A stretch of 64,000 bases of DNA from Comamonadaceae bacterium OH2545_COT-014. Its GTDB lineage: Bacteria; Pseudomonadota; Gammaproteobacteria; Burkholderiales; Burkholderiaceae_C. The notes under the pieces are model-generated. The model saw nothing but the letters and a program-made list of their open reading frames with translations. It was not told the DNA's origin and did no database searches. The stretch's first letter is position 1, and each line of letters opens with the position of its first letter. Shown piece by piece: positions 1-64,000 of the stretch. A program made the position numbers and the translations under genes. Location: the NCBI GenBank assembly GCA_003859965.1, contig RQYR01000009.1, positions 1-64,000 of the forward strand, written 5' to 3'.

Positions 1-87
1 GCGCAGGTCGTGCGCGACCAATTGCAGCAGCTGGGCATCAGCGAGCAAGACGTGGCAGACGCCATCGCCTGGGCGCGGCGCGGATGA
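1..87 (+). CDS. Antitoxin of a PIN toxin pair (C-terminal end only)
   Basis: The reading frame is open from the window edge to a TGA at 85-87 and encodes a 28-residue tail ending in AIAWARRG. The next gene starts inside this stop codon (ATGA), so the two are translationally coupled. Position directly before a PIN-domain toxin is the usual place for the cognate antitoxin, which would bind DNA and neutralise the toxin. The DNA-binding N-terminus lies outside the window, so the antitoxin family cannot be named. The role is inferred from context only. Confidence 0.6.
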   Translation, partial: AQVVRDQLQQLGISEQDVADAIAWARRG

Positions 88-521
88 CAAGCGCCGCGCC
101 CCGCGTCGTGCTCGATACCCATGTCGCGCTTTCCGCCCTGTTGTTCAGCAACGGGCGGCTGGCTTGGCTACGCCACGCCTGGCAACGCGGGCAGTTGCGC
201 CCCCTGGTCTGCAAGCCCACGGCCAGCGAGTTGCTGCGCGTGCTGGCCTATCCCAAATTCAAGTTGACCGCGCAGCAGCAACAGGATTTGCTGGCCGACT
301 TTCTGCCCTATGCGCAAGTGGTTCAGCTTCCCGAAGCTTGGCCCGAACTGCCCGCCTGCCGGGATGAAAAAGACCAGGTATTTCTGGCGCTGGCGCATGT
401 GGGCCAGGCGCAGGCGCTGATTACTGGCGATGCCGATTTGCTGGCCTTGCGCGAGGATTTTCCCGCTGGTTGGATCGTCACGCCGCAGGCGTGGGCGATG
501 CAGCACGGCATGGTGGGCTGA
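84..521 (+). CDS. PIN-domain toxin of a toxin-antitoxin system
   Basis: This is a 145-residue protein of the PIN family (COG1569 type), predicted to be a metal-dependent RNase acting on cellular RNA when not held by its antitoxin. The acidic active-site residues are visible: the first in VVLDTH near residue 11, a glutamate in SELLRVL near 49, an aspartate in RDEKDQVFLALA near 96, and ITGDADLL near 118. The family usually has DTN where this protein has DTH. The ATG overlaps the upstream antitoxin stop by four bases. Length is normal for the family. The RNA target cannot be read from sequence. Confidence 0.8.
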   Translation: MTSAAPRVVLDTHVALSALLFSNGRLAWLRHAWQRGQLRPLVCKPTASELLRVLAYPKFKLTAQQQQDLLADFLPYAQVVQLPEAWPELPACRDEKDQVFLALAHVGQAQALITGDADLLALREDFPAGWIVTPQAWAMQHGMVG

Positions 522-548
522 AGGAGATCAGGCTGAAGGAGGTGGGCA

Positions 549-965
549 TTGAAAGGCACGGACAAGCCCATGCGGCAGAGTGAACTAAATCCAGCAGATG
601 TCGCGATATTGGTATCGCTGGAACAGGCCATGTGGCGAGCAGAAACCCGGTTTGATCCGGTATTCATGGCGCGGCACTTGGCTGCCGACTTCATCGAACT
701 GGGTCGCTCCGGGCGTAGCTATACCCGGGAACAGTGTCTGGCCGCAGCACCACAGCCAATCGCTTGCCGCTTGCCATTGCCCAATCTGCATGTGCGTCTT
801 TTGGATGCCGATACCGCACAGTTGCTGTATGACAGCATCGTGACGCGAGAAACGGGAGCGCTGGAGTACACGCACCGCTCGTCCCTATGGACACGCACGG
901 CCCATGGCTGGGTCATGCGCTTTCATCAGGGCACTCCGTTCGTACCTGATGCATCCGGGGCATGA
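549..965 (+). CDS. NTF2-like (DUF4440/SnoaL type) protein
   Basis: This is a small soluble protein of 138 residues with the pattern of the NTF2-like fold: an N-terminal helix with a conserved tryptophan (LEQAMWRAE), a DFIELGRSGRSYTRE stretch near residue 50, and a C-terminal strand pair ending in WVMRFHQGTP. The start chosen is TTG at 549, because AAGGAGG at 536-542 sits six bases before it; an ATG at 570 is the alternative. DUF4440 proteins vary widely in function, so no reaction can be assigned. It follows the toxin gene at 27 bases and may be co-transcribed. Confidence 0.65.
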   Translation: MKGTDKPMRQSELNPADVAILVSLEQAMWRAETRFDPVFMARHLAADFIELGRSGRSYTREQCLAAAPQPIACRLPLPNLHVRLLDADTAQLLYDSIVTRETGALEYTHRSSLWTRTAHGWVMRFHQGTPFVPDASGA

Positions 966-997
966 CTCGGGGGGCGGCGATCAATCTTGCGGCAGCC

Positions 998-1033
998 AGC
1001 GCAGCTTGAAGCGCAGCGAAAACCCGGCATGGC
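998..1033. repeat. 36-bp repeat, left copy
   Basis: This 36-bp stretch matches 10703-10738 in the same orientation with three differences by eye. The two copies lie near the two ends of the repeat-rich accessory region, 9.7 kb apart. The right copy ends exactly where a truncated transporter fragment begins. It could be a common intergenic repeat of the species or a recombination scar. Confidence 0.6.
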
Positions 1034-1200
1034 CCAGCTGGATGATTTCAATAATTGTTGGGTTACGGCCTGCGCCAATCCGCAGCATCCGATTGTCACA
1101 CCCCGAGGGCAGACCGCCGCAGGTGTTTTTTGAGCGACGCCTTTTGGCAAATGCCCCCTGAATCAAGCAGGCCGAACGCTGATTTTCCAATCAAAGCGGT

Positions 1201-1212
1201 TTCAGGCAGCCT
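1201..1212 (-). other. DNA uptake sequence, Simonsiella-type dialect (AGGCTGCCTGAA)
   Basis: The minus strand reads AGGCTGCCTGAA, an exact match to the AG-sim dialect of the Neisseriaceae 12-mer DNA uptake sequence. Uptake sequences mark DNA for transformation in Neisseriaceae and are not native to Comamonadaceae. It lies just beyond the 3' end of the DUF2938 gene. Confidence 0.7.
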
Positions 1213-1252
1213 TGGCTCTTTCAGTCGCGCTGGCTTGGGAGGTCAACGGTTT

Positions 1253-1747
1253 TCATGCCCAAACCTGCTTCAGCAGCGCTGCCGCAGCATAAAGGCCGCA
1301 GCCGAACGCTGCATGCGCCGCCAGCGTGAGCAGGCGGCTTTTGAATGGCGCCGGTGTGCGTGAGGCGGCTATGCCCGCCCCCATGGCGGGCTGCATCACC
1401 AGCCATGGAAAAACCACCGTGGCCATGCCCGTTGCCAGTGCGGGCGGCCATGTCGGGGCATACAGCCATTCAGCGCCGTTGATGACCACCAGCAAAAAGG
1501 CAAATGCGATGCCTGTGGCGTAGTGGATCGCCCATCCCAAGGGTCTCTCCCCGGCAATCGGCTCAGCCCTGGCAATACTGGGGTGTACAAATTTTCCCCG
1601 GCGCGCATGGCCTGCCCACCGTCCCACCCAGGCATAGTCCAGCGTCGCAATGCCGCACATCCGCAGCATGACCGACCACAAATCCATCACCACCGTCGCG
1701 CCAGCGCCCACCAGCACTGTCCTCACGATGTCGTCCATCACGATCAT
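1253..1747 (-). CDS. DUF2938 family membrane protein
   Basis: This 164-residue protein is predicted to lie in the inner membrane with about four hydrophobic segments (near residues 8-30, 72-92, 100-120 and 135-160). Recognisable family stretches are VGRWAGH, GWAIHYATGIAFAF and QPAMGAGIAASRTP. No biochemical role is established for DUF2938. The ATG at 1747 is preceded by AGAGG. It is divergent from a MerR-type regulator across 79 bases that contain a perfect dyad, so the regulator probably controls it, perhaps in response to a reactive compound or metal. Confidence 0.75.
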   Translation of the reverse strand: MIVMDDIVRTVLVGAGATVVMDLWSVMLRMCGIATLDYAWVGRWAGHARRGKFVHPSIARAEPIAGERPLGWAIHYATGIAFAFLLVVINGAEWLYAPTWPPALATGMATVVFPWLVMQPAMGAGIAASRTPAPFKSRLLTLAAHAAFGCGLYAAAALLKQVWA

Positions 1748-1796
1748 GTTCGCCTCTTTTGCTTGATGAGATTATTGTTAGAGGGCATGATAGAAG

Positions 1797-1812
1797 TTGA
1801 AGTAAACTTCAA
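1797..1812. promoter_or_regulatory. MerR-type operator between divergent genes
   Basis: TTGAAG-TAAA-CTTCAA is a perfect 6-4-6 inverted repeat, 14 bases before the MerR gene start and about 50 before the DUF2938 start. It resembles the dyads bound by SoxR- and NmlR-like MerR proteins. It probably serves both the regulator and its divergent partner. Confidence 0.6.
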
Positions 1813-1826
1813 GTCAAGAGGGTGTC

Positions 1827-2240
1827 ATGGACATTTCAGAAGTCACCCGGCGCACGGGCGTTCCGGCCTCGGCGTTGCGGTTTTATGAAAAAAAGGGGCT
1901 GATTTCCTCCGTCAGCCCTGCGGGCAAGCGCCGGCGCTTTGCCCCTGAGGTGCTGGATCAGCTGGCCTTGATTGCGCTTGGGCAGGAGGGTGGTCTGTCA
2001 TTGGACGAGATTCGCGCCATGCTTTCTGCCCAGGGTGCGCCGCAAGTGGACAGAAAGCTGCTGCTGGCCAAAGCGGACGAAATCGATGCAACCATCAAAC
2101 GCCTGAAAGCCATGAGCGAATGTTTGCGGCACACAGCCGTGTGCCCAGCGCCCAGCCACGCCCAGTGCCCCACATTCCAGCGTTTGCTGAAAACGGCAGC
2201 GGCGGTGCGGCGCAAAAAAAGCCAGCGGGCATCATCCTAA
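1827..2240 (+). CDS. MerR family transcriptional regulator
   Basis: This is a 137-residue regulator. The N-terminal winged helix-turn-helix is clear (ISEVTRRTGVPASALRFYEKKGL, reading as two segments over residues 3-25), followed by a dimerisation helix to about residue 100. The C-terminal tail holds three cysteines, in ECLRHTAVC and HAQCPTF, spaced CX6CX7C, which could bind a metal or sense thiol-reactive compounds. AGAGGG precedes the ATG. The adjacent divergent DUF2938 gene and the perfect dyad in front point to autoregulation plus control of that gene. The effector is unknown. Confidence 0.8.
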   Translation: MDISEVTRRTGVPASALRFYEKKGLISSVSPAGKRRRFAPEVLDQLALIALGQEGGLSLDEIRAMLSAQGAPQVDRKLLLAKADEIDATIKRLKAMSECLRHTAVCPAPSHAQCPTFQRLLKTAAAVRRKKSQRASS

Positions 2241-2386
2241 TAAATCCGGCAAATCGCTATCCGCCCAAACATTAGCCATCTGTGTGCGATGCTGTTTGAC
2301 CAGCCCCGGCTGTGCGGGCAGGCTGAATAGATTTGCCCAAACGCTTCTGCCAGATTATCGAAATTCAGGGCCCGGCAAGCGCCCTT

Positions 2387-2398
2387 TTCAGGTAGCCT
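2387..2398 (-). other. DNA uptake sequence, Eikenella-type dialect (AGGCTACCTGAA)
   Basis: The minus strand reads AGGCTACCTGAA, the AG-eik dialect of the Neisseriaceae uptake sequence. It lies 23 bases before the left copy of the 72-bp repeat. The right copy of that repeat is also preceded by an exact AG-eik 12-mer at 5194-5205. Confidence 0.75.
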
Positions 2399-2421
2399 TG
2401 CCCGTATTCCCTGCTGCTTTT

Positions 2422-2520
2422 AATGAAAAAATTTCCCACTTATAAGCGCTTATAACGATAATTTTTACCACTATAAGCGCTTTATCTTGAGAATATTTAC
2501 CGCATTAAGCGCCTTTCCCG
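2422..2520 (+). repeat. Left boundary repeat of the copper cassette: three phased palindromes
   Basis: Positions 2422-2493 match 5229-5300 in 68 of 72 bases, in the same orientation. Inside is a tandem array of AT-rich units centred on AAGCGC at 2444, 2475 and 2507, a period of 31-32 bases, or about three helical turns. The first unit is the palindrome TTATAAGCGCTTATAA. The array lies beyond the 3' end of the CueR-like gene. The rest of the 2241-2529 gap shows no gene. Confidence 0.8.
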
Positions 2521-2529
2521 ATAAAACCA

Positions 2530-2952
2530 TCATCCCCCATCAGCACCCGCCTCCCCTGCCATGCCATGGCATTGCAGCGCTTTCAGAATGGGGCATTCGG
2601 TGTGCTCGTCGCCGGCACAGGCGTCATGCCACTGACGCAAGGTGTCCCGCATGGTTTCCAGGCTGGCGATGCGCGCGTCCAGTTCCTGAATGTGGGTGGC
2701 CGTCAGCCGCTTGACGGCGCTGCTGCACCGCGCCGGATCATCGTGCAGCGCAAGCAAGGCGGCAATCTGCTCCAGCGAAAAGCCCACTTCCCGCGCATGA
2801 CGGATAAAGCGCAGCCGCACCACATCTGCCTCCGCGTAATCGCGATAGCCCGACGGCGAACGCGCCACCGCTGCCAGCAACCCGGCTTTTTCATAATCGC
2901 GCACCTGCTTGGCCGACAAGCCGGATGCCTGTGCCGCTTCGCCTATCTTCAT
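2530..2952 (-). CDS. CueR-like copper-sensing MerR regulator
   Basis: This 140-residue protein has a MerR N-terminal DNA-binding domain (MKIGEAAQASGLSAKQVRDY) and a C-terminal metal loop, CAGDEHTECP, with cysteines spaced CX7C as in CueR. A serine where CueR has Ser77 (CSSAVKRL) fits a sensor of monovalent ions, Cu(I) or Ag(I). I chose the ATG at 2952; the frame continues upstream to 3015, but that would run into its own promoter region. It is divergent from the DUF411 and oxidase genes. A 19-bp-spaced promoter in the gap is its expected target. Confidence 0.85.
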   Translation of the reverse strand: MKIGEAAQASGLSAKQVRDYEKAGLLAAVARSPSGYRDYAEADVVRLRFIRHAREVGFSLEQIAALLALHDDPARCSSAVKRLTATHIQELDARIASLETMRDTLRQWHDACAGDEHTECPILKALQCHGMAGEAGADGG

Positions 2953-2959
2953 GTCACGC

Positions 2960-2990
2960 TTGACCTTAACCTTGGGTGAAGCTTTATTAT
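2960..2990 (+). promoter_or_regulatory. MerR-type promoter for the copper genes (19-bp spacer)
   Basis: TTGACC at 2960-2965 and TATTAT at 2985-2990 are separated by 19 bases, the lengthened spacer typical of promoters activated by MerR-family proteins. An imperfect dyad, ACCTTAACC with GGTGAAGCT, fills the spacer and resembles CueR operators. It reads toward the DUF411 gene. Confidence 0.75.
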
Positions 2991-3060
2991 CGCCAACGGC
3001 TTCCTGCGGACACAAGCCATCCGCGCCCTGTTTTGTTTTTTTGTGAGCAAGGAAATCCTC

Positions 3061-3549
3061 ATGACAACTGCTTTACGTACCCGCGCCGTCCGCCTGCTGC
3101 TACCGGCCGCCTTGGTCGCTGCCGGTCTGGCGGCGCTGATTCCGACCGTTTCCGCACAAGCGGCGGACGTGGAAGTGTGGAAAGATCCGAACTGCGGCTG
3201 TTGCAGCGACTGGATCAAACACATGGAAGCCAACGGCTTCAAAGTCACCGTTCATCAAACCGGCAACCGCGAAGCGCGCAGCCGTCTGGGCATGCCCGAT
3301 CGCCACGCCTCCTGCCATACGGCCAAAATCGGCCGCTACGTCATCGAAGGCCATGTGCCGGCAGCCGATATTCGGCGGCTGTTGCAGCAACAACCTGACG
3401 CAGTCGGCCTAGCCGTGCCCGGCATGCCCTTGGGTTCTCCCGGCATGGACGGCCCCGCCTACGGCAATCGCCGCATGGCGTATCAAGTGCTGCTGGTGCA
3501 AGCCAACGGCGGCGATCAGGTTTTTCAGTCCTACCCGGCCCAACCCTGA
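3061..3549 (+). CDS. DUF411 periplasmic metal-binding protein
   Basis: This 162-residue protein has an N-terminal signal peptide cleaved after about residue 34 (TVSAQA). The DUF411 hallmarks follow: WKDPNCGCCSDW with a CGCC thiol motif, SCHTAKIGRYVIEGHVPA, and VPGMPLGSPGM. The family is commonly found with copper-resistance genes and probably binds Cu(I) in the periplasm. I chose the ATG at 3061 over the GTG at 3043 because AAGGAAA precedes it. The oxidase gene follows after 13 bases, so the two likely form one transcript under the CueR-like regulator. Confidence 0.8.
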   Translation: MTTALRTRAVRLLLPAALVAAGLAALIPTVSAQAADVEVWKDPNCGCCSDWIKHMEANGFKVTVHQTGNREARSRLGMPDRHASCHTAKIGRYVIEGHVPAADIRRLLQQQPDAVGLAVPGMPLGSPGMDGPAYGNRRMAYQVLLVQANGGDQVFQSYPAQP

Positions 3550-3562
3550 AAGAGAGCGTCAT

Positions 3563-5173
3563 ATGCAACCCATCAACAGACGTCGGATGCTGCAATACGG
3601 CATCGGGCTGGCATTGGGCGGGCTGGCCGCCTGCTCGCGCAACAGTGAAGCGCAGCAGATGCCGGGCGGCGCACACCAGGGACATGACATGCACAACGCC
3701 ATGCACGGCACGCCGGCCAGCGCCGGATCGGCGCCGGCAGGCACAATGGCATTGATGCCGTCCGAAGCCATGCCCGCCGGCGCCGCCCTGTCTGCCCTGC
3801 CGCTGCTGGCCAACCGTTCTGCCCGAAGCGCTCATTTTCAGGCCGAGCTGACCGCGCAAGTGACGCACACCGTGCTGGCAGGCGGCAAAACAACCGAAAT
3901 CTGGGCCTACAACGGCCAATTGCCCGGCCCGCAAATCGTGGTGCAGGAAGGCGACACGGTGGAAATCCGTTTTCGCAACGCATTGCCGCAGGCAACCACC
4001 CTCCACTGGCACGGGCTGGATGTCCCGGCGCAGGCGGACGGCAACCCGCAAGACCCGGTGCCGCCGGGCGGCCAGCGCGTCTACCGCTTCACCCTGCCGG
4101 AAGGCAGCGCGGGCACCTACTGGTATCACCCCCATCCGCACGAGCATGTATCGGAGCAGGTATACCGGGGATTGGCCGGCACACTGATTGTCCGGGCCAA
4201 AGATGATCCCTTGGCCGGCAGGCCGGAGCAGCATTGGCTGATTTCCGATCTGCGGCTGGCGGCAGACGGCAGCATTCCGCCCAACACCCCGACCGACTGG
4301 ATGAACGGACGCGAAGGCGAATTTGTGCTCATCAACGGCCAATACCGCCCCGACATCCGTGTGCAGGGAAACGAGCGCATCCGCATCTGGAACGCCACCA
4401 GCGCCCGTTACCTGCGTTTGCAGATACCCGGCATCTCATGGATCGTGGTGGGCAGCGACGGCGGATTGCTGGAACAACCGTTGCCTGCGGTCAGCGAACT
4501 GTTTCTGGCGCCCGCCGAACGGGTGGAAGTGATTTTGCAGGGCACGGCGCCAACCCGGGCGGCGCTGCACAGCCTGTATTACGATCGCCAGAAAATGATG
4601 GTACAGGAAACACCGTCCACGCTCACCCTGGCCCACGTCCGTTTTGCCGGGGAGCAGGCCGACATCCCGCCCAAACTGCGCACCCTGCCGCCATGGGGAG
4701 ACATCCAAGCGCAACAGACCGTGGCATTCAGCGAAGTGATGAACATAATGAACCACGGCGGCATGAACCACGGCAGCATGAACCACGGCACGGCAACGGG
4801 CACGGTAGGCGCCGACACCCCGCCGCCGATGATGACCGGCATGTTTCTGGTCAACGGCAAAACCTTCGATATGAAGCGCATTGATCTGCACACCCGGGCG
4901 GGGCAAAGCGAAGAATGGATGCTGCAAAACCTCTCCCATATGGATCACCCCTTCCATCTGCACGGCACCCAGTTTGAAATCATCCGCCGCGAATGGCAGG
5001 GCAAGCGCGAGAACGCCGCGTATCGCGCCCTGAAAGACACCGTCAACCTGCGCCCCAACGAAACGGTATGGATCCGCACCCGGCAAAACCATCCCGGCCT
5101 GAAAATGTTCCACTGCCACATTCTCGAACATGAGAACCTCGGCATGATGGGCATGCTGGAAGTGAAAGCATAA
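3563..5173 (+). CDS. Multicopper oxidase (cuproxidase type), Tat lipoprotein
   Basis: This 536-residue oxidase likely converts toxic Cu(I) to Cu(II) with reduction of O2 to water, outside the cytoplasm. The N-terminus has NRRRML followed by a hydrophobic stretch ending in the lipobox LAAC (Cys24), so Tat export and lipid anchoring are both possible. The four copper-ligand motifs are present: HWHG near 147, YWYHPHPHEH near 187, HPFHLHG near 461 and HCHILEHENLGM near 516. A Met/His-rich insert near 394-410 (MNHGGMNHGSMNHG) resembles the copper-binding inserts of CueO and CopA oxidases. No copper ATPase gene accompanies it. Confidence 0.9.
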   Translation: MQPINRRRMLQYGIGLALGGLAACSRNSEAQQMPGGAHQGHDMHNAMHGTPASAGSAPAGTMALMPSEAMPAGAALSALPLLANRSARSAHFQAELTAQVTHTVLAGGKTTEIWAYNGQLPGPQIVVQEGDTVEIRFRNALPQATTLHWHGLDVPAQADGNPQDPVPPGGQRVYRFTLPEGSAGTYWYHPHPHEHVSEQVYRGLAGTLIVRAKDDPLAGRPEQHWLISDLRLAADGSIPPNTPTDWMNGREGEFVLINGQYRPDIRVQGNERIRIWNATSARYLRLQIPGISWIVVGSDGGLLEQPLPAVSELFLAPAERVEVILQGTAPTRAALHSLYYDRQKMMVQETPSTLTLAHVRFAGEQADIPPKLRTLPPWGDIQAQQTVAFSEVMNIMNHGGMNHGSMNHGTATGTVGADTPPPMMTGMFLVNGKTFDMKRIDLHTRAGQSEEWMLQNLSHMDHPFHLHGTQFEIIRREWQGKRENAAYRALKDTVNLRPNETVWIRTRQNHPGLKMFHCHILEHENLGMMGMLEVKA

Positions 5174-5193
5174 CCGGGTTTGCCAAGGTGGCT

Positions 5194-5229
5194 TTCAGGT
5201 AGCCTTGGCGTACTCACAGGCCACCTGAA
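5194..5229 (+). terminator. Terminator-like hairpin made of two uptake sequences
   Basis: An exact AG-eik uptake sequence on the minus strand (5194-5205) faces a one-mismatch copy on the plus strand (AGGCCACCTGAA, 5218-5229) across 12 bases. The pair folds into a 12-bp stem with one mismatch, 20 bases after the oxidase stop. Inverted uptake sequences as terminators after genes are a known neisserial arrangement. Confidence 0.7.
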
Positions 5230-5300
5230 ATGAAAAAATTTACCACCGATAAGCGCTTATAACGATAATTTTTACCGCTATAAGCGCTTTATCTTGAGAA
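5229..5300 (+). repeat. Right boundary repeat of the copper cassette: two phased palindromes
   Basis: This is the right copy of the 72-bp direct repeat at 2422-2493, differing at four positions. AAGCGC centres lie at 5251 and 5282, again 31 bases apart. A matching AG-eik uptake sequence precedes it. Together the two copies enclose the CueR-like, DUF411 and oxidase genes. Confidence 0.8.
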
Positions 5301-5439
5301 AAATCCATCATTTTATTTGTCTGTACATGGTTCGTCTTTCCGGCAACCGGCCTGCAGTGCGCGGTTATTCGGCAAACGCCGTTTTCAGCAATGCCGCGAC
5401 TGCGCTGATTTTGGCCGATTGTGCGCGGTGGGGAGTACC

Positions 5440-5507
5440 GTAGGTCGGGCATTCATGCCCGACAAAGGTAGCGAACAAATTCCGTCGGGCATGAATGCCC
5501 GACCTAC
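5440..5507. repeat. Perfect 24-bp inverted repeat pair around a 20-bp spacer
   Basis: Positions 5440-5463 and 5484-5507 are exact reverse complements, and each arm contains the near-palindrome GTCGGGCAT...ATGCCCGAC. The 'GTAGGTCGGGC' type is a recurring intergenic repeat in Neisseriaceae and some gammaproteobacteria as far as I recall. The right arm recurs at 6106-6129 with one change. The surrounding 5301-5673 stretch otherwise shows only a short coding remnant. Confidence 0.75.
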
Positions 5508-5510
5508 TGG

Positions 5511-5621
5511 CTATGGGCCATTGAAGGCGCCCTGACTGACCGCGACTGGCGCGAGATTGCACGAGATGAAGCATTGCTCTTACGATTGGCCTTGGAAGAT
5601 GCTAAGAAACCCGTACCGTAG
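5511..5621 (+). pseudogene. Remnant reading frame ending in a charged helix
   Basis: A frame running from the repeat at 5511 to TAG at 5619-5621 encodes a tail beginning WAIEGALTDRDWREIARDEA and ending in LALEDAKKPVP. It has coding character (a charged amphipathic helix) but no start codon or ribosome site, and its upstream part is interrupted by the repeat pair. I do not recognise the family. It is probably the 3' end of a gene cut by repeat insertion or cassette exchange. Confidence 0.35.
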
Positions 5622-5673
5622 GTTGGTCATGCCCGCCCCGCGGACTGTCAAATAGAAAAACTGGAGACGAAAA

Positions 5674-6063
5674 ATGACCAAGCTCGATCCCATTATTGCC
5701 GTCAACAATGTTGCGGCCAGTGCCGACTGGTATTGCGACCTGTTTGGTTTCCACAACGTGCACGGCGGCGATCATTTTGCGGTGTTGAATTCGCCGGAGA
5801 ACGAAACCGTATTGTGCTTGCACGCTTGGGGCACCGATGAACATCCAACCATGGTCGATCAGGATATCCCGACGGGAAACGGATTGCTTCTGTATTTCAG
5901 AACGAATGACTGGCAAACCATCCGGAACCGCCTTGATCGCATCGGCTGGACTATTGAAGAAGATGTGCATCAAAATCCCAATTCGCGCAAACAGGAATTT
6001 TCTTTCCGGGATCCCGACGGCTATTTCATTACCGTAACAGAAAGCCATCACTACGAAGGCTAG
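5674..6063 (+). CDS. VOC superfamily (glyoxalase/bleomycin-resistance fold) protein
   Basis: This 129-residue protein has the pattern of a one-domain VOC protein: an opening strand IIAVNNVAASADWYCDLFGF, a central HAWG segment, and the closing FSFRDPDGYFITVTE motif with its C-terminal glutamate, often a metal ligand. VOC proteins include glyoxalases, dioxygenases and drug-binding proteins, so the substrate is not predictable. GGAGA precedes the ATG. The gene is visibly AT-richer than the later chromosome and stands alone between two direct copies of a 31-bp repeat (5484-5514 and 6106-6136), consistent with acquisition as a cassette. Confidence 0.8.
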   Translation: MTKLDPIIAVNNVAASADWYCDLFGFHNVHGGDHFAVLNSPENETVLCLHAWGTDEHPTMVDQDIPTGNGLLLYFRTNDWQTIRNRLDRIGWTIEEDVHQNPNSRKQEFSFRDPDGYFITVTESHHYEG

Positions 6064-6105
6064 TTTCGTATGTCGACATTCATGCCCGATTTACTGGCTA
6101 CCTTT

Positions 6106-6136
6106 GTCGGGCATAAATGCCCGACCTACTGGCTAT
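6106..6136 (+). repeat. 31-bp direct repeat, copy of 5484-5514
   Basis: It matches 5484-5514 in 30 of 31 bases in the same orientation, and so brackets the VOC gene together with that copy. A degenerate inverted partner lies just upstream at about 6079-6094. Confidence 0.75.
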
Positions 6137-6199
6137 AAAGCGTTGCCTATGCCATTTTCAGGGGGCATTGCATGCCAGCGGCTGCTGCCGGGCGTCATC

Positions 6200-6877
6200 T
6201 CACGCGCCAGCCGCTCCTGTCAGACGGGCCACCAGCGCATCCACCGCCGCTTCGGCATTGGCCAATGACTGCGCCAGCCGTTCGTCGGCGTATTCGTCGT
6301 ATTCGACGGCGATGCTGTGGTGTTCGGTAATGCCCAGGTAGGCCAGCGCAGTGAACAGGCTGGCTTCAACGTGGTTTTTGCCCTGCATCTTGCCGCCGTC
6401 GTAGCCGTAATCGCCGCGCGAGGTGAGCACCACGGCGCGCTTGCCCAACCCGGCCAAGAGCGGCCAGTACGGATCGCCTGCGCGGCTGCGATCAAAGCCG
6501 AAGGTACGCCCCACGCGCACGATGTTGTCCACCCAGGCCTTGCATTGGGCGGGCGGGCCAAAGTTGTACATGGGCACGCCGGCCACGATGACATCGGCTG
6601 CCAGCAGCTCGTCAATCAAGGCGTCGCTTTCGCGCAAAGCCTCGTGCATCCAGTCCTCGCGCTGCGCTTCGGGAGTGAAGGCGGCGTGTATCCATTGGCC
6701 GCTCACAGGCGCGGGCGGATGCTGGCCGACGTCGCGGTAAATCACGCGCGCGTCGGGCTGGTGTTGCCGCCATTGCGCGATGAAGCGGGCCGACAGGCGG
6801 CGGGTGTGCGAGCCGTAGGCATCCTGACCGGAAAGGCCGGGGCGGGCGCTGGCGTCCAAATGTAGCAAAGTGGTCAT
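6200..6877 (-). CDS. azoR: FMN-dependent NADH azoreductase (AzoR-like flavodoxin-fold)
   Basis: This 225-residue flavodoxin-fold quinone/azo reductase uses FMN and NAD(P)H for two-electron reduction of quinones or azo compounds in the cytosol. Family features are the opening LLHLDASARPG, the FMN-contacting PMYNFGPPAQCKAWVDNI near residues 103-120, and TSRGDYGYDGG near 154. I chose ATG 6877 because AAGGAAA lies just before it; the frame extends to 6922. It is divergent from a LysR regulator across 115 bases, a common arrangement in which the regulator activates the reductase. Confidence 0.85.
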   Translation of the reverse strand: MTTLLHLDASARPGLSGQDAYGSHTRRLSARFIAQWRQHQPDARVIYRDVGQHPPAPVSGQWIHAAFTPEAQREDWMHEALRESDALIDELLAADVIVAGVPMYNFGPPAQCKAWVDNIVRVGRTFGFDRSRAGDPYWPLLAGLGKRAVVLTSRGDYGYDGGKMQGKNHVEASLFTALAYLGITEHHSIAVEYDEYADERLAQSLANAEAAVDALVARLTGAAGA

Positions 6878-6929
6878 GGGTTTTCCTTTTGACGGATGAA
6901 TCAAATGAATTTGAAAACCCATTTTGGAC

Positions 6930-6959
6930 TTGAACTATATTGATGACAAACGGTATATT
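6930..6959 (+). promoter_or_regulatory. Predicted promoter of the LysR gene
   Basis: TTGAAC at 6930-6935 and TATATT at 6954-6959 are 18 bases apart in an AT-rich gap between divergent azoR and lysR genes. The assignment rests on consensus match only. Confidence 0.45.
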
Positions 6960-6992
6960 TTCAGCTTATGAATAACTTTGTCTCATCTATCT

Positions 6993-7868
6993 ATGCCCCG
7001 TTTATTGCCTTCGCTCGATGCCTTGGCCGTGTTTGAAGCAGCGGCGCGCCTGGGCAGTTTCAAGGCTGCGGCGGCGGAGCTTTCCGTCAGCGCCACGGCG
7101 GTCAGCCACCGCATCCGCGCGCTGGAGGAAGCGCTGGGCTGCGCGCTGTTTGTGCGGCAGGTGCGCGCCGTGGCCTTGACGGCGGAGGGCCGGCTGCTGT
7201 GGGCGGCGGTCAGCGATGGGCTGGACGGCATCGCCGCCGCCGTGGCTCGTGTTCGCAGCCCCGGGCGGGCGCGGGTGACGCTATCGGTCACGCCCGATTT
7301 CGCCGGGCAATGGCTGGTGCCCAAGCTGGCGGCATTTCAGGCAGCCTGCCCGGCGGTGGACTTGCACGTACACGCCAGTTACCAGCCGGTGGATTTGAAC
7401 GCGGGCGCCGCCGATTTGGCCGTGCGTTATGGTCAAGGCCCGTGGTCCGGCGTACAGGCCCAGGCGCTGTTTCAAGAATGCTTCGCCCCCGTGGCCGCGC
7501 CCTGGCTCAAGCAACGCCTGCCGGCCGATGCCACGCAATGGCCGCTGATTCACCTGAACTGGCGCTGGCCTGCGCAACAAGCGCTGGACTGGGCCGCCTG
7601 GGCGCGCGCCGCCAATCTGCCGCCGCAGGCCATGCAAACCGGCGCGCGCTATTCCGACGGCACCCACGCCCTGCAAGCCGCCCTGGCCGGGCAAGGCGTC
7701 GCCTTGCTGGGCTTGCCGCTGCTGCGCGAGGAACTGCGCCTGAACCTGCTGGAAGTGGTGCGCGAGCCGTACCTGCCGGGGCAGCTTTATCACGTCTGCA
7801 CCCCCGCCAAACGCCCGCCCAGCACCGCCACGCTGGCGGTGAAAAACTGGCTGCTGGCGTGGAGATGA
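6993..7868 (+). CDS. LysR family regulator (GcvA-like)
   Basis: This 291-residue LysR-type regulator has its helix-turn-helix at residues 13-60 (FEAAARLGSFKAAAAELSVS), then an effector domain of the GcvA type with HLNWRW near 188 and a TGARYSDGTHALQAALAGQG stretch near 218. ATG 6993 fits the family start; TTG 6978 is possible. It is divergent from azoR. Its last 81 codons are duplicated at 10411-10693, with 71 identical residues. A Simonsiella-type uptake sequence lies inside the coding region. The effector is unknown. Confidence 0.85.
   Translation: MPRLLPSLDALAVFEAAARLGSFKAAAAELSVSATAVSHRIRALEEALGCALFVRQVRAVALTAEGRLLWAAVSDGLDGIAAAVARVRSPGRARVTLSVTPDFAGQWLVPKLAAFQAACPAVDLHVHASYQPVDLNAGAADLAVRYGQGPWSGVQAQALFQECFAPVAAPWLKQRLPADATQWPLIHLNWRWPAQQALDWAAWARAANLPPQAMQTGARYSDGTHALQAALAGQGVALLGLPLLREELRLNLLEVVREPYLPGQLYHVCTPAKRPPSTATLAVKNWLLAWR
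7336..7347 (-). other. DNA uptake sequence, Simonsiella-type dialect, inside a LysR gene
   Basis: The minus strand reads AGGCTGCCTGAA exactly. It lies within codons for AAFQAACP of the LysR gene. As an in-gene copy in GC-rich DNA it could be chance, but it is the second AG-sim copy in the accessory region. Confidence 0.5.
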
Positions 7869-7889
7869 TTGTGCAGGCCGACCACGCCT

Positions 7890-8774
7890 CTACACCCGCA
7901 AGGTATCCACCAACGCGCGCAGGGCAGCCGAAGTGCGGCGGCTGGGGTAATACAGAAAAAAGCCGGGGTAGGGCGTGCACCAATCTGCCAGTACGCGTAT
8001 CAGTTGCCCGCTTTCAAAATATTGGCTGCACTGCGTGACTTCGGAATAGGCCAGTCCCACGCCATCCAGTGCCGCCTGTTGCATCAATTCGAAATCATCC
8101 AGCATCAGCGGGCCGTTCACCGCCACATTAATTTTCTGCCCATCTTTGGCGAACTCCCAGCGATAGGGTTTGCCAGCGCTGCTCTGCCGCCAGCCGATGC
8201 AGCGGTGCGCCGTTAAATCGTGGGGCGTTTGGGGTATGCCGAAGCGCTGGAAATATTCGGGCGAGCCGACCACGGCGTCGCAAAAATCCGCCGTAATGCG
8301 TACGGCCACCATGTCTTTCTGTATGTGCTCACCCAGGCGCACACCGGCATCAAAACCTTCCTTGACGATATCGACAAAACCGTTGTTGGCGGAAATCTCC
8401 AAGGTCACATCGGGGTAGCGTTCGGCAAATTCACGAAAACGCGGCGCCAACACATGCGCCGCCGCCATGCGCGGCACGGAAAGCCTGACCGTACCTGCCG
8501 GATGTTGACGAAACGGATTGATGTGCTCCACCGCCATCGCAATATCGGCAAAGGCTGGAGCAACTTGTGCGTACAGTGCCTGCCCCGCTTCCGTGGGCGA
8601 CACATGGCGGGTGGTACGGTGCAAAAGTGATACCCCCAGCCGGTTCTCCAAGGTGCGCATGGCATGCGACAAGGTGGAAGGCTGCATCTCCAAACGCGCT
8701 GCCGCTTTGCGGAAACTGCCGGTCTCCACAATGGCAATGAAGGCGGCAAGATTGAAGTAGTCGGTGCTTTTCAT
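7890..8774 (-). CDS. LysR family transcriptional regulator
   Basis: This 294-residue LysR-type regulator has a classic N-terminal helix-turn-helix (FIAIVETGSFRKAAARLEMQ, residues 10-29) and a CrgA/AaeR-type effector domain with RLSVPRMAAAHVLAP near 100 and EGFDAGVRLGE near 145. ATG 8774 aligns with the family start; the longer frame to 8843 adds an unsupported leader. It is divergent from a short-chain dehydrogenase gene, and a perfect palindrome sits in the 273-base gap. It probably controls that gene. The effector is unknown. Confidence 0.85.
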   Translation of the reverse strand: MKSTDYFNLAAFIAIVETGSFRKAAARLEMQPSTLSHAMRTLENRLGVSLLHRTTRHVSPTEAGQALYAQVAPAFADIAMAVEHINPFRQHPAGTVRLSVPRMAAAHVLAPRFREFAERYPDVTLEISANNGFVDIVKEGFDAGVRLGEHIQKDMVAVRITADFCDAVVGSPEYFQRFGIPQTPHDLTAHRCIGWRQSSAGKPYRWEFAKDGQKINVAVNGPLMLDDFELMQQAALDGVGLAYSEVTQCSQYFESGQLIRVLADWCTPYPGFFLYYPSRRTSAALRALVDTLRV

Positions 8775-8996
8775 GCGTTTCCCAAAAGATTGATGGCTTA
8801 ATTTCATCAAGCCATACAAGAAAACATGGCTTATCAGCAGCAATCATCGCATTTATCATGCCTTTTGTCATGAATCAATGGCGTTTTTGGTGAGGCGTAC
8901 AACAAACACGTTTGCTGAAAACCTGATGTTGGCCCTGTCTGAAAAATACTGTGCATCTGCCAGCAGCAATAGACGCCTGGATACTACCCGCTTCAA

Positions 8997-9016
8997 ATAG
9001 CGACAATCGCTATGAT
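8997..9016 (+). promoter_or_regulatory. LysR operator palindrome overlapping a -10 box
   Basis: ATAGCGA-CAA-TCGCTAT (8997-9013) is a perfect 7-3-7 palindrome. It overlaps TATGAT at 9011-9016, a match to the -10 consensus with 31 bases left to the start codon. No good -35 is visible, which fits an activator-dependent or repressible promoter. Confidence 0.55.
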
Positions 9017-9047
9017 TGCTCATCATTCAACAAATCGGAGATAAGGC

Positions 9048-10052
9048 ATGCACGCTTTTGTTACTGGCGCTACAGGTTTATTGGGAAATAACTTGGTACG
9101 CGCCTTACTGGAAAGAAATATTCACGTAACGGCCCTGGTGCGCAGCGCAGAAAAAGCCAAGAAACAATTTCCCGATATGCCATTAAATTGGGTAGAGGGG
9201 GATTTGTGTAAGCCTGAAAGCTATCGCGCGAATTTGGTCGGATGCGACTGCCTTTTTCATACGGCCGCCTATTTTCGGGACAGTCTTAAAGGAGGCAAAC
9301 ACTGGCAAGGGTTGTACGACACTAATGTAAAAGGCACCGAAGATTTGCTTCAGACCGCCTATGACGCAGGTATTCGGCGCATGGTGCACACTTCCTCCAT
9401 TGCGGTATTGCACGGGGACAGGAATCAGTTGATTGATGAAACCATGTCACGCCCTGCGAATGATCCCGATGATTATTACCGCAGCAAAATCATGAGTGAA
9501 GAAGCAGTCAATCGGTTTCTTGCCAAGCATCCTGATATGTTCGCCTGCTTTGTTTTGCCCGGGTGGATGTTTGGCCCCGGCGATAGGGGGCCGACTGCGG
9601 CGGGTCAATTTGTGATGGACTATATGCAGAAAAAGCTGCCTGGCGTATTGCCGGCCAGTTTTAGTGTGGTGGATGCGCGCGATGTGGCCGAGCATCTGAT
9701 TCTGGCCATGGAGAAAGGCCGCAGGGGTGAGCGCTATCTGGCTGCCGGCCGACATGTGACCATGAGTGATTTAATGGAAGAACTGGAGCAGGTAAGCCAT
9801 GTCCCTGCCCCAACTAGGCCGATTCCTCTTTTTATGCTGCGCCTGATTGCACAAACTCAAGAAATCTACCATTGGCTGAGCAAAAAACCGATATTGCTGA
9901 GCAATTCCAGCGTTGATCTCATGGCCAATGAATATCTGCGTACCCGTTTCAGCCATGAAAAAAGCGAGCGTGAACTGGGCGGTACGTTTCGGCCATTCAA
10001 GGAAACATTAAGCGATGTGCTGAGGTGGTACCGCCAGCATGGTTTTTTATAA
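9048..10052 (+). CDS. NAD-dependent epimerase/dehydratase-like SDR (extended type)
   Basis: This 334-residue extended short-chain dehydrogenase/reductase has the nucleotide-binding motif TGATGLLG at residues 7-14, HTSSIAVL near 122 carrying the catalytic serine region, and YYRSK near 143-147 with the catalytic tyrosine and lysine. The family includes dihydroflavonol reductase-like and sugar-nucleotide enzymes; the substrate is unknown. GGAG precedes the ATG. The gene is clearly AT-richer than the housekeeping part of the window, with codon use to match, so recent transfer is likely. The divergent LysR gene is its likely regulator. Confidence 0.85.
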   Translation: MHAFVTGATGLLGNNLVRALLERNIHVTALVRSAEKAKKQFPDMPLNWVEGDLCKPESYRANLVGCDCLFHTAAYFRDSLKGGKHWQGLYDTNVKGTEDLLQTAYDAGIRRMVHTSSIAVLHGDRNQLIDETMSRPANDPDDYYRSKIMSEEAVNRFLAKHPDMFACFVLPGWMFGPGDRGPTAAGQFVMDYMQKKLPGVLPASFSVVDARDVAEHLILAMEKGRRGERYLAAGRHVTMSDLMEELEQVSHVPAPTRPIPLFMLRLIAQTQEIYHWLSKKPILLSNSSVDLMANEYLRTRFSHEKSERELGGTFRPFKETLSDVLRWYRQHGFL

Positions 10053-10070
10053 AAGCACAGCGCGCTTCAT

Positions 10071-10405
10071 TCAGTTTTCTTCCCCCTGCGCCAGCGCCTG
10101 CACCAAAAAATCCGCCACCGCCCGCACGCTGGGCGAGCGGCGCACGTCTTCGTGCATGACCAGGTGCAGGGGGCTTTCGTGCACTTCGGGTGTGGGCGCG
10201 TGCAGGGCCACGGGCACCAGGCCATCGTCCGCGTTCACGCAGTCAGCGGGCAGCAGGCCAATGCCCAGGCCCAGGGCAATGCTTTGCTGGATCAGCTCAA
10301 AGTCATTGCAGGCCAGGGCCACGGGCATGTCGCCCAGGGCAGCGGCCGCCCAGCGGCTCAAGGCGTTTGGCGTGGACAGGGTCAGCGCCTGCCATTGCGC
10401 GTGCA
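10071..10405 (-). pseudogene. LysR regulator, C-terminal effector-domain fragment
   Basis: The minus strand encodes the C-terminal ~110 residues of a LysR regulator (NDFELIQQSIALGLGIGLLP, then ...SVRAVADFLVQAL) with a normal stop. No DNA-binding domain exists upstream: at about 10405 the homology stops abruptly and runs into a second LysR fragment on the opposite strand. It is therefore a truncated, probably unexpressed remnant. Confidence 0.7.
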
Positions 10406-10410
10406 GCAAA

Positions 10411-10693
10411 GCTGCCGCCGCAATCCATGCAGACCGGCGCGCGCTATTCCGACGGCACCCATGCCCTGCAAGCGGCATTGGCCGGGCAAGGCGTCGCCCT
10501 GCTGGGGCTGCCGCTGCTGCGCGAAGAACTGCGCCTGAACCTGCTGGAGGTGGTGTGCGAACCGCACCTGCCGGGGCAGTTTTACCACGTCTGCACCCCC
10601 GCCAAACGCCCCCTCGCCCCCGCCACGCAAGCGGTGAAAGAGTGGCTGCTGGGCTGGAGCGGGGATGTCAATCCAGACCTGAAAAATGCATGA
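10411..10693 (+). pseudogene. GcvA-like LysR regulator, duplicated C-terminal fragment
   Basis: From 10411 the plus strand repeats the 3' end of the LysR gene at 6993-7868: 71 of 81 residues match (PPQSMQTGARYSDGTHALQ and onward) and about 88% of bases by my count. The stop lies at 10691-10693, some 15 codons beyond the parental end. No N-terminal part is present. It is joined head-on to another LysR fragment, so one deletion or inversion probably removed both 5' ends. Confidence 0.75.
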
Positions 10694-10702
10694 AGGGCGG
10701 CA

Positions 10703-10738
10703 AGCGCAGCTTGCGGCGCAGCGAAAACCCAGCATGGC
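10703..10738. repeat. 36-bp repeat, right copy
   Basis: It matches 998-1033 with three differences. It ends at 10738, directly before a truncated transporter fragment at 10739, so it marks a breakpoint on this side. Confidence 0.6.
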
Positions 10739-10843
10739 AGGCCCGCGCTGCTGGGCTTCGGGCTGGTGCTGTGCGCCATCTACGGCGTGCAACGCGCCTT
10801 GCAGGACAACGCTTCCCAAAATGCGTCCAAGGAGTCCCCATGA
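10739..10843 (+). pseudogene. Membrane transporter, C-terminal fragment (DMT/EamA-like)
   Basis: The frame encodes RPALLGFGLVLCAIYGVQRA, a hydrophobic segment, and a short polar tail before TGA at 10841-10843. The pattern resembles the last membrane helix of a drug/metabolite transporter, but the stretch is too short for certainty. It begins right after the 36-bp repeat, with no start codon. Its stop overlaps the next start (ATGA), showing that the two remnants were once an operon. Confidence 0.45.
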
Positions 10844-10983
10844 ATCTGATTGAACTGCTGCGCCGGCGCAGCTCCGCCCATGCTTTTGCCGAAAGCGCCA
10901 TCAGCGATGCCGAACTGCGGCATCTGGTCAGCTACGGCGGCGGATTTGACCCCCCCTGGGCTGCCTTTCGCCGGCCCACATGA
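10840..10983 (+). pseudogene. Nitroreductase family protein, N-terminal fragment
   Basis: ATG at 10840, preceded by AAGGAG, opens a frame MNLIELLRRRSSAHAFAESA, which matches the N-terminus of FMN-dependent nitroreductases (the RRSS...F FMN-phosphate motif). Similarity ends after about 33 residues, and the frame closes at 10983 after unrelated sequence. The remaining ~150 residues are missing. waaA follows at 11017, so this is the right edge of the scrambled region. Confidence 0.6.
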
Positions 10984-11016
10984 CAACAGCGGCGGCGCTT
11001 GCGCTAGATTCGCCGC

Positions 11017-12600
11017 GTGCTGACACGGACTTGCCTGAATCTTTACGCCGCCGCCGCCTGGGCCGCCCAGCCCCTGCTGCGGCGCAAGCTGGCGCGCCGG
11101 GGCGTGGCCGAGCCGGGGTATCTGCACGCGGTGGAGGAACGCTTTGGCCGCTACACCACGCCGCGCCCGCCCATGCCGGCGGGCGGGGGGGCGCTGGTGT
11201 GGGTGCATGCGGTGTCGCTGGGCGAAACGCGCGCGGCGGCCTTGCTGGTGGAGGCGCTGCGTGCGCGCCTGCCGGGCATGCGCCTGCTGCTCACGCACGG
11301 CACGGCCACGGGGCGGGCCGAAGGCGAAAAGCTCTTGCGCGCGGGCGACGTGCAGGTCTGGCAGCCGTGGGACACGCGCGGCGCGGTGCGGCGCTTTCTG
11401 CGCCACTTCCGGCCCAGCGTGGGCGTGCTAATGGAAACCGAAATCTGGCCCAACCTGGTGCACGAATGCGCGGCCCACGGCGTGCCGCTGGCGCTGGCCA
11501 ATGCGCGCCTGTCTGAAAAGTCGCTGCGCAGCGCGCAGCGCGCGGGCTGGCTGATGCGCCCGGCCTATGCGGCGCTGGCCGCCGTCTGGGCGCAGACCGA
11601 GGCCGACGCGGCCCGCCTGCGCGCGCTGGGCGCGCCGGTGGCGGGCGTGCTGGGCAACCTGAAGTTCGACGCCCGGCCCGATGCGGCGCTGCTGGCGCGC
11701 GGGCAGGCGTGGCGGGCGGGGCTGGCGCGGCTGACGTCTGGCCCGGCGGCCCGGCCAGTCATTCTGCTGGCCAGCTCGCGCGAAGGCGAGGAGCAGGCGC
11801 TGGCAGAGCAGATTCTGGCCCTTGGGCAGAACAGTTCTGCCCAGGCAGCTATGAAAAATGAAGCGGATGCCGCGCGGGCGGAACACGGGGCACGGGCCGC
11901 GCTGGCGGCCCCGGCCCGGCTGGCGCCATCGATGGAGTCATCGGCGGAGCCGTCAACGGAGCAATGGCCCACGCAGTCGCTCGTGCAATCGCCGTTGCAA
12001 TCACCCGTTCAATGGCTGGTGGTGCCGCGCCACCCGCAGCGCTTTGACGCGGTGGCGGCGCTGCTGGCGGCCCGGGGCTTGCGCGTGAGCCGCCGCAGCC
12101 AGTGGGGCGGGCCGGGCGCTGAACAAGGTGCTGAACCGGGTGACGGGCCGCCGCAGGCCGCGGGCGGCCTGCCGCCCGCGGCCGGGGCTGCGGACGTGTG
12201 GCTGGGCGACAGCCTGGGCGAGATGCCCGCCTATTACGCGCTGGCAGACGTGGCCCTGCTGGGGGCCAGCTTCGCGCCGCTGGGCGGGCAGAACCTGATT
12301 GAAGCGGCCGCTTGCGGCTGCCCGGTGGTGATGGGGCCGCACACCTTCAACTTTGCCCAGGCGGCCGACATGGCCCAAGCCGCAGGCGCGGCCCGGCGCG
12401 TGGCCGACATGGCCGAGGGCGTGGCAGTGGCGCGCGCGCTGGCGGCGGATGCGCACGCGCGCGCCGCCATGTCCCAGGCCGCGCGGGACTTCGCCAGCGC
12501 CCACCGGGGCGCGGCGGCGCGTACGGCGCAGGCGGTGCTGGCGCTGTTGCCGGGGGCGGGGGCCGCCGAAGGGGCGGCAGCGGGCGCGCCGCCCTTCTGA
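11017..12600 (+). CDS. waaA: 3-deoxy-D-manno-octulosonic acid (Kdo) transferase, with internal insertions
   Basis: WaaA transfers Kdo from CMP-Kdo to lipid IVA at the inner membrane, the first sugar step of LPS core assembly. Family features include WVHAVSLGETRAA near 67, THGTATGR near 93, METEIWPNL near 138, VVPRHPQRFD near 334 and the C-terminal LGGQNLIEAAACGCPVVMGP. At 527 residues it is about 100 longer than usual. The excess is a low-complexity insert at roughly 270-330 (SSAEPSTEQWPTQSLVQSPL) and a Gly/Pro/Ala-rich one at about 366-394. GTG 11017 is the likely start. Confidence 0.88.
   Translation: MLTRTCLNLYAAAAWAAQPLLRRKLARRGVAEPGYLHAVEERFGRYTTPRPPMPAGGGALVWVHAVSLGETRAAALLVEALRARLPGMRLLLTHGTATGRAEGEKLLRAGDVQVWQPWDTRGAVRRFLRHFRPSVGVLMETEIWPNLVHECAAHGVPLALANARLSEKSLRSAQRAGWLMRPAYAALAAVWAQTEADAARLRALGAPVAGVLGNLKFDARPDAALLARGQAWRAGLARLTSGPAARPVILLASSREGEEQALAEQILALGQNSSAQAAMKNEADAARAEHGARAALAAPARLAPSMESSAEPSTEQWPTQSLVQSPLQSPVQWLVVPRHPQRFDAVAALLAARGLRVSRRSQWGGPGAEQGAEPGDGPPQAAGGLPPAAGAADVWLGDSLGEMPAYYALADVALLGASFAPLGGQNLIEAAACGCPVVMGPHTFNFAQAADMAQAAGAARRVADMAEGVAVARALAADAHARAAMSQAARDFASAHRGAAARTAQAVLALLPGAGAAEGAAAGAPPF
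11823..11843. repeat. 21-bp palindrome at the start of the waaA insertion
   Basis: TGGGCAGAAC and GTTCTGCCCA are perfect reverse complements around a single A. The palindrome sits where waaA diverges from its family and is followed by an AT-richer stretch, GCAGCTATGAAAAATGAAGC, that resembles the GCTAT-type intergenic elements found elsewhere in this window. It may be the trace of an intergenic repeat inserted in frame. Confidence 0.5.
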
Positions 12601-12613
12601 AGCCTGTTCAAAG

Positions 12614-12648
12614 GTTGAGCGTTGGGCGTTGGGCGTTGAGCGTTGAGG
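12614..12648 (+). repeat. Five tandem heptamers (GTTGAGC type)
   Basis: Five 7-bp units, GTTGAGC, GTTGGGC, GTTGGGC, GTTGAGC and GTTGAGG, follow the waaA stop. A related array of four CATTCAC-type heptamers lies at 33845-33872 on the opposite reading. Such arrays vary in copy number by slippage. Confidence 0.7.
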
Positions 12649-12679
12649 GGCGGGCGGGGGTGTGGCTTTGGACGGGTGC

Positions 12680-13525
12680 TTACAGCGCCGTGCGCAGCGC
12701 CCACAGTTCGGGGAAGAGCGTCACGCCCAGCATCTTGCGCAGGTAGTCCACGCCGCTGGTGCCGCCGGTGCCTGGCTTGAAGCCGATGATGCGTTCCACC
12801 GTGGTGACGTGGCGGAAGCGCCAGAGGCGGAAGGCGTCTTCCAGGTCGGTGAGTTTTTCGGCCAGCTGGTAGAGCTGCCAGTGCGCCTCGGGCGCGCGGT
12901 AGACGGCAAGCCAGGCCTGCTGCACCGCGTCGCTGGCGGCGTAGGGCTGGGTCCAGTCGCGTTGCAGGTGGCTGGCGGGAATGGGCAGGCCGCTGTCGTG
13001 CAGCAGGCGCAGGGCTTCGTCGTAGAGCGAGGGGGCTTCGTAGAACTGGCGCACCAGCGCCAGCCGCTCGGGGTGGTGGGCGTGGGGCTTGAGCATGGCG
13101 GCGTTCTTGTTGCCCAGCGCGAATTCGATGCCGCGGTACTGGAAGCTCTGGAAGCCGCTGGAGGGGCCGAGGTAGGGCCGGATGGCGCTGTATTCGGGCG
13201 GGGTCATGGTGGCCAGCACGTCCCAGGCATGCACGAGCTGTTCCATGATGCGGCTGGCGCGCGCCAGTTTCTTGAAGGCGGGCGGCAGGCGGCGCTGGCG
13301 CACGTCGTCGATAGCGGCGGCCAGCTCTTGCAGCATGAGTTTCATCCACAGCTCGCTGGTCTGGTGCTGGATGATGAACAGCATCTCGTCGTGCGCGCCA
13401 GACAGCGGGTGCTGCGCGCTCAGGATCTGGTCGAGGTGCAGGTAGTCGCCGTAGCTCATGCGGCGGGCAAAGTCGAGCTGGGCCTTTTCGGCGTGGACGA
13501 TGGCTTCGGGGCTGGCGGGGTGCAT
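12680..13525 (-). CDS. kynA: Tryptophan 2,3-dioxygenase
   Basis: KynA is a cytosolic haem enzyme that opens the indole ring of L-tryptophan with O2 to N-formylkynurenine. The 281-residue protein carries [15 protein letters not shown] near 50-64, with the substrate-pocket histidine, [13 protein letters not shown] near 124, and [23 protein letters not shown] near 240, with the haem-ligand histidine (read here as two overlapping motifs). Length is normal. It is the last gene of a kynB-kynU-kynA operon on the minus strand, six bases after kynU. No dedicated kynR regulator is adjacent. Confidence 0.93.
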
Positions 13526-13531
13526 GGCGTT

Positions 13532-14854
13532 TCAGGTGACGGCGTGGCGCTGGTTGAATTCGGGCCGGGTGTACTCTTGTTTTTGAAGCACGCCTTGCAG
13601 GTGGTGCGCGGCGTGAAAGACGTCCTCATGGCTGAGGTAGAGCGGGGTGAAGCCAAAGCGCAGGATGTCGGGCTGGGCGTCGTCGCCAGCGCGGAAGTCG
13701 CCGATGACGCCGCGCGCGATGAGCGCCTGCACGATGGCGTAGGCGCAGCCGGCGGGCAGGGCGGCGGTGGGCGTGAGGCACACCTGCGAGCCGCGCTGGC
13801 CGTGCGCGCGCGGCGTGACCAGGGTGAACTGGCCGGGGCACAGCGCCTCCACCAGCGCGATGAACAGGTCGGTCAGCGCCAGCGACTTGGCGCGCAGCGC
13901 GGCCATGCCGCCCAGCGGGGCGGCGGCGTCGAACACGTCGAGCGCGGCGTCCAGCGCCGAGAGGCTGATGATGGGCTGGGTGCCGCACTGGTAGCGCGCG
14001 ATGCCGGGCGCGGGCTGGTAGCCGGGCGTGAAGGCGAAGGGCCGGGCATGGCCCCACCAGCCGGCCAGGGGCTGCCACGGCTGGCTGACGTGGCGCGGGT
14101 GCGCCCACACGAAGGCGGGCGCGCCGGGGCCGCCGTTGAGGTATTTGTAGGTGCAGCCGACGGCGAAGTCGGCCTGCGCGGCCGTCAGGTCCACGGGCAC
14201 GGCGCCCACGCTGTGGCACAGGTCCCACACGGCAAGCGCCCCGGCGGCGTGCGCGGCGGCGGTGAGGGCGGCCATGTCGTGCATGGCGCCGGTGCGGTAG
14301 TTGACGTGGGTGAGCATGAGCACGGCTACGTCGGGTGCGAGCCGGGCGGCGATGTCCTGCGGCGCGTCCACCAGCGCCAGTTGCAGGCCGTGCTGGCGGC
14401 ACAGGGCTTCGGCGATGTAGAGGTCGGTGGGGAAGTTGCTGCGCTCGCTGAGGATGGTGCGGCGCCGGGGGGGGCTGGCGGGGCCGCCGTCGGCGGCGCT
14501 GTCGCCGGTGCGCTGGGCCGCCAGCGCCAGGGCCGCGCCCAGCGCCTTGTGCAGGTTGATGGAGGTGGTGTCGGTGGCGGTGACTTCGCCAGGGCCCGCG
14601 CCGATCAGCGGCGCGATGCGGTCGCCCACGCGGCGCGGCAGGTCGAACCAGCCGGCGCGGTTCCAGCTCTGGATCAGGTCTTGCCCCCATTCGCGCGTCA
14701 CCACGTCGGCCACGCGCGCGGGCACGTGGCTGGGCAGCACGCCGAGGGAGTTGCCGTCCAGATAAATGACGCCGGCGGGCAGGGTGAACAGGTCGCGCAG
14801 CGGGCGCAGCGGGTCGCGCGCGTCCAGCGCCTGGCAGTGTTCAAGAGTGGTCAT
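13532..14854 (-). CDS. kynU: Kynureninase
   Basis: KynU is a PLP enzyme that cleaves kynurenine to anthranilate and alanine. The 440-residue protein shows the family landmarks: [11 protein letters not shown] near 31, [10 protein letters not shown] near 94, [14 protein letters not shown] near 180, [13 protein letters not shown] near 207, and the PLP-binding lysine in [11 protein letters not shown] near 230. Length is normal. It lies 97 bases after kynB and six before kynA. The kynB gap holds a GCTAT-type intergenic element, so kynUA could also have its own promoter. Confidence 0.93.
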
Positions 14855-14866
14855 GAGGATGGTTTG

Positions 14867-14893
14867 CTATTGAAAATGTAGCTGCTTGGGCAG
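14867..14893. repeat. GCTAT-type intergenic element (copy 1)
   Basis: GCTATTGAAAATGTAGC forms a short hairpin in the kynB-kynU gap. Related elements occur at 55793-55809 and 59314-59332. I recall such GCTAT...ATAGC elements as frequent in Comamonadaceae chromosomes, which supports the taxonomic reading. Confidence 0.45.
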
Positions 14894-14951
14894 AAGGGAC
14901 ATGCCCAAAGGGCGTTTTTGCCTGTTTTTTTGGGCGGCTTGTGTCTTGGGA

Positions 14952-15611
14952 TCAGGCCAGCGCGCGCAGCACGGCGCGCACGGGGCTGGCGTCGGCCTGG
15001 GTGAGCTTGAGGGGCAGGGCGATGAGTTCGTAGTCGCCCTCGGGCACGTCGTCGAGCAACAGGTTTTCCAGCACGCGCATGTCGCGCTGGCGGATGGCCT
15101 GGTGGCTGGGCAGGTCCTTGCTGCTGGCCGGGTCGATGCTGGCGCTGTCGATGCCGATGAGGCGCACGCCGGCATCGGCCAGGCGGTGCACGGCGTCGGG
15201 GGCGAGGGCGGGCAGGGCGTCGTCCCAGCGGTTCACCGGCATGCGCTGGTAGGTGCGCACCAGCACGCGCGGCGGCAGCGCGTGCGCGGCATGGGCCAGG
15301 TGCGCCCACTGCACCAGCGGGCGCACGCCAATGGCGTGGATGACGCGGCAGGGGCCGAGGTAGGGCGCCAGATCCAGCGCGCCGGCAGCGGCGCCCTGCG
15401 GGTCGTAGTGCAGCGGCGCATCGGCATGCGCGCCCACATGCGGCGAGAGGGTGAGGGCGGCCACGTTCACGGGGCAGCCGGGAGTGATTTGCGCGCTCCA
15501 GCGCTGTTGGTAGGGCGTGTCGCCCGGAAACACGGGGCTGGCGGCATGCACCGGCGGGGAGATGTCCCACAGGCGGCGGGCAGGCTCGGAAAACATGGGG
15601 GCGGCTGGCAT
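14952..15611 (-). CDS. kynB: Kynurenine formamidase (cyclase family)
   Basis: KynB hydrolyses N-formylkynurenine to kynurenine and formate, the second step between KynA and KynU. The 219-residue protein shows WDISPPV near 15, FPGDTPY near 28, the metal-binding SPHVGAHADAPLHY near 56-69, and GIDSASIDPASSKDLPSH near 153. This is the bacterial cyclase-type enzyme. ATG 15611 is used; an ATG five codons later is possible. As first gene of the operon it should carry the promoter in 15612-15759, where I see no clear operator. The pathway ends at anthranilate here. Confidence 0.92.
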   Translation of the reverse strand: MPAAPMFSEPARRLWDISPPVHAASPVFPGDTPYQQRWSAQITPGCPVNVAALTLSPHVGAHADAPLHYDPQGAAAGALDLAPYLGPCRVIHAIGVRPLVQWAHLAHAAHALPPRVLVRTYQRMPVNRWDDALPALAPDAVHRLADAGVRLIGIDSASIDPASSKDLPSHQAIRQRDMRVLENLLLDDVPEGDYELIALPLKLTQADASPVRAVLRALA

Positions 15612-15759
15612 GGCGCGGCGAAGTTAGCGGTTTGCGCCGCGCGTGGTGTCGCTTATTTCCAACGTCAGGGATTTCACCGAGGCCCGGCGAGGCTTTGCAA
15701 CGCCGCAGACCGCCCAAATCCGCTTGATTGCCCGCCGTGCGGAGACTTTGAACAGGCCC

Positions 15760-17577
15760 TCAGGCCCGCCACTGCCTGGCGCCTTGCTGGGCGCGCCAGA
15801 GGGCGGCGTAGCGGCCATCTTTGGCCAGCAGTTCGGCGTGCGTGCCGGTCTCCAGGGCGTGGCCCTGGTCGATGACGATGATTTGCCCGGCCCCGGCGAT
15901 GGTGGAGAGGCGGTGGGCGATGACGATCACGGTGCGCTCGCGCACCAGCGCCTCGATGGCGCGCTGCACGGCCAGCTCGCTTTCGGTATCGAGCGCGGCG
16001 GTGGGCTCGTCCAGCACGACGATGGGCGCATCTTTCAGCATCGCCCGGGCGATGCTGATGCGCTGGCGCTCGCCGCCCGAGAGGCTGGCACCCATTTCGC
16101 CGATGCGGGTGTGCCAGCCCTGGGGCAGGCGCTCGATGAAGTCCAGGCACTGCGCGGCGCGGGCGGCCTGGCGCACTTCGTCTTCGCTGGCCTCGGGGCG
16201 GGCCATGCGGATGTTGGCCAGCACGCTGTCGTTGAACAGGTACACGTCCTGAAAGACGACGGAAACCAGCCGTCCCAGCGACTCGGGCGGGATGTGGCGC
16301 ACGTCCACCCCGCCAATGCACACGCGGCCGGCCTGCGGATCGGCATGGCGCATGAGCAGGCGGGTGATGGTGGTTTTGCCCCCGCCCGAGGGGCCGACCA
16401 GCGCCGTCATGCCGCGCGCGGGCAGGCGGGCGCAAAAGCCTTGCAGCACGGGCGGGGCGCCGTCGGCGTAGGCGAAGTCCACGTTCTCAAAGGCAATGTC
16501 GAAGGCCGTGGGCGCCTGCGCGGGCGCGGCTTGCGGCAGCGGCGGCACGGCCAGCAGGGCGTGAATGCGCTCCAGCCCGGTTTCGATGAGTTCCACGATG
16601 GCCGTCATCGACACCACGGTCGAGAGCGGCTCGCCAAAGCGCGCCAGCATCACGGCCACGGCGGCCAGCACGGCCACGTCCATCTGCCCGCGCACGGCCC
16701 AGCTCACTCCCGCTGCCATGACCAGCAGCAGCGACAGCTCCACCACGCTGCTGATGATGAGGTTGGGCCGCAGCCCTTTTTTCTGCCCCAGCGCCTGCAT
16801 GCGCTCCAGCCGCTCGAAGCTCTCTTGCAGGCGCGCGGCGCGCGCGCCGGTGCAGCGCGCCGCGCGCAGCACGGCCAGGCCCTGGGCGTACTCCAGCACG
16901 TCGCCGCTGCACTGCGCGTTGGCCTCGGCCAGCGCGCGCATGCCGCGCCCGAAAGCGGGCCGCCGCCAGCGGTACAGCGGTATCAGCGACGGAAACACCA
17001 GCAGCAGGGCCAGGCCCAGCCGCCAGTCCCAGGCCAGCACGCCCAGCGCGGCGGCCAGCGGCGTCAGCGCCGACTGGGTGATGAGCGTGGCGATGGTGAT
17101 GGTGTAGTTCAGCCCCTCGTCCACGTTGCCCAGCAGGGCCGCGCCCATTTCGCCCGCGCGTTTTTGCTGCAGTTGCAGCAGCGGCATGCGGCGCAACTGC
17201 TCGCCCGCCAGGCTGCGCAGGCGGTGCACGGCATCGGCCTGCTGGCCGCCGTAGTCGAACCACTGCGCCCGCCAGCGCAGCGCCAGCGCGGCCAGCGCCA
17301 GCGCCCCAAAGCCCAGCAGCCAGGGCAGCGCCGCCGCCAGCGCCTGCGCGCCAGCCATGCGGCCCTGCGTCGCTGGCAGCAGCGCGCTGAAGATGGGCAG
17401 CATCAGCGCCAGCGCCAGCCCTTGCAGCACGGCGGCGGCGGCCAGCATCAAGAGGCTGCGCCGCAGCGCGTGCGCATGGGGCGCGGCGCTGTCGATGAGC
17501 AGCCGCCAGGTGGCGCGCCAAGACCGGGTTGGGGGCCGGGTGGAGGAGCGGGTGGGCAAGCGTGCAGGGGCGTTCAT
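15760..17577 (-). CDS. ABC transporter ATPase/permease, YbtQ-like (siderophore uptake)
   Basis: This 605-residue half-transporter has about six membrane helices (residues ~40-300) and a C-terminal ATPase with Walker A GPSGGGKTT near 382, signature LSGGERQ near 481, Walker B VVLDEPTAALD near 504 and the switch histidine in AHRLS. It resembles an exporter in fold, but paired YbtP/YbtQ-type subunits import ferric siderophores. ATG 17577 overlaps the stop of the upstream partner (ATGA), fixing the start. The neighbouring TonB receptor and AraC regulator support iron uptake. The siderophore is unknown and no biosynthesis genes are present. Confidence 0.82.
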   Translation of the reverse strand: MNAPARLPTRSSTRPPTRSWRATWRLLIDSAAPHAHALRRSLLMLAAAAVLQGLALALMLPIFSALLPATQGRMAGAQALAAALPWLLGFGALALAALALRWRAQWFDYGGQQADAVHRLRSLAGEQLRRMPLLQLQQKRAGEMGAALLGNVDEGLNYTITIATLITQSALTPLAAALGVLAWDWRLGLALLLVFPSLIPLYRWRRPAFGRGMRALAEANAQCSGDVLEYAQGLAVLRAARCTGARAARLQESFERLERMQALGQKKGLRPNLIISSVVELSLLLVMAAGVSWAVRGQMDVAVLAAVAVMLARFGEPLSTVVSMTAIVELIETGLERIHALLAVPPLPQAAPAQAPTAFDIAFENVDFAYADGAPPVLQGFCARLPARGMTALVGPSGGGKTTITRLLMRHADPQAGRVCIGGVDVRHIPPESLGRLVSVVFQDVYLFNDSVLANIRMARPEASEDEVRQAARAAQCLDFIERLPQGWHTRIGEMGASLSGGERQRISIARAMLKDAPIVVLDEPTAALDTESELAVQRAIEALVRERTVIVIAHRLSTIAGAGQIIVIDQGHALETGTHAELLAKDGRYAALWRAQQGARQWRA

Positions 17578-19379
17578 GCCTGCCCCCCTGGCAGGCGCCA
17601 GCCCTGCGCCTGCTCCCAGCTGTGCCACAGGCGGGCGTAGCGCCCGCCGCGCGCCAGCAGCGCCGCGTGCCGCCCCTGCTCCAGCAATCGGCCCTGGTCA
17701 AACACCAGGATCTGGTCGGCGTCCTGCACGGTGGCCAGGCGGTGCGCCACCAGCAGCACGGTCTTGCCCCGCATCAGGGCTGCGAGCGCCTGCACCAGCG
17801 CGGCCTCGTTCTCGGGGTCGGCAAAGGCGGTGGCCTCGTCCAGCACCAGGATGGGGCGGTTTTGCAAGATGGCGCGGGCGATGGTGATGCGCTGGCGCTG
17901 GCCGCCCGAGAGCTGCACGCCGCGCTCGCCCGCCGGGCTGTCGTAGCCCTGTGGCAGCGCCATGATGAAGTCGTGCGCCTGCGCCGCGCGGGCGGCGGCC
18001 ATCACCGCGTCCATGCTGGCCTCGGGGCAGCCCAGGCGGATGTTGTCGGCGATGCTGCCGGCAAAGAGAAAGGTGTCCTGAAACACGAAGGCCACTTGCT
18101 GCATCAGCGTGTCGGCCCGCATCTCGCGCACGTTGGCGCCGCCCACCAGCACGCGGCCCGCGCTCACGTCCCAAAAGCGCGGAATCAGCCGCGCCACCGT
18201 GCTTTTGCCCGCGCCCGATGGGCCCACCAGCGCCGTCACGCGGCCCGCCGGAGCCGTGAAGCTCACCCCTTGCAGCACGGGCGCGCCGCCTGCTTCGTAG
18301 CTGAAATGCACGTTGTCAAACACCACGCTGGTGTCCTGCGGCTGCGCGCCTGGCGCGGCCACTTCGGGCAGGGGCGGCTCGGCCAGCAGGCGCTGGATGC
18401 GGCCCACGCTGAGCTTGGCCTTTTCGATCAAGTGGTGCAGGCTCATCAGCGGCATCAGTGATTCGGCCAGCCCTGCGCCCAGCAGCAGCGCCGCCACCCA
18501 CACATCGAATGTCAGCTTGCCGCCCGCCAGCAGCCAGGCGCCCAGCCCCAGCAGCACCGCCAGCGTGGGCAGCATGGAGAGAATGGCGATCGAAAAGCGC
18601 GCCACGAAGCGCACACTGGCGTACCAGTGCCGCAGCACCTGCCGGTAGGCCGCCAGCGCCGCCTGGTAGCGCCCGAAGCTGGCGCTGCCCGTGTCAAAGG
18701 TGCGCACCACCGGCATGGCCTGCACGAACTCGACGATGGCCGCGGCCACCTGCTCGCGCGCGGCGTTGTAGCGCGCGCTCACCTCGCGGCTGCCGCCGAC
18801 GACGAGCGCCATCAGCGCAAAGCCCAGCGCGGGCACGGCCAGCGCCGCCAGCGCCAGCCGCCAGTCCAGCCACAGCAGGGCCGCCAGCGCCGCCAGCGGC
18901 GCGGCGCAGGCCCGCGCGAGCAGCGGCGTGGAATCGGCCACGAACACGTGCAGCGCCTGCACGTCGTCGTGCATCACCTTGGCCACAGGCCCCGCGCCCA
19001 GCGCCTGCGCCCGCCCCAGCGGCAGCCGCGCCAGGTGCGCCGCCAGCTGCGTGCGCAGCAGCACCTCCAGCCGGAAGGCCGCGTGGTGCGACACGTCAAA
19101 GGCCAGCAGCCGCAGCACGAAGGCCGCCACCGTGCACAGCGCCAGCGCCAGCATGGGCGCCCAGGGCCACTGCCCCGGCGCCAGCAGCAGCGCGCGCAGC
19201 GCCAGCGCTAGACAGGCCAGCGTCCCCACGCCCAGCGCCGCCGAGGCGCAGGCCAGCGCCACGGCCAGCCCCACGCGCTCGCGCACCGGGGCCATGATGC
19301 GCCAGGGGCTGTCCGTGGCGGGCGGCTGATCAGAAGCGGCGGACGCGGCAGGTACGGCGGACTCAGGCGCTTGGCTCAT
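17574..19379 (-). CDS. ABC transporter ATPase/permease, YbtP-like (siderophore uptake)
   Basis: This 601-residue half-transporter has membrane helices at about 35-320 and an ATPase with Walker A GPSGAGKST near 390, signature LSGGQRQ near 490 and Walker B followed by DEATAFADPENE. The phenylalanine in that D-loop region (ATAFADPENE, where exporters have ATSALD) is what I know from YbtP/IrtA-like iron-siderophore transporters. It pairs with the overlapping next gene to form a heterodimer in the inner membrane. It lies 96 bases after the receptor gene and is probably part of the same operon. Confidence 0.83.
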   Translation of the reverse strand: MSQAPESAVPAASAASDQPPATDSPWRIMAPVRERVGLAVALACASAALGVGTLACLALALRALLLAPGQWPWAPMLALALCTVAAFVLRLLAFDVSHHAAFRLEVLLRTQLAAHLARLPLGRAQALGAGPVAKVMHDDVQALHVFVADSTPLLARACAAPLAALAALLWLDWRLALAALAVPALGFALMALVVGGSREVSARYNAAREQVAAAIVEFVQAMPVVRTFDTGSASFGRYQAALAAYRQVLRHWYASVRFVARFSIAILSMLPTLAVLLGLGAWLLAGGKLTFDVWVAALLLGAGLAESLMPLMSLHHLIEKAKLSVGRIQRLLAEPPLPEVAAPGAQPQDTSVVFDNVHFSYEAGGAPVLQGVSFTAPAGRVTALVGPSGAGKSTVARLIPRFWDVSAGRVLVGGANVREMRADTLMQQVAFVFQDTFLFAGSIADNIRLGCPEASMDAVMAAARAAQAHDFIMALPQGYDSPAGERGVQLSGGQRQRITIARAILQNRPILVLDEATAFADPENEAALVQALAALMRGKTVLLVAHRLATVQDADQILVFDQGRLLEQGRHAALLARGGRYARLWHSWEQAQGWRLPGGQA

Positions 19380-19475
19380 GGGCGGGCAAGAGGTTTGTTG
19401 CGATCACAAGCCCATCTGCTTGCGCACCTGGGCTGCTGGGTCAAATCCAGTCTGGCTTGATGAAGCTTGATGAGA

Positions 19476-21608
19476 TCAGAAGTGGTGCGTCAGCCCGACG
19501 CCGAAGCTGCGCCCGCGCGCGGGCATGCCCGCTTGCAGGCCGGGCCTGATCTGGTAGCCGAAAAGGTCGTAGCGCTCGTCCAGCAGGTTGTCGCCCCACA
19601 GGTACAGCTCGGTGTTGCCACTGACCACGCCCAGGCGCAGGTCCACTTTGTTGTAGCTGTCCAGGTCAAAGCTGTTTTGCACATCGGCGGCGCGTTTGCC
19701 CACGTGGCGCAGCGTCATGCGCGCGTTGAGCACGGGCGAGCGCAGGCCCCAGAAGGCAGGCAGCGCGCGCTGCCACTGCACGCCCAGCAGGGCAGACAGG
19801 CGCGGCACGTCGGGCAGGCGGTTGCCCGCGTGCACGTCGCCCGCCGGGGTGTTGGTGATGACGTCGCGGCGGATGTCGCCCTTGATCCAGCTCAGCGCGC
19901 CGCTGAAGCTCAAGCCGCCGCCAGCGCGCCACTGCGCATCCAGCTCCAGCCCCTGGCTGCGGGTGTCGGCGCTGATGTACTGGTTGGCCAGGGTGCCGGG
20001 GTTGAAGGCGATCAGGTGGTCGTTCTTGACGCGGCTGGCAAACAGCGCCGCGTTCAGGTGCAGGCGCCCGCCCGCCAGCTCGTGCTTGGCGCCCAGCTCC
20101 AGCGTGTCCACCTTGCTGCTGAGGTAGGGCACGCCATCGGCTACCTGCGTGGCGTATTCGTTGAAGCCGCCTGCCTTGGCGCCGCGTGCGTAGGTCAGGT
20201 AGACATTGGTTTGCGCGCTGGCGGCCCAGCCCAGGCCCAGGCGGCCGGTGCTCAGGCCATCGCTCAGGCTGCGGCTGTCGGATGTGGTGGCAAAGCCCCG
20301 CGGGCTGTAGAGAGCGCCGTAGTTTTTGCGCTCGCGCGTGTGGCGCAGGCCGGTGGTGAGCTTGAGCTGCCGGCCCAGCGGCCAGGTGGCTTCGCCATAA
20401 ATGGCGCTGGCGCGGGTGTCCATGTCGTGGTCGAACAGGCCGCCAGGGTGGCTTTGCATGTAGCGGCGGCCGCTCCGATAGTGGTTCAGGCCCGCGACCC
20501 AGAAGGTGCGGCTGCCCGGCAGCGAGGCAAGGCGCAGGTCGTGGTTCCAGTTCGTGCCGTCTTCCAGCACCCGCTGGGGCAACTCCATGTTCACGCCGAG
20601 CATGGGCAGGACGACTTCGCTGCCGGTCATGTTGATGACATCGCTGTCCGTGCGCTCATGGCTGCTGGCCGCCGTCAGCCGCGCCCAGGGAAGATCGTGC
20701 TGCAATTGAACGGCGTATTGGCCGATCTGGCGGCGGTTGTCGTCGATCAGCCCGTCGCGGCTCAGGCTCTGGCCCGGCGGATCGCCATAAGGGCGCAGCA
20801 GCATGGATCCCTGATAGCGCCGGGCGTCGTGGCCGCTGGCGCGCAGCACGACCTCGGTAGCGGCCTGCGGCTGCCACAGCAAGCTGGCGCGCCAGCTCAA
20901 GTCGCGCGGACGCGAGACGGGCTTGCCCGTGTTCAGGTTCACGTAGTCGTAGTCCTGTGCGTTGTGGCGCAGGGCCAGACGGGCGGCGGCGCGCTGGCCC
21001 AGCGGCAGATTGAACGCGCCTTCGGCCAGATGCTGGTGGCCGCTGCCCGCTTCGGCGCGGGCGTGGCCGCCGGTGTGGCCCAGCACGGGGCGGCGGGTGT
21101 GGATGTTGATCGCGCCCGCGCTGCTGCTGCGGCCAAACAGGGCGTTTTGCGGGCCTTTGAGCACTTCGACCTGTTCCACATCGAGCAAGCCCAGCGCTGC
21201 GTTGCCCGCGCTGGTGGGAACGCCATCCACATCGACGACCACGGACGTGTCGTCCGGCCCTGACTGGTAAAGCGAGCCGATGCCGCGTATGCGCACGTTG
21301 GCGTTGCTGGCGCCGCCCCAGGTGTTGACCTCCACGCCCGGCGTGCCGCGCAGCAGATCCTCCAGATGGTTGAGGCGGCGCTCCTCCAGCTCAACCTCAT
21401 CCACGGCCTGCACCGTCAAAGGCAGGTCGCGCGCCTGCTCGGCGCTGCGGCGGGCCTGCACGGTCACGGCGGGCAGGGTGGTGGCGTCCTCCGCACCGGC
21501 AGGGGCGGCCGGCGCCTGCCCCGCGGCAGGCAGTGCGGCGCAGGCCAGCAGGGCGGCGGCCAGAGAAGGGCAAACACGGCCCGGGGGCCAGGGCTGAAGA
21601 GGGGGCAC
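19476..21608 (-). CDS. TonB-dependent outer-membrane siderophore receptor
   Basis: This 710-residue receptor has a signal peptide ending near residue 31 (LPAAGQA), a plug domain with LPLTVQAVDEVELEERR, RIRGIGSL near 108 and VEVLKGPQNALFGRSSSAGAI split across 145-166, and a 22-strand barrel ending in the terminal phenylalanine of GVGLTHHF. It would take a ferric siderophore into the periplasm using TonB energy. GTG 21608 is preceded by AAGGAG with a six-base spacer. The gap before it carries an inverted repeat shared with the regulator gene. The family suggests FyuA-like ligands, but specificity cannot be read. Confidence 0.88.
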   Translation of the reverse strand: MPPLQPWPPGRVCPSLAAALLACAALPAAGQAPAAPAGAEDATTLPAVTVQARRSAEQARDLPLTVQAVDEVELEERRLNHLEDLLRGTPGVEVNTWGGASNANVRIRGIGSLYQSGPDDTSVVVDVDGVPTSAGNAALGLLDVEQVEVLKGPQNALFGRSSSAGAINIHTRRPVLGHTGGHARAEAGSGHQHLAEGAFNLPLGQRAAARLALRHNAQDYDYVNLNTGKPVSRPRDLSWRASLLWQPQAATEVVLRASGHDARRYQGSMLLRPYGDPPGQSLSRDGLIDDNRRQIGQYAVQLQHDLPWARLTAASSHERTDSDVINMTGSEVVLPMLGVNMELPQRVLEDGTNWNHDLRLASLPGSRTFWVAGLNHYRSGRRYMQSHPGGLFDHDMDTRASAIYGEATWPLGRQLKLTTGLRHTRERKNYGALYSPRGFATTSDSRSLSDGLSTGRLGLGWAASAQTNVYLTYARGAKAGGFNEYATQVADGVPYLSSKVDTLELGAKHELAGGRLHLNAALFASRVKNDHLIAFNPGTLANQYISADTRSQGLELDAQWRAGGGLSFSGALSWIKGDIRRDVITNTPAGDVHAGNRLPDVPRLSALLGVQWQRALPAFWGLRSPVLNARMTLRHVGKRAADVQNSFDLDSYNKVDLRLGVVSGNTELYLWGDNLLDERYDLFGYQIRPGLQAGMPARGRSFGVGLTHHF

Positions 21609-21653
21609 GGCAGTCTCCTTGTCCCTTCACGAAGAAGGCGGGTGCAATGTTTG

Positions 21654-21679
21654 AATGCAAGTCATTTTTGTTGACTTGC
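21654..21679. promoter_or_regulatory. Candidate AraC-regulator site before the receptor gene
   Basis: GCAAGTCA (21657-21664) and TGACTTGC (21672-21679) form a perfect 8-bp inverted repeat with a seven-base spacer. The minus strand also holds AAATGACTTGCATT (21654-21667), found again exactly at 22890-22903 before the AraC gene. It is the best candidate for the regulator's binding site. Confidence 0.6.
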
Positions 21680-21728
21680 CATCGCCAAAACGGGAAACGG
21701 CTGGCCCGGACGGGAAATTAATCAGGCG

Positions 21729-22814
21729 TCAGGATGTGCGCTCGCGCAGGCTGGAGGGCAGGTGGCCGTGCGCCTGCGCAAAGGCGCGGGCAAAGCGGCT
21801 GGCGCTGGCATAGCCCACGTGGCGGGCCACCTCCTGCACACTCAAGCGCCCTTCTTCCAGCAAGGCCGCGGCCTGCTGCATGCGCAACTGGCGCAGGTAA
21901 GCGGCCACGCCCAGGCCGGTGCGGGCCTTGAAGTCGCGCTTCAGATAGCACTCATTGGTGCCGATGCGTCGCGCCAGCGTGTGGATGGAAAGGGGCTGGG
22001 CGTATTCGGCGTGGATGATGTCCAGCGCCTCATCCACGGCGCGGCGCTGGCGCGCGTGCAAGGGGCTGTGCGCGTGCGCATCGGGCAGGGCCAGCCACTG
22101 CCCCAGCAGGCCCAGGGCCAGCCCTTCGAGCTGCAGGCTGTGCGCCAGGGTCATGCCCGGCGCGCTGCCTGGCCCGCTGCTGCCCTGCCAGGCCATGTGC
22201 AGGGCCAGCAGGCGGGCGGCGTCGCGCCGCATGGCCGCGTTCATGGGCAGGGCGTTGATGGGCTGCAAATCATTGCGGTGCCGCAGGCAATGCAGCAGGC
22301 GCTGCTCGGCCAAGTGCCCTTCGGGCTGGGCCAGCCAGTGCAGCAAGGCGGTATGCGGCAAGGCCAATGCCACGTAACGCACCGTGCCGGGGTGAACAAG
22401 CTGACCCCTCTGGCAATCGGCCACGCCGCAGCCCCAGTACATCGCGCCCTCGCCATCCATGTGCTCGCGCTGCCCGCTGCTGTCGCGCCAGCTCATGCCG
22501 CCAGCAATCGGGTAGAACAGGGTGAGGGCGCAGGCATCGGGCTGCTCTGCGGGCTTGAAACAAACCCCTTTGGGCGTCTGCATGTGAAAGCTGCACAACG
22601 CCAGGCCGCCGGGCATTTCCGCCAGGCCCGCGCAGCCGCGCATGGCGCTCTCGGCGAACACGCTGCGCGCCTCGCGCCGCCCGCCCACCACATCGCTGAC
22701 CGGCAGCCAGCGCCCCAGATTGCGCTGCATGCAGTCAAACGGCAGCAAGGGCTCGCCGCCGCTGGCCGTGGCCACAGCAGCGGAGGCAGACAAGGCATCA
22801 GGGGCGCACGACAT
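21729..22814 (-). CDS. AraC family regulator (YbtA/PchR-like)
   Basis: This 361-residue regulator has a ligand domain of about 250 residues and a C-terminal AraC DNA-binding domain with two helix-turn-helix units: IHTLARRIGTNECYLKRDFK near 278 and VQEVARHVGYASASRFARAF near 323. YbtA/PchR-type members bind a ferric siderophore and activate the receptor and transporter genes. I chose ATG 22814; the open frame continues into the glnA promoter region, which is not credible coding. It lies upstream of the receptor on the same strand, 120 bases apart. Autoregulation is likely from the shared motif. Confidence 0.83.
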   Translation of the reverse strand: MSCAPDALSASAAVATASGGEPLLPFDCMQRNLGRWLPVSDVVGGRREARSVFAESAMRGCAGLAEMPGGLALCSFHMQTPKGVCFKPAEQPDACALTLFYPIAGGMSWRDSSGQREHMDGEGAMYWGCGVADCQRGQLVHPGTVRYVALALPHTALLHWLAQPEGHLAEQRLLHCLRHRNDLQPINALPMNAAMRRDAARLLALHMAWQGSSGPGSAPGMTLAHSLQLEGLALGLLGQWLALPDAHAHSPLHARQRRAVDEALDIIHAEYAQPLSIHTLARRIGTNECYLKRDFKARTGLGVAAYLRQLRMQQAAALLEEGRLSVQEVARHVGYASASRFARAFAQAHGHLPSSLRERTS

Positions 22815-22889
22815 GCGGCAAGGCTCCAATCCGGGGTGTTCCGGCAGTCCGGCAACCCGGCAGGGCGGGCCTGCGGAATGCCGTATTGC

Positions 22890-22903
22890 AAATGACTTGC
22901 ATT
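22890..22903. promoter_or_regulatory. Candidate AraC-regulator site before its own gene
   Basis: AAATGACTTGCATT is identical to the 14-mer at 21654-21667 on the other strand. It lies 76 bases before the AraC start codon, in opposite orientation to the receptor-side copy relative to transcription. Confidence 0.55.
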
Positions 22904-23003
22904 TTGCTCCAAGGGCGGCTGTACACGCCGTCCGTATCGCCCGAAAAGCCTGTACGGGCGTGCGCCATTCGTGTGCTGCTGCATGCACCAACATGCACCA
23001 GCA

Positions 23004-23020
23004 TGCGCCGTTTTGGTGCG
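23004..23020 (+). promoter_or_regulatory. NtrC-binding site upstream of glnA
   Basis: TGCGCC-GTTTT-GGTGCG fits the NtrC consensus TGCACC-N5-GGTGCA with one symmetrical change per arm. Additional TGCACCA half-sites lie at about 22984-23000 and a GGTGCA at about 23035. All lie 75-115 bases before the sigma-54 promoter, a normal enhancer distance. Confidence 0.75.
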
Positions 23021-23096
23021 GCGCGGCATGTGCGGGGTGCATGCCGCTCGTACCGGGCAAGTCTGCTGCGGCACGCATTGACCGTGCAGGCGCGGC

Positions 23097-23112
23097 TGGC
23101 ACATGTTTTGCT
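23097..23112 (+). promoter_or_regulatory. Sigma-54 promoter of glnA
   Basis: TGGCAC, five bases, then TTGCT matches the -24/-12 consensus TGGCACG-N4-TTGCW with exact spacing. The predicted transcript would start near 23123, about 30 bases before the glnA ATG. Confidence 0.8.
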
Positions 23113-23153
23113 CTTGCCTCTCCGTTGTGTTTTCCCGCGAACAGGAGTGCCCC

Positions 23154-24569
23154 ATGGCAAGAACAATCGACGACGTTATGAAGATGGTGCAGGACAACGA
23201 CATCAAGTTCGTTGATTTCCGCTTCACCGACACCCGTGGCAAAGAGCAGCACGTCACCGTGCCGGTGTCACATTTCGATGAAGACAAGTTCCACAGCGGC
23301 CATGCGTTCGATGGTTCTTCGGTGGCGGGCTGGAAGGGCATTGAAGCCTCGGACATGTTGCTCATGCCCGACCCCGGCACTGCCAACATCGACCCTTTCT
23401 TCGAAGAGCCCACGCTGCTGCTCACCTGCGACGTGGTGGACCCGGCCGACGGCACCCCTTACGAGCGCGACCCGCGCAGCATTGCCAAGCGCGCCGAGGC
23501 CTATCTGAAAGCTTCCAGCCTGGGCGACACCGCCTACTTCGGCCCCGAGCCGGAGTTTTTCCTCTTTGACGGCGTGCGCTGGGAAAACAGCCCCGGCAAG
23601 GCTGGCTTCGAGATCGAGGAGTACGAAGCGCCCTGGAACACCGGCGCGCGGCTCGAAGGCGGCAACCGCGGCCACCGCCCCACGGTCAAGGGCGGCTATT
23701 TTCCTGTGCCGCCGGTGGACAGCACGCAGGACATGCGCGCCGAGATGTCGTTGGTGCTTGAGTCACTGGGCATCCCCGTGGAGGTGTTTCACCACGAAGT
23801 GGCTGGCGCAGGCCAGAATGAAATCGGCACGAAGTTCAGTACCCTGGTTCAGCGCGCGGACTGGACACAGCTGCAAAAGTACGTCATCCACAACGTGGCC
23901 AACCTCTACGGCAAAACGGCCACCTTCATGCCCAAGCCCATCGTGGGCGACAACGGCTCGGGCATGCACGTGCACCAATCGGTCTGGAAGGACGGCAAGA
24001 ACCTGTTTGCGGGTGAGGGCTACGCGGGCCTGTCGGACTTTGCGCTGTACTACATCGGCGGCATCATCAAGCACGCGCGCGCGCTCAACGCCATCACCAA
24101 CCCCGGCACCAACAGCTACAAGCGCCTGGTGCCCGGCTTTGAAGCGCCGGTCAAGCTGGCCTACTCGGCCAAGAACCGCTCGGCCTCCATCCGCGTGCCC
24201 TTCGTCACCAACCCCAAAGCGCGCCGCGTGGAGGCGCGCTTTCCCGATCCGCTGATGAACCCCTACCTGGGCTTTGCCGCGCTGCTCATGGCCGGGCTGG
24301 ACGGGGTGGAAAACAAAATCCACCCCGGCGAGGCGGCCACCAAAGACCTGTACCACCTGCCGCCCGAGGAAGACGCGCTGATTCCCACCGTCTGCCACAG
24401 CCTGGATCAGGCGCTGGAGGCGCTGGACGCCGACCGGGCCTTCCTCACCAAGGGCGGCGTATTCACCGACGCCATGCTGGACGCCTACATCGAGCTGAAG
24501 ATGGGCGAAGTCACGCGCTTTCGCCAGGCCGTGCACCCGCTGGAATTCGAGATGTATTACTCGCTGTAA
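23154..24569 (+). CDS. glnA: Glutamine synthetase type I
   Basis: GlnA makes glutamine from glutamate, ammonia and ATP as a cytosolic dodecamer. The 471-residue protein has DGSSVAGW near 50, the metal-binding [12 protein letters not shown] near 124-135, [10 protein letters not shown] near 265, the glutamate-site NRSAS..RVP near 338, and the adenylylation tyrosine in [10 protein letters not shown] near 398, so activity is probably controlled by GlnE. AGGAG precedes the ATG. The sigma-54 promoter and NtrC box make it a member of the nitrogen regulon, with ntrBC and gltBD in the same window. Confidence 0.97.
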
Positions 24570-24573
24570 AGCC

Positions 24574-24598
24574 CTGGCGGCAAGGCTTGGGCCGCCAG
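24574..24598 (+). terminator. Hairpin between glnA and gltB
   Basis: CTGGCGGC and GCCGCCAG pair perfectly across nine bases right after the glnA stop. There is no U-tract, so it may be a Rho-dependent or partial terminator, or an mRNA-stabilising hairpin that lets glnA be expressed more than gltB. Confidence 0.45.
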
Positions 24599-24670
24599 CG
24601 GCATTGCCAGCCGGCGCCAATCCGACCCACCGAAGCGCCCCACCGAAAACCGAACAAGAAGGAGTACGCC

Positions 24671-29449
<4,779 letters not shown>

Positions 29450-29493
29450 GCCTGCGCCTGCCTGTCCGCACACACCAAAAAGGAACCACGATC

Positions 29494-30981
29494 ATGGGAA
29501 AACCCACCGGCTTTCTGGAATACCAACGCATCGAGCCCGGCTACCTGCCCGTGCAAGCCCGGCTGAAGCACTACAAGGAATTCGTCATCGCCCTTGACGA
29601 CGCCCAGGCCCAGACCCAGGGCGCGCGCTGCATGGACTGCGGCACACCCTTTTGCAACCACGGCTGCCCGCTGGGCAACGTCATCCCGGACTTCAACGAC
29701 CTGATCTACCGCCAGGACTGGGCCAGCGCGCTGGAGGTGCTGCACAGCACCAACAACTTTCCCGAATTCACCGGCCGCATTTGCCCCGCGCCTTGCGAGG
29801 CCGCCTGTACCCTCAACATCAACAGCATGCCCGTGGGCATCAAATCCATCGAGCAGGCCATCATCGACCACGCCTGGGAAGCCGGGGCGGTACAGCCCCG
29901 GCCTGCGGCGCACAAAACCGGCAAGCGCGTCGCCATTGTCGGCGCCGGCCCCGCCGGGCTGGCCGCCGCGCAGCAACTGGCGCGCGCCGGGCATGCCGTC
30001 ACCCTGTTCGAGAAAAACGACCGCCCCGGCGGCCTGCTGCGCTACGGCATCCCTGACTTCAAACTCGACAAAAGCCACATCGATCGCCGCATTGCGCAAA
30101 TGCAGGCCGAAGGCGTCACCTTCCGCACCGGTGTGCTCGTTGCAGGCCCCGAGGGCCTGGGCGCGGGCAGCAAAGTCACCAACTGGGCCGGTGAAACCAT
30201 CGCCCCCGAAACCCTGATGGCCCAGTTCGACGCCGTGCTGCTCACCGGCGGGGCCGAGCAAAGCCGCGACCTGCCCGTGCCCGGCCGCGAGCTGGACGGC
30301 GTGCACTTCGCCATGGAGTTCCTGCCCCAGCAAAACAAAGTCAACGCGGGCGACGCGCTGCCCGGCCAAATCCGCGCCGAGGGCAAGCACGTCATCGTCA
30401 TCGGCGGCGGCGACACCGGCAGCGATTGCGTGGGCACCAGCCGCCGCCAGGGCGCCGCCGAAGTCACCCAGTTCGAGCTCATGCCCATGCCGCCCGAGCA
30501 GGAAAACAAAGCCCTGACCTGGCCCTACTGGCCCCTCAAGCTGCGCACCAGCACCAGCCACGAAGAAGGCTGCACGCGCGAATTCGCCATCGCCACCAAG
30601 GCCTTCGTGCCCGGCAAAGGCAAGGACAAAGGCCGCGTTGCCGCCGTCAACACCGTGCGCGTGCAATGGCAAGACGGCCAGATGCGCGAAGTGCCCGGCA
30701 GCGAGCAAATCCTCAAGGCCGACCTGGTGCTGCTGGCCATGGGCTTCGTCAGCCCCGTGCCCAGCGTGCTGGCCGCCTTTGGCGTGCAAACCGACGCGCG
30801 CGGCAACGCCCAGGCCAGCGCCGAGCCCACCGGCGGCTACGCCACCAACGTACCCAAACTCTTCGCCGCAGGCGACATGCGCCGCGGCCAATCGTTGGTT
30901 GTCTGGGCGATCCGCGAAGGCCGGCAAGCCGCCCGCGCCGTTGACGAGTTCCTGATGGGCTTCAGCGACTTGCCTCTTTGA
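29494..30981 (+). CDS. gltD: Glutamate synthase small subunit
   Basis: GltD takes electrons from NADPH through FAD and 4Fe-4S clusters to GltB. The 495-residue protein has cysteine-rich motifs [18 protein letters not shown] near 46-63 and [12 protein letters not shown] near 94, the FAD-binding [15 protein letters not shown] near 149, the NADPH-binding [12 protein letters not shown] near 307, and the closing [21 protein letters not shown] precedes the ATG. It is the last gene of the glnA-gltB-gltD run and faces ntrC across 63 bases. Confidence 0.96.
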
Positions 30982-30993
30982 TGCATTCGAGGA

Positions 30994-31008
30994 TCGCCCT
31001 TTGGGCGA
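30994..31008. terminator. Weak hairpin between convergent gltD and ntrC
   Basis: TCGCCC-TTT-GGGCGA is a perfect six-base stem in the short gap where gltD and ntrC converge. It lacks a U-tract on either side, so termination is only a guess. Confidence 0.3.
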
Positions 31009-31044
31009 CAGGCGTGAAGCGCCGCCTGGCCTGTGGCGCGAGGA

Positions 31045-32574
31045 TCAGCTGCCGTCATCCAGCCCCAGCGCCTGGAGCTTGCGGGTGAGGGTGTTGCGGC
31101 CAATGCCCAGGCGTTGCGCGGCTTCGATGCGGCGGCCCTGGGTGCTGGACAGGGCGGCGCGCAGCAGTTGCGCTTCTGCGCGGTGCATGAGCTGTTCCCA
31201 GACATTGGGCTGGCTCTGGGCCAGCAGGGCCAGGGCATGGCCGTGCAGGGCTTGCTCCCAGGCCGTTTCATGGGGGGCGCTGGCAGCGCTGCCAGCGTTG
31301 GTGGCAGTGTTGCTGCCGTTGCCCGATGGCAGGGCATGGGCGGACTCGGGCGTTGGCTGCGCCAGCGGCGTCGCCTGCGCTGCCAGCACCTCGGGTGGCA
31401 AGTCCTTGGCTTCGATGACGGTGGCGGGGGCCATGACGCTGAGCCAGTGGCAGATGTTTTCCAGCTGGCGCACGTTGCCGGGGAAGTCGAAGTCCTCCAG
31501 CTGCCGCAGCGCGCCTGGGCTCAGGCGCTTGGCTTCCATGCCCAGTTGCTGGGCGCTGGCGCGCAGAAAGTGCTGCGCCAGCGGGGCGATGTCTTCGCGG
31601 CGTTCGCGCAGCGGCGGCAGGCGCAGGCGGATGACGTTGAGACGGTGGAACAAGTCGGCGCGGAAGGCGCCGGCGGCCACGCGCTGCTCCAGGCTCTGGT
31701 GCGTGGCGGCGATGACGCGCGCCTGGGCCTTGATGGGGCTGTGCCCGCCCACGCGGTAGAAGTGCCCGTCAGAGAGCACGCGCAGCAGGCGCGTTTGCAG
31801 CTCCAATGGCATGTCGCCGATCTCGTCCAGAAACAGCGTGCCGCCCTCGGCCTGCTCGAAATGCCCTCGCCGCAGGGCCTGCGCGCCGGTGAAGGCGCCG
31901 CGCTCGTGGCCGAATAGCTCGCTTTCCAGCAAATCTTTGGGGATGGCGGCGGTGTTGATGGCGATAAAGGGGCCGTCCGCGCGCGGCGAGTGCCGGTGCA
32001 GTGCGCGCGCCACCAGCTCCTTGCCGCTGCCCGATTCGCCGGTGATGAGCACCGTGGCATGGCTGGCCGAGAGACGGCCAATGGCGCGAAACACTTCTTG
32101 CATGGCGCTGGCCTGGCCCAGCATTTCAGGCGCGGCGGGGGCGGGCGGCTGGGTTTGCGGGGGGTGCGGGTTTTTCTGCATGGCGCGGCGGATCAGCGCC
32201 ACGGCCTGCGGCACGTCGAAGGGCTTGGGCAGGTATTCGAATGCGCCGCCCTGAAAGGCCGCCACGGCGCTTTCCAGATCGGAATAGGCCGTCATGATGA
32301 TGACCGGCAGGCCGGGCAGCCGGGCCTTGATCTGCGCCAGCAGCTCCAGCCCGGAGCCGCCGGGCATGCGGATGTCGCTGACCAGCGCCTGCGGCGCCTG
32401 GCCAGTCGCATCCTTGGCGGCCTGGGTCAGCGCCTGAAGCGCCTCGCCTGCGTGGCTGAAGCTGCGCGTGGGCAGGCGCTCGCGCGCCAGCGCTTTTTCC
32501 AGCACGAAGCGGATGGAGGGATCGTCGTCCACGATCCAGACGGAGGGCGGGGCAGTGGCAGCGTGGGCGGTCAT
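31045..32574 (-). CDS. ntrC: Nitrogen regulation response regulator NtrC
   Basis: NtrC activates sigma-54 promoters when phosphorylated under nitrogen limitation. The 509-residue protein has a receiver domain with Asp67 in VSDIRMPG, a AAA+ domain with Walker A GESGSGKE near 183, the sigma-54 contact loop GAFTGA near 229, Walker [11 protein letters not shown] near 251, and a C-terminal Fis-type helix-turn-helix ([20 protein letters not shown]). A linker near 400-440 is Ala/Ser/Thr-rich and longer than usual. It follows ntrB by 11 bases. The NtrC box before glnA in this window is its obvious target. Confidence 0.95.
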
Positions 32575-32585
32575 GGGCCGGGGTG

Positions 32586-33671
32586 TCAGGGCAGGGGAAG
32601 GAGAAGGCAGAAATCGGTCTGCCCGGGCTGGCTGTGCAGCTCGATCAGGCCACCGTGCTGTTGCACGAAGGTTTGCGCCAGCGCCAGGCCCAGGCCGGTG
32701 CCATCGTCGCGGCCCGAGACCAGGGGCAGGAACACCCGGCTGCGAATGGCCTCGGGCACACCGGGGCCGTTGTCGATGATGTGCAGCCGCAGGGCCAGCC
32801 GGTGGCGGGTTTTGCCGATGGTGATTTGCCGCGCCACGCGGGTTTTGAAGCGGATCAGCGCATCGCCTGCCGCGCGGCGCGCGGCCAGCGCCTGCGCGGC
32901 ATTGCGCGTGATGTTGAGCACGGCCTGGATGAGCTGTTCGCGGTCGCCATGCAGGGGTGGGATGGAGATGTCGTAATCACGCTCCAGCCGCAGCCCTGGG
33001 GCAAACTCGGCCAGCACCAGGGCGCGCACGCGCTCGCATACTTCGTGGATGTTGACGGGCGCCAGTCGTTGGCGGTGGCGGTGCGGCTCCAGCAGGCGGT
33101 CCACCAGCGCCTGCAGGCGGTCGCACTCGTGGATGATGACCTGGGTGTACTCGCGCAGGCCGGGGTCGTGGTCTGTTTCCATCTCCAGCAGCTGTGCCGC
33201 GCCGCGAATGCCGCCCAGCGGGTTCTTCACCTCATGCGCCAGGTTGCGCAGCAGCTCCTTGCTGGCTTGCGTCTGGTCCAGCAGACGCTCCTCGTGGTCC
33301 TGCCGCGCTTGCTGGGCGCGCGGCAGGCATTCGAGCAGAAACTCCCCCTCGCACTCGCCTGCGGAGATGGTCACGTGCACCGGCAAGGCTTCGCTGCCGG
33401 GGCCGTGCAGCTCATCGTCGTAGCGCAGCGAGGCGAACGCCTGCTGCGCCACCCCTTGCAGCGCGCCGCGCAGCGCCGCCGCATCGCCAGCGAGATGAAA
33501 CACCGGCTGGCCAACCAGATGCTGGCGCGAGAGGTGCAGCGTATCTTCCAGCGCGGCGTTGACGAACAGCACCCGGCCGTTGCCATCGACCACGGCCAGC
33601 AGCGTGGCCAGGGTGTCGAAGGCTTGAAAGCGTTGGGCGTCGGGGGGCAGCAAGGCAGGGGGGGCGGGCAT
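32586..33671 (-). CDS. glnL: Nitrogen regulation sensor kinase NtrB
   Basis: NtrB phosphorylates or dephosphorylates NtrC according to PII signals. The 361-residue cytosolic kinase has an N-terminal PAS domain (residues ~18-75), the phosphoacceptor His146 in NLAHEVKNPLGGIRG, and a HATPase domain with NITRNAAQA near 254, DNGPGVP near 300 and GTGLGLA near 327. No membrane segment is seen, as expected for the family. It is the first gene of the ntrB-ntrC pair. The 244 bases before it hold heptamer repeats but no clear NtrC site. Confidence 0.94.
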   Translation of the reverse strand: MPAPPALLPPDAQRFQAFDTLATLLAVVDGNGRVLFVNAALEDTLHLSRQHLVGQPVFHLAGDAAALRGALQGVAQQAFASLRYDDELHGPGSEALPVHVTISAGECEGEFLLECLPRAQQARQDHEERLLDQTQASKELLRNLAHEVKNPLGGIRGAAQLLEMETDHDPGLREYTQVIIHECDRLQALVDRLLEPHRHRQRLAPVNIHEVCERVRALVLAEFAPGLRLERDYDISIPPLHGDREQLIQAVLNITRNAAQALAARRAAGDALIRFKTRVARQITIGKTRHRLALRLHIIDNGPGVPEAIRSRVFLPLVSGRDDGTGLGLALAQTFVQQHGGLIELHSQPGQTDFCLLLPLP

Positions 33672-33844
33672 GTGAGATGGAGTGTAGGTAATGCCTACTT
33701 CGCGGCTGGATTGGCCTTGGCTTTGGCTACGTTTACTGCCTGGCGCGTCGCGCGCTTTGGGGCTTTGAAGGGGCGAACCTCCTCATCACATGCACCGGCT
33801 CAATGACGACTGGGTGCTATTCAAAAAGGCTGGCATGCAAGCCT

Positions 33845-33872
33845 CATTCACCATTCATCGTTCACCGTTCAA
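33845..33872 (+). repeat. Four tandem heptamers (CATTCAC type)
   Basis: Four 7-bp units, CATTCAC, CATTCAT, CGTTCAC and CGTTCAA, lie in the gap between rapZ and ntrB. They relate to the reverse complement of the array at 12614-12648, so both belong to one repeat family. Confidence 0.65.
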
Positions 33873-33915
33873 CCGCCTTGAGCGCCTCATGCGGGGCGGG
33901 GCAAAAGCCCCGTTT

Positions 33916-34779
33916 TCAGGACACGCCCAGTTCGCGGTGGCGCTTGAGGGTGAGCCACTCGGCGGCGAACTGGGCGGCCAGTTGCTCGACGAGGTAGACC
34001 GAGCGGTGCTGGCCGCCGGTGCAGCCGATGGCCACGGTGACGTAGCTGCGGTGGTCGCGCGCCAGCGCGGGCAGCCAAGTGCGCAAAAAGTCGCCAATCT
34101 GCTTTTGCATCAGCGCCACTTCGGGCTGCTGGGCCAGAAAGTCGGCCACGGGCGCGTCGCGGCCCGTCAGGGGGCGCAGGTGCGCTTCGTAGTGCGGGTT
34201 GGGGAGCATGCGCACGTCGAACACGTAATCGGCGTCGAGCGAGATGCCGCGCTTGAAGCCGAAGGACTCGAACACCAGCGTCAGGTGCGAGGCGGGGGCG
34301 GAGATGAGCGCCTTGATGTCCGAGCGCAGCTGCGCCGGGCGGATGAAGCTGGTGTCGATGACGTGCGAGCGCGTGCGCAAATCGTCCAGCAGCTCGCGCT
34401 CCAGCGTGATGGCCTGCACCAGCGCGCGCTGGGCGTCGGGTTCGAGGGCGCGCGAGAGCGGGTGGCGGCGGCGGGTTTCGGAAAAGCGCCGTACCAGGGT
34501 TTCGTCGTTGGCGTCGAGAAAGATGGCGCGCACCAGCACGCCCTTGTCGCGCAGGCCGTGCAGCAGCAGCGGCAGCTGCGGCAGCGAGACGCCGCTGCGC
34601 GCGTCAATGGCCACGGCCACCTTGCCGGTGGCGCGCGTGCCGGGCAGGGCGAGAAAGGGGTCGAGCAGCTCGGGCGGCAGGTTGTCCACGCAGACATAGC
34701 CTGCGTCTTCCAGCGCGTGCAGCGCCACGGATTTGCCGGAGCCGGACATGCCGGTGATGATGACCAGTTCCATCGTCAT
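33916..34779 (-). CDS. rapZ: RNase adapter protein / nucleotide-binding RapZ
   Basis: The 287-residue protein belongs to the RapZ/YvcJ family of P-loop proteins that bind nucleotides and small RNAs; in E. coli it guides RNase E to the sRNA GlmZ. Motifs are Walker A GMSGSGKS near 10, DNLPPELL near 33, FESFGFKRG near 172, [10 protein letters not shown] near 191 and [10 protein letters not shown] near 252. ATG 34779 overlaps the recN stop by four bases. In Comamonadaceae the RNA targets are not established, so the E. coli role may not transfer. Confidence 0.9.
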
Positions 34780-36542
34780 GAGCGGGCCTTGCGTGTTTTG
34801 GCGGTGGCAGGGGCGGGCGGCGGCGGGGCGGGGGCCTCAGGCGGCGCGGCCGGTGGCGTGCCGCCCGCCAGCATTTCGCGCGCGTGCGCCAGCGTGGCGG
34901 GCGAGGGCGGGTCGCCGCCGAGCATGCGCGCCACTTCGGTCACGCGCGCTTCGCCGGTGACAGGGCGCACGCGGCTGGTGGTGCTTGCTGCGCCCCCGTG
35001 GGCCTGGCTTTGCTTGTGCACGACGAGGTGGTGGTCGGCGCAGGCGGCCACTTGCGGCAGGTGGGTGACGCACAGCACCTGCCGGTCAGTCCCCAGCTGG
35101 CGCAGCAGCTGCCCCACGGTGGCCGCCACGGCGCCGCCGACGCCGGCGTCCACTTCGTCAAACACCAGGGTGCCGGTGGCGCCCAGGCGGCTGGTGGTGA
35201 CGGCGATGGCCAGCGCCAGGCGCGAGAGTTCGCCGCCGGAGGCCACTTTTTCCAGCGCGCGCGGGGTGGCGCCCGCGTGCCCGGCGACGAAAAAGGCCAC
35301 GCCCTCCAGGCCGTGCGCGGCCGGCTCGCTGGCGGGCAGCTCGATGGCGAAGCGCCCGCCAGCCATGCCCAGGTGCTGCATGGCGCCGGTCACGGCCTGG
35401 GCCAGCCGTGGCGCGGCGGCGCGGCGCGCTTGCGAGACGCGGCGGGCCTCGGCCCGGTAGGCGGCTTCGGCCTCGGCCACGCTGGCGTGCAGGCGGGTCA
35501 GGTCGGTGGCGCTGTCCAGGCGGGCCAGTTCGGCGCGCCAGCCGGCCAGGGTGGCGGGCAGTTCTTCAGGCAGGCGGCGGTAGCGGCGCGCCAGCGAGAG
35601 CCATTGGGCCATGCGCTCGTCCAGCTGGGCCAGGGCTTGCGGGTCGGGTTCGGTGCGGCGCAGCCAGGCGTGCAGGCTGTGCGCGGCGTCGCGCGCCTGG
35701 GCGACGCAGGCGTCCAGCATGTCGGCCAGCGGGGCGAATTGGGGTTCGATGCCGCACTGCGCTTGCAGGGCGGCCTGCGCCTGCTCCAGCGCGGCGATGG
35801 CGCCCATACCGCCATGTTCGCCGCCACGGCCGCGGCCATGGCCTTCTTCCAGGGCGCTGGCGGCTTGCCGGGCGGCGTCGATCAGCGCCTGGGCGTGGGC
35901 CAGGCGTTCGTGGCGCTGGTTCAGCTCGGGCCATTCGTCCTCGGCCGGGGCGAGCTTTTCCACTTCGCCAATCTGCCATTGCAGGCGTTCGCGTTCCTGC
36001 GCCAGCGTGTGCTGGGCGGCCTGCGCCTCGTCCAGTTGCCGCGCGGCGGCGCGCCAGGCGTTCCACAGGCGGGCCAGCGGGGCGGTGTCCAGCGCGGCGT
36101 AGGCGTCAAGCAGGGCGCGCGTGGCAGCGGGGCGGGTCAGGCTTTGCCAAGCGTGCTGGCCGTGAATGTCCACCAGCGCTTCGGCCAGCTCGCGCAGCTG
36201 GGCGGCGGTGGCGGGCGAGCCGTTGATCCAGGCGCGGCTTTTGCCGCCCGCGTCCACGGTGCGGCGCAGCAGCAAGGTGGCGTCGGCGGTGAAGCCGTTG
36301 TCGTCCAGCCAGGCGCCCAGGTGGGCGGAGGTGTCGAATTCGGCGGCCACTTCGCAGCGGGGCGCGCCTTCGCGCACGGCGATGGCGTCGGCGCGCGCGC
36401 CCAATGCCAGTTGCAGTGCGTCCAGCAGGATGGATTTGCCCGCGCCGGTTTCGCCGGTGAGGGCGGTGAAGCCGTCCTGCCAGTCGAGTTCGAGCTGCTC
36501 GACGATGACGAAGTCGCGCAGGCTGAGGTGACGCAGCGCCAC
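34776..36542 (-). CDS. recN: DNA repair protein RecN
   Basis: RecN is an SMC-like ATPase acting in double-strand break repair. The 588-residue protein opens with [17 protein letters not shown] and Walker A GETGAGKS near 32, has a long coiled-coil middle (about 150-390), then the ABC signature [11 protein letters not shown] near 437, Walker [14 protein letters not shown] near 469 and the closing [16 protein letters not shown] 36542 is the start; the frame upstream overlaps nadK. It begins two bases after the nadK stop and overlaps rapZ, so nadK-recN-rapZ form an operon. Confidence 0.92.
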
Positions 36543-36544
36543 GG

Positions 36545-37444
36545 TCAGACGCCTCCCTCGTTCCAGTAGAGCTTGTTGCGCAGGGTGTCGAAATAGCTCC
36601 AGCCCTTGGGGTGGAGAAAGCGCACCCGGTAGTCGGAGCGGCGCACGACGATGCGGTCGCCGTGGTGCAGCGAGGCGAGCGACTGCATGTCGAAGCTGGC
36701 CGAGGCGTCGCGCCCGGCGATGATTTCGATGGCGATTTCCAGCGGGTCGGCCAGCACGATGGGGCGATTGGACAGCGCGTGCGGCGCGATCGGCACGAGC
36801 ACCCAGCCGGGCACCAGCGGGTGCAGCAGCGGCCCGCCGGCCGATAGCGCGTAGGCGGTGGAGCCGGTGGGCGTGGCCACGATCATGCCGTCGGCGCGGT
36901 GGCGGGCGACGAAGCGGCCGTCCACTTCCACTTGCAGCTCCACCATGCTGGCGGCGGCGCCGCGGTTGACCACCACGTCGTTCATGGCCAGGGCTTCGAA
37001 CACGCACTCGCCAGCCCGCATCACGCGGCCCAGCAGCAAGCTGCGGTGGTCTTCGTCGTACGCGCCCTTGAGCAGCATGGGCGGCAGCACCTTGCGGTAG
37101 TCGCCCAGCGCGATGTCGGTAATGAAGCCCAGCCGCCCTTGGTTGATGCCGATCAGCGGCGTGCCGTAGCGCGCCAGCTGGCGGCCGATGCCGAGCATGG
37201 TGCCGTCGCCGCCGACCACCACGCCCACGTCGGCCTGTTCGCCCAGTTCGGCCACGCTGCGCGCGGGAAAGCGGGTCAGGCCCGTGGTTTCGGCCGACTG
37301 GGCTTCCAGCAGCACCTGCAGGCCCAGGCTTTCGAGAAAGCCGCCAATGTCTTCCAGAACCTGGCGCGCGTTTTCCACGAGCGCGCCCGACAGGGATTCA
37401 TGGTGCTTGCCGACCAGGGCAACGCGCTGGAAATGGGGTTTCAT
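36545..37444 (-). CDS. nadK: NAD kinase
   Basis: NadK phosphorylates NAD to NADP in the cytosol. The 299-residue protein carries the catalytic GGDGTMLG near 72-79, the [12 protein letters not shown] stretch near 94, [11 protein letters not shown] near 147 and [20 protein letters not shown] near 184. ATG 37444 matches the family start; the frame reaches 37492. It is the first gene of the nadK-recN-rapZ operon. I see no strong ribosome site. Confidence 0.93.
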
Positions 37445-37523
37445 CGGGGCGGAGGGCGAATAAGGGACAGGGTGTGTAGGGCGGCTGGACAAGGCGAAGG
37501 CGGTGCGGCGGCGCGGGCCGCGC

Positions 37524-38150
37524 TCAAGGCGCGGGGGCGGCGTCGGCCAGCGCGGCGCGCAGCAGCTGGAACAGCTCGCGCCAGGCGCGGCTCTGGCGCG
37601 GCGCCTGGCCCTTGGATTGGGCGTCGCGGCTGGCGGGCGGCATGTCCTTGCGTGCCTGGCGGATCAGGGCGCGCAGCTGCTGCGCATCGGTGCCGGGAAA
37701 CTGGTTCATCCATTCATGGGCGGCCGCATCGTCGGCCACCAGGCGGGCGCGCCAGTCTTCGGCGGCGTGCAGCAGCAGCGTGTCCTGGGCGGCGCCCTGG
37801 CGTTGCACTTCCAGCGCGGCGCGAATGGCGGCCACCTCTTCTTCGTCGAGCTGGCGCATCAGCTTGCCCACGTACTGGCTTTGGCGGCGTTTGCCTTCAA
37901 AGTCAGTGATGCGGGCCAGCTCTTCCAGCGCGTCCAGCAACCGCGCGGGCAGCGCCAGCGGTTCGCGCAGCGCCGGGCGCAGCGTCAGCAACGCCTCGCC
38001 CAGCGCCTGTAGCTCGGCGCTTTGCGCCTTCAGCTCGGTCTTGCTGGGTGCATCGCCCTTCAGCTCGCGCTTGAGCTCCTGGTCAAGTTCGCTGCCTTCG
38101 GCCACGAACTGGCCGCGCACGAAATAGCCTTTCCTGGATTTGCGGGACAT
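37524..38150 (-). CDS. darP: Ribosome biogenesis factor DarP (YjgA, DUF615)
   Basis: The 208-residue protein belongs to the YjgA/DUF615 family, which in E. coli binds late 50S precursors. Features are [16 protein letters not shown] at the start and the helical middle, [35 protein letters not shown], around 80-115. The C-terminal Ala/Pro tail is longer than in enteric homologues. ATG 38150 gives the expected start; the ORF extends to 38222. It is divergent from pmbA across 64 bases, a neighbour pair also seen in other betaproteobacteria and gammaproteobacteria. Confidence 0.88.
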
Positions 38151-38214
38151 GTAAGAAGGAAGGTGGGAGACAGCAGGGCCGTCACAAAAAGTCGCAAGTA
38201 TGATAGCCGCCACC

Positions 38215-39597
38215 ATGAGCAACCCTTCCCGCGGCGCGGCCGCGCCAGCCGGAGCCGGCTTCAGTTATTCGCGTGATTTCTTTGAAAACCTGGTGGACAC
38301 GGCCATTGCCCATGCCCGCCGGCTGGGCGCTACCGACGCCGGGGCCGAAGCCTCGGAAGGCACGGGCCTGACGGTGAACGTGCGCCGGGGCGAGCTGGAG
38401 ACGGTGGAGCGCAACCGCGACAAATCGCTGGGCGTGACGGTGTACGTGGGGCGGCGGCGCGGCAATGCCAGCACGTCGGACTTTTCACCCGCCGCCGTCG
38501 AGCGCACGGTGCAGGCCGCCTACGACATTGCCCGCTTCACGGCCGAAGACCCGGCCGCCGGCCTGCCGGACGAGGCCGACATCGCGCACGAACACCCTGA
38601 TCTGGACCTGTTTCACCCCTGGCCCATCAGCGCCGAGCAGGCCGCCGACATGGCGCTGGCCTGCGAGGCGGCGGCGTTCGCCACCAGCCGCCACATCACC
38701 AACAGCGAAGGCGCGGGCGTGTCGGCCCAGCAAAGCCACTTCTTCAGCGCCCACACGCGGGGGTTCCGGGGCGGCTACGCGGCCTCGCGCCACAGCATCT
38801 CGGTGGCGCCCATCGCCGGCAAGGGCAGCGGCATGCAGCGCGATTACTGGTACAGCTCCGAGCGTAGCGCCGGGCGCCTGGCCAGCCCCGAGGCCGTGGG
38901 CCGCTACGCGGCCGAACGCGCGCTGAGCCGTCTGAAAAGCCGCCGCCTGCCCACCTGCGAATGCCCGGTGCTGTTCGAATCGCCCCTGGCCGCCGGCCTG
39001 CTGGGCCATTACGTGCAGGCCACCAGCGGCGGCGCGCTGTACCGCAAAAGCACGTTCTTGCTGGACTCGCTGGGCAAGCAAGTGTTTCCCGCGCACGTGC
39101 ATGTGGACGAAGACCCCTTCATCCCCGGCGGCAAGGGCAGCACGCCGTTCGACGACGAAGGCGTGCGCCCGCAGGCGCGCCGGGTGGTGGATGGCGGGCG
39201 CGTGGCCGGCTACTTTCTGGGCAGCTATTCGGCGCGCAAGCTGGGCATGCGCACCACGGGCAACGCCGGCGGCTCGCACAACCTGCGCCTGTGGTCGCGC
39301 CAGACCCGCGCCAGCGACGACCTGGACGCCATGCTGCAAAAGCTGGGCACGGGCCTGTTCGTCATTGAGCTGATGGGGCAGGGCGTGAACTACGTCACCG
39401 GCGACTATTCGCGCGGCGCCAGCGGCTTCTGGGTGGAAAACGGCCGCATCGCCTACCCGGTGCAGGAAATCACCATTGCCGGCAACTTGCGCCAGATGTA
39501 CGCCGACATCGCCGCCATCGGCGCCGATGCCTACACCTATGGCGCCAAAACCTGCGGCTCCGTGCTGATCAAGCGCATGAAGGTGGCGGGCTGCTAG
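38215..39597 (+). CDS. pmbA: Metalloprotease PmbA/TldE
   Basis: PmbA (TldE) forms a heterodimer with TldD that degrades unfolded peptides and matures peptide antibiotics. The 460-residue protein has LTVNVRRGELETVERNRDKSLG split across 46-68, NSEGAGVSAQQSHFFSA near 168, and the closing ...GADAYTYGAKTCGSVLIKRM. The catalytic zinc motif HEXXH of TldD is absent, as normal for TldE. ATG 38215 is chosen over 38200. A TldD gene is not in the window. Confidence 0.9.
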   Translation: MSNPSRGAAAPAGAGFSYSRDFFENLVDTAIAHARRLGATDAGAEASEGTGLTVNVRRGELETVERNRDKSLGVTVYVGRRRGNASTSDFSPAAVERTVQAAYDIARFTAEDPAAGLPDEADIAHEHPDLDLFHPWPISAEQAADMALACEAAAFATSRHITNSEGAGVSAQQSHFFSAHTRGFRGGYAASRHSISVAPIAGKGSGMQRDYWYSSERSAGRLASPEAVGRYAAERALSRLKSRRLPTCECPVLFESPLAAGLLGHYVQATSGGALYRKSTFLLDSLGKQVFPAHVHVDEDPFIPGGKGSTPFDDEGVRPQARRVVDGGRVAGYFLGSYSARKLGMRTTGNAGGSHNLRLWSRQTRASDDLDAMLQKLGTGLFVIELMGQGVNYVTGDYSRGASGFWVENGRIAYPVQEITIAGNLRQMYADIAAIGADAYTYGAKTCGSVLIKRMKVAGC

Positions 39598-39743
39598 GCG
39601 CACAGTGCCGGCGGCGTGGCTGGCTTTCAACCAATCCTCTTTTTGTCGTACACGGCGGCAGCGTTTGCGTTTGTGCGCCTGGTTGCGTAGGCTCACGGTT
39701 CCGCAGTCGGCCTTGCCTTGGGCCGGGGGCGGCCGGCCAAAGA

Positions 39744-39778
39744 AAAATGCCCGACCATTACGTCTGGCCGGGCATTTT
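39744..39778. terminator. Bidirectional Rho-independent terminator
   Basis: AAAATGCCCG and CGGGCATTTT form a perfect 10-bp stem around 15 bases, with A-tract and U-tract on the two sides. It lies between pmbA and the convergent small protein gene and can serve both. Confidence 0.85.
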
Positions 39779-39814
39779 CAAAAAGGGCGACCGAAAGGCC
39801 GCGAGGACAGGCGA

Positions 39815-40396
39815 TTACTTCTGGCCGTGATTGAGCTTGGCGTCGTTAATGCACTTGTCCTTGGCATCGCCGGAAAGGGCGTCGCATTTTTCCTTGGCAA
39901 GTTCGTAGTTGGCTTCGCGCTTTTCAGCGGCGGCGTCTTTGCGGGCTTCGGAAACGTTGGCGGCTTTTTCAGCGCTGTTGTCGGCAGGGGTTTCCTTGGC
40001 CTTGGCGACCTTGGCATTTTCCTTGGCGTGGGTGTAGTCGGCCTCAGCCTTCTTTTTGCACACGTCCTTGGGGTTGCCGGACAGGTCGTCGCATTTTTCC
40101 TTGGCGACTTCGTAGTCAGCCTCGGCGCGAGCCAGGCGGGCCTTGTAGTTGGCTTGCTCGCTGGGCTTTTCGCGTGCTTCCAGCTCGGCTTCGGCCACTT
40201 TCTCGTTGCCCTTGGCCTGCTTGACGCACACGTCCTTGACATTGCCGCTCAGTGCGTCGCACTTTTGTTTGGCGGCCTTGTATTCGGCTTCAATGCGGTT
40301 TTTTTCCGCTTTGACTTCTTCCTTGGTCAGGGCAAAGCTGGCGCCGGAAAACAGGCTGGCGGCGACGAAAGCAACGAGGGTGGGCGTGAATTTCAT
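39815..40396 (-). CDS. Periplasmic Lys/Ala-rich protein with three CX10C repeats
   Basis: This 193-residue protein has a clear signal peptide cleaved after residue 22 (GASFA). The mature part is a charged, probably helical chain with three copies of a motif like AKEKCDALSGNxKDxC, with cysteines at 46/57, 102/113 and 171/182, each CX10C. The cysteines may form three intramolecular disulfide hairpins in the periplasm. Similar uncharacterised proteins occur in Burkholderiales as far as I recall. Codon use is AT-richer and very lysine-rich. ATG 40396 follows AAGGAAA. Function is unknown; envelope stress or metal binding are only guesses. Confidence 0.8.
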   Translation of the reverse strand: MKFTPTLVAFVAASLFSGASFALTKEEVKAEKNRIEAEYKAAKQKCDALSGNVKDVCVKQAKGNEKVAEAELEAREKPSEQANYKARLARAEADYEVAKEKCDDLSGNPKDVCKKKAEADYTHAKENAKVAKAKETPADNSAEKAANVSEARKDAAAEKREANYELAKEKCDALSGDAKDKCINDAKLNHGQK

Positions 40397-40423
40397 CCGT
40401 TTTTTCCTTTTCAAGAAATGATG

Positions 40424-40445
40424 CGGCAACCGATAGTGGTTGCCG
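40424..40445. promoter_or_regulatory. Hairpin/operator before the CX10C protein gene
   Basis: CGGCAACC-GATAGT-GGTTGCCG is a perfect 8-bp inverted repeat 28 bases before the start codon. An AT-rich box (TTTAAATTA on the minus strand) lies just beyond it. It may be an operator or a leader hairpin. The rest of 40446-40691 shows nothing further. Confidence 0.45.
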
Positions 40446-40691
40446 TGCCGGTAATTTAAAGGCGTGAAAAAACGGGGGCGGTAGGCATGCGGAAAAAGCG
40501 GGCGTCAGTGAAAACCTACTTGGCGCCGGCTTGCCCGGTGCGGGCGGCATGAAAGCCATGTCCGCGCACCGCTGGCCGGCGCCTGCCCGGAGAGCCAGGG
40601 CCGGTATGCTTGACCGCCTGGAGGCTGCGCCAGCAGGAAACGCAGGTAACAACGCGGGCCAGGCCAAAGCGCGAAAGGGAGGGCGCTGAAC

Positions 40692-41822
40692 GTGGATCAT
40701 GTGGATGCGGTGGTGATTGGCGCGGGCGTGGTCGGGCTGGCCGTGGCGCGCGCGCTGGCGCTGGCGGGGCGCGAGGTGGTGGTGCTGGAGGCCGCGCCGG
40801 GCGTGGGCACGGGCATCAGTTCACGCAACAGCGAGGTGATCCACGCGGGCCTGTATTACGCACCCGGTTCCCTGAAGGCGCGGCTGTGCGTGCAAGGCCG
40901 CCAGATGCTTTACGACTACTGCGCAGAGCGGGGCATTGCCCATCGGCGCTGCGGCAAGCTCATCGTGGCCACGACCGAGGCCGAACGCGCGCCGCTGGCG
41001 GCCATTGCCGAACGCGCCGCTGCCGCGGGCGTGCATGACCTGGTGCCGCTGACGCCTGGCCAAGCCCGGGCGCTGGAGCCCGCGCTGCACTGCGTGGCGG
41101 CGCTGCATTCGCCATCCACCGGCATCGTGGACAGCCATGCCCTCATGCTGGCGCTGCTGGGCGACGTGGAGCGTGCCGGCGGGGTGCTGGCGGTGCAATC
41201 GGCTGTGAGATCGGCCGTGCGCCATGCCCGGGCGCGGACCGGCAGCGGGCCGGGGGCGGCGGGCATGGCGCTGGTCATGGAAGACGGCACGGAATTGGCC
41301 ACGCACTGGGTGGTCAACGCCGCGGGCTTGCAGGCGCCGGCGCTGGCGCGGCGGTTTGAAGGACTGGCGCCCCAGCATGTGCCAGAGGCGCACTTTGCCA
41401 AGGGCAGCTATTTCACGCTGGCCGGGCGCGCCCCGTTTTCGCGCCTGATCTATCCGGTGCCGCAGCCTGGCGGCCTGGGCGTGCACCTCACGCTGGATCT
41501 GGCCGGGCAGGCCCGCTTTGGCCCCGACGTGCAGTGGGTGGCCGCGCCGGACGATTTGGCCGTGGACCCGGCCCGCGCCCCCGCGTTCGAGTCCGAGGTG
41601 CGCCGCTACTGGCCCGGCCTGCCTGCCGGCGCGCTGCAACCGGGCTACGCAGGCATGCGCCCCAAAATCAGCGGCCCGGGCGAGGCGGCGGCTGACTTCC
41701 TGATTCAAGGCCCGCGCACGCACGGCGTGCCGGGGCTGGTCAACCTGTTCGGCATGGAATCGCCGGGGTTGACAAGTTGCCTGGCCATTGGCGCCCACGT
41801 GGCCGCCATGCTGCACGGCTGA
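40692..41822 (+). CDS. FAD-dependent oxidoreductase (L-2-hydroxyglutarate oxidase-like)
   Basis: This 376-residue DAO-family flavoprotein has the FAD-binding [16 protein letters not shown] at residues 8-23, [23 protein letters not shown] read as two motifs around 31-53, and [14 protein letters not shown] near 210. The [20 protein letters not shown] stretch is typical of L-2-hydroxyglutarate dehydrogenases (LhgO/L2HGDH). It would oxidise a 2-hydroxy acid and pass electrons to O2 or quinone. GTG 40692 is the start. The rhomboid gene begins 21 bases after its stop. Substrate is inferred from family only. Confidence 0.8.
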
Positions 41823-41842
41823 AGCCGGGGGCGCAGGCGGCC

Positions 41843-43324
41843 ATGTTCTTAGCCATTCCGCTTGAAAGCCGCCCCAGCTGGCGGCGTCCGCCGTGGCTGG
41901 TGCTGCTGCTCATCGCCATCAATGTGCTGGTGTACTGGGGGCCGCAGCGCGCGCAGGAACGCGGCCAGCAGCGCGCCGCCGCCTACTACGCGCAAAGCGC
42001 GCTGCCAGCGCTGGAGCTGCCGGCCTTCATGCAGTGGCTGCAAGACACCGCCTCGCCCCAGCTGCCGGTGGCGCGGCAGATGTACCAGCACCAGGCCTAC
42101 CAGCCGCTGCTGGTGCTGATGCATCGCGCTGAACCCTTCATGGCCCGGCTGCGGGCGGGCCATGTCATTGAGGCGCAGGACGCACGGCACGCGCAGTGGC
42201 AAAGCGAGCGCGCCCGGCTGGACGCCCTGTGGCCCGCGCCCTTTACCGAACGCTGGGCCATGAATTTCGACCCCGGCGCGCCCTGGCGGCCCGTGACCTG
42301 GCTCACTGCCGCCTTCCTGCACGGCAGCGCGGGGCACCTGCTGGGCAACATGGTGTTTCTGCTGCTGTTCGGCTTTTCGGTGGAGCTGGCCCTGGGCCGC
42401 GCCGTGTTTCTGCTGTTTTACCTGCTTGGCGCGCTGGGGGCGGGGGCAATGGCGGCCTGGGCCTACGCCGGCTCGGGCGGGCTGGGGCTGGGCGCATCAG
42501 GCGCGGTGTCGGCGCTGATGGGCATGTACGCGGTCATGTACCGGCTGCGGCGCATCCGCTTTTTCTACCAGTTCGTCTTCTACTTCAACACCGTGCGCGC
42601 GCCCGCCCTCATTCTGCTGCCCGCCTGGGTGGCGACCGAGCTGCTGCAGCACTGGCTGGGCGGGCGCGGCGTGGCCTACATGGCGCACCTGGGCGGCTTG
42701 CTGACTGGTGCGCTGCTGATGGGGCTGGCGCTGGCCGCCGGCCGCGTCCGCCTGCCCCGCCCAAGCCCGTCCGGCGCAGGCGGCGCGGACGAAAGCCGCT
42801 ACACCGCCGCCGTGGCCCGCGCCAAGCGGCTCATCAGCGAAATGCGCTTTGGCGAAGCCAGCGCCGCCTGGCGCGAGGCGGCGCGCCTGCGCCCGCATGA
42901 CGAAACCACGCTGCGCGCCTGGTTCGCGCTCACGCGCCACCAGCCCGCCAGCGATGACTTTCACCGCGCCGCCCATCTCATCTTCCGGCTGCCGGGGCAA
43001 GGCCTGCCGACCCTGGCGCTCAAGCACGAAACCTATCGCCGCTACCTGGACCTGGCGCGCCCGGCCGTGCGCTTGCAGGCGCACGACATGAGCCGCTTGG
43101 TGCGCGCCTTTGCCCGCCTGGGCGAGTTCGACGACGCCGAGCGCCTGTGCCGCCTGCTGCTGAAACGCCCTGACCCGCCGCCGGATCTGGCCGCCAGCGT
43201 CAGCGCCCTGGCCATGCAGTTGCTGCACAGCGGCCAGCGCATTCGCGCCCGTGCCTGGCTGCCCGTGCTGGAACGCCTGGCGCCGGACGATGCGGCCATC
43301 CGGGCGCTGTCCGTGCATGCCTGA
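41843..43324 (+). CDS. Rhomboid family intramembrane protease with TPR-like tail
   Basis: This 493-residue membrane protein has an N-terminal helix (residues 18-33), a periplasmic or cytosolic stretch, then a rhomboid core: HGSAGHLLGNMVFLL near 160-174, catalytic Ser219 in GASGAVSALMG, and catalytic His282 in YMAHLGGLLTG. Residues ~325-490 form a soluble helical tail with TPR-like pairs (RAKRLISEMRFGEASAAWRE). Rhomboids cleave transmembrane substrates; the tail may recruit partners. ATG 41843 is chosen, 20 bases after the oxidoreductase stop. Substrates are unknown. Confidence 0.85.
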   Translation: MFLAIPLESRPSWRRPPWLVLLLIAINVLVYWGPQRAQERGQQRAAAYYAQSALPALELPAFMQWLQDTASPQLPVARQMYQHQAYQPLLVLMHRAEPFMARLRAGHVIEAQDARHAQWQSERARLDALWPAPFTERWAMNFDPGAPWRPVTWLTAAFLHGSAGHLLGNMVFLLLFGFSVELALGRAVFLLFYLLGALGAGAMAAWAYAGSGGLGLGASGAVSALMGMYAVMYRLRRIRFFYQFVFYFNTVRAPALILLPAWVATELLQHWLGGRGVAYMAHLGGLLTGALLMGLALAAGRVRLPRPSPSGAGGADESRYTAAVARAKRLISEMRFGEASAAWREAARLRPHDETTLRAWFALTRHQPASDDFHRAAHLIFRLPGQGLPTLALKHETYRRYLDLARPAVRLQAHDMSRLVRAFARLGEFDDAERLCRLLLKRPDPPPDLAASVSALAMQLLHSGQRIRARAWLPVLERLAPDDAAIRALSVHA

Positions 43325-43895
43325 GAGCCGGTTCAAAGTCTTGGTGTGCGCCCGCCGCGCCAGGGTGTGAATCTGCGGGCGGTCAGCGGGTCATGAACAG
43401 GCATGAAAATGCCATTTCGGGCCGTATCTACGCCCTGATTTGCTATTGATTTGATACTAATGGTGGCGTGCGGGTTTGGCGTGTGCAATCCGAGGCGGCT
43501 GCGGGCCTGCCCTTTTTCTGCGACAATCCGGCGCTTCACGCGCGGCAGTGCCTGCCAACCAGGGCACCGCGCGTTTTCATTGCATCTCCCTTCTCGCATC
43601 GCAAGCCGGGCCGCCCTGACCCATGTTCAGGGGCTGCCCAGGCATTTCAGGAGCGCATGGTTTCCAGACAGCCGGCCTGCCCGGCACTGGCGTGCGCCTC
43701 GCCTTTTCTCATGCGCCGTGCCCGGTTTGGGCCGAGCGGCTTTATCGCGCTGTTGGATGGTTGGTGTGGATTGCCCCGCGCCTTGCCCTTGCCGGGTGGC
43801 GCGGCCATTTGACAACGCGGTGAACACGCCGGTGCGCCCTTTGCCTGTGGCGCGCCGCGCGCCATGCCGCTTTTGCTGAAAGAAAGTGCTTGCAC
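43325..43895. other. 571-bp gap: probable long leader of the helicase gene
   Basis: I see no convincing gene here. Short frames exist but have no family signal. CCTGA-CCCATGT-TCAGG near 43616 could form a small hairpin. DEAD-box helicase genes often carry long, cold- or feedback-regulated 5' leaders, so this gap may hold one, but no promoter stands out. Confidence 0.4.
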
Positions 43896-46097
43896 ATGCA
43901 TACCCCTTTGCCTGACGAATCGACGTCCGCCCTTGAAACGGCCCCCACGCTGGCGCCTGCCGAAACCGTGTTGGCTGAGTCCGCACGGGCTGAACTGACG
44001 GCCTCCGCAGACCCGGCGGCGGCCACGGCGGCTGCGCCCCATGCCCAAGACGCTCAAGACGTTCAAGACGTTCAAGACGTTCAGGATGCCCAAGACACCC
44101 AGAGCGGCCAGGCCTTCGCCGCGCTGGGCCTGGCCCCCGAGCTGCTGCGCGCCGTGGCCGAGCTGGGCTTCACCGAGCCCACGCCGGTGCAGCAACAGGC
44201 CATTCCGCTGGCCTTGTCCGCGCCCGCCGGGGCAAGCGGTGTGGGCGGTGCGGGCGGCGCACAGGGCTTCATCGACCTCATGGTTTCCAGCCAAACCGGC
44301 AGCGGCAAGACGGCGGCCTTTTTGCTGCCCGTGCTGCACACGCTGATTGGCATGCAGGCCGAGCAGGCCGCGCGTGAAAAAGCCGAGTGGGACGCCCGCG
44401 TGGCCGACGCCCTGGCGCGCGGCGAAGCCCCGCCCAGAAAACCGCGCCGCAAGAACCCGACCGACCGGCGCCACTTCAAGGCCGCCCAGCCCGGCGCGCT
44501 GGTGCTGTGCCCCACGCGCGAGCTGGCGCAGCAGGTGGCGGCCGACGCCATCGACCTGGTGCGCCACGTGCGCGGCGTGCGCATCGCCACCGTGGTGGGC
44601 GGCATGCCCTACCAGATGCAAATCGCGCGCCTGCAAAACGCCAACCTGGTGGTGGCCACGCCCGGCCGCCTGCTCGATCTGGCGGGCAGCGGCCAGATCC
44701 GCCTGGACGGCGTGCGCTTTCTCGTGCTGGACGAGGCCGACCGCATGCTCGACCTGGGCTTTGCCGACGAGCTGGCCGAAATCCATCTGCAAACCCAGCA
44801 GCGCCAGCAAACCATGATGTTCAGCGCCACCTTCGCGCCGCGCATCCAGCAGCTGGCCATGCGCGTGATGCATGACGGCGGCGCCAAGGTGCAGCGCGTG
44901 CAGGTGGCCACGCCGCAGGAGCGGCACGCCAACATCCGGCAGGAGCTGTACTGGGCTGACAGCCCCGAACACAAGCGCGCGCTGCTCGACCACTGGCTGC
45001 GCGACGCCGCCATCGACCAGGCCATTGTTTTCGCCTGCACGCAGATCGAATGCGAGCAATTGGCCGAGGACTTGCAGCAAGCCGGCTTTGCCGCCGTGGC
45101 GCTGCACGGCGCGCTCAGCCAGAGCCTGCGCAACCGGCGCCTGGCCGCGCTGCGCGACGGGCGCGTGCAAATCCTGGTGGCCACCGACGTGGCCGCGCGC
45201 GGCATCGACGTGCCCACCATCACCCACGTCTTCAACTACGGCCTGCCCATGAAGGCCGAGGACTACACCCACCGCATCGGTCGCACCGGCCGTGCGGGCC
45301 GCGACGGCCTGGCCGTGACGCTGGCCGAAATCCGCGACCGCCGCCGCCTGGCTGACATCGAGGCCTACACGCGGCAGCACTTCCGCCCCCACACCGTGGC
45401 CGGGCTGGAGCCGCAGAAATACTTCCCGCCCGTGACCGACCCGCGGGGCATGCGCGGCAAAGGCGGCGTTGGCCCCAAAGGCAAAGGCAGCAAAGGCGGC
45501 AAGGGTGGCCGCAGCGGCCCGCCGCCGCGCCGCGCCGACAGCCGCGGGCCGCGCCAAATGGGCGCGAAGGCTGCGTTTCGCGATGACTGGGGCAGCCGCC
45601 CGGTGAGCGGGCCAGACCGCCGCGAAAACCACTGGGGGCGTGACGTGCGTGAGCTACGCGAGCCGCGCGATACACGCGGGCCGCAGGGCTGGGGTGAGGG
45701 CGCTGGACGCGCCACCCACGGCCATCATGGCGGCGCCCCTGTCCACCGGGATGCCCCCTGGCCCAAGCCCCGCTTTGGCGCGGCGATGCCGCAACCCCGA
45801 CCGGGCGGCGCGGGCGCTGGCCGCCGTTTTGGCGATGAGGGCGCGCGCTTTGGCAAACCGGCTTTCCAGGCCCGCGCCGGTGATGACGCGCCAGGCGGGC
45901 GCGCGCCGCGCTACACGCAGCCGCGCGATGGGCGTGGTCCGCGCGCCGATGGCTGGGCGCCGCAAGGGCGCTTTGACGCCCCGGCCGGGGGCGCGCGCTT
46001 CAACGCGGCGCGCCCGGCCGGCTATCGCCCGGCCAAGGGCGAGCCCCGCTTTGCCGCGCCCAAGCCCTATACGCCGCGCAAATCCGCCCGCGACTGA
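43896..46097 (+). CDS. rhlE: DEAD-box ATP-dependent RNA helicase (RhlE-like)
   Basis: This 733-residue cytosolic helicase unwinds RNA, probably in ribosome assembly and RNA decay. It has a disordered N-terminus (1-70), Q motif region FAALGLAPELL..PTPVQQQAIP near 72-100, Walker A SQTGSGKTAAF near 131, VLDEADRMLDLGF near 278, FSATF near 308, and HRIGRTGRAGRDG near 460. The 200-residue C-terminal tail is Gly/Arg-rich with RGxGG-like runs for RNA binding. The N-terminus contains an in-frame 9-bp tandem repeat. ATG 43896 is used; TTG 43890 is possible. Two inserts (GASGVGGAGG and the 150-190 linker) lengthen the core. Confidence 0.9.
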   Translation: MHTPLPDESTSALETAPTLAPAETVLAESARAELTASADPAAATAAAPHAQDAQDVQDVQDVQDAQDTQSGQAFAALGLAPELLRAVAELGFTEPTPVQQQAIPLALSAPAGASGVGGAGGAQGFIDLMVSSQTGSGKTAAFLLPVLHTLIGMQAEQAAREKAEWDARVADALARGEAPPRKPRRKNPTDRRHFKAAQPGALVLCPTRELAQQVAADAIDLVRHVRGVRIATVVGGMPYQMQIARLQNANLVVATPGRLLDLAGSGQIRLDGVRFLVLDEADRMLDLGFADELAEIHLQTQQRQQTMMFSATFAPRIQQLAMRVMHDGGAKVQRVQVATPQERHANIRQELYWADSPEHKRALLDHWLRDAAIDQAIVFACTQIECEQLAEDLQQAGFAAVALHGALSQSLRNRRLAALRDGRVQILVATDVAARGIDVPTITHVFNYGLPMKAEDYTHRIGRTGRAGRDGLAVTLAEIRDRRRLADIEAYTRQHFRPHTVAGLEPQKYFPPVTDPRGMRGKGGVGPKGKGSKGGKGGRSGPPPRRADSRGPRQMGAKAAFRDDWGSRPVSGPDRRENHWGRDVRELREPRDTRGPQGWGEGAGRATHGHHGGAPVHRDAPWPKPRFGAAMPQPRPGGAGAGRRFGDEGARFGKPAFQARAGDDAPGGRAPRYTQPRDGRGPRADGWAPQGRFDAPAGGARFNAARPAGYRPAKGEPRFAAPKPYTPRKSARD
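44043..44096 (+). repeat. Six 9-bp tandem repeats in the helicase N-terminus
   Basis: Six units of the GTTCAAGAC type run in frame and encode AQD/VQD repeats in the disordered N-terminus. Changes in copy number would keep the frame and only alter linker length. Confidence 0.75.
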
Positions 46098-46170
46098 CGC
46101 GGTGCGGCGGGCTGCGCGCCGGTACTTGGCGGCAGCGGCCCTCTGACGCTTCTTTGACGACTGGCCCACC

Positions 46171-46650
46171 ATGTCCTTCCGCATCTCCATACAGACCGAC
46201 GACTTTGACGTTTCCGCCGAACTGGCCGCGCTGCGCGGCACGGACGGCCGGGTAGGAGCCGTGTGCTGTTTCGTGGGCACCGTGCGTGACCACGGCGGCG
46301 CAGGTGCGGTGACGGACATGACCCTGGAGCACTACCCCGGCATGACGGAGCAGGCCATCGGCGCCATGATCGACGCGGCCCGCGCCCGTTTTGATGTGCT
46401 GGGCGTGCGCGTCATCCACCGCGTGGGGTGCTTGCGGGCGCACGAGCAGATCGTGATGGTGGCCGTCACTTCCGCGCACCGCGGCCAAAGCTTTCAGGCC
46501 TGCGAGTTCCTGATGGACTACCTCAAAACCCAGGCGCCCTTCTGGAAGAAAGAAACCACGCCGCAAGGCGCGCACTGGGTGGATGCCCGGGAAAGCGACG
46601 ACGCGGCGCTGGCGCGCTGGGGCGTGGCCGCAGGCGGCAACGCGGCTTGA
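46171..46650 (+). CDS. moaE: Molybdopterin synthase catalytic subunit
   Basis: MoaE, with MoaD, inserts the dithiolene sulfurs into cyclic pyranopterin monophosphate in molybdenum cofactor synthesis. The 159-residue protein has GAVCCFVGTVRDH near 29, LEHYPGM near 51, HRVGCLRAHEQIVMVAVTSAHR split across 83-104, and the active-site lysines in PFWKKETTPQG near 124. Length is normal. No moaD or other moa gene is adjacent, so it stands alone between rhlE and efp. Confidence 0.93.
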   Translation: MSFRISIQTDDFDVSAELAALRGTDGRVGAVCCFVGTVRDHGGAGAVTDMTLEHYPGMTEQAIGAMIDAARARFDVLGVRVIHRVGCLRAHEQIVMVAVTSAHRGQSFQACEFLMDYLKTQAPFWKKETTPQGAHWVDARESDDAALARWGVAAGGNAA

Positions 46651-46803
46651 AGGTTCGCATTGGGGGCGCCGCCGCGTCTGCTTCACGGACGGCTTTGCCT
46701 TAAAATCGCGCCTTTTGCGCCCGCCGGGCCGCCTTTTCTTGCAAGGCAGGCTGGCGCTGGCGTCCCGGGCCTTGTTTGCCCCATCACACTGGAATCACAC
46801 GTT

Positions 46804-47358
46804 ATGAAAATCGCCCAGGAAATCCGCGCTGGCAACGTCATCATGCACGGCAAGGATCCGATGATCGTCCTCAAGACCGAATACGCCCGTGGCGGCCGTG
46901 GCGCCGCCACCGTGCGCATGAAGCTCAAGGCGCTGCTGAGCAACATGGGCACCGAAGTCGTCTTCAAGGCCGACGACAAGATGGAGCAGATCATTCTGGA
47001 CCACAAGGAATGCACCTACTCCTATTTCGCCGACCCCATGTACGTGTTCATGGACGCCGACTACAACCAGTACGAGGTGGAAGCCGAGAACATGGGCGAC
47101 GCCCTGAACTACCTGGAAGACGGCATGGCCGTGGAAGTGGTGTTCTACGACGGCAAGGCCATCTCGGTGGAGCTGCCCACCACCATCGTGCGCGAAATCA
47201 CCTGGACCGAGCCGGCCGTCAAAGGCGACACCTCGGGCAAGGTCATGAAACCGGCCAAGATCGCCACCGGCTTTGAAGTGGCCGTGCCGCTGTTCGTGGA
47301 CCAGGGCGACAAGATCGAGATCGACACCCGCACCGGCGAATACCGCAAGCGCGTCTGA
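46804..47358 (+). CDS. efp: Translation elongation factor P
   Basis: EF-P relieves ribosome stalling at proline runs. The 184-residue protein has three beta-barrel domains; the tip of domain I reads [16 protein letters not shown] with Arg32, the residue rhamnosylated by EarP in many betaproteobacteria and pseudomonads rather than the lysine used by Epm[18 protein letters not shown] near 148 and the closing ...[12 protein letters not shown] are typical. ATG 46804 is certain from family alignment. A good terminator follows at 47395-47419. No earP gene lies in the window. Confidence 0.96.
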
Positions 47359-47394
47359 TCCTGGCCCGCGCCGTGTGACACGCGCTCCAAGTCC

Positions 47395-47419
47395 AAGGCT
47401 CCGTTTCAGGAGCCTTTTT
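47395..47419 (+). terminator. Rho-independent terminator after efp
   Basis: AAGGCTCC and GGAGCCTT form a perfect 8-bp stem around six bases, followed by a T-run at 47415-47419. It lies 37 bases after the efp stop. Confidence 0.88.
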
Positions 47420-47511
47420 ACCTTCTAAGGCCCAACAGGTGTGCCTAAGGCGCTTCTTTTATGATAGCGCCTGTGGCGTCCTCACCCACCACCGCAGACT
47501 GGAGAAAAGCC

Positions 47512-48375
47512 ATGCGTTCCCCCCTCACCCATGCCTGGCCCGACTTGCAGGCCCAAGCCCAGCAAGCCGGACAAGGCGAGCCGCTGGAGCCGCAGGCCTA
47601 TCGTCTGGCCTTCGCCGACCCGGAATTCATGCTGCGCCCCGAGGCGCGCGGCATCCGCTTCCAGCTGGAGCTGCTCAAGCCCGATCTGGGCATGCAGGCC
47701 GCCGGTGTGCACCACACCATCGTGGTCTATGGCGGCGCGCGCTTCATCGCGCCCGACGAGGCCGAAGCCGCGCTGGCCGCCGCCCGTGCCAGCGGCGAGC
47801 CGCTGGCTGTGGCGCAGGCCGAGCGGGCGCTGCGCAACGCGCACTATTACGCGAAGGCGCGCGAATTCGGCCGCATCGTGGCGCGCCACAGCCTGCAGCA
47901 AACGCCGGAAGAGCGCTTTTACATCTGCACCGGCGGCGGCCCCGGCGTGATGGAGGCCGCCAACCGTGGCGCGCATGACGAAGGCATGCCATCGGTGGGC
48001 CTGAACATCACGCTGCCGCACGAGCAGCACACCAATCGCTACGTGTCGCCGCACCTGGCGTTCAAGTTCCACTATTTCGCGCTGCGCAAGATGCACTTCA
48101 TGATGCGCGCCCGGGCGCTGGTGGCCTTTCCGGGCGGCTTCGGCACGCTGGACGAGTTGTTCGAAGTGCTCACCCTGGTGCAAACGCGCAAGGTGAAGCC
48201 GGTGCCCATCATCCTGTTTGGCAGCGCCTACTGGGACCGCCTGCTGAACCTGGAGATGCTGGCGGAAGAGGGCGCCATTTCGCCCGAAGACCTGGCGCTG
48301 TTTCGCACCGTGGACGAGCCGGCCGAGGCCTGGGACATCATTCACCGCTTTTACCGGCAGGGCGACGCGGCATGA
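47512..48375 (+). CDS. LOG family protein (cytokinin riboside monophosphate phosphoribohydrolase type)
   Basis: This 287-residue protein has the LOG signature: TGGGPGVMEAANRGA near 147 and PGGFGTLDELFE near 211. LOG enzymes release nucleobase from nucleoside monophosphates such as AMP or cytokinin nucleotides; bacterial members may also act as nucleotide hydrolases (PpnN). The protein is longer at the N-terminus than the ~190-residue short LOGs. GGAG lies before ATG 47512; an upstream ATG at 47461 is less likely. It follows efp after the terminator. Confidence 0.85.
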   Translation: MRSPLTHAWPDLQAQAQQAGQGEPLEPQAYRLAFADPEFMLRPEARGIRFQLELLKPDLGMQAAGVHHTIVVYGGARFIAPDEAEAALAAARASGEPLAVAQAERALRNAHYYAKAREFGRIVARHSLQQTPEERFYICTGGGPGVMEAANRGAHDEGMPSVGLNITLPHEQHTNRYVSPHLAFKFHYFALRKMHFMMRARALVAFPGGFGTLDELFEVLTLVQTRKVKPVPIILFGSAYWDRLLNLEMLAEEGAISPEDLALFRTVDEPAEAWDIIHRFYRQGDAA

Positions 48376-48583
48376 GCGGCGCGGCGGGCCGCTGGCGCCA
48401 GCCGGCCGTGCCCATGCGGCCTGCAGCGCCAGCGGGGCAAAAGAAGGCCACCGGGCCCGCCAGGCCCCCGCCAGCCGCTGGTTGCCGTGCCGGGCGTGGG
48501 CGGGTCGCCGCCTGAAGCGGCGCGCGCTGTACGAAGGATGGCTGAGGCGTGAAGCGAAGGCCTGGCAAAGGCTTGGGGCAAAC

Positions 48584-49639
48584 GTGGAATTGCTGCTGAT
48601 CTCCCTGCTCAACGGGCTGAGCTATGGGCTGCTGCTGTTCATGCTCAGCGCCGGGCTGACGCTCATCTTCAGCCTGATGGGCGTGCTCAACTTCGCGCAC
48701 GCCAGCTTCTACATGCTGGGCGCTTACCTGGGCTGGCAGTTTTCGGCCTGGTGGGGCTTTGGCACGGCGCTGTGGCTGGCGCCGCTGGCGGTGGGGCTGG
48801 CCGGCGCGCTGTTCGAACGCCAGGTGCTGCGCCGCGTGCATGCTTTCGGCCATGTGCCGGAGCTGCTCGTCACCTTCGGCCTGGCCTACGTGGTGCTGGA
48901 GGCGGTGCAACTTGTCTGGGGCCGCGCGCCGCTGGACTTTGCGCCGCCTGCGTGGTTGCAAGGCCCGGCCTTCACGCTGGTGCAGCACCCCGGGCAGGGC
49001 TGGCGCGTGGTGGCGGGCGCGGCCCCGACCGACTGGTGCCAGCAGGCGCTGGCGGCGGGCGCGCGGGTGGGCTGCACGCCGTTTCCGGCCACGCGCGCTT
49101 TCATGGCGGCGGTGTCGCTGGGCATGCTGGCCGGGCTGTGGCTGCTGCTGGCGCGCACGCGCGTGGGCCTGGTGATTCAGGCCGCGCTCACGCACCCGGA
49201 CATGGCGCAGGCGCTGGGGCACAACGTGCCGCGCGTGTTCATGGGCGTGTTCGGCGTGGGCACGGCGCTGGCCGGGCTGGCCGGGGTGATTGGCGGCAGC
49301 ACCTTCGTGACCGAGCCGGCCATGGCGCACGCGGTGGGGCCCATCATCTTCGTGGTGGCTGTCATTGGCGGGCTGGGCTCGCTGGGCGGGGCGTTCGCGG
49401 CCTCGCTGCTGATTGGCGTGATGCAGACCCTGGCGGTGTCGGTCGATGCGTCACTGCTGGACGCGCTGCGCGCGCTGGGGCTGGTGTCGGCCACGGGCGC
49501 GGCGGGTGGCGGAGCGCTGTGGCGCCTGACGCTGGCGCAGGTGGCGCCAGTGCTGCCGTATCTGCTGCTGGTGGCGATGCTGGCGCTGCGCCCGCAGGGC
49601 TTGCGGGGCCGGCGAGAGGTGTTCGATGAAGGCGCCTGA
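48584..49639 (+). CDS. livH: Branched-chain amino acid ABC transporter permease (LivH-like)
   Basis: This 351-residue inner-membrane permease has about eight helices and family motifs NGLSYGLLLFMLSAGLTLIF split across 8-27, VLNFAHASFYMLGAY near 34-48, and a cytoplasmic loop with RTRVGLVIQAALTHPDMAQALG split near 190-210. It opens a livH-livM-livG-livF operon. GTG 48584 is chosen from family alignment; the frame extends to 48482 with no family signal. The 208 bases after the LOG gene hold one unconvincing 46-residue frame starting in its ATGA. No substrate-binding protein gene is present. Confidence 0.85.
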   Translation: MELLLISLLNGLSYGLLLFMLSAGLTLIFSLMGVLNFAHASFYMLGAYLGWQFSAWWGFGTALWLAPLAVGLAGALFERQVLRRVHAFGHVPELLVTFGLAYVVLEAVQLVWGRAPLDFAPPAWLQGPAFTLVQHPGQGWRVVAGAAPTDWCQQALAAGARVGCTPFPATRAFMAAVSLGMLAGLWLLLARTRVGLVIQAALTHPDMAQALGHNVPRVFMGVFGVGTALAGLAGVIGGSTFVTEPAMAHAVGPIIFVVAVIGGLGSLGGAFAASLLIGVMQTLAVSVDASLLDALRALGLVSATGAAGGGALWRLTLAQVAPVLPYLLLVAMLALRPQGLRGRREVFDEGA

Positions 49640-50915
49640 GGCCATGCCGGCGCCGCTGCCCGCCACGCCGTGGCGCCGCCGCGCCTGGCCGTGGGCTGCG
49701 CTGGCGCTGCTGCTGGCGCTGGCCCCCTGGGTGGCGGCGGGCAGTAGCCTGGCGCTGAGCCTGCTGGCGCAAATGGGCATTGCCGTGGTGGCCTGCCTGT
49801 CATGCAACATCCTGCTCGGGCAGGGCGGCATGCTCAGCTTTGGCCATGCGGTCTATACCGGGCTGGGCGCGTATGCGGCCATTCATGCGCTGGCGCGGGT
49901 GGGCGAAGGCGGCCTGGCCTGGCTGCCGGTGGCGCTGGTGCCGCTGGCGGGCGGCGTGGCGGGCTGGCTGGTGGCGGCGCTGCTGGGCTGGGTGAGCACG
50001 CGGCGCGCGGGCACCACGTTCGCCATGATCACGCTGGGCTTGGGCGAGCTGGTGTTCGCGGCCGCGCTCATGTTTACCGGCGTGTTCGGCGGCGAGGCCG
50101 GCATCGCTGCCGACCGCACGGCGGGCCAGGCGTGGCTGAGCGTCAGCTTCGGGCCGCTGGCGCAGGTGTATTACCTGGTGGCGGCCTACACCTTCGTGTG
50201 CGTGGCGCTCATGTATGCGTTCACGCGCACGCCGCTGGGGCGGCTGCTCAACGCGGTGCGCGACAACCCGGAGCGCGTGGCCTTCATCGGCTTCAACCCG
50301 CAGTGGGTGCGCTACCTGGCGTTCATGCTGGCGGGCTTTTTCGCGGGCATTTCGGGCGGGCTGGGCGCGGTGCTGTTCGAGATCGTCACGGCCGAATCGC
50401 TGGGCGCGCTGCGCTCGGGCGGCTACCTGCTGTTCACCTTTCTGGGCGGGGCCAGCGTGTTTTTTGGCCCCGTGGTGGGCGGCGTGCTGATGGTGCTGAC
50501 GACGGTGTGGCTGTCGGAAATCACGCCCGCATGGCCGCTCTACCTGGGGCTGGTGTTCATGCTGATGGTGATGTACGCGCCCGAAGGGCTGGCTGGCCTG
50601 GCGCTGGCCCCGGCACGCCTGGCGGCGCAAGGGCGGCTGAAGCCGCTGCTGCCGCACGCCGTGGCGCTGGGGGCGGCGCTGGCGCTGCTGCTGGCGGGCG
50701 TGGTGGCGCTGGTGGAAATGCTGTACCGCCTGCAACTGGGGGCGGATGCCGGCGCGGGCGATGCCTTGCGGCTGGCCGGCATCACGCTGCATGTGCGGCA
50801 CGCGGGCAGCTGGCTGGGCGCGGCGGGGGTGGCGATGGCGGGGCTGGCGCTCACGCGCTGGGCCGCGCGCCGCCTGACAGCCGCACGGTCCGCCGGGCCG
50901 GAGGCATGCGCATGA
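49626..50915 (+). CDS. livM: Branched-chain amino acid ABC transporter permease (LivM-like)
   Basis: This 429-residue permease pairs with LivH. Family motifs are LLGQGGMLSFGHAVYTGLGAY split across 63-83, TFAMITLGLGELVF near 133, TPLGRLLNAVRDNPERVAFIGF split across 200-221 (the ATPase-coupling loop), and FLGGASVFFGPVVGG near 277. A C-terminal extension of about 90 residues beyond the usual end includes two further hydrophobic stretches. It overlaps livH by 14 bases and livG by four. Confidence 0.85.
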   Translation: MKAPEAMPAPLPATPWRRRAWPWAALALLLALAPWVAAGSSLALSLLAQMGIAVVACLSCNILLGQGGMLSFGHAVYTGLGAYAAIHALARVGEGGLAWLPVALVPLAGGVAGWLVAALLGWVSTRRAGTTFAMITLGLGELVFAAALMFTGVFGGEAGIAADRTAGQAWLSVSFGPLAQVYYLVAAYTFVCVALMYAFTRTPLGRLLNAVRDNPERVAFIGFNPQWVRYLAFMLAGFFAGISGGLGAVLFEIVTAESLGALRSGGYLLFTFLGGASVFFGPVVGGVLMVLTTVWLSEITPAWPLYLGLVFMLMVMYAPEGLAGLALAPARLAAQGRLKPLLPHAVALGAALALLLAGVVALVEMLYRLQLGADAGAGDALRLAGITLHVRHAGSWLGAAGVAMAGLALTRWAARRLTAARSAGPEACA

Positions 50916-51700
50916 CGGCTCCTGCCCTGCAACTGAACGAGGTGCGCAAGCGCCTGGGCGGCAGCGACATCATCCGTGGCGTGAGCCTGACGGTGCAGCC
51001 GGGCGAGCGGGTGGCCGTGATCGGGCCGAACGGGGCGGGCAAATCGACGCTGTTCAACCTCATCAGCGGCCGCCTGGCGCCGGATGCGGGGCAGATCCGG
51101 CTGCATGGCGCGCGCATTGACGGGCGGCGGCCATTCGAGATCAACCGCCTGGGCCTGTCGCGCAGCTTCCAGATCAGCCATCTCTTTGCACGCCTGTCCG
51201 TTTTTGAAAACCTGCGCTGCGCCACGCTGTGGCACCTGGGCTACCGCTACACCCTGTGGCGCTGGCTGAACGGCCTGCACGATGCCAACGCCCGCGCGCA
51301 CGAGTGGCTGCACCTGACGCAGCTGGCGCACCGGCGCGACGTGCCCGCCATGCACCTGAGCTATGCCGAGCAGCGCGCGCTGGAAATTGGCGTCACCCTG
51401 GCGGGCGGCGCCAGCGTGGTGCTGCTGGATGAACCCACCGCCGGCATGAGCGCCAGCGAAACGCGGCATTGCGTGCAGCTCATCCGCCGCGTCACGCAAG
51501 GGCGCACCCTGCTTATGGTGGAGCACGACATGGGCGTGGTGTTCGACCTGGCCGACCGCGTGGCCGTGCTGGCGCAGGGCGAGATCATCGCCTTCGACAC
51601 CCCGGCCGCCGTGCGCGCCTGCCCGCGCGTGCAGGCCGCCTACCTGGGCGCCGGGGCGCTGGCGCAAGCGCCGCAGGCCGCCGGCGGGGCCGCGCCATGA
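50912..51700 (+). CDS. livG: Branched-chain amino acid ABC transporter ATPase (LivG-like)
   Basis: This 262-residue ATPase has Walker A GPNGAGKST near 36, Q-loop SRSFQISHLF near 86, an unusual LSYAEQRALEIG signature near 148 where family members have LSxGEQR, Walker B VVLLDEPTAGM near 169, and the switch histidine in LMVEHDMGVV near 202. The start is ATG 50912: it overlaps the livM stop (ATGA) and has GGAGG at proper spacing, whereas ATG 50906 is too close. The WRWLNGLHD insert is non-standard. It overlaps livF by four bases. Confidence 0.87.
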   Translation: MTAPALQLNEVRKRLGGSDIIRGVSLTVQPGERVAVIGPNGAGKSTLFNLISGRLAPDAGQIRLHGARIDGRRPFEINRLGLSRSFQISHLFARLSVFENLRCATLWHLGYRYTLWRWLNGLHDANARAHEWLHLTQLAHRRDVPAMHLSYAEQRALEIGVTLAGGASVVLLDEPTAGMSASETRHCVQLIRRVTQGRTLLMVEHDMGVVFDLADRVAVLAQGEIIAFDTPAAVRACPRVQAAYLGAGALAQAPQAAGGAAP

Positions 51701-52413
51701 GTGCCGCCACCCCGCCGCCGCCCGTGCTGCGCGTGCGCGGCCTGCGCGCCGGCTACGGCAAAAGCCAGGTGCTGCACGGCGTGGGCTTCGACGTGCACGC
51801 CGGTGAAATCGTCGCCCTGCTGGGGCGCAACGGCGCGGGCCGCTCCACCTGCGCCAAGGCCATCATGGGGCTGGTGGCGGCGCAAGGCGAGGTGTGCTGG
51901 CGTGGCCAGTCCGTCCTGGGGCGCGCGCCGTGGCAGCTGGCGCGCCTGGGGCTGGGCTACGTGCCCGAGGACCGCGCCGTTTTCCCGCGCCTGACCGTGC
52001 ACCAGAACCTGCGGCTGGGCCTGAAAAAATCGCCCGGCCGCTGGTGCGCGGACGACATGTACGCCTTGTTTCCCGCGCTCAAGGCGCGCCAGCACACCGA
52101 GGCAGGCCTGCTCTCGGGCGGCGAGCAGCAAATGCTCACCCTCTGCCGCACCCTGATGGGTGATCCGGCCCTCATCCTCATTGATGAACCCACCGAAGGG
52201 CTGGCGCCCATGCTGGCCGCCCAGGTGGGGCGCTACCTGCAAACCCTGCAAAGCCAGGGCATCGCCGTGCTGCTGGTTGAACAAAAGCTCGGCATCGCGC
52301 TCGACATCGCCAACCGCGCGCTGGTCATGGGCCAGGGCCGCATCGTCTTTGAAGGCACGCCTGCCGCGCTGCGCGCCAACGCGGCGGTGCAGCAGGAATG
52401 GCTGGCCGTTTAG
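51697..52413 (+). CDS. livF: Branched-chain amino acid ABC transporter ATPase (LivF-like), Walker A Lys replaced by Arg
   Basis: This 238-residue ATPase follows the LivF pattern: LRAGYGKSQVLHGV near 16, YVPEDRAVFPRLTVHQNL split near 88, signature LLSGGEQQML near 141, Walker B LILIDEPTEGLAP near 162 and LLVEQKLG near 193. Its Walker A reads GRNGAGRST, with Arg49 (codon CGC at 51841) where almost all P-loops have lysine. This would be expected to impair ATP hydrolysis at that site, leaving one working site with LivG. A lysine codon would need two or three base changes, so a simple read error is unlikely. ATGA overlap fixes the start. Confidence 0.85.
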   Translation: MSAATPPPPVLRVRGLRAGYGKSQVLHGVGFDVHAGEIVALLGRNGAGRSTCAKAIMGLVAAQGEVCWRGQSVLGRAPWQLARLGLGYVPEDRAVFPRLTVHQNLRLGLKKSPGRWCADDMYALFPALKARQHTEAGLLSGGEQQMLTLCRTLMGDPALILIDEPTEGLAPMLAAQVGRYLQTLQSQGIAVLLVEQKLGIALDIANRALVMGQGRIVFEGTPAALRANAAVQQEWLAV

Positions 52414-52548
52414 GGTGATTTCACCCCTCTCCTGTTGGAAGAAGGTGGGCAAGGCAGTGCTTCCTTTGCCGATGGGGTGGTGCACCGCGCCGTAATGGCT
52501 TGCCGTAGCGACAGAAAGGGCAGAGCCTGATGAGCGCCCGGCGGTGTA

Positions 52549-52580
52549 CCTGTCTTTCTTGTCTCGCCAAGAAAGACAGG
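52549..52580. repeat. Perfect 13-bp hairpin in the livF-proQ gap
   Basis: CCTGTCTTTCTTG and CAAGAAAGACAGG pair without mismatch around TCTCGC. It lies 136 bases after livF in a 421-base gap in which I see nothing else. Similar AAGAAAG hairpins recur between genes in Comamonadaceae and some gammaproteobacteria as far as I recall; it may be a mobile or RNA-protective repeat. Confidence 0.7.
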
Positions 52581-52834
52581 CTGAAGAAGGCAACCCCGCT
52601 GTCGTTGTGGAGAGGCCTGGCGGCGCGTTACGTCATCAGCTGACCGATAGGGCAGATGCCCGAAGCTCCCATTTGCTCTGTGTTAGCCGTGCCACCAACG
52701 GAGACAGGGAGCCTCTTGCGTTCACAAGTCTTTGGGTGCTTGCGAAGCTGTGCGTGGCATCATCATTGGCTTGGTGAGCTGTTTGTCCTGTGCGGCTCCG
52801 TTGCGGTCTGTCGCTCCCTGTTGCTTTACCTCTT

Positions 52835-53539
52835 ATGAACGATTCTCCCGCTGAAACCTCCGTCGCCATGCCTGATGCGTCTGATTCGGGCCCAGCGCCC
52901 GAAGTGTCTGCACCGCCGCCCCCGTCACCCGGTGCGCCGCGCGCCCGCATGCCACGCCACCATCCGCTGCTGGCGCAACTGGCCGAATGGCACCCGGCGC
53001 TGTTTGGTGGCGAGCCGCGGCCACTCAAGCGCGGCATTTACCAGGACTTGCTGGCCGCCCATCCCGATGCGCTGGAGCCGCAGGCGCTACGGCAGGCCTT
53101 GCAAATTCATACCCGCTCCACCCGTTACCTGAACGTGGTGGCCCAGGGCCAGCCCCGGCGCGACCTGCTGGGCCAGGTGACCGAGGCCATGGCGCCCGAA
53201 CACGTTTACCAGGCGCTGGCCGAAGTATTCCGCCGCCGTCAGCAGCGCAGCTCCGAGGATCTGACCCCCCAATGGCGGCGCCGCATCGTGCATGCGTGGG
53301 CGGCCAGCGGGCTGTCGCGCCAAGCCTACGCTGAGGCCATGCACGGAAAAAATGAAATGGCCAACGCCGTGCTGGATGAAGCCATGCACGAAGCTGCCGA
53401 GCAGGCCGCGCGAGACGAGGCCTTGCTGCGCGCCTTCGAGACCAGCGGCCAGAGCGAAGCCGCGTTTGCTGCCATGTACGGCTTGCCGCCGCGCAGCGCC
53501 GCACAAACCCTGGCCCGTGCCCGCCAGCGGCGCGGCTGA
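52835..53539 (+). CDS. ProQ/FinO-domain RNA chaperone
   Basis: This 234-residue protein has a disordered Pro/Ser/Asp-rich N-terminus (1-45) and a ProQ/FinO domain at about 50-120, with LAQLAEWHPALFGGEPRPLK split near 47-66, GIYQDLLAAHPDA near 68 and HTRSTRYLNVV near 92. These proteins bind structured RNA and help sRNA-mRNA pairing or protect transcripts. A C-terminal ~110-residue region with helical repeats is unlike the Tudor-like domain of ProQ. ATG 52835 is used. RNA partners are unknown. Confidence 0.82.
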   Translation: MNDSPAETSVAMPDASDSGPAPEVSAPPPPSPGAPRARMPRHHPLLAQLAEWHPALFGGEPRPLKRGIYQDLLAAHPDALEPQALRQALQIHTRSTRYLNVVAQGQPRRDLLGQVTEAMAPEHVYQALAEVFRRRQQRSSEDLTPQWRRRIVHAWAASGLSRQAYAEAMHGKNEMANAVLDEAMHEAAEQAARDEALLRAFETSGQSEAAFAAMYGLPPRSAAQTLARARQRRG

Positions 53540-53815
53540 CGGCGCCTGGCGCGCTACGCCTTATGGCCGCCTTACCCTGTCAATGCTCCGGTGCTGCATG
53601 GCACCGCATGACAAAACAGGGCGTTGCCGCGTGGACGGGGCTGGGAGACGTGCCGTTTTCCGTTCGCCCAGTTCGATCGGTGCATTCATTGGGCTCACGC
53701 CTGCCAAGGCAACATGGGGCTGGTGCAGGCGGGCGCTTTTTGCCCTGACAGCACCAACCATATCCGCCGCTCCTACACTGCCAGCCACACCCCAGCCTTG
53801 GCTTACCGGCGCTGC

Positions 53816-55177
53816 ATGTTCCCTCGTCCTCCCATTCCCGCTTTCACCCCGCCGCTGCTGCGCGCCGTGCTCACGCTGCTAGGCGGCGGCGCGCTGGCGC
53901 AGCTGCTGCCGCTGCTGCTGGGGCCGCTGCTGGCGCGCCTGTACACGCCCGAGGCCTTTGGCCTGTTCACCCAGTTCGCCACCGTGGCCGCCGCGCTGGC
54001 GGTGGCTGCCAGCCTGCGTTATGAACAGGCGCTGCCGCTGGCCGCCGACGAGGCCGAGGCGCAAGCCCTGCTGGCGCTGTGCCTGCGCCTGCTGCTGGCC
54101 GCCGCGCTGCTGGCCGCGCCGCTGGGCTGGGCGCTGGCGCGCCTGGGCGCGCTGCCCTGGCCCTGGCTGCTGCCGCTGGCGGTGGCCGCCAGCGGGCTGC
54201 TGCAAGTGGGCATGCTGTGGGCCAACCGCGTCCGCCGCTTTGGTGCGCTGGCCTTCAGCCGCGTGGTGCAGTACGGCGGCGCGGCGGTGCTGCAAGTGGC
54301 GCTGGGCGCGTGGCTGTGGCAGGCCAGTGGCGCCCCGGCCGAGGCGGACGTGGCCTGGACGCTGCCGCTGGCCGCCGCGCTGGCGGCGCTGCTGGCGGCC
54401 GGGCCGCTGGCCCGGCCCGCGCCAGCGGGCGGCTGGCGCGGTCTGTGGCGGGCGCAGGCCGCGCCCGGTGGCGGTGGTGGCGGTGGTGGCGGTGGTGGCG
54501 GCCCCGGCCTGCGCCAGCGCATGGCCCAGGCCGCGCGGCGGCACCGTGACTTTGCCCTCGTCAACACCCCGCACGCTTTTCTAGGCACGGCGCAGGACGC
54601 GCTGGCCGTGGCCCTGCTGGCGGCCTGGGCGGGCGATGCGGCGGCGGGTTTCTGGGGGCTGGCGCTGCGCTACCTGAAAGCGCCGGCCACGCTGGTGGGC
54701 AGCGCCGTGTCGCAGGCGCTGTACCCGCGCTTGGCCCAGGCCGCCCCGCAGGACGCGCGGCGCACGGTGCGGCAGGTGATGGCGCTGCTGGCCGCTGTGG
54801 CGCTGCCGCTGGCGCTGGCGCTGCTGCTGGCCGGGCCGTGGCTGTTCGCGCTGGCCTTTGGCGAGCCGTGGCGCGAGGCGGGGGAGCTGGCGCGCGCGCT
54901 GGCACCCTACATCGGCGCGCATTTTGTAGCCGCGCCGCTGGCGGTGGTGACCATGGCCTGGGGCGCGCAGCGCTGGGCGTTTCGGCTGGCGCTGGCCGGG
55001 CAGGCGCTGTTTCTGGCCGCGCTGGCGGCGGGCCTGCACGCGGGCGGTTTGCAGGGTGGCGCCTGGGCCGTGTCGGCCGTCATGCTGCCGTATTTCGGCT
55101 GGTATTTCTGGCGGCTGGCGCGCTGGCCGCAGGCGCCGCAGCCGCCCCATGTTCCGGAAGGAGGACAAACGCCATGA
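53816..55177 (+). CDS. Polysaccharide flippase (Wzx/MOP-like)
   Basis: This 453-residue membrane protein has about 12 helices and matches polysaccharide export flippases: TLLGGGALAQLLPLLLGPLLARLY split across 20-43, PEAFGLFTQF near 45, and a central cytoplasmic loop. It probably moves a lipid-linked sugar across the inner membrane. Residues 218-229 are twelve consecutive glycines from GGT/GGC codons, not typical of the family. ATG 53816 is chosen. The acyltransferase gene overlaps its stop (ATGA). No glycosyltransferases are nearby, so it is an isolated pair. Confidence 0.8.
   Translation: MFPRPPIPAFTPPLLRAVLTLLGGGALAQLLPLLLGPLLARLYTPEAFGLFTQFATVAAALAVAASLRYEQALPLAADEAEAQALLALCLRLLLAAALLAAPLGWALARLGALPWPWLLPLAVAASGLLQVGMLWANRVRRFGALAFSRVVQYGGAAVLQVALGAWLWQASGAPAEADVAWTLPLAAALAALLAAGPLARPAPAGGWRGLWRAQAAPGGGGGGGGGGGGPGLRQRMAQAARRHRDFALVNTPHAFLGTAQDALAVALLAAWAGDAAAGFWGLALRYLKAPATLVGSAVSQALYPRLAQAAPQDARRTVRQVMALLAAVALPLALALLLAGPWLFALAFGEPWREAGELARALAPYIGAHFVAAPLAVVTMAWGAQRWAFRLALAGQALFLAALAAGLHAGGLQGGAWAVSAVMLPYFGWYFWRLARWPQAPQPPHVPEGGQTP
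54467..54502 (+). repeat. Poly-glycine codon repeat in the flippase gene
   Basis: Twelve GGT/GGC codons follow a near 9-bp period (GGTGGTGGC). Slippage would change the number of glycines without shifting frame if by threes. Confidence 0.75.
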
Positions 55178-55743
55178 GAGCCTGGCTCAACCGCTGGCGG
55201 CGGCGCGTGGTGCGCTGGCTGCTGTTTCGCATGGTGTTTGGCGAACGCAGCGGCGGGCGTCGGCTGCCCGGCACGCGCATCTCGCCCAGCGCCTGCATTG
55301 AGCACGAAGCCGGGCTGATGCTGGGCGATGACGTGTTCATTGGCCACTTCTGCTTTATTGAAGCCAACGGCGGCGTGTGCATTGGCGCGGGCACGCAGAT
55401 CACCCATTACGTGAGCATCGTCACCCACAGCACCCACCGCAGCGTGCGCCTGGGCCGGGGGCTGGCCGACGTGCGCGCGCCGGTGCGCGTGGGCGAACGC
55501 TGCTTCATCGGCCCGCACAGCACCCTGGAGGCGGGCGCCGTGCTGGGCCACGGCTGCGTGGTGGCCTCGCACAGCCGGGTGCGCGGCACGTTTGCCGACT
55601 TTGCCCTCATTGCCGGCAGCCCAGCGCGCGCGGTGGGCGATGTGCGTCAGGCCGACGAGCGCTGGCTGGCGGCCCACCCCGAGGCCCGCGCGGCCTACGA
55701 AGCCTGGCAGGCGGCGCTGGCGGCCCGGCCCGCAGGGCGCTGA
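55174..55743 (+). CDS. Left-handed beta-helix acyltransferase (WcaF/LacA-like)
   Basis: This 189-residue protein is built of hexapeptide repeats (ISPSACIEHEAGLMLGDDVFIG and onward to GAGTQITHYVSIVTH) with the catalytic histidine probably in THSTHRS near 85-91 and the closing IAGSPARAVGDVR. Such enzymes acetylate sugars in surface polysaccharides using acetyl-CoA. ATG 55174 overlaps the flippase stop by four bases, so the two genes act together. GGAGG lies upstream. The acceptor sugar is unknown. Confidence 0.83.
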   Translation: MRAWLNRWRRRVVRWLLFRMVFGERSGGRRLPGTRISPSACIEHEAGLMLGDDVFIGHFCFIEANGGVCIGAGTQITHYVSIVTHSTHRSVRLGRGLADVRAPVRVGERCFIGPHSTLEAGAVLGHGCVVASHSRVRGTFADFALIAGSPARAVGDVRQADERWLAAHPEARAAYEAWQAALAARPAGR

Positions 55744-55792
55744 GCCGGGTGCGGCGCGCTTGCCACGGGCGTAGCGGGCCTGGCCGCCGTCC

Positions 55793-55820
55793 GCTATTTT
55801 TTTGGTAGCTTTCAAGCCTT
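55793..55820. repeat. GCTAT-type intergenic element (copy 2)
   Basis: GCTATTTTTTTGGTAGC matches the element at 59314-59332 apart from one base. It lies in the acyltransferase-fpr gap (55744-56034), which holds nothing else I can identify. Confidence 0.55.
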
Positions 55821-56034
55821 TTGCAATGTGCCGCCACGGCCTGGAAAGCAGGTGTAACCGGCGTGCGACAATACGGCTGGCCCGCCAGCGAGCCTGGTGC
55901 TTGTGGCGCGGCGTGGCGGGCGAGCGCGCGGCGTGTGCCGGGCCTCTTTCGGGCCTTCCGGGTCCGCCGGCCCTGGCGGGGCCGTGCTGGCGCAGCCCCT
56001 TGTTTTCTGTACCGTTTTTTCCTTTTCCGCTGTC

Positions 56035-56808
56035 ATGGCCGCTTTCGACGACGAAAAAGTCCTCTCTGTCCACCACTGGACCGACCGCCTGTTTTCCTTT
56101 ACCACCACGCGCAGCCAGAGCCTGCGCTTTTCCAACGGCCACTTCACCATGATCGGCCTGCGCGTGAACGGCAAGCCGCTGCTGCGGGCGTACTCCATCG
56201 TCAGTCCCAACTACGAGGAAACGCTGGAGTTCCTGAGCATCAAGGTGCCCGATGGCCCGCTCACCAGCCGCCTGCAGCACATCCAGCCGGGCGACCACGT
56301 CATCGTCGGCCACAAGCCCACGGGCACGCTGCTCATCGACTACCTGCTGCCGGGCAAGCGCCTGTACCTGTTTGGCACCGGCACCGGGCTGGCGCCGTTC
56401 ATGAGCATCATCCGCGACCCCGACACCTACGAGAAATACGAAACCGTGGTGCTGGTGCACGGCTGCCGCCTGGTCAGCGAGCTGGCCTACCGCGACTACA
56501 TCACGCAGGAGCTGCCGCAACACGAGTTCCTGGGCGAGATGGTGCGCCAGCAGCTCAAGTATTACCCCACCGTCACGCGCGAGCCGTTCGCCACCCAGGG
56601 CCGCATTCCCGATCTGATCGAAAGCGGCAAGATGGCCGCCGACCTGGGCCTGCCCGCGCTCGACCCGGAGCAAGACCGCGTGATGCTGTGCGGCAGCCCG
56701 GAGATGCTCAAGTCCATCAAGGCCGTGCTGGAGGCGCGCGGCTTCAACGAAGGCAACACCACCACGCCGGGCGACTACGTGGTGGAGCGCGCCTTCGTCG
56801 AGCAGTAA
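56035..56808 (+). CDS. fpr: Ferredoxin-NADP(+) reductase
   Basis: Fpr passes electrons between NADPH and ferredoxin or flavodoxin in the cytosol, serving oxidative-stress defence and Fe-S enzymes. The 257-residue protein has the FAD-binding RAYSIVSPNYEETLEF split near 51-66, NADP-binding FGTGTGLAPFMSIIRDP near 114, CGSPEM near 221, and the bacterial subclass I end ...YVVERAFVEQ. Length is normal. ATG 56035 is chosen; the frame upstream to 55897 has no family signal. Confidence 0.93.
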   Translation: MAAFDDEKVLSVHHWTDRLFSFTTTRSQSLRFSNGHFTMIGLRVNGKPLLRAYSIVSPNYEETLEFLSIKVPDGPLTSRLQHIQPGDHVIVGHKPTGTLLIDYLLPGKRLYLFGTGTGLAPFMSIIRDPDTYEKYETVVLVHGCRLVSELAYRDYITQELPQHEFLGEMVRQQLKYYPTVTREPFATQGRIPDLIESGKMAADLGLPALDPEQDRVMLCGSPEMLKSIKAVLEARGFNEGNTTTPGDYVVERAFVEQ

Positions 56809-56861
56809 GAACCTGTTCAACGTCCCTGCGCCGCCGCGCGCTGGCGCTGCACTGAAAAGGC

Positions 56862-58139
56862 TTACTGAATCACGCCCTTTTCGCGCAGCAGCGCGATCTG
56901 CTGCGGTGTCAGCCCTGCTTCGGCCAGCACGGCCAGGGTGTCGTCGCCCAGGCCGGGGGCGCTGTGGCGCACGCGGCCCGGCGTGGCTGAGAGTTTGGGC
57001 ACGATGCCGGGCGCCAGCATGGTGTCGCCATCGCGCGTGGTCTGCGTCAACAGCATCTCGCGCGCCTGGTAATGGGGGTCTTCGGCAATGTCGCGTGCGG
57101 TGTAAACCTTGCCGGCGGGCACGCGCGCGGCGGCCAGGCTGTCCATCACCTGCCGCACGGTGCGCGGGGCCGTCCAGGCGGCGATGGCGGCGTCAATCTC
57201 ATCCACCCGCGCCACGCGTCCGGCGTTGTGGGCCAGATCGGGCGCGTCGGCCAGGTCGGCGCGGCCAATGGCCTGCATCAGCCGCTTGAAGATGCTGTCG
57301 CCGTTGCCGGCCACCAGCACCCAGCCGTCGGTGCAGGGGTAGGCGTTGCTGGGCGCGATGCCTGGCAGCGCGCTGCCCGCAGCCTCGCGCACGGCGCCAA
57401 AGGCGCTGTACTCGGGGATCAGGCTTTCCATCACGTTGAACACCGCCTCGTGCAGCGCCACGTCAATCACCTGCCCCGGCCCGCCGTGCGCCTGGCGGTG
57501 GTAGAGCGCCAGCAGCACGCCAATGGCGCCGTGCAGCGCGGCCAGCGTGTCGCCAATGGACACGCCCACGCGCACCGGCACGCGGCCCGGCTCGCCCGTG
57601 AGGTGGCGCAGCCCGCCCATGGCCTCGCCAATCACGCCAAAGCCGGGCAAGTCGCGGTACGGCCCTGTCTGACCGTAGCCGGAGATGCGCAGGATGATGA
57701 GGCCGGGGTTGATCACGTGCAGTTGCGCAGGCGCCATGCCCCAGCCCTCCAGCGTGCCGGGGCGGAAGTTTTCGATCAGCACGTCGGCCTCGGCAATCAG
57801 GCGGCGGGCGATGTCCTGCCCTTCGGGCTGGCGCAGATCCAGCGCCACCGAGCGCTTGTTGCGCGACTGCACTTGCCACCACACCGACGTGCCGTTTTTC
57901 AGCAGCCGCCAGTTACGCAGCGGGTCGCCCGTGCCGGTGGCCTCGATCTTGATGACCTCGGCGCCAAAGTCGCCCAGCGTCTTGCCGCAAAACGGCCCGG
58001 CGATGAGCTGGCCCATTTCCACCACGCGCAGGCCGGCCAGGGCTTGGGGCGGTGGCGTGGTGCGGGCAGGGGAAGGGGCGGCAGGGCGGTCAGGGCGGTC
58101 AGGGCGGTCAGGGCAGGGGCGGCGGGTGTCGGCGGTCAT
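56862..58139 (-). CDS. CaiB/BaiF family (class III) CoA transferase
   Basis: This 425-residue protein moves CoA between carboxylic acids. Landmarks are LAGLRVVEMGQLIAGPFCGKTLGDFGAEVIKIE split across 34-66, NKRSVALDLRQPEG near 94, IENFRPGTLEGWG near 123 and the catalytic aspartate region in ...PGFGVIGEAMGGLRHLTGEPG. Typical length is ~400; the extra N-terminus is a Pro/Arg/Asp tract from a 9-bp tandem repeat at 58082-58114 (DRP units). ATG 58139 may therefore be too far upstream. It is the downstream neighbour of a P1 peptidase gene. Substrate unknown. Confidence 0.85.
   Translation of the reverse strand: MTADTRRPCPDRPDRPDRPAAPSPARTTPPPQALAGLRVVEMGQLIAGPFCGKTLGDFGAEVIKIEATGTGDPLRNWRLLKNGTSVWWQVQSRNKRSVALDLRQPEGQDIARRLIAEADVLIENFRPGTLEGWGMAPAQLHVINPGLIILRISGYGQTGPYRDLPGFGVIGEAMGGLRHLTGEPGRVPVRVGVSIGDTLAALHGAIGVLLALYHRQAHGGPGQVIDVALHEAVFNVMESLIPEYSAFGAVREAAGSALPGIAPSNAYPCTDGWVLVAGNGDSIFKRLMQAIGRADLADAPDLAHNAGRVARVDEIDAAIAAWTAPRTVRQVMDSLAAARVPAGKVYTARDIAEDPHYQAREMLLTQTTRDGDTMLAPGIVPKLSATPGRVRHSAPGLGDDTLAVLAEAGLTPQQIALLREKGVIQ
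58082..58114. repeat. 9-bp tandem repeat in the CoA transferase N-terminus
   Basis: Three full units of CAGGGCGGT and two-thirds of a fourth encode DRP repeats on the minus strand. They lie before the conserved domain. Confidence 0.7.
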
Positions 58140-58244
58140 GGCATTCCTCTTGCAAAACGCGGGCAGCTCGCATTCTGGCTTGCCATGCGCTGGCGGGCCG
58201 CCGCATCTTGCGCGGCCCGCGGCGCTGGCCGCGTTGCGGGGTTG

Positions 58245-59261
58245 TCAGCGCAGGTCGGCGGCGGCGGGCAGCCACAGCGCGCCGGCCTGCAGGCCGCAGG
58301 CGGCGCGCACGGCGTTGGCGCAGGCGCGGGCCACGGCTTCGGCGGCCAGGGTGGCGAGCACGTTCAGGCCGGGCGAGGGCGCGTCAGCCAGGCCGGTGCC
58401 CAGGGCGAACAGGGTGTCGCCGTCGGCCTGGGTGTGAATGGGGCAGATGGCGCGCGCCAGGCCGTCATGGCCGGCGGTGGCCAGGCGCTGCGCCCCGGCC
58501 TTGGTGAGCGGGGCATCGGTGGCGATGACGCCAATGGTGGTGTTGCCGCCCGCCAGCAGCGCCAGCGGCGGTTCGCCCGCCAGCAGGGCGCGGCGGGTGT
58601 CGCGCAGGGCGTGGCCGCCGGGCGTGCGGGCGCCAGCGAGCAGGGGGCCGTCGGGCGCGCGCACGTCGCCCAGCGCGTTGACGGCGATCAGCGCGCCCAC
58701 GGTTACGCCGCCCACGGTGCAGGCGGCGGTGCCAATGCCGCCTTTCATGGCATGTTCCATGCCGAACATCTTGCCCACGCTGGCGCCGGCGCCAGCGCCC
58801 GCGTTGCCTTCGGCGGGGGCGGCGGCGCTGGCGGCCTGACAGGCGGCGTAGCCAGCGTCGGGGCCGGGGCGCACGCAGGCGTCGCCCACATGCAGGTCGA
58901 ACAGCACGGCGGCGGGCACGATGGGCACGCGCGCGCCGCCCACGTCCAGCCCCAGGCCGCGCTCGTCCAGCCAGCGCATCACGCCGCCTGCGGCGTCCAG
59001 CCCCCAGGCGCTGCCGCCGGAAAGCAGCACGGCATGCACCACGTCCACGGTGTTGGCGGGGTGCAGCAAGTCGGTTTCACGGGTGCCGGGCGCGGCGCCG
59101 CGCACGTCCACACCGCCAGTAGCGCCTTGCGGTGCAATGACCACGCTGCACCCGGTGGGGCGGCGGGTGTCGGTGAAGTGGCCAACGTGAATGCCTTTGA
59201 CGTCGGTGATGGCGCCGGGGTAACGCGCGGTGGAGGAAGGGGCGGCTGAATGGGCTTGCAT
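58245..59261 (-). CDS. P1 family peptidase (DmpA-like aminopeptidase)
   Basis: This 338-residue self-processing peptidase of the DmpA/BapA family removes N-terminal residues from small or beta-peptides. Features are DVKGIHVGHFTDTRRPTG split across 20-37, GGSAWGLDAAGGVMRWLDE near 83, and the autocleavage and nucleophile region AGGNTTIGVIATDAPLTKAG near 240-259. Length is normal. It precedes the CoA transferase gene on the same strand, 105 bases apart. Physiological substrate is unknown. Confidence 0.87.
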   Translation of the reverse strand: MQAHSAAPSSTARYPGAITDVKGIHVGHFTDTRRPTGCSVVIAPQGATGGVDVRGAAPGTRETDLLHPANTVDVVHAVLLSGGSAWGLDAAGGVMRWLDERGLGLDVGGARVPIVPAAVLFDLHVGDACVRPGPDAGYAACQAASAAAPAEGNAGAGAGASVGKMFGMEHAMKGGIGTAACTVGGVTVGALIAVNALGDVRAPDGPLLAGARTPGGHALRDTRRALLAGEPPLALLAGGNTTIGVIATDAPLTKAGAQRLATAGHDGLARAICPIHTQADGDTLFALGTGLADAPSPGLNVLATLAAEAVARACANAVRAACGLQAGALWLPAAADLR

Positions 59262-59313
59262 GGGCGTTTTTATAAGCGATTTGCCGCTGCACGCCCTTGT
59301 GAAAAGCCTGAAC

Positions 59314-59332
59314 AGCTATTTTTTTGATAGCT
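59314..59332. repeat. GCTAT-type intergenic element (copy 3)
   Basis: AGCTAT and ATAGCT pair around TTTTTTG, giving a short T-rich hairpin that could act as a terminator in the P1 peptidase upstream gap. Confidence 0.55.
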
Positions 59333-59450
59333 TTTGAGGCGCACGGCCGCATGGGGTTTGAGGGGCGGGGGCGGGCTTTGGGGCGTGCGCGCTTGCGGCT
59401 GGTCATTGGCGGGTGACTGGCTAGGGGCGCGCCTGAAACGGACAAGGGCG

Positions 59451-60014
59451 TCAATGCGCCCGGCGTTTGCGGCGCTTCAGGCGCACGTGAAGCCACCAGA
59501 GCACGGACACGGTGGCATAGGCCAGCAGCCCGCCGGCGATGGCAAACAGGCCCAGCCCCACGATGAGCGGCTTGCCCAGCGCCTGCACGCGCTGCCAGGC
59601 GCTGGCGGGGGCGTTGGCTTCATGCGCCGTGGCGTCGCCGGGCGCGCTGCTGTGCGGCGGCGTCAGCGCGGCGGGGGGCGGTTGGCCCTGGTGGCCGGTC
59701 AGGCGTGCGCCGGTGCGCCATGCCAGGTAATAGATGGGGGCGAACGTGACCGGGTTGCTCACCAGCGTGCTGCCCATGGCGGCCGGAATGTTGGCGCGCA
59801 GCGCGATGGCGGCGGCGGCCGACAGCGGAATTTGCGCCACCGGAATGAGCAACCCGAAAAAGATGCCAATGGCCACGCCCAGGGCCACGCCCCGGCGTGA
59901 CCAGTGCCACAGTTTGCGCTGGCCCAGCCAAGGCGCCAGCCAGCGCGTGAAACGGCCTTGCGCGAGCTGCTCGCGCGTGGGAATAAGGCGGCGGAAGCGG
60001 TTCTGGGGCGACAC
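59451..60014 (-). CDS. DUF2062 family membrane protein
   Basis: This 187-residue inner-membrane protein has the DUF2062 features: the RRGVALGVAIGIFFGLLIPV stretch near 40-59, SNPVTFAPIYYLAWRTG near 88, and a C-terminal hydrophobic segment (150-175) followed by a basic RLKRRKRRAH tail. About three membrane helices are predicted. The function is unknown. The gap of 262 bases to the GntP gene holds nothing I recognise. Confidence 0.8.
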   Translation of the reverse strand: MSPQNRFRRLIPTREQLAQGRFTRWLAPWLGQRKLWHWSRRGVALGVAIGIFFGLLIPVAQIPLSAAAAIALRANIPAAMGSTLVSNPVTFAPIYYLAWRTGARLTGHQGQPPPAALTPPHSSAPGDATAHEANAPASAWQRVQALGKPLIVGLGLFAIAGGLLAYATVSVLWWLHVRLKRRKRRAH

Positions 60015-60276
60015 GGGGCGGGCGGCGGCGGGGGTGAAAGCGGGGGAGGCTGCACGCGCCGGGCGTCACGCACGGGCGGCCAGCGGGCGCGGCGGCCGGG
60101 CCACGGGGCTGGCGGAGATCATGGCTGGTTCATGCGTGGGGGTGGGCGATGCAGCGCGGATTTTCGCGCATGGCGCGCCATGGTGCACGCACCCACGCTG
60201 TTTTTTACCCGAGCCGGGCGGGTGGCCGTGGCGGGGAGGGCCTCTCGGCCCCCCCGCGCCGTGTGTGGCCAGGTTG

Positions 60277-61701
60277 TCAGAACGAACCGAACAGGGTGCC
60301 CAGCGTGATGACGGCTATCAGCGCCACCAGCGGAATGGCCATGGTGACCATGGCGATGTTCAGGTACGACTGGCGATGCGTGAGGCCGCAGATGGACAGC
60401 AGCGTGATGATGGCGCCGCAGTGCGGCAGCGTGTCAAAGCCGCCAGCGGCCAGCACGGCCACGCGGTGCATCAGCTCGGGGGCGATGCCTGCGGCCTGGG
60501 CCATCTCCAGATATTCCTTGCCCAGCGTCTGCAGCGCGATCGACAGGCCGCCGGACGACGAGCCGGTGATGCCGGCCAGCACGTTCATGGCCACGGCCTC
60601 GGAGATCAGCGGGTTGCCGGGCGAGAGGTTGAGCACGGCGTCGCGGATCAGCGCAAAGCCCGCCAGGCTGGCAATCACCGCGCCGTAGCCCACTTCGGAG
60701 GCGGTGTTGAACAGCGGCAGCATGAAGCCGAAAACGCCTTTGTTGATGGTTTCGCGCAGGTTGGCCCAGCGCCCCAGGCAGGTGACGATGAGCGTGGCGC
60801 AGGCCACCACCAGCGCGATGATGAGCGCCCAGATGCCTTGCGCGCCGGCGGGCTTGAGGTCTTTGAAGCGCTCGCCCATGAAGCCGAAGTCCATGCCCGG
60901 AAACACCACGTAGGTGAGCAGGGCGTTAACGCCGATCACCAGCAGCAGCGGCAGCAGCGCCAGGGCCAGCGGCAGGGTGCGGCGGGTGTCGCCGTGCAGG
61001 TTCACCTCGCCGTCGTCGCCGAACTTGTCGTCGTGCAGCTCCAGGCTGTCGTCATGCTGGCCGTAGCCTTCGCCAGCGGCGCGGGCGGCCTTGGCGCGCG
61101 AGCCGATCCACAGCAGGCCCAGGCCGCACATGATGGCGGCCGCAATCAGGCCCAGCCCCGGGGCGGCGAAGGCGTTGGTGTTGAAGTAGGGGATGGGAAT
61201 GGCGTTCTGGATGGCCGGCGTGCCCGGCAGCGCCGTCATGGTGAAGGTGAACGAACCCAGCGCAATGGCGGCGGGCACCAGGCGCTTGGGCACGTCGGCC
61301 GCGCGAAACAGCTCCTTGGCAATGGGGTAGATGGCGAAGGCCACCACGAACAGCGATACCCCGCCGTAGGTGAGGATGGCGCAGGCGGCCACTACCGTCA
61401 GGATGGCGTGGCGCTCGCCCAGCTTGCGCACGATCCAGCGGGCGATGGTGTTGGCCGCGCCCGAGTCGGCCATGAGCTGGCCGAACAGCGCCCCCAGCAG
61501 GAAGATGGGCAGGAACTTGATGACGTAATTGCCCAGCGCGCCCATGAAAGTCTGGGTGTAGATGGGCAGCATCAGCGCCGCGTCGCCCGACAGCAGCACC
61601 GCCAGCGCCGCCAGCAGCGGCGCCAGCAGCAGCACCGTGATGCCGCGGTAGGCCAGATACATCAGCAAGATCAGCGAAACAATGATCGCCAGCGTACTCA
61701 T
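60277..61701 (-). CDS. GntP family proton:organic acid (gluconate-like) symporter
   Basis: This 474-residue permease has about 12 helices with family motifs FLLGALFGQLMADSGAA near 67, TYGGVSLFVVAFAIYPIAKEL split near 110-130, GSFTFTMTALPGTPAIQNAI split near 147-166, and the closing ...AAGGFDTLPHCGAIITLL. A charged cytoplasmic loop near 209-240 is Asp/His-rich. It imports a gluconate-like sugar acid or hydroxy acid with protons. No gnt catabolic gene is adjacent, so the substrate is open. ATG 61701 aligns with the family. Confidence 0.85.
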   Translation of the reverse strand: MSTLAIIVSLILLMYLAYRGITVLLLAPLLAALAVLLSGDAALMLPIYTQTFMGALGNYVIKFLPIFLLGALFGQLMADSGAANTIARWIVRKLGERHAILTVVAACAILTYGGVSLFVVAFAIYPIAKELFRAADVPKRLVPAAIALGSFTFTMTALPGTPAIQNAIPIPYFNTNAFAAPGLGLIAAAIMCGLGLLWIGSRAKAARAAGEGYGQHDDSLELHDDKFGDDGEVNLHGDTRRTLPLALALLPLLLVIGVNALLTYVVFPGMDFGFMGERFKDLKPAGAQGIWALIIALVVACATLIVTCLGRWANLRETINKGVFGFMLPLFNTASEVGYGAVIASLAGFALIRDAVLNLSPGNPLISEAVAMNVLAGITGSSSGGLSIALQTLGKEYLEMAQAAGIAPELMHRVAVLAAGGFDTLPHCGAIITLLSICGLTHRQSYLNIAMVTMAIPLVALIAVITLGTLFGSF

Positions 61702-61941
61702 GAACAGGGTTCTCCTCTTGAAAAATGCTTGATTGGCGCCCTTCCGAGGGGGCGCTCTGATGCATAGGGAAGGCGAGCATACCCGCGCGCCGGTGCGGGC
61801 TGGCGCTGGTGCGTGGCGGCCGCGGCAGCGGTGGGGCGCGTCCTAGAATCCGCCTCTTTCTTGCCGCCTGGCCTGTGCGCTTCTGGTTTCTTGCCCTTGG
61901 CGCCGTTCGCTTGGCTGCCTATTGACTGCAGGATCCATTTC

Positions 61942-63369
61942 ATGCACTACCTCTCCACCCGTGGCGACGCCACCCCCCGCCAGTTTTGCGACATCCTGCT
62001 CGAAGGGCTGGCGCCCGATGGCGGCCTGTACCTGCCCGAGCGTTACCCGCAATTGACGAGCGCCGAGCTGGCCCGCCTGCGCGGCGTGTACCGGCAGCAA
62101 GGCTATGCCGCGCTGGCGTTTGAGATCCTCAGCCTCTACATCGACGACATCCCCGCCGCCGATCTGCGCGCCATTTGCGACAAGACCTACACACAGCAGG
62201 TCTTCGGCACGCCCGAAATCACGCCGTTGAAGAAATTGAGCGGCGGCTTTTATCTGGAGGCCCTCTCCAACGGCCCCACGCTGGCCTTCAAGGACATGGC
62301 CATGCAGCTGCTGGGCAACCTGTTCGAGTACGAGCTGGCCCGGCGCGGCCAGCAGCTCAACATCCTGGGCGCCACCAGCGGCGACACCGGCAGCGCCGCC
62401 GAATACGCCATGCGCGGCAAGCAAGGCATCCGCGTCTTCATGCTCAGCCCGCACGGGCGCATGAGCGCCTTCCAGCAGGCGCAGATGTTCAGCCTGCAAG
62501 ACGCCAACATCCACAACATCGCCATCGAGGGCGTGTTCGACGACTGCCAGGACATCGTCAAAGCCGTGAGCAATGATCTGGCCTTCAAGCGCCAGCACCA
62601 AATCGGCACCGTCAACTCCATCAACTGGGCGCGGCTGCTGGCGCAGGTGGTTTATTACTTCGCAGGCTGGTTCCAGGCCACGCAAGCCGATGACGAGCCC
62701 GTCGATTTCACCGTGCCCAGCGGCAACTTCGGCAACGTCTGCGCCGGCCACGTGGCGCGCATGATGGGCCTGCCCATCGGGCAACTGGTGGTGGCCACCA
62801 ACGAAAACGACGTGCTCGACGAATTCTTCCGCACCGGCCGTTACCGCGTGCGCGGCAGCGCCGACACGTTTGAGACCAGCAGCCCCAGCATGGACATCAG
62901 CAAGGCCAGCAACTTCGAGCGCTTCGTGGCCGACGTGTTGAACCGTGATGGCGCGCGCGTCAAAGCCCTGTTTGCCGACGCGCTGGCGCAAAAAGGTGAA
63001 TTCAGCCTGCCCGCCGAACTGCAAGCCTGGCGCGATCGTGGGCAAGCCTGGGCCAGCGGCAAAAGCACCCATGCCGACCGCCTGAGCACGATTCGCAACG
63101 TGTACGAGCAGCACGGCGTGATGATCGACACCCACACCGCCGACGGCGTGAAAGTCGCGCGCCAGCACCAGCGCCCCAGCGTGCCCATGATCGTGCTGGA
63201 GACCGCCCTGCCCATCAAATTCGCCGCCACCATCCGCGAAGCCTTGGGCCGCGAGCCCGAGCGCCCGGCAGCTTTGGAAGGCATCGAAAACCTGCCGCGC
63301 CGCGTGCAGGTGCTGCCCGCTGATGTGGCGCAGGTCAAGGCGCTGATCGCCCGGCACTGCGCGGCCTGA
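61942..63369 (+). CDS. thrC: Threonine synthase
   Basis: ThrC is a PLP enzyme that makes threonine from O-phospho-homoserine. The 475-residue protein has the PLP lysine at 117 in [30 protein letters not shown] near 141 (split), [13 protein letters not shown] near 257, and a C-terminal [14 protein letters not shown] near 423. It resembles the long ThrC type typical of proteobacteria and yeast. AGGA lies before the ATG. In Burkholderiales it usually follows a homoserine dehydrogenase gene; here GntP is upstream on the other strand. Confidence 0.94.
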
Positions 63370-63382
63370 AGGGGCGCGTGCC

Positions 63383-64000
63383 ATGCTGCCCAACCGCCCC
63401 GCTGCTTCGCCAGCCGCCCGCGCGGCGGGGGCGCCGCATGTGCCCCTGCCGGAGCGCCTGCGCCCGCGCACGCTGGGCGACGTGGTGGGCCAGCGCCACC
63501 TGCTGGGCGAGGGCATGCCGCTGCGCATCGCCTTTGAATCCGGCCAGCCGCACAGCTGCATCCTGTGGGGGCCGCCCGGCACGGGCAAGACCACCATCGC
63601 CCGGCTGATGGCCGAGGCGTTTGACGCCCAGTTCATCACCATCAGCGCGGTGCTGGGCGGCGTCAAGGACATCCGCGACGCGGTGGAGCAGGCCGAAAAA
63701 GTCCGCGACAGCCTCACGCCGCAGGCCACCATCGTCTTTGTCGATGAAGTCCACCGCTTCAACAAGAGCCAGCAAGATGCCTTCTTGCCGCATGTGGAAA
63801 GCGGGCTGTTCACCTTCATCGGCGCCACCACCGAGAACCCTTCGTTCGAAGTCAACGCCGCCCTGCTTTCACGCGCGGCGGTGTACGTGCTGCAAGCCCT
63901 GACGGCGAACGAGCTGCGGCAGATCCTGCAGCGGGCGCAGGCGGGGCCGGCCACGCCGGTCATTGAAGACGAAGCCGCCGAGCGCCTCATCGCCTATGCC
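63383..64000 (+). CDS. rarA: Replication-associated recombination protein RarA (5' part)
   Basis: The reading frame starts at ATG 63383, 13 bases after thrC, and stays open to the window edge, 206 codons. RarA (MgsA) is a AAA+ ATPase acting at stalled replication forks. Visible motifs are [21 protein letters not shown] near 22 (split), Walker [10 protein letters not shown] near 62, [19 protein letters not shown] near 114 (split), and the sensor stretch [13 protein letters not shown] near 147. The C-terminal half is cut by the window edge. Confidence 0.93.

Follow-up and report, generated by a model that had tools for sequence, protein, structure and literature searches.

A cluster of Neisseriaceae-type DNA uptake sequences in a Comamonadaceae genome

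Introduction

DNA uptake sequences (DUS) are thought to promote exchange among the bacteria that use them. Intergeneric transfer marked by uptake sequences was reportedly described between Haemophilus and Neisseria by Kroll et al. in 1998, and the case presented here is similar in that imported chromosomal genes carry the uptake sequences of another family; it differs in that the recipient is a third lineage and in that the import comprises several small segments together with neisserial repeat families. We know of no uptake-sequence dialect in this recipient lineage.

Frye et al. (2013, PMC3630211) quote DUS counts from 943 to nearly 6000 for Neisseriaceae, and there foreign dialects, termed peregrine DUS, are read as exchange between niche-sharing species. 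Foreign-dialect DUS are likewise taken as exchange traces here, but there the exchange is between DUS users, whereas here it lies outside the family. Integrative conjugative elements (ICE) have been detected via DUS dialect plots (PMC7371117), a local DUS change revealing imports there as in our case; those imports are element-borne and within the Neisseriaceae, whereas no element genes were present among the open reading frames (ORFs) that we scanned. The REP/REPIN repeats (PMC3733652; see also PMC3116915) are GTAG-tagged inverted palindrome doublets like those that here bound a segment with a glyoxalase/VOC-fold gene. No description of a Neisseriaceae import into this recipient was found in the literature searched; the kind of transfer is already known, and the recipient is new as far as that literature goes.

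Results

The window, that is, the whole 64,000-nucleotide stretch analyzed (the start of contig RQYR01000009.1, here C79, of Comamonadaceae bacterium OH2545_COT-014), contains exact copies of two 12-mers, AGGCTACCTGAA at 2387-2398(-) and 5194-5205(-) and AGGCTGCCTGAA at 1201-1212(-) and 7336-7347(-), which are those of the eik and sim dialects, respectively. A one-mismatch copy, AGGCCACCTGAA, lies at 5218-5229(+). Every coordinate is as given in a preliminary description of this DNA, and its statement that none follow after 7.4 kb was also correct, as no further exact eik or sim copy is present elsewhere in the 64-kb window. The features of the region are as follows (positions, strand, description).

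1-48, no strand: 48 nt shared without mismatch by the end of C21 and the start of C44; assembly branch, duplicated PIN gene locus (self BLAST; exact check with C21)
84-521, +: PIN-domain protein (PIN_3; Pfam)
1006-1074, +: 69-bp stretch, 81-83% identical to a repeat that G437 (Neisseriaceae) has on three contigs
1201-1212, -: lone sim-type AGGCTGCCTGAA without a hairpin signal
1253-1747, -: DUF2938 protein (Pfam)
1827-2240, +: MerR-family regulator, 72% amino acid identity to G031, of the host's family
2386-2493 and 5193-5300: 108-bp direct repeat, 86% between copies
2387-2398, -: AGGCTACCTGAA, eik type, within the first copy of the 108-bp repeat
2422-2493, +: 72-bp AT-rich repeat, copy 1, with ATAAGCGCTT motifs
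2530-3015, -: MerR-family regulator, 57-59% amino acid identity to several Neisseriaceae copies
3043-3549, +: DUF411 protein, 61% amino acid identity to Neisseriaceae G434/G435 and 56-66% to host relatives
3563-5173, +: multicopper oxidase, 61% amino acid identity to Neisseria dentiae
5194-5205, -: AGGCTACCTGAA, 21 bp 3' of the oxidase stop codon
5218-5229, +: AGGCCACCTGAA, one-mismatch inverted partner of the 5194 copy
5229-5300, +: 72-bp repeat, copy 2, 94% to copy 1
5436-6132, +: segment 92% identical to Neisseriaceae G450 (C1:688628-689326)
5440-5507, no strand: REP doublet, two GTAG-tagged palindromes, inverted
5674-6063, +: glyoxalase/VOC-fold protein, 96% amino acid identity to G450
6068-6129, no strand: degenerate REP doublet, end of the import
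6200-6922, -: azoreductase-type protein (Flavodoxin_2/FMN-reductase), native to the genus; DNA identity to G015 reaches 92% per 100 bp
6978-7868, +: LysR-family regulator, orthologue in same-genus G015
7336-7347, -: AGGCTGCCTGAA inside the LysR gene, absent from the G015 orthologue
7602-7864, +: LysR gene 3' part, duplicated at 10397-10659 (88%)
Between the LysR 3' duplicates: lower-G+C insert with LysR (7890-8843) and epimerase (9048-10052)
10741-10928, +: 188 bp, 98% identical to C21:30773-30960 (EamA transporter gene end and nitroreductase gene start)

The whole genome (3,107,355 bases, 86 contigs) holds nine copies, 3 eik and 6 sim: those at 1201, 2387, 5194, and 7336 on C79, four on C21 (25663, 34545, 36972, and 36998, all in the final 12 kb of the contig), and one on the 5-kb contig C44 (C44:2273). 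The window copies are exact matches to the 12-mer of a Neisseriaceae DUS of the eik or sim type. A DUS-using genome has hundreds to thousands of copies as well as a ComP receptor; with nine copies, the DUS therefore look borrowed and not like a system of the host's own.

The preliminary description held that such copies are not expected by chance. In a control family of 64 12-mers (AGGYNNYCTGAA) with 30 genome matches, eik and sim account for 9 and the other 62 share 21 (0.34 each); the Poisson probability of at least nine matches at a mean of 0.68 is 5e-8, composition differences between the 12-mers being ignored. The probability that at least four of the nine genome copies fall within 7,347 bases is 4e-9. 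The 12-mers form a nonrandom cluster. A uniform genome-wide density had been named as evidence against transfer; the density is not uniform, the nine copies lying on three contigs. With up to two mismatches allowed, the window contains 8 eik matches (shuffle mean, 2.06; at least 8 in 0/100 shuffles) and 11 sim matches (shuffle mean, 8.30; at least 11 in 22/100 shuffles). Since eik is enriched at two mismatches but sim is not, the signal rests on the exact copies. Of the order's 399 genomes compared (the present one among them; 11 are Neisseriaceae, f45), 195 have at least one copy; outside f45, the next highest count after this genome is 6 (table of 399 genomes read by eye), and 25 of the 29 genomes of the host genus have 0 to 2 copies.

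From 1 to 11 kb, the G+C content per kb varies between 0.50 and 0.69, versus 0.697 for 11-64 kb. The earlier view placed all copies in an AT-richer accessory region; the 7336 copy is within a native-type LysR gene. The neighborhood of that gene is 80% identical to another species of the host genus, so this copy is not counted as demonstrated import; it may be a chance match or is best left unassigned. It also lies, like the C44 copy, outside every donor match found.

The segment at 5436-6132 matches G450, a member of the genus (g61) that holds N. dentiae, at 92% over 703 bp. On C21, alkD (L086 2958-3775) is 89% identical to G437, and the two genomes share the position of an inverted sim pair; both arms are exact in G437 and one is exact in the host. 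DNA of the donor family thus surrounds a DUS pair, as expected of intergeneric transfer, and alkD is donor-type DNA with its DUS hairpin where the donor has it. On C44, a GST gene is 83-85% identical to six g61 genomes; the match to G463 ends short of the DUS, and immediately upstream of the GST gene in G463 there is no DUS. Arsenic genes match G442 at 74%. The multicopper oxidase falls with N. dentiae and Pasteurellaceae in a clade of 15 rows (support, 100/99), and the best DNA identity of its cassette in 83 Neisseriaceae genomes is 70% (three candidates per genome scored). The DUF411 protein is ambiguous in origin. The DUF2938/MerR pair beside the 1201 copy has its nearest relative, among the loci compared, in the same-family genome G031 and on this evidence would not be neisserial.

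Neisseriaceae genomes were searched with window positions 950-6200 as the query. Such long-query searches scored the best 3 to 5 candidates per genome, so that absent weak matches prove little; around 1201, 2387, and 5194, no long donor DNA was found in the 83 Neisseriaceae genomes, the matches being neisserial repeats only. These repeats lie beside all three copies. Relatives of the 72-bp repeat (73-77%) occur in Neisseriaceae G450, G446, and G476, and in G450 an eik 12-mer with an imperfect inverted partner lies at a distance of about 60 bp from the element. The REP doublet consists of two inverted GTAG palindromes (5440-5463 and 5484-5507; 24 nt, 100% complementary), as in a REPIN, and has copies in many Neisseriaceae genomes; its only further match in the host, among the best 5 of 273 candidates scored, is 6068-6129. 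The doublet seems foreign to the host genome, and the 92% segment starts and stops at neisserial REP doublets.

The suggestion that the DNA came from Neisseriaceae such as Eikenella or Simonsiella, and that a lack of Neisseriaceae matches to the surrounding genes would count against it, can be set against these data: the family is supported by the G450 match and the neisserial repeats, but the two genera are not, as the f45 genome with the most 12-mers (G203, 812) has no match to 950-6200. The idea that two dialects mean two donors was rejected, since both kinds occur next to each other in the single genome G437 (in L169 and L172, 28 kb in all, eik is found 21 times and sim 5 times), and the 12-mer mixture says nothing on the number of donors. 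Two or more donor lineages, or else a mosaic donor, are nevertheless likely, because the best matches fall in different genera (G450 in g61 and G437 in g168).

DUS of this type frequently stand as inverted pairs, often as terminators. Behind the oxidase gene, 5185-5240 is predicted to form a hairpin (-19 kcal/mol; z, -2.57), in which the other arm of 5218-5229 is 5186-5194 and not the 5194 12-mer; it is a possible terminator. An exact inverted pair at L086 14973/14999 lies in a fold (14965-15015) with a z of -3.28, and the imperfect pair behind alkD gives a z of -1.36. Two of five folded stretches (5185-5240 and L086 14965-15015) were more stable than shuffles; among the five folds, 1201 and 2387 gave no hairpin signal, and there is no inverted pair at 1201, 2387, or 7336.

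The end of C21 and the start of C79 have 48 nt in common, and the start of C44 has the identical 48 nt; the first 521 bp of the window are 95% identical to the C44 start (self BLAST). The gene order in G015 is OYE, 407 bp, azoR, and LysR, while in the host C21 carries a 3' remnant of OYE and C79 carries azoR-LysR. If the putative C21-C79 join is real, some 9 kb holding six of the nine copies would separate the OYE-type gene from the azoreductase gene; the comparison is with one relative, G015. On C21, a LysR and YdcZ transporter segment is 97% identical to G446 and adjoins a truncated insertion sequence (IS) integrase core; this segment could reflect the opposite direction of transfer or a third-party source.

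In a second species, represented by the single-contig genome G005, one of six stretches (L153) was searched against Neisseriaceae. L153 contains three 12-mers that differ in dialect. It matches G461, a g61 genome, at 82% (1.7 kb) and G436 at 84% (0.85 kb), and it has no similarity to the island at E 1e-6; the import in G005 is a separate one, unrelated to the present one. G010 and G013 were set aside as further recipients, as the DNA around their eight copies has a G+C of 0.59-0.72 and shows no other dialects close by. This judgment is less certain for two G013 copies (L164 and L165; 0.63 and 0.59 G+C). A segment of 65% G+C, 97% identical to the island, lies between flanks of 52-56% G+C in a Neisseria chromosome, and exchange may therefore occur in both directions.

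Discussion

Very probably, the 12-mers, perhaps with the exception of 7336, are genuine Neisseriaceae DUS that arrived as passengers on several short imported chromosomal segments, which form a patchwork among native genes (LysR, azoreductase, and the OYE remnant). In such a scenario, neighboring Neisseriaceae would release DNA, the host would take it up by natural transformation without need of DUS, and integration would proceed in part by recombination that is illegitimate or relies on short homology; transcription may still end at some DUS hairpins. The host has a ComEC domain (190.6 bits), although ComEC is widespread (10 of 14 control genomes).

A single mobile element (plasmid, ICE, or phage) from Neisseriaceae that brought the genes in one step is unlikely. 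The imported pieces are adjacent, inserts are bracketed by direct duplications, and an IS integrase-core fragment lies next to the 97% G446 segment; however, that truncated core is the only element-type hit in the 28 Pfam-scanned ORFs of this genome, and the IS is host type (77% to G003; 138 bp at 91% on the host's own C14). Among these 28 ORFs, there is no relaxase, phage, or conjugation protein, and hence no integrase together with relaxase/secretion or structural genes. Moreover, 2380-5320 had no match in a plasmid collection (near-mode search), the best matches are in different genera, and native genes are interleaved. That Neisseriaceae contigs entered the assembly or bin as contamination is highly improbable: C44 is only 5 kb and C21 ends within the region, but within C79, a single contig of 109 kb, native DNA alternates with neisserial DNA, the contamination estimate is 0.09%, and single-contig G005 shows the same phenomenon.

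Chance matches in a lower-G+C region would fit the lack of sim enrichment at two mismatches, the 195 of 399 genomes with at least one copy, and the composition around the eight G010/G013 copies, and 7336 may be such a match. As an account of the whole set, chance is nonetheless very unlikely, given that all nine genome copies are on three linkable stretches and that inverted pairs are present; for the alkD copy it is refuted by donor DNA with a DUS hairpin at the same place. The notion that the genus itself uses the 12-mers, for uptake or as terminators, as functional native sequences could draw on the inverted pairs and the two stable folds, but is barely credible with nine copies in 3.1 Mb, set against the Neisseriaceae counts given above, and 0 to 2 copies in most genomes of the genus.

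Beyond import on short segments, we consider, tentatively and with considerable doubt, that the host genus is a regular, independent recipient (at least two species, with unrelated insertions), that REP doublets or DUS with 72-bp repeats serve as portable cassette borders, and that DUS scars record donors in a host that does not use DUS. Outside the Neisseriaceae, DUS act as neutral tags of the donor family, and counting DUS scars across non-Neisseriaceae would provide a measure of cross-family transformation in shared habitats, while the cargo (multicopper oxidase cassette, arsenic genes, GST, VOC, and alkD) suggests which imports persist.

Results

The genome of the host, Comamonadaceae bacterium OH2545_COT-014, holds nine copies of two 12-mers belonging to the eik and sim dialects of the DNA uptake sequence (DUS), spread over the contig of the window (C79) and two others (C21 and C44).

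Exact eik and sim 12-mers, whole-genome count
C79: 1201, 2387, 5194, 7336
C21: 25663, 34545, 36972, 36998
C44: 2273

The four window copies and the one-mismatch partner at 5218 lie where the preliminary description placed them, and a scan of the whole window gave no further exact copy. Sixty-two other 12-mers of the pattern AGGYNNYCTGAA served as an internal control; together they occur 21 times in the host genome, so that about 0.7 copies would be expected for any two, and nine were observed (P = 5e-8). With nine in the genome, finding four of them within the opening 7.3 kb of C79 has P = 4e-9; the corresponding figure for all nine within 24 kb, 1e-19, is post hoc, because the 24-kb region was drawn round the hits. 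In an order-wide table of 399 genomes (host included, 11 of them Neisseriaceae), the next highest count outside that family, read by eye, was 6.

The 48 nt at the end of C21 are also the first 48 nt of both C79 and C44 and lie inside a duplicated PIN-protein locus. This locus occupies positions 1-521 of both the window and the C44 stretch (95% identical), and the assembly breaks at its start. G015, which belongs to the host's genus, has an OYE-type gene (Oxidored_FMN) separated by 407 bp from an azoreductase gene, next to which stands a LysR gene. The host has a 3' remnant of the OYE gene at 12254-12425 of L086, the stretch at the C21 end (94% over 174 bp to G015), and the azoreductase-LysR pair at window 6221-7857, with order and orientation agreeing with G015. 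If C21 and C79 are joined, about 9.2 kb, holding six of the nine 12-mers, would stand where G015 has 0.4 kb. This join is supported by the gene order as in G015 but is not proved, because C44 is another possible continuation of C21.

Donor DNA was sought in 83 Neisseriaceae genomes, with the best three candidates per genome scored. Some match was found in 45 of them for window 950-6200 (many to a REP doublet alone), in 47 for L086 2700-15240 and in 34 for C44. The best match of the window region, 5436-6132, is 92% identical over 703 bp to G450, of the genus (g61) that holds Neisseria dentiae; its VOC protein is 96% identical, and both its ends are GTAG-tagged palindromes in inverted doublets, present in many Neisseriaceae. 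On C21, L086 2958-3775 is 89% identical to G437, of genus g168, and takes in alkD together with the inverted sim pair that follows the gene; G437 has exact 12-mers in both arms of this pair, the host in one. The match ends where a 130-bp stretch begins that duplicates (96%) part of the aldo-keto reductase gene, L086 7166-7295. On the left it is joined, in the same reading frame, to the beginning of a DUF6958 gene, of which C44 has an intact copy. Since alkD (L086 2892-3647) is thus fused to the first DUF6958 codons, the import made a chimeric open frame. The GST gene on C44 matches six g61 genomes at 83-85%, G463 being the best; the DUS of C44 starts 45 nt ahead of the GST start codon, beyond the stretch matched to G463, and is absent from the equivalent place in G463. 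Flanked by the 12-mers at L086 12546 and 14973, C21 also carries arsenic genes (ArsR, ArsC and an SBF-family transporter), for which the best identity in the Neisseriaceae search is 74%. With donor-family matches in the window, C21 and C44, the import from Neisseriaceae proposed in the preliminary description is supported.

The 12-mers at 2387 and 5194 each open one copy of a 108-bp direct repeat (86%), and MerR, DUF411 and multicopper oxidase genes lie between the two copies. Its 72-bp core has relatives at 73-77% in G450, G446 and G476; in G450, an eik 12-mer that has an imperfect partner lies some 60 bp away from it. At a distance of about 130 bp from the 1201 copy, window 1006-1074 is 81-83% identical to a repeat on three G437 contigs, and three of the four window copies therefore adjoin neisserial repeats; long donor DNA round these three was not found in the 83 genomes (best three candidates each). 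The copy at 7336 sits inside a LysR gene, and an orthologue of this gene from the same genus does not contain the 12-mer. Its inclusion among the imports is therefore not supported, and it may be a chance occurrence or an unrecognised import.

Other window genes are of mixed affinity. Among the loci compared, a genome of the host family comes closest to the DUF2938/MerR pair (1253-2240), with 56% and 72% amino acid identity, and DUF411 is about equally near to Neisseriaceae of genus g167 and to host relatives. The multicopper oxidase is 61% identical in amino acids to that of N. dentiae. In a tree of 82 rows (best 80 loci by similarity), it groups, on a long end branch (0.41), with N. dentiae and Pasteurellaceae in a clade of 15 rows (support 100/99). 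The three rows from Comamonadaceae (Rhodoferax) stand elsewhere in the tree, and the donor of the host oxidase is outside the rows sampled. The oxidases of N. dentiae (L006 6001-7608) and Mannheimia (L007 9516-7909) are themselves almost identical, with tree branches of 0 and 0.005, which points to recent exchange between the two families.

Folding z values were -3.28 for L086 14965-15015, -2.57 for window 5185-5240 (in the predicted fold, the main partner of the 5218 12-mer is 5186-5194), -1.36 for the alkD pair (matched by 24 of 200 shuffles), -0.64 for window 2380-2430 and +0.41 for 1195-1245. DUS inverted pairs at terminators have been described (Frye et al., PMC3630211), and the predicted folds make such a role plausible for two or three of the hairpins.

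Among 29 genomes of the genus, host included, G005 has seven copies and G010 and G013 four apiece, against 0-2 in the remaining 25. G005 is one contig, and six of its seven copies fall in low-G+C patches (0.49-0.54), several of which contain 12-mers of additional dialects. These patches (L153-L158), two of them at the two record ends, carry 12-mers of the AG, muc, king3, eik and sim dialects. L153, the one of the six stretches that was compared with Neisseriaceae, has a match somewhere in 67 of the 83 Neisseriaceae genomes, the best being 82% over 1.7 kb to G461, with another of 84% over 0.85 kb to G436. None of the six G005 stretches shows similarity to the host island at E 1e-6, and the G005 imports are thus a separate set. 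The G010 and G013 copies lie in DNA of 0.59-0.72 G+C and, judged from this setting, look like mostly chance.

Discussion

Several borders in the island are duplications. A nitroreductase gene is duplicated at L086 8859-9487 and 11565-12197; the same gene recurs, in whole or in part, at L086 15002-15198 and window 10826-10927, so that its copies are scattered through the island. Duplicates of 263 bp (88%) at window 7602-7864 and 10397-10659 represent the 3'-terminal part of the adjacent LysR gene, and window 7602-10659 is, judged from sequence, an insertion with partial duplication. Between these duplicates lie LysR and NAD-epimerase genes of lower G+C (0.57 and 0.50). Neisserial DNA pieces would have entered as free DNA and integrated by homology-assisted or illegitimate recombination, with the DUS riding along as passengers. 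Short pieces among native genes, borders with repeats or partial duplications, and the lack of conjugation or phage proteins among 28 Pfam-scanned ORFs of the host genome fit such uptake; ComEC is present in the host but is a widespread gene. It is possible, but less likely, that a mobile element brought the segments, as a host-type IS fragment adjoins one of them (L086 10051-11512), although the same 28 ORFs speak against it.

That segment, with LysR and YdcZ transporter genes, is 97% identical to G446, a g61 genome in which an eik 12-mer ends two bases ahead of it. Its G+C is 0.65 in both, and the G446 flanks have 0.52-0.56. Only short matches were among those listed for 60 genomes round the host, its own included (best five candidates per genome), and only weak or short ones in other Neisseriaceae (best three). 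Transfer into Neisseria, or a third donor common to both, is possible on this pattern.

The preliminary description had taken the two dialects as a hint of separate donors and had named Eikenella or Simonsiella. Neither the dialect argument nor the named donors are supported. In 28 kb of G437 (L169 and L172), the eik 12-mer occurs 21 times and the sim 12-mer 5 times, with the other six DUS dialects absent, so that one lineage could supply both 12-mers. According to Frye et al. (PMC3630211), eikDUS occurs in Eikenella corrodens and N. shayeganii, S. muelleri has two DUS types within one genome, and "peregrine" DUS are traces of exchange. The best matches of the island fall in different genera, which makes several donor lineages, or one mosaic donor, likely. 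DUS-marked exchange between families is already known; the open-access literature searched yielded no description of a recipient that belongs to neither uptake-sequence family. The evidence supports the central interpretation of the 12-mer cluster in this comamonad, namely import from Neisseriaceae.
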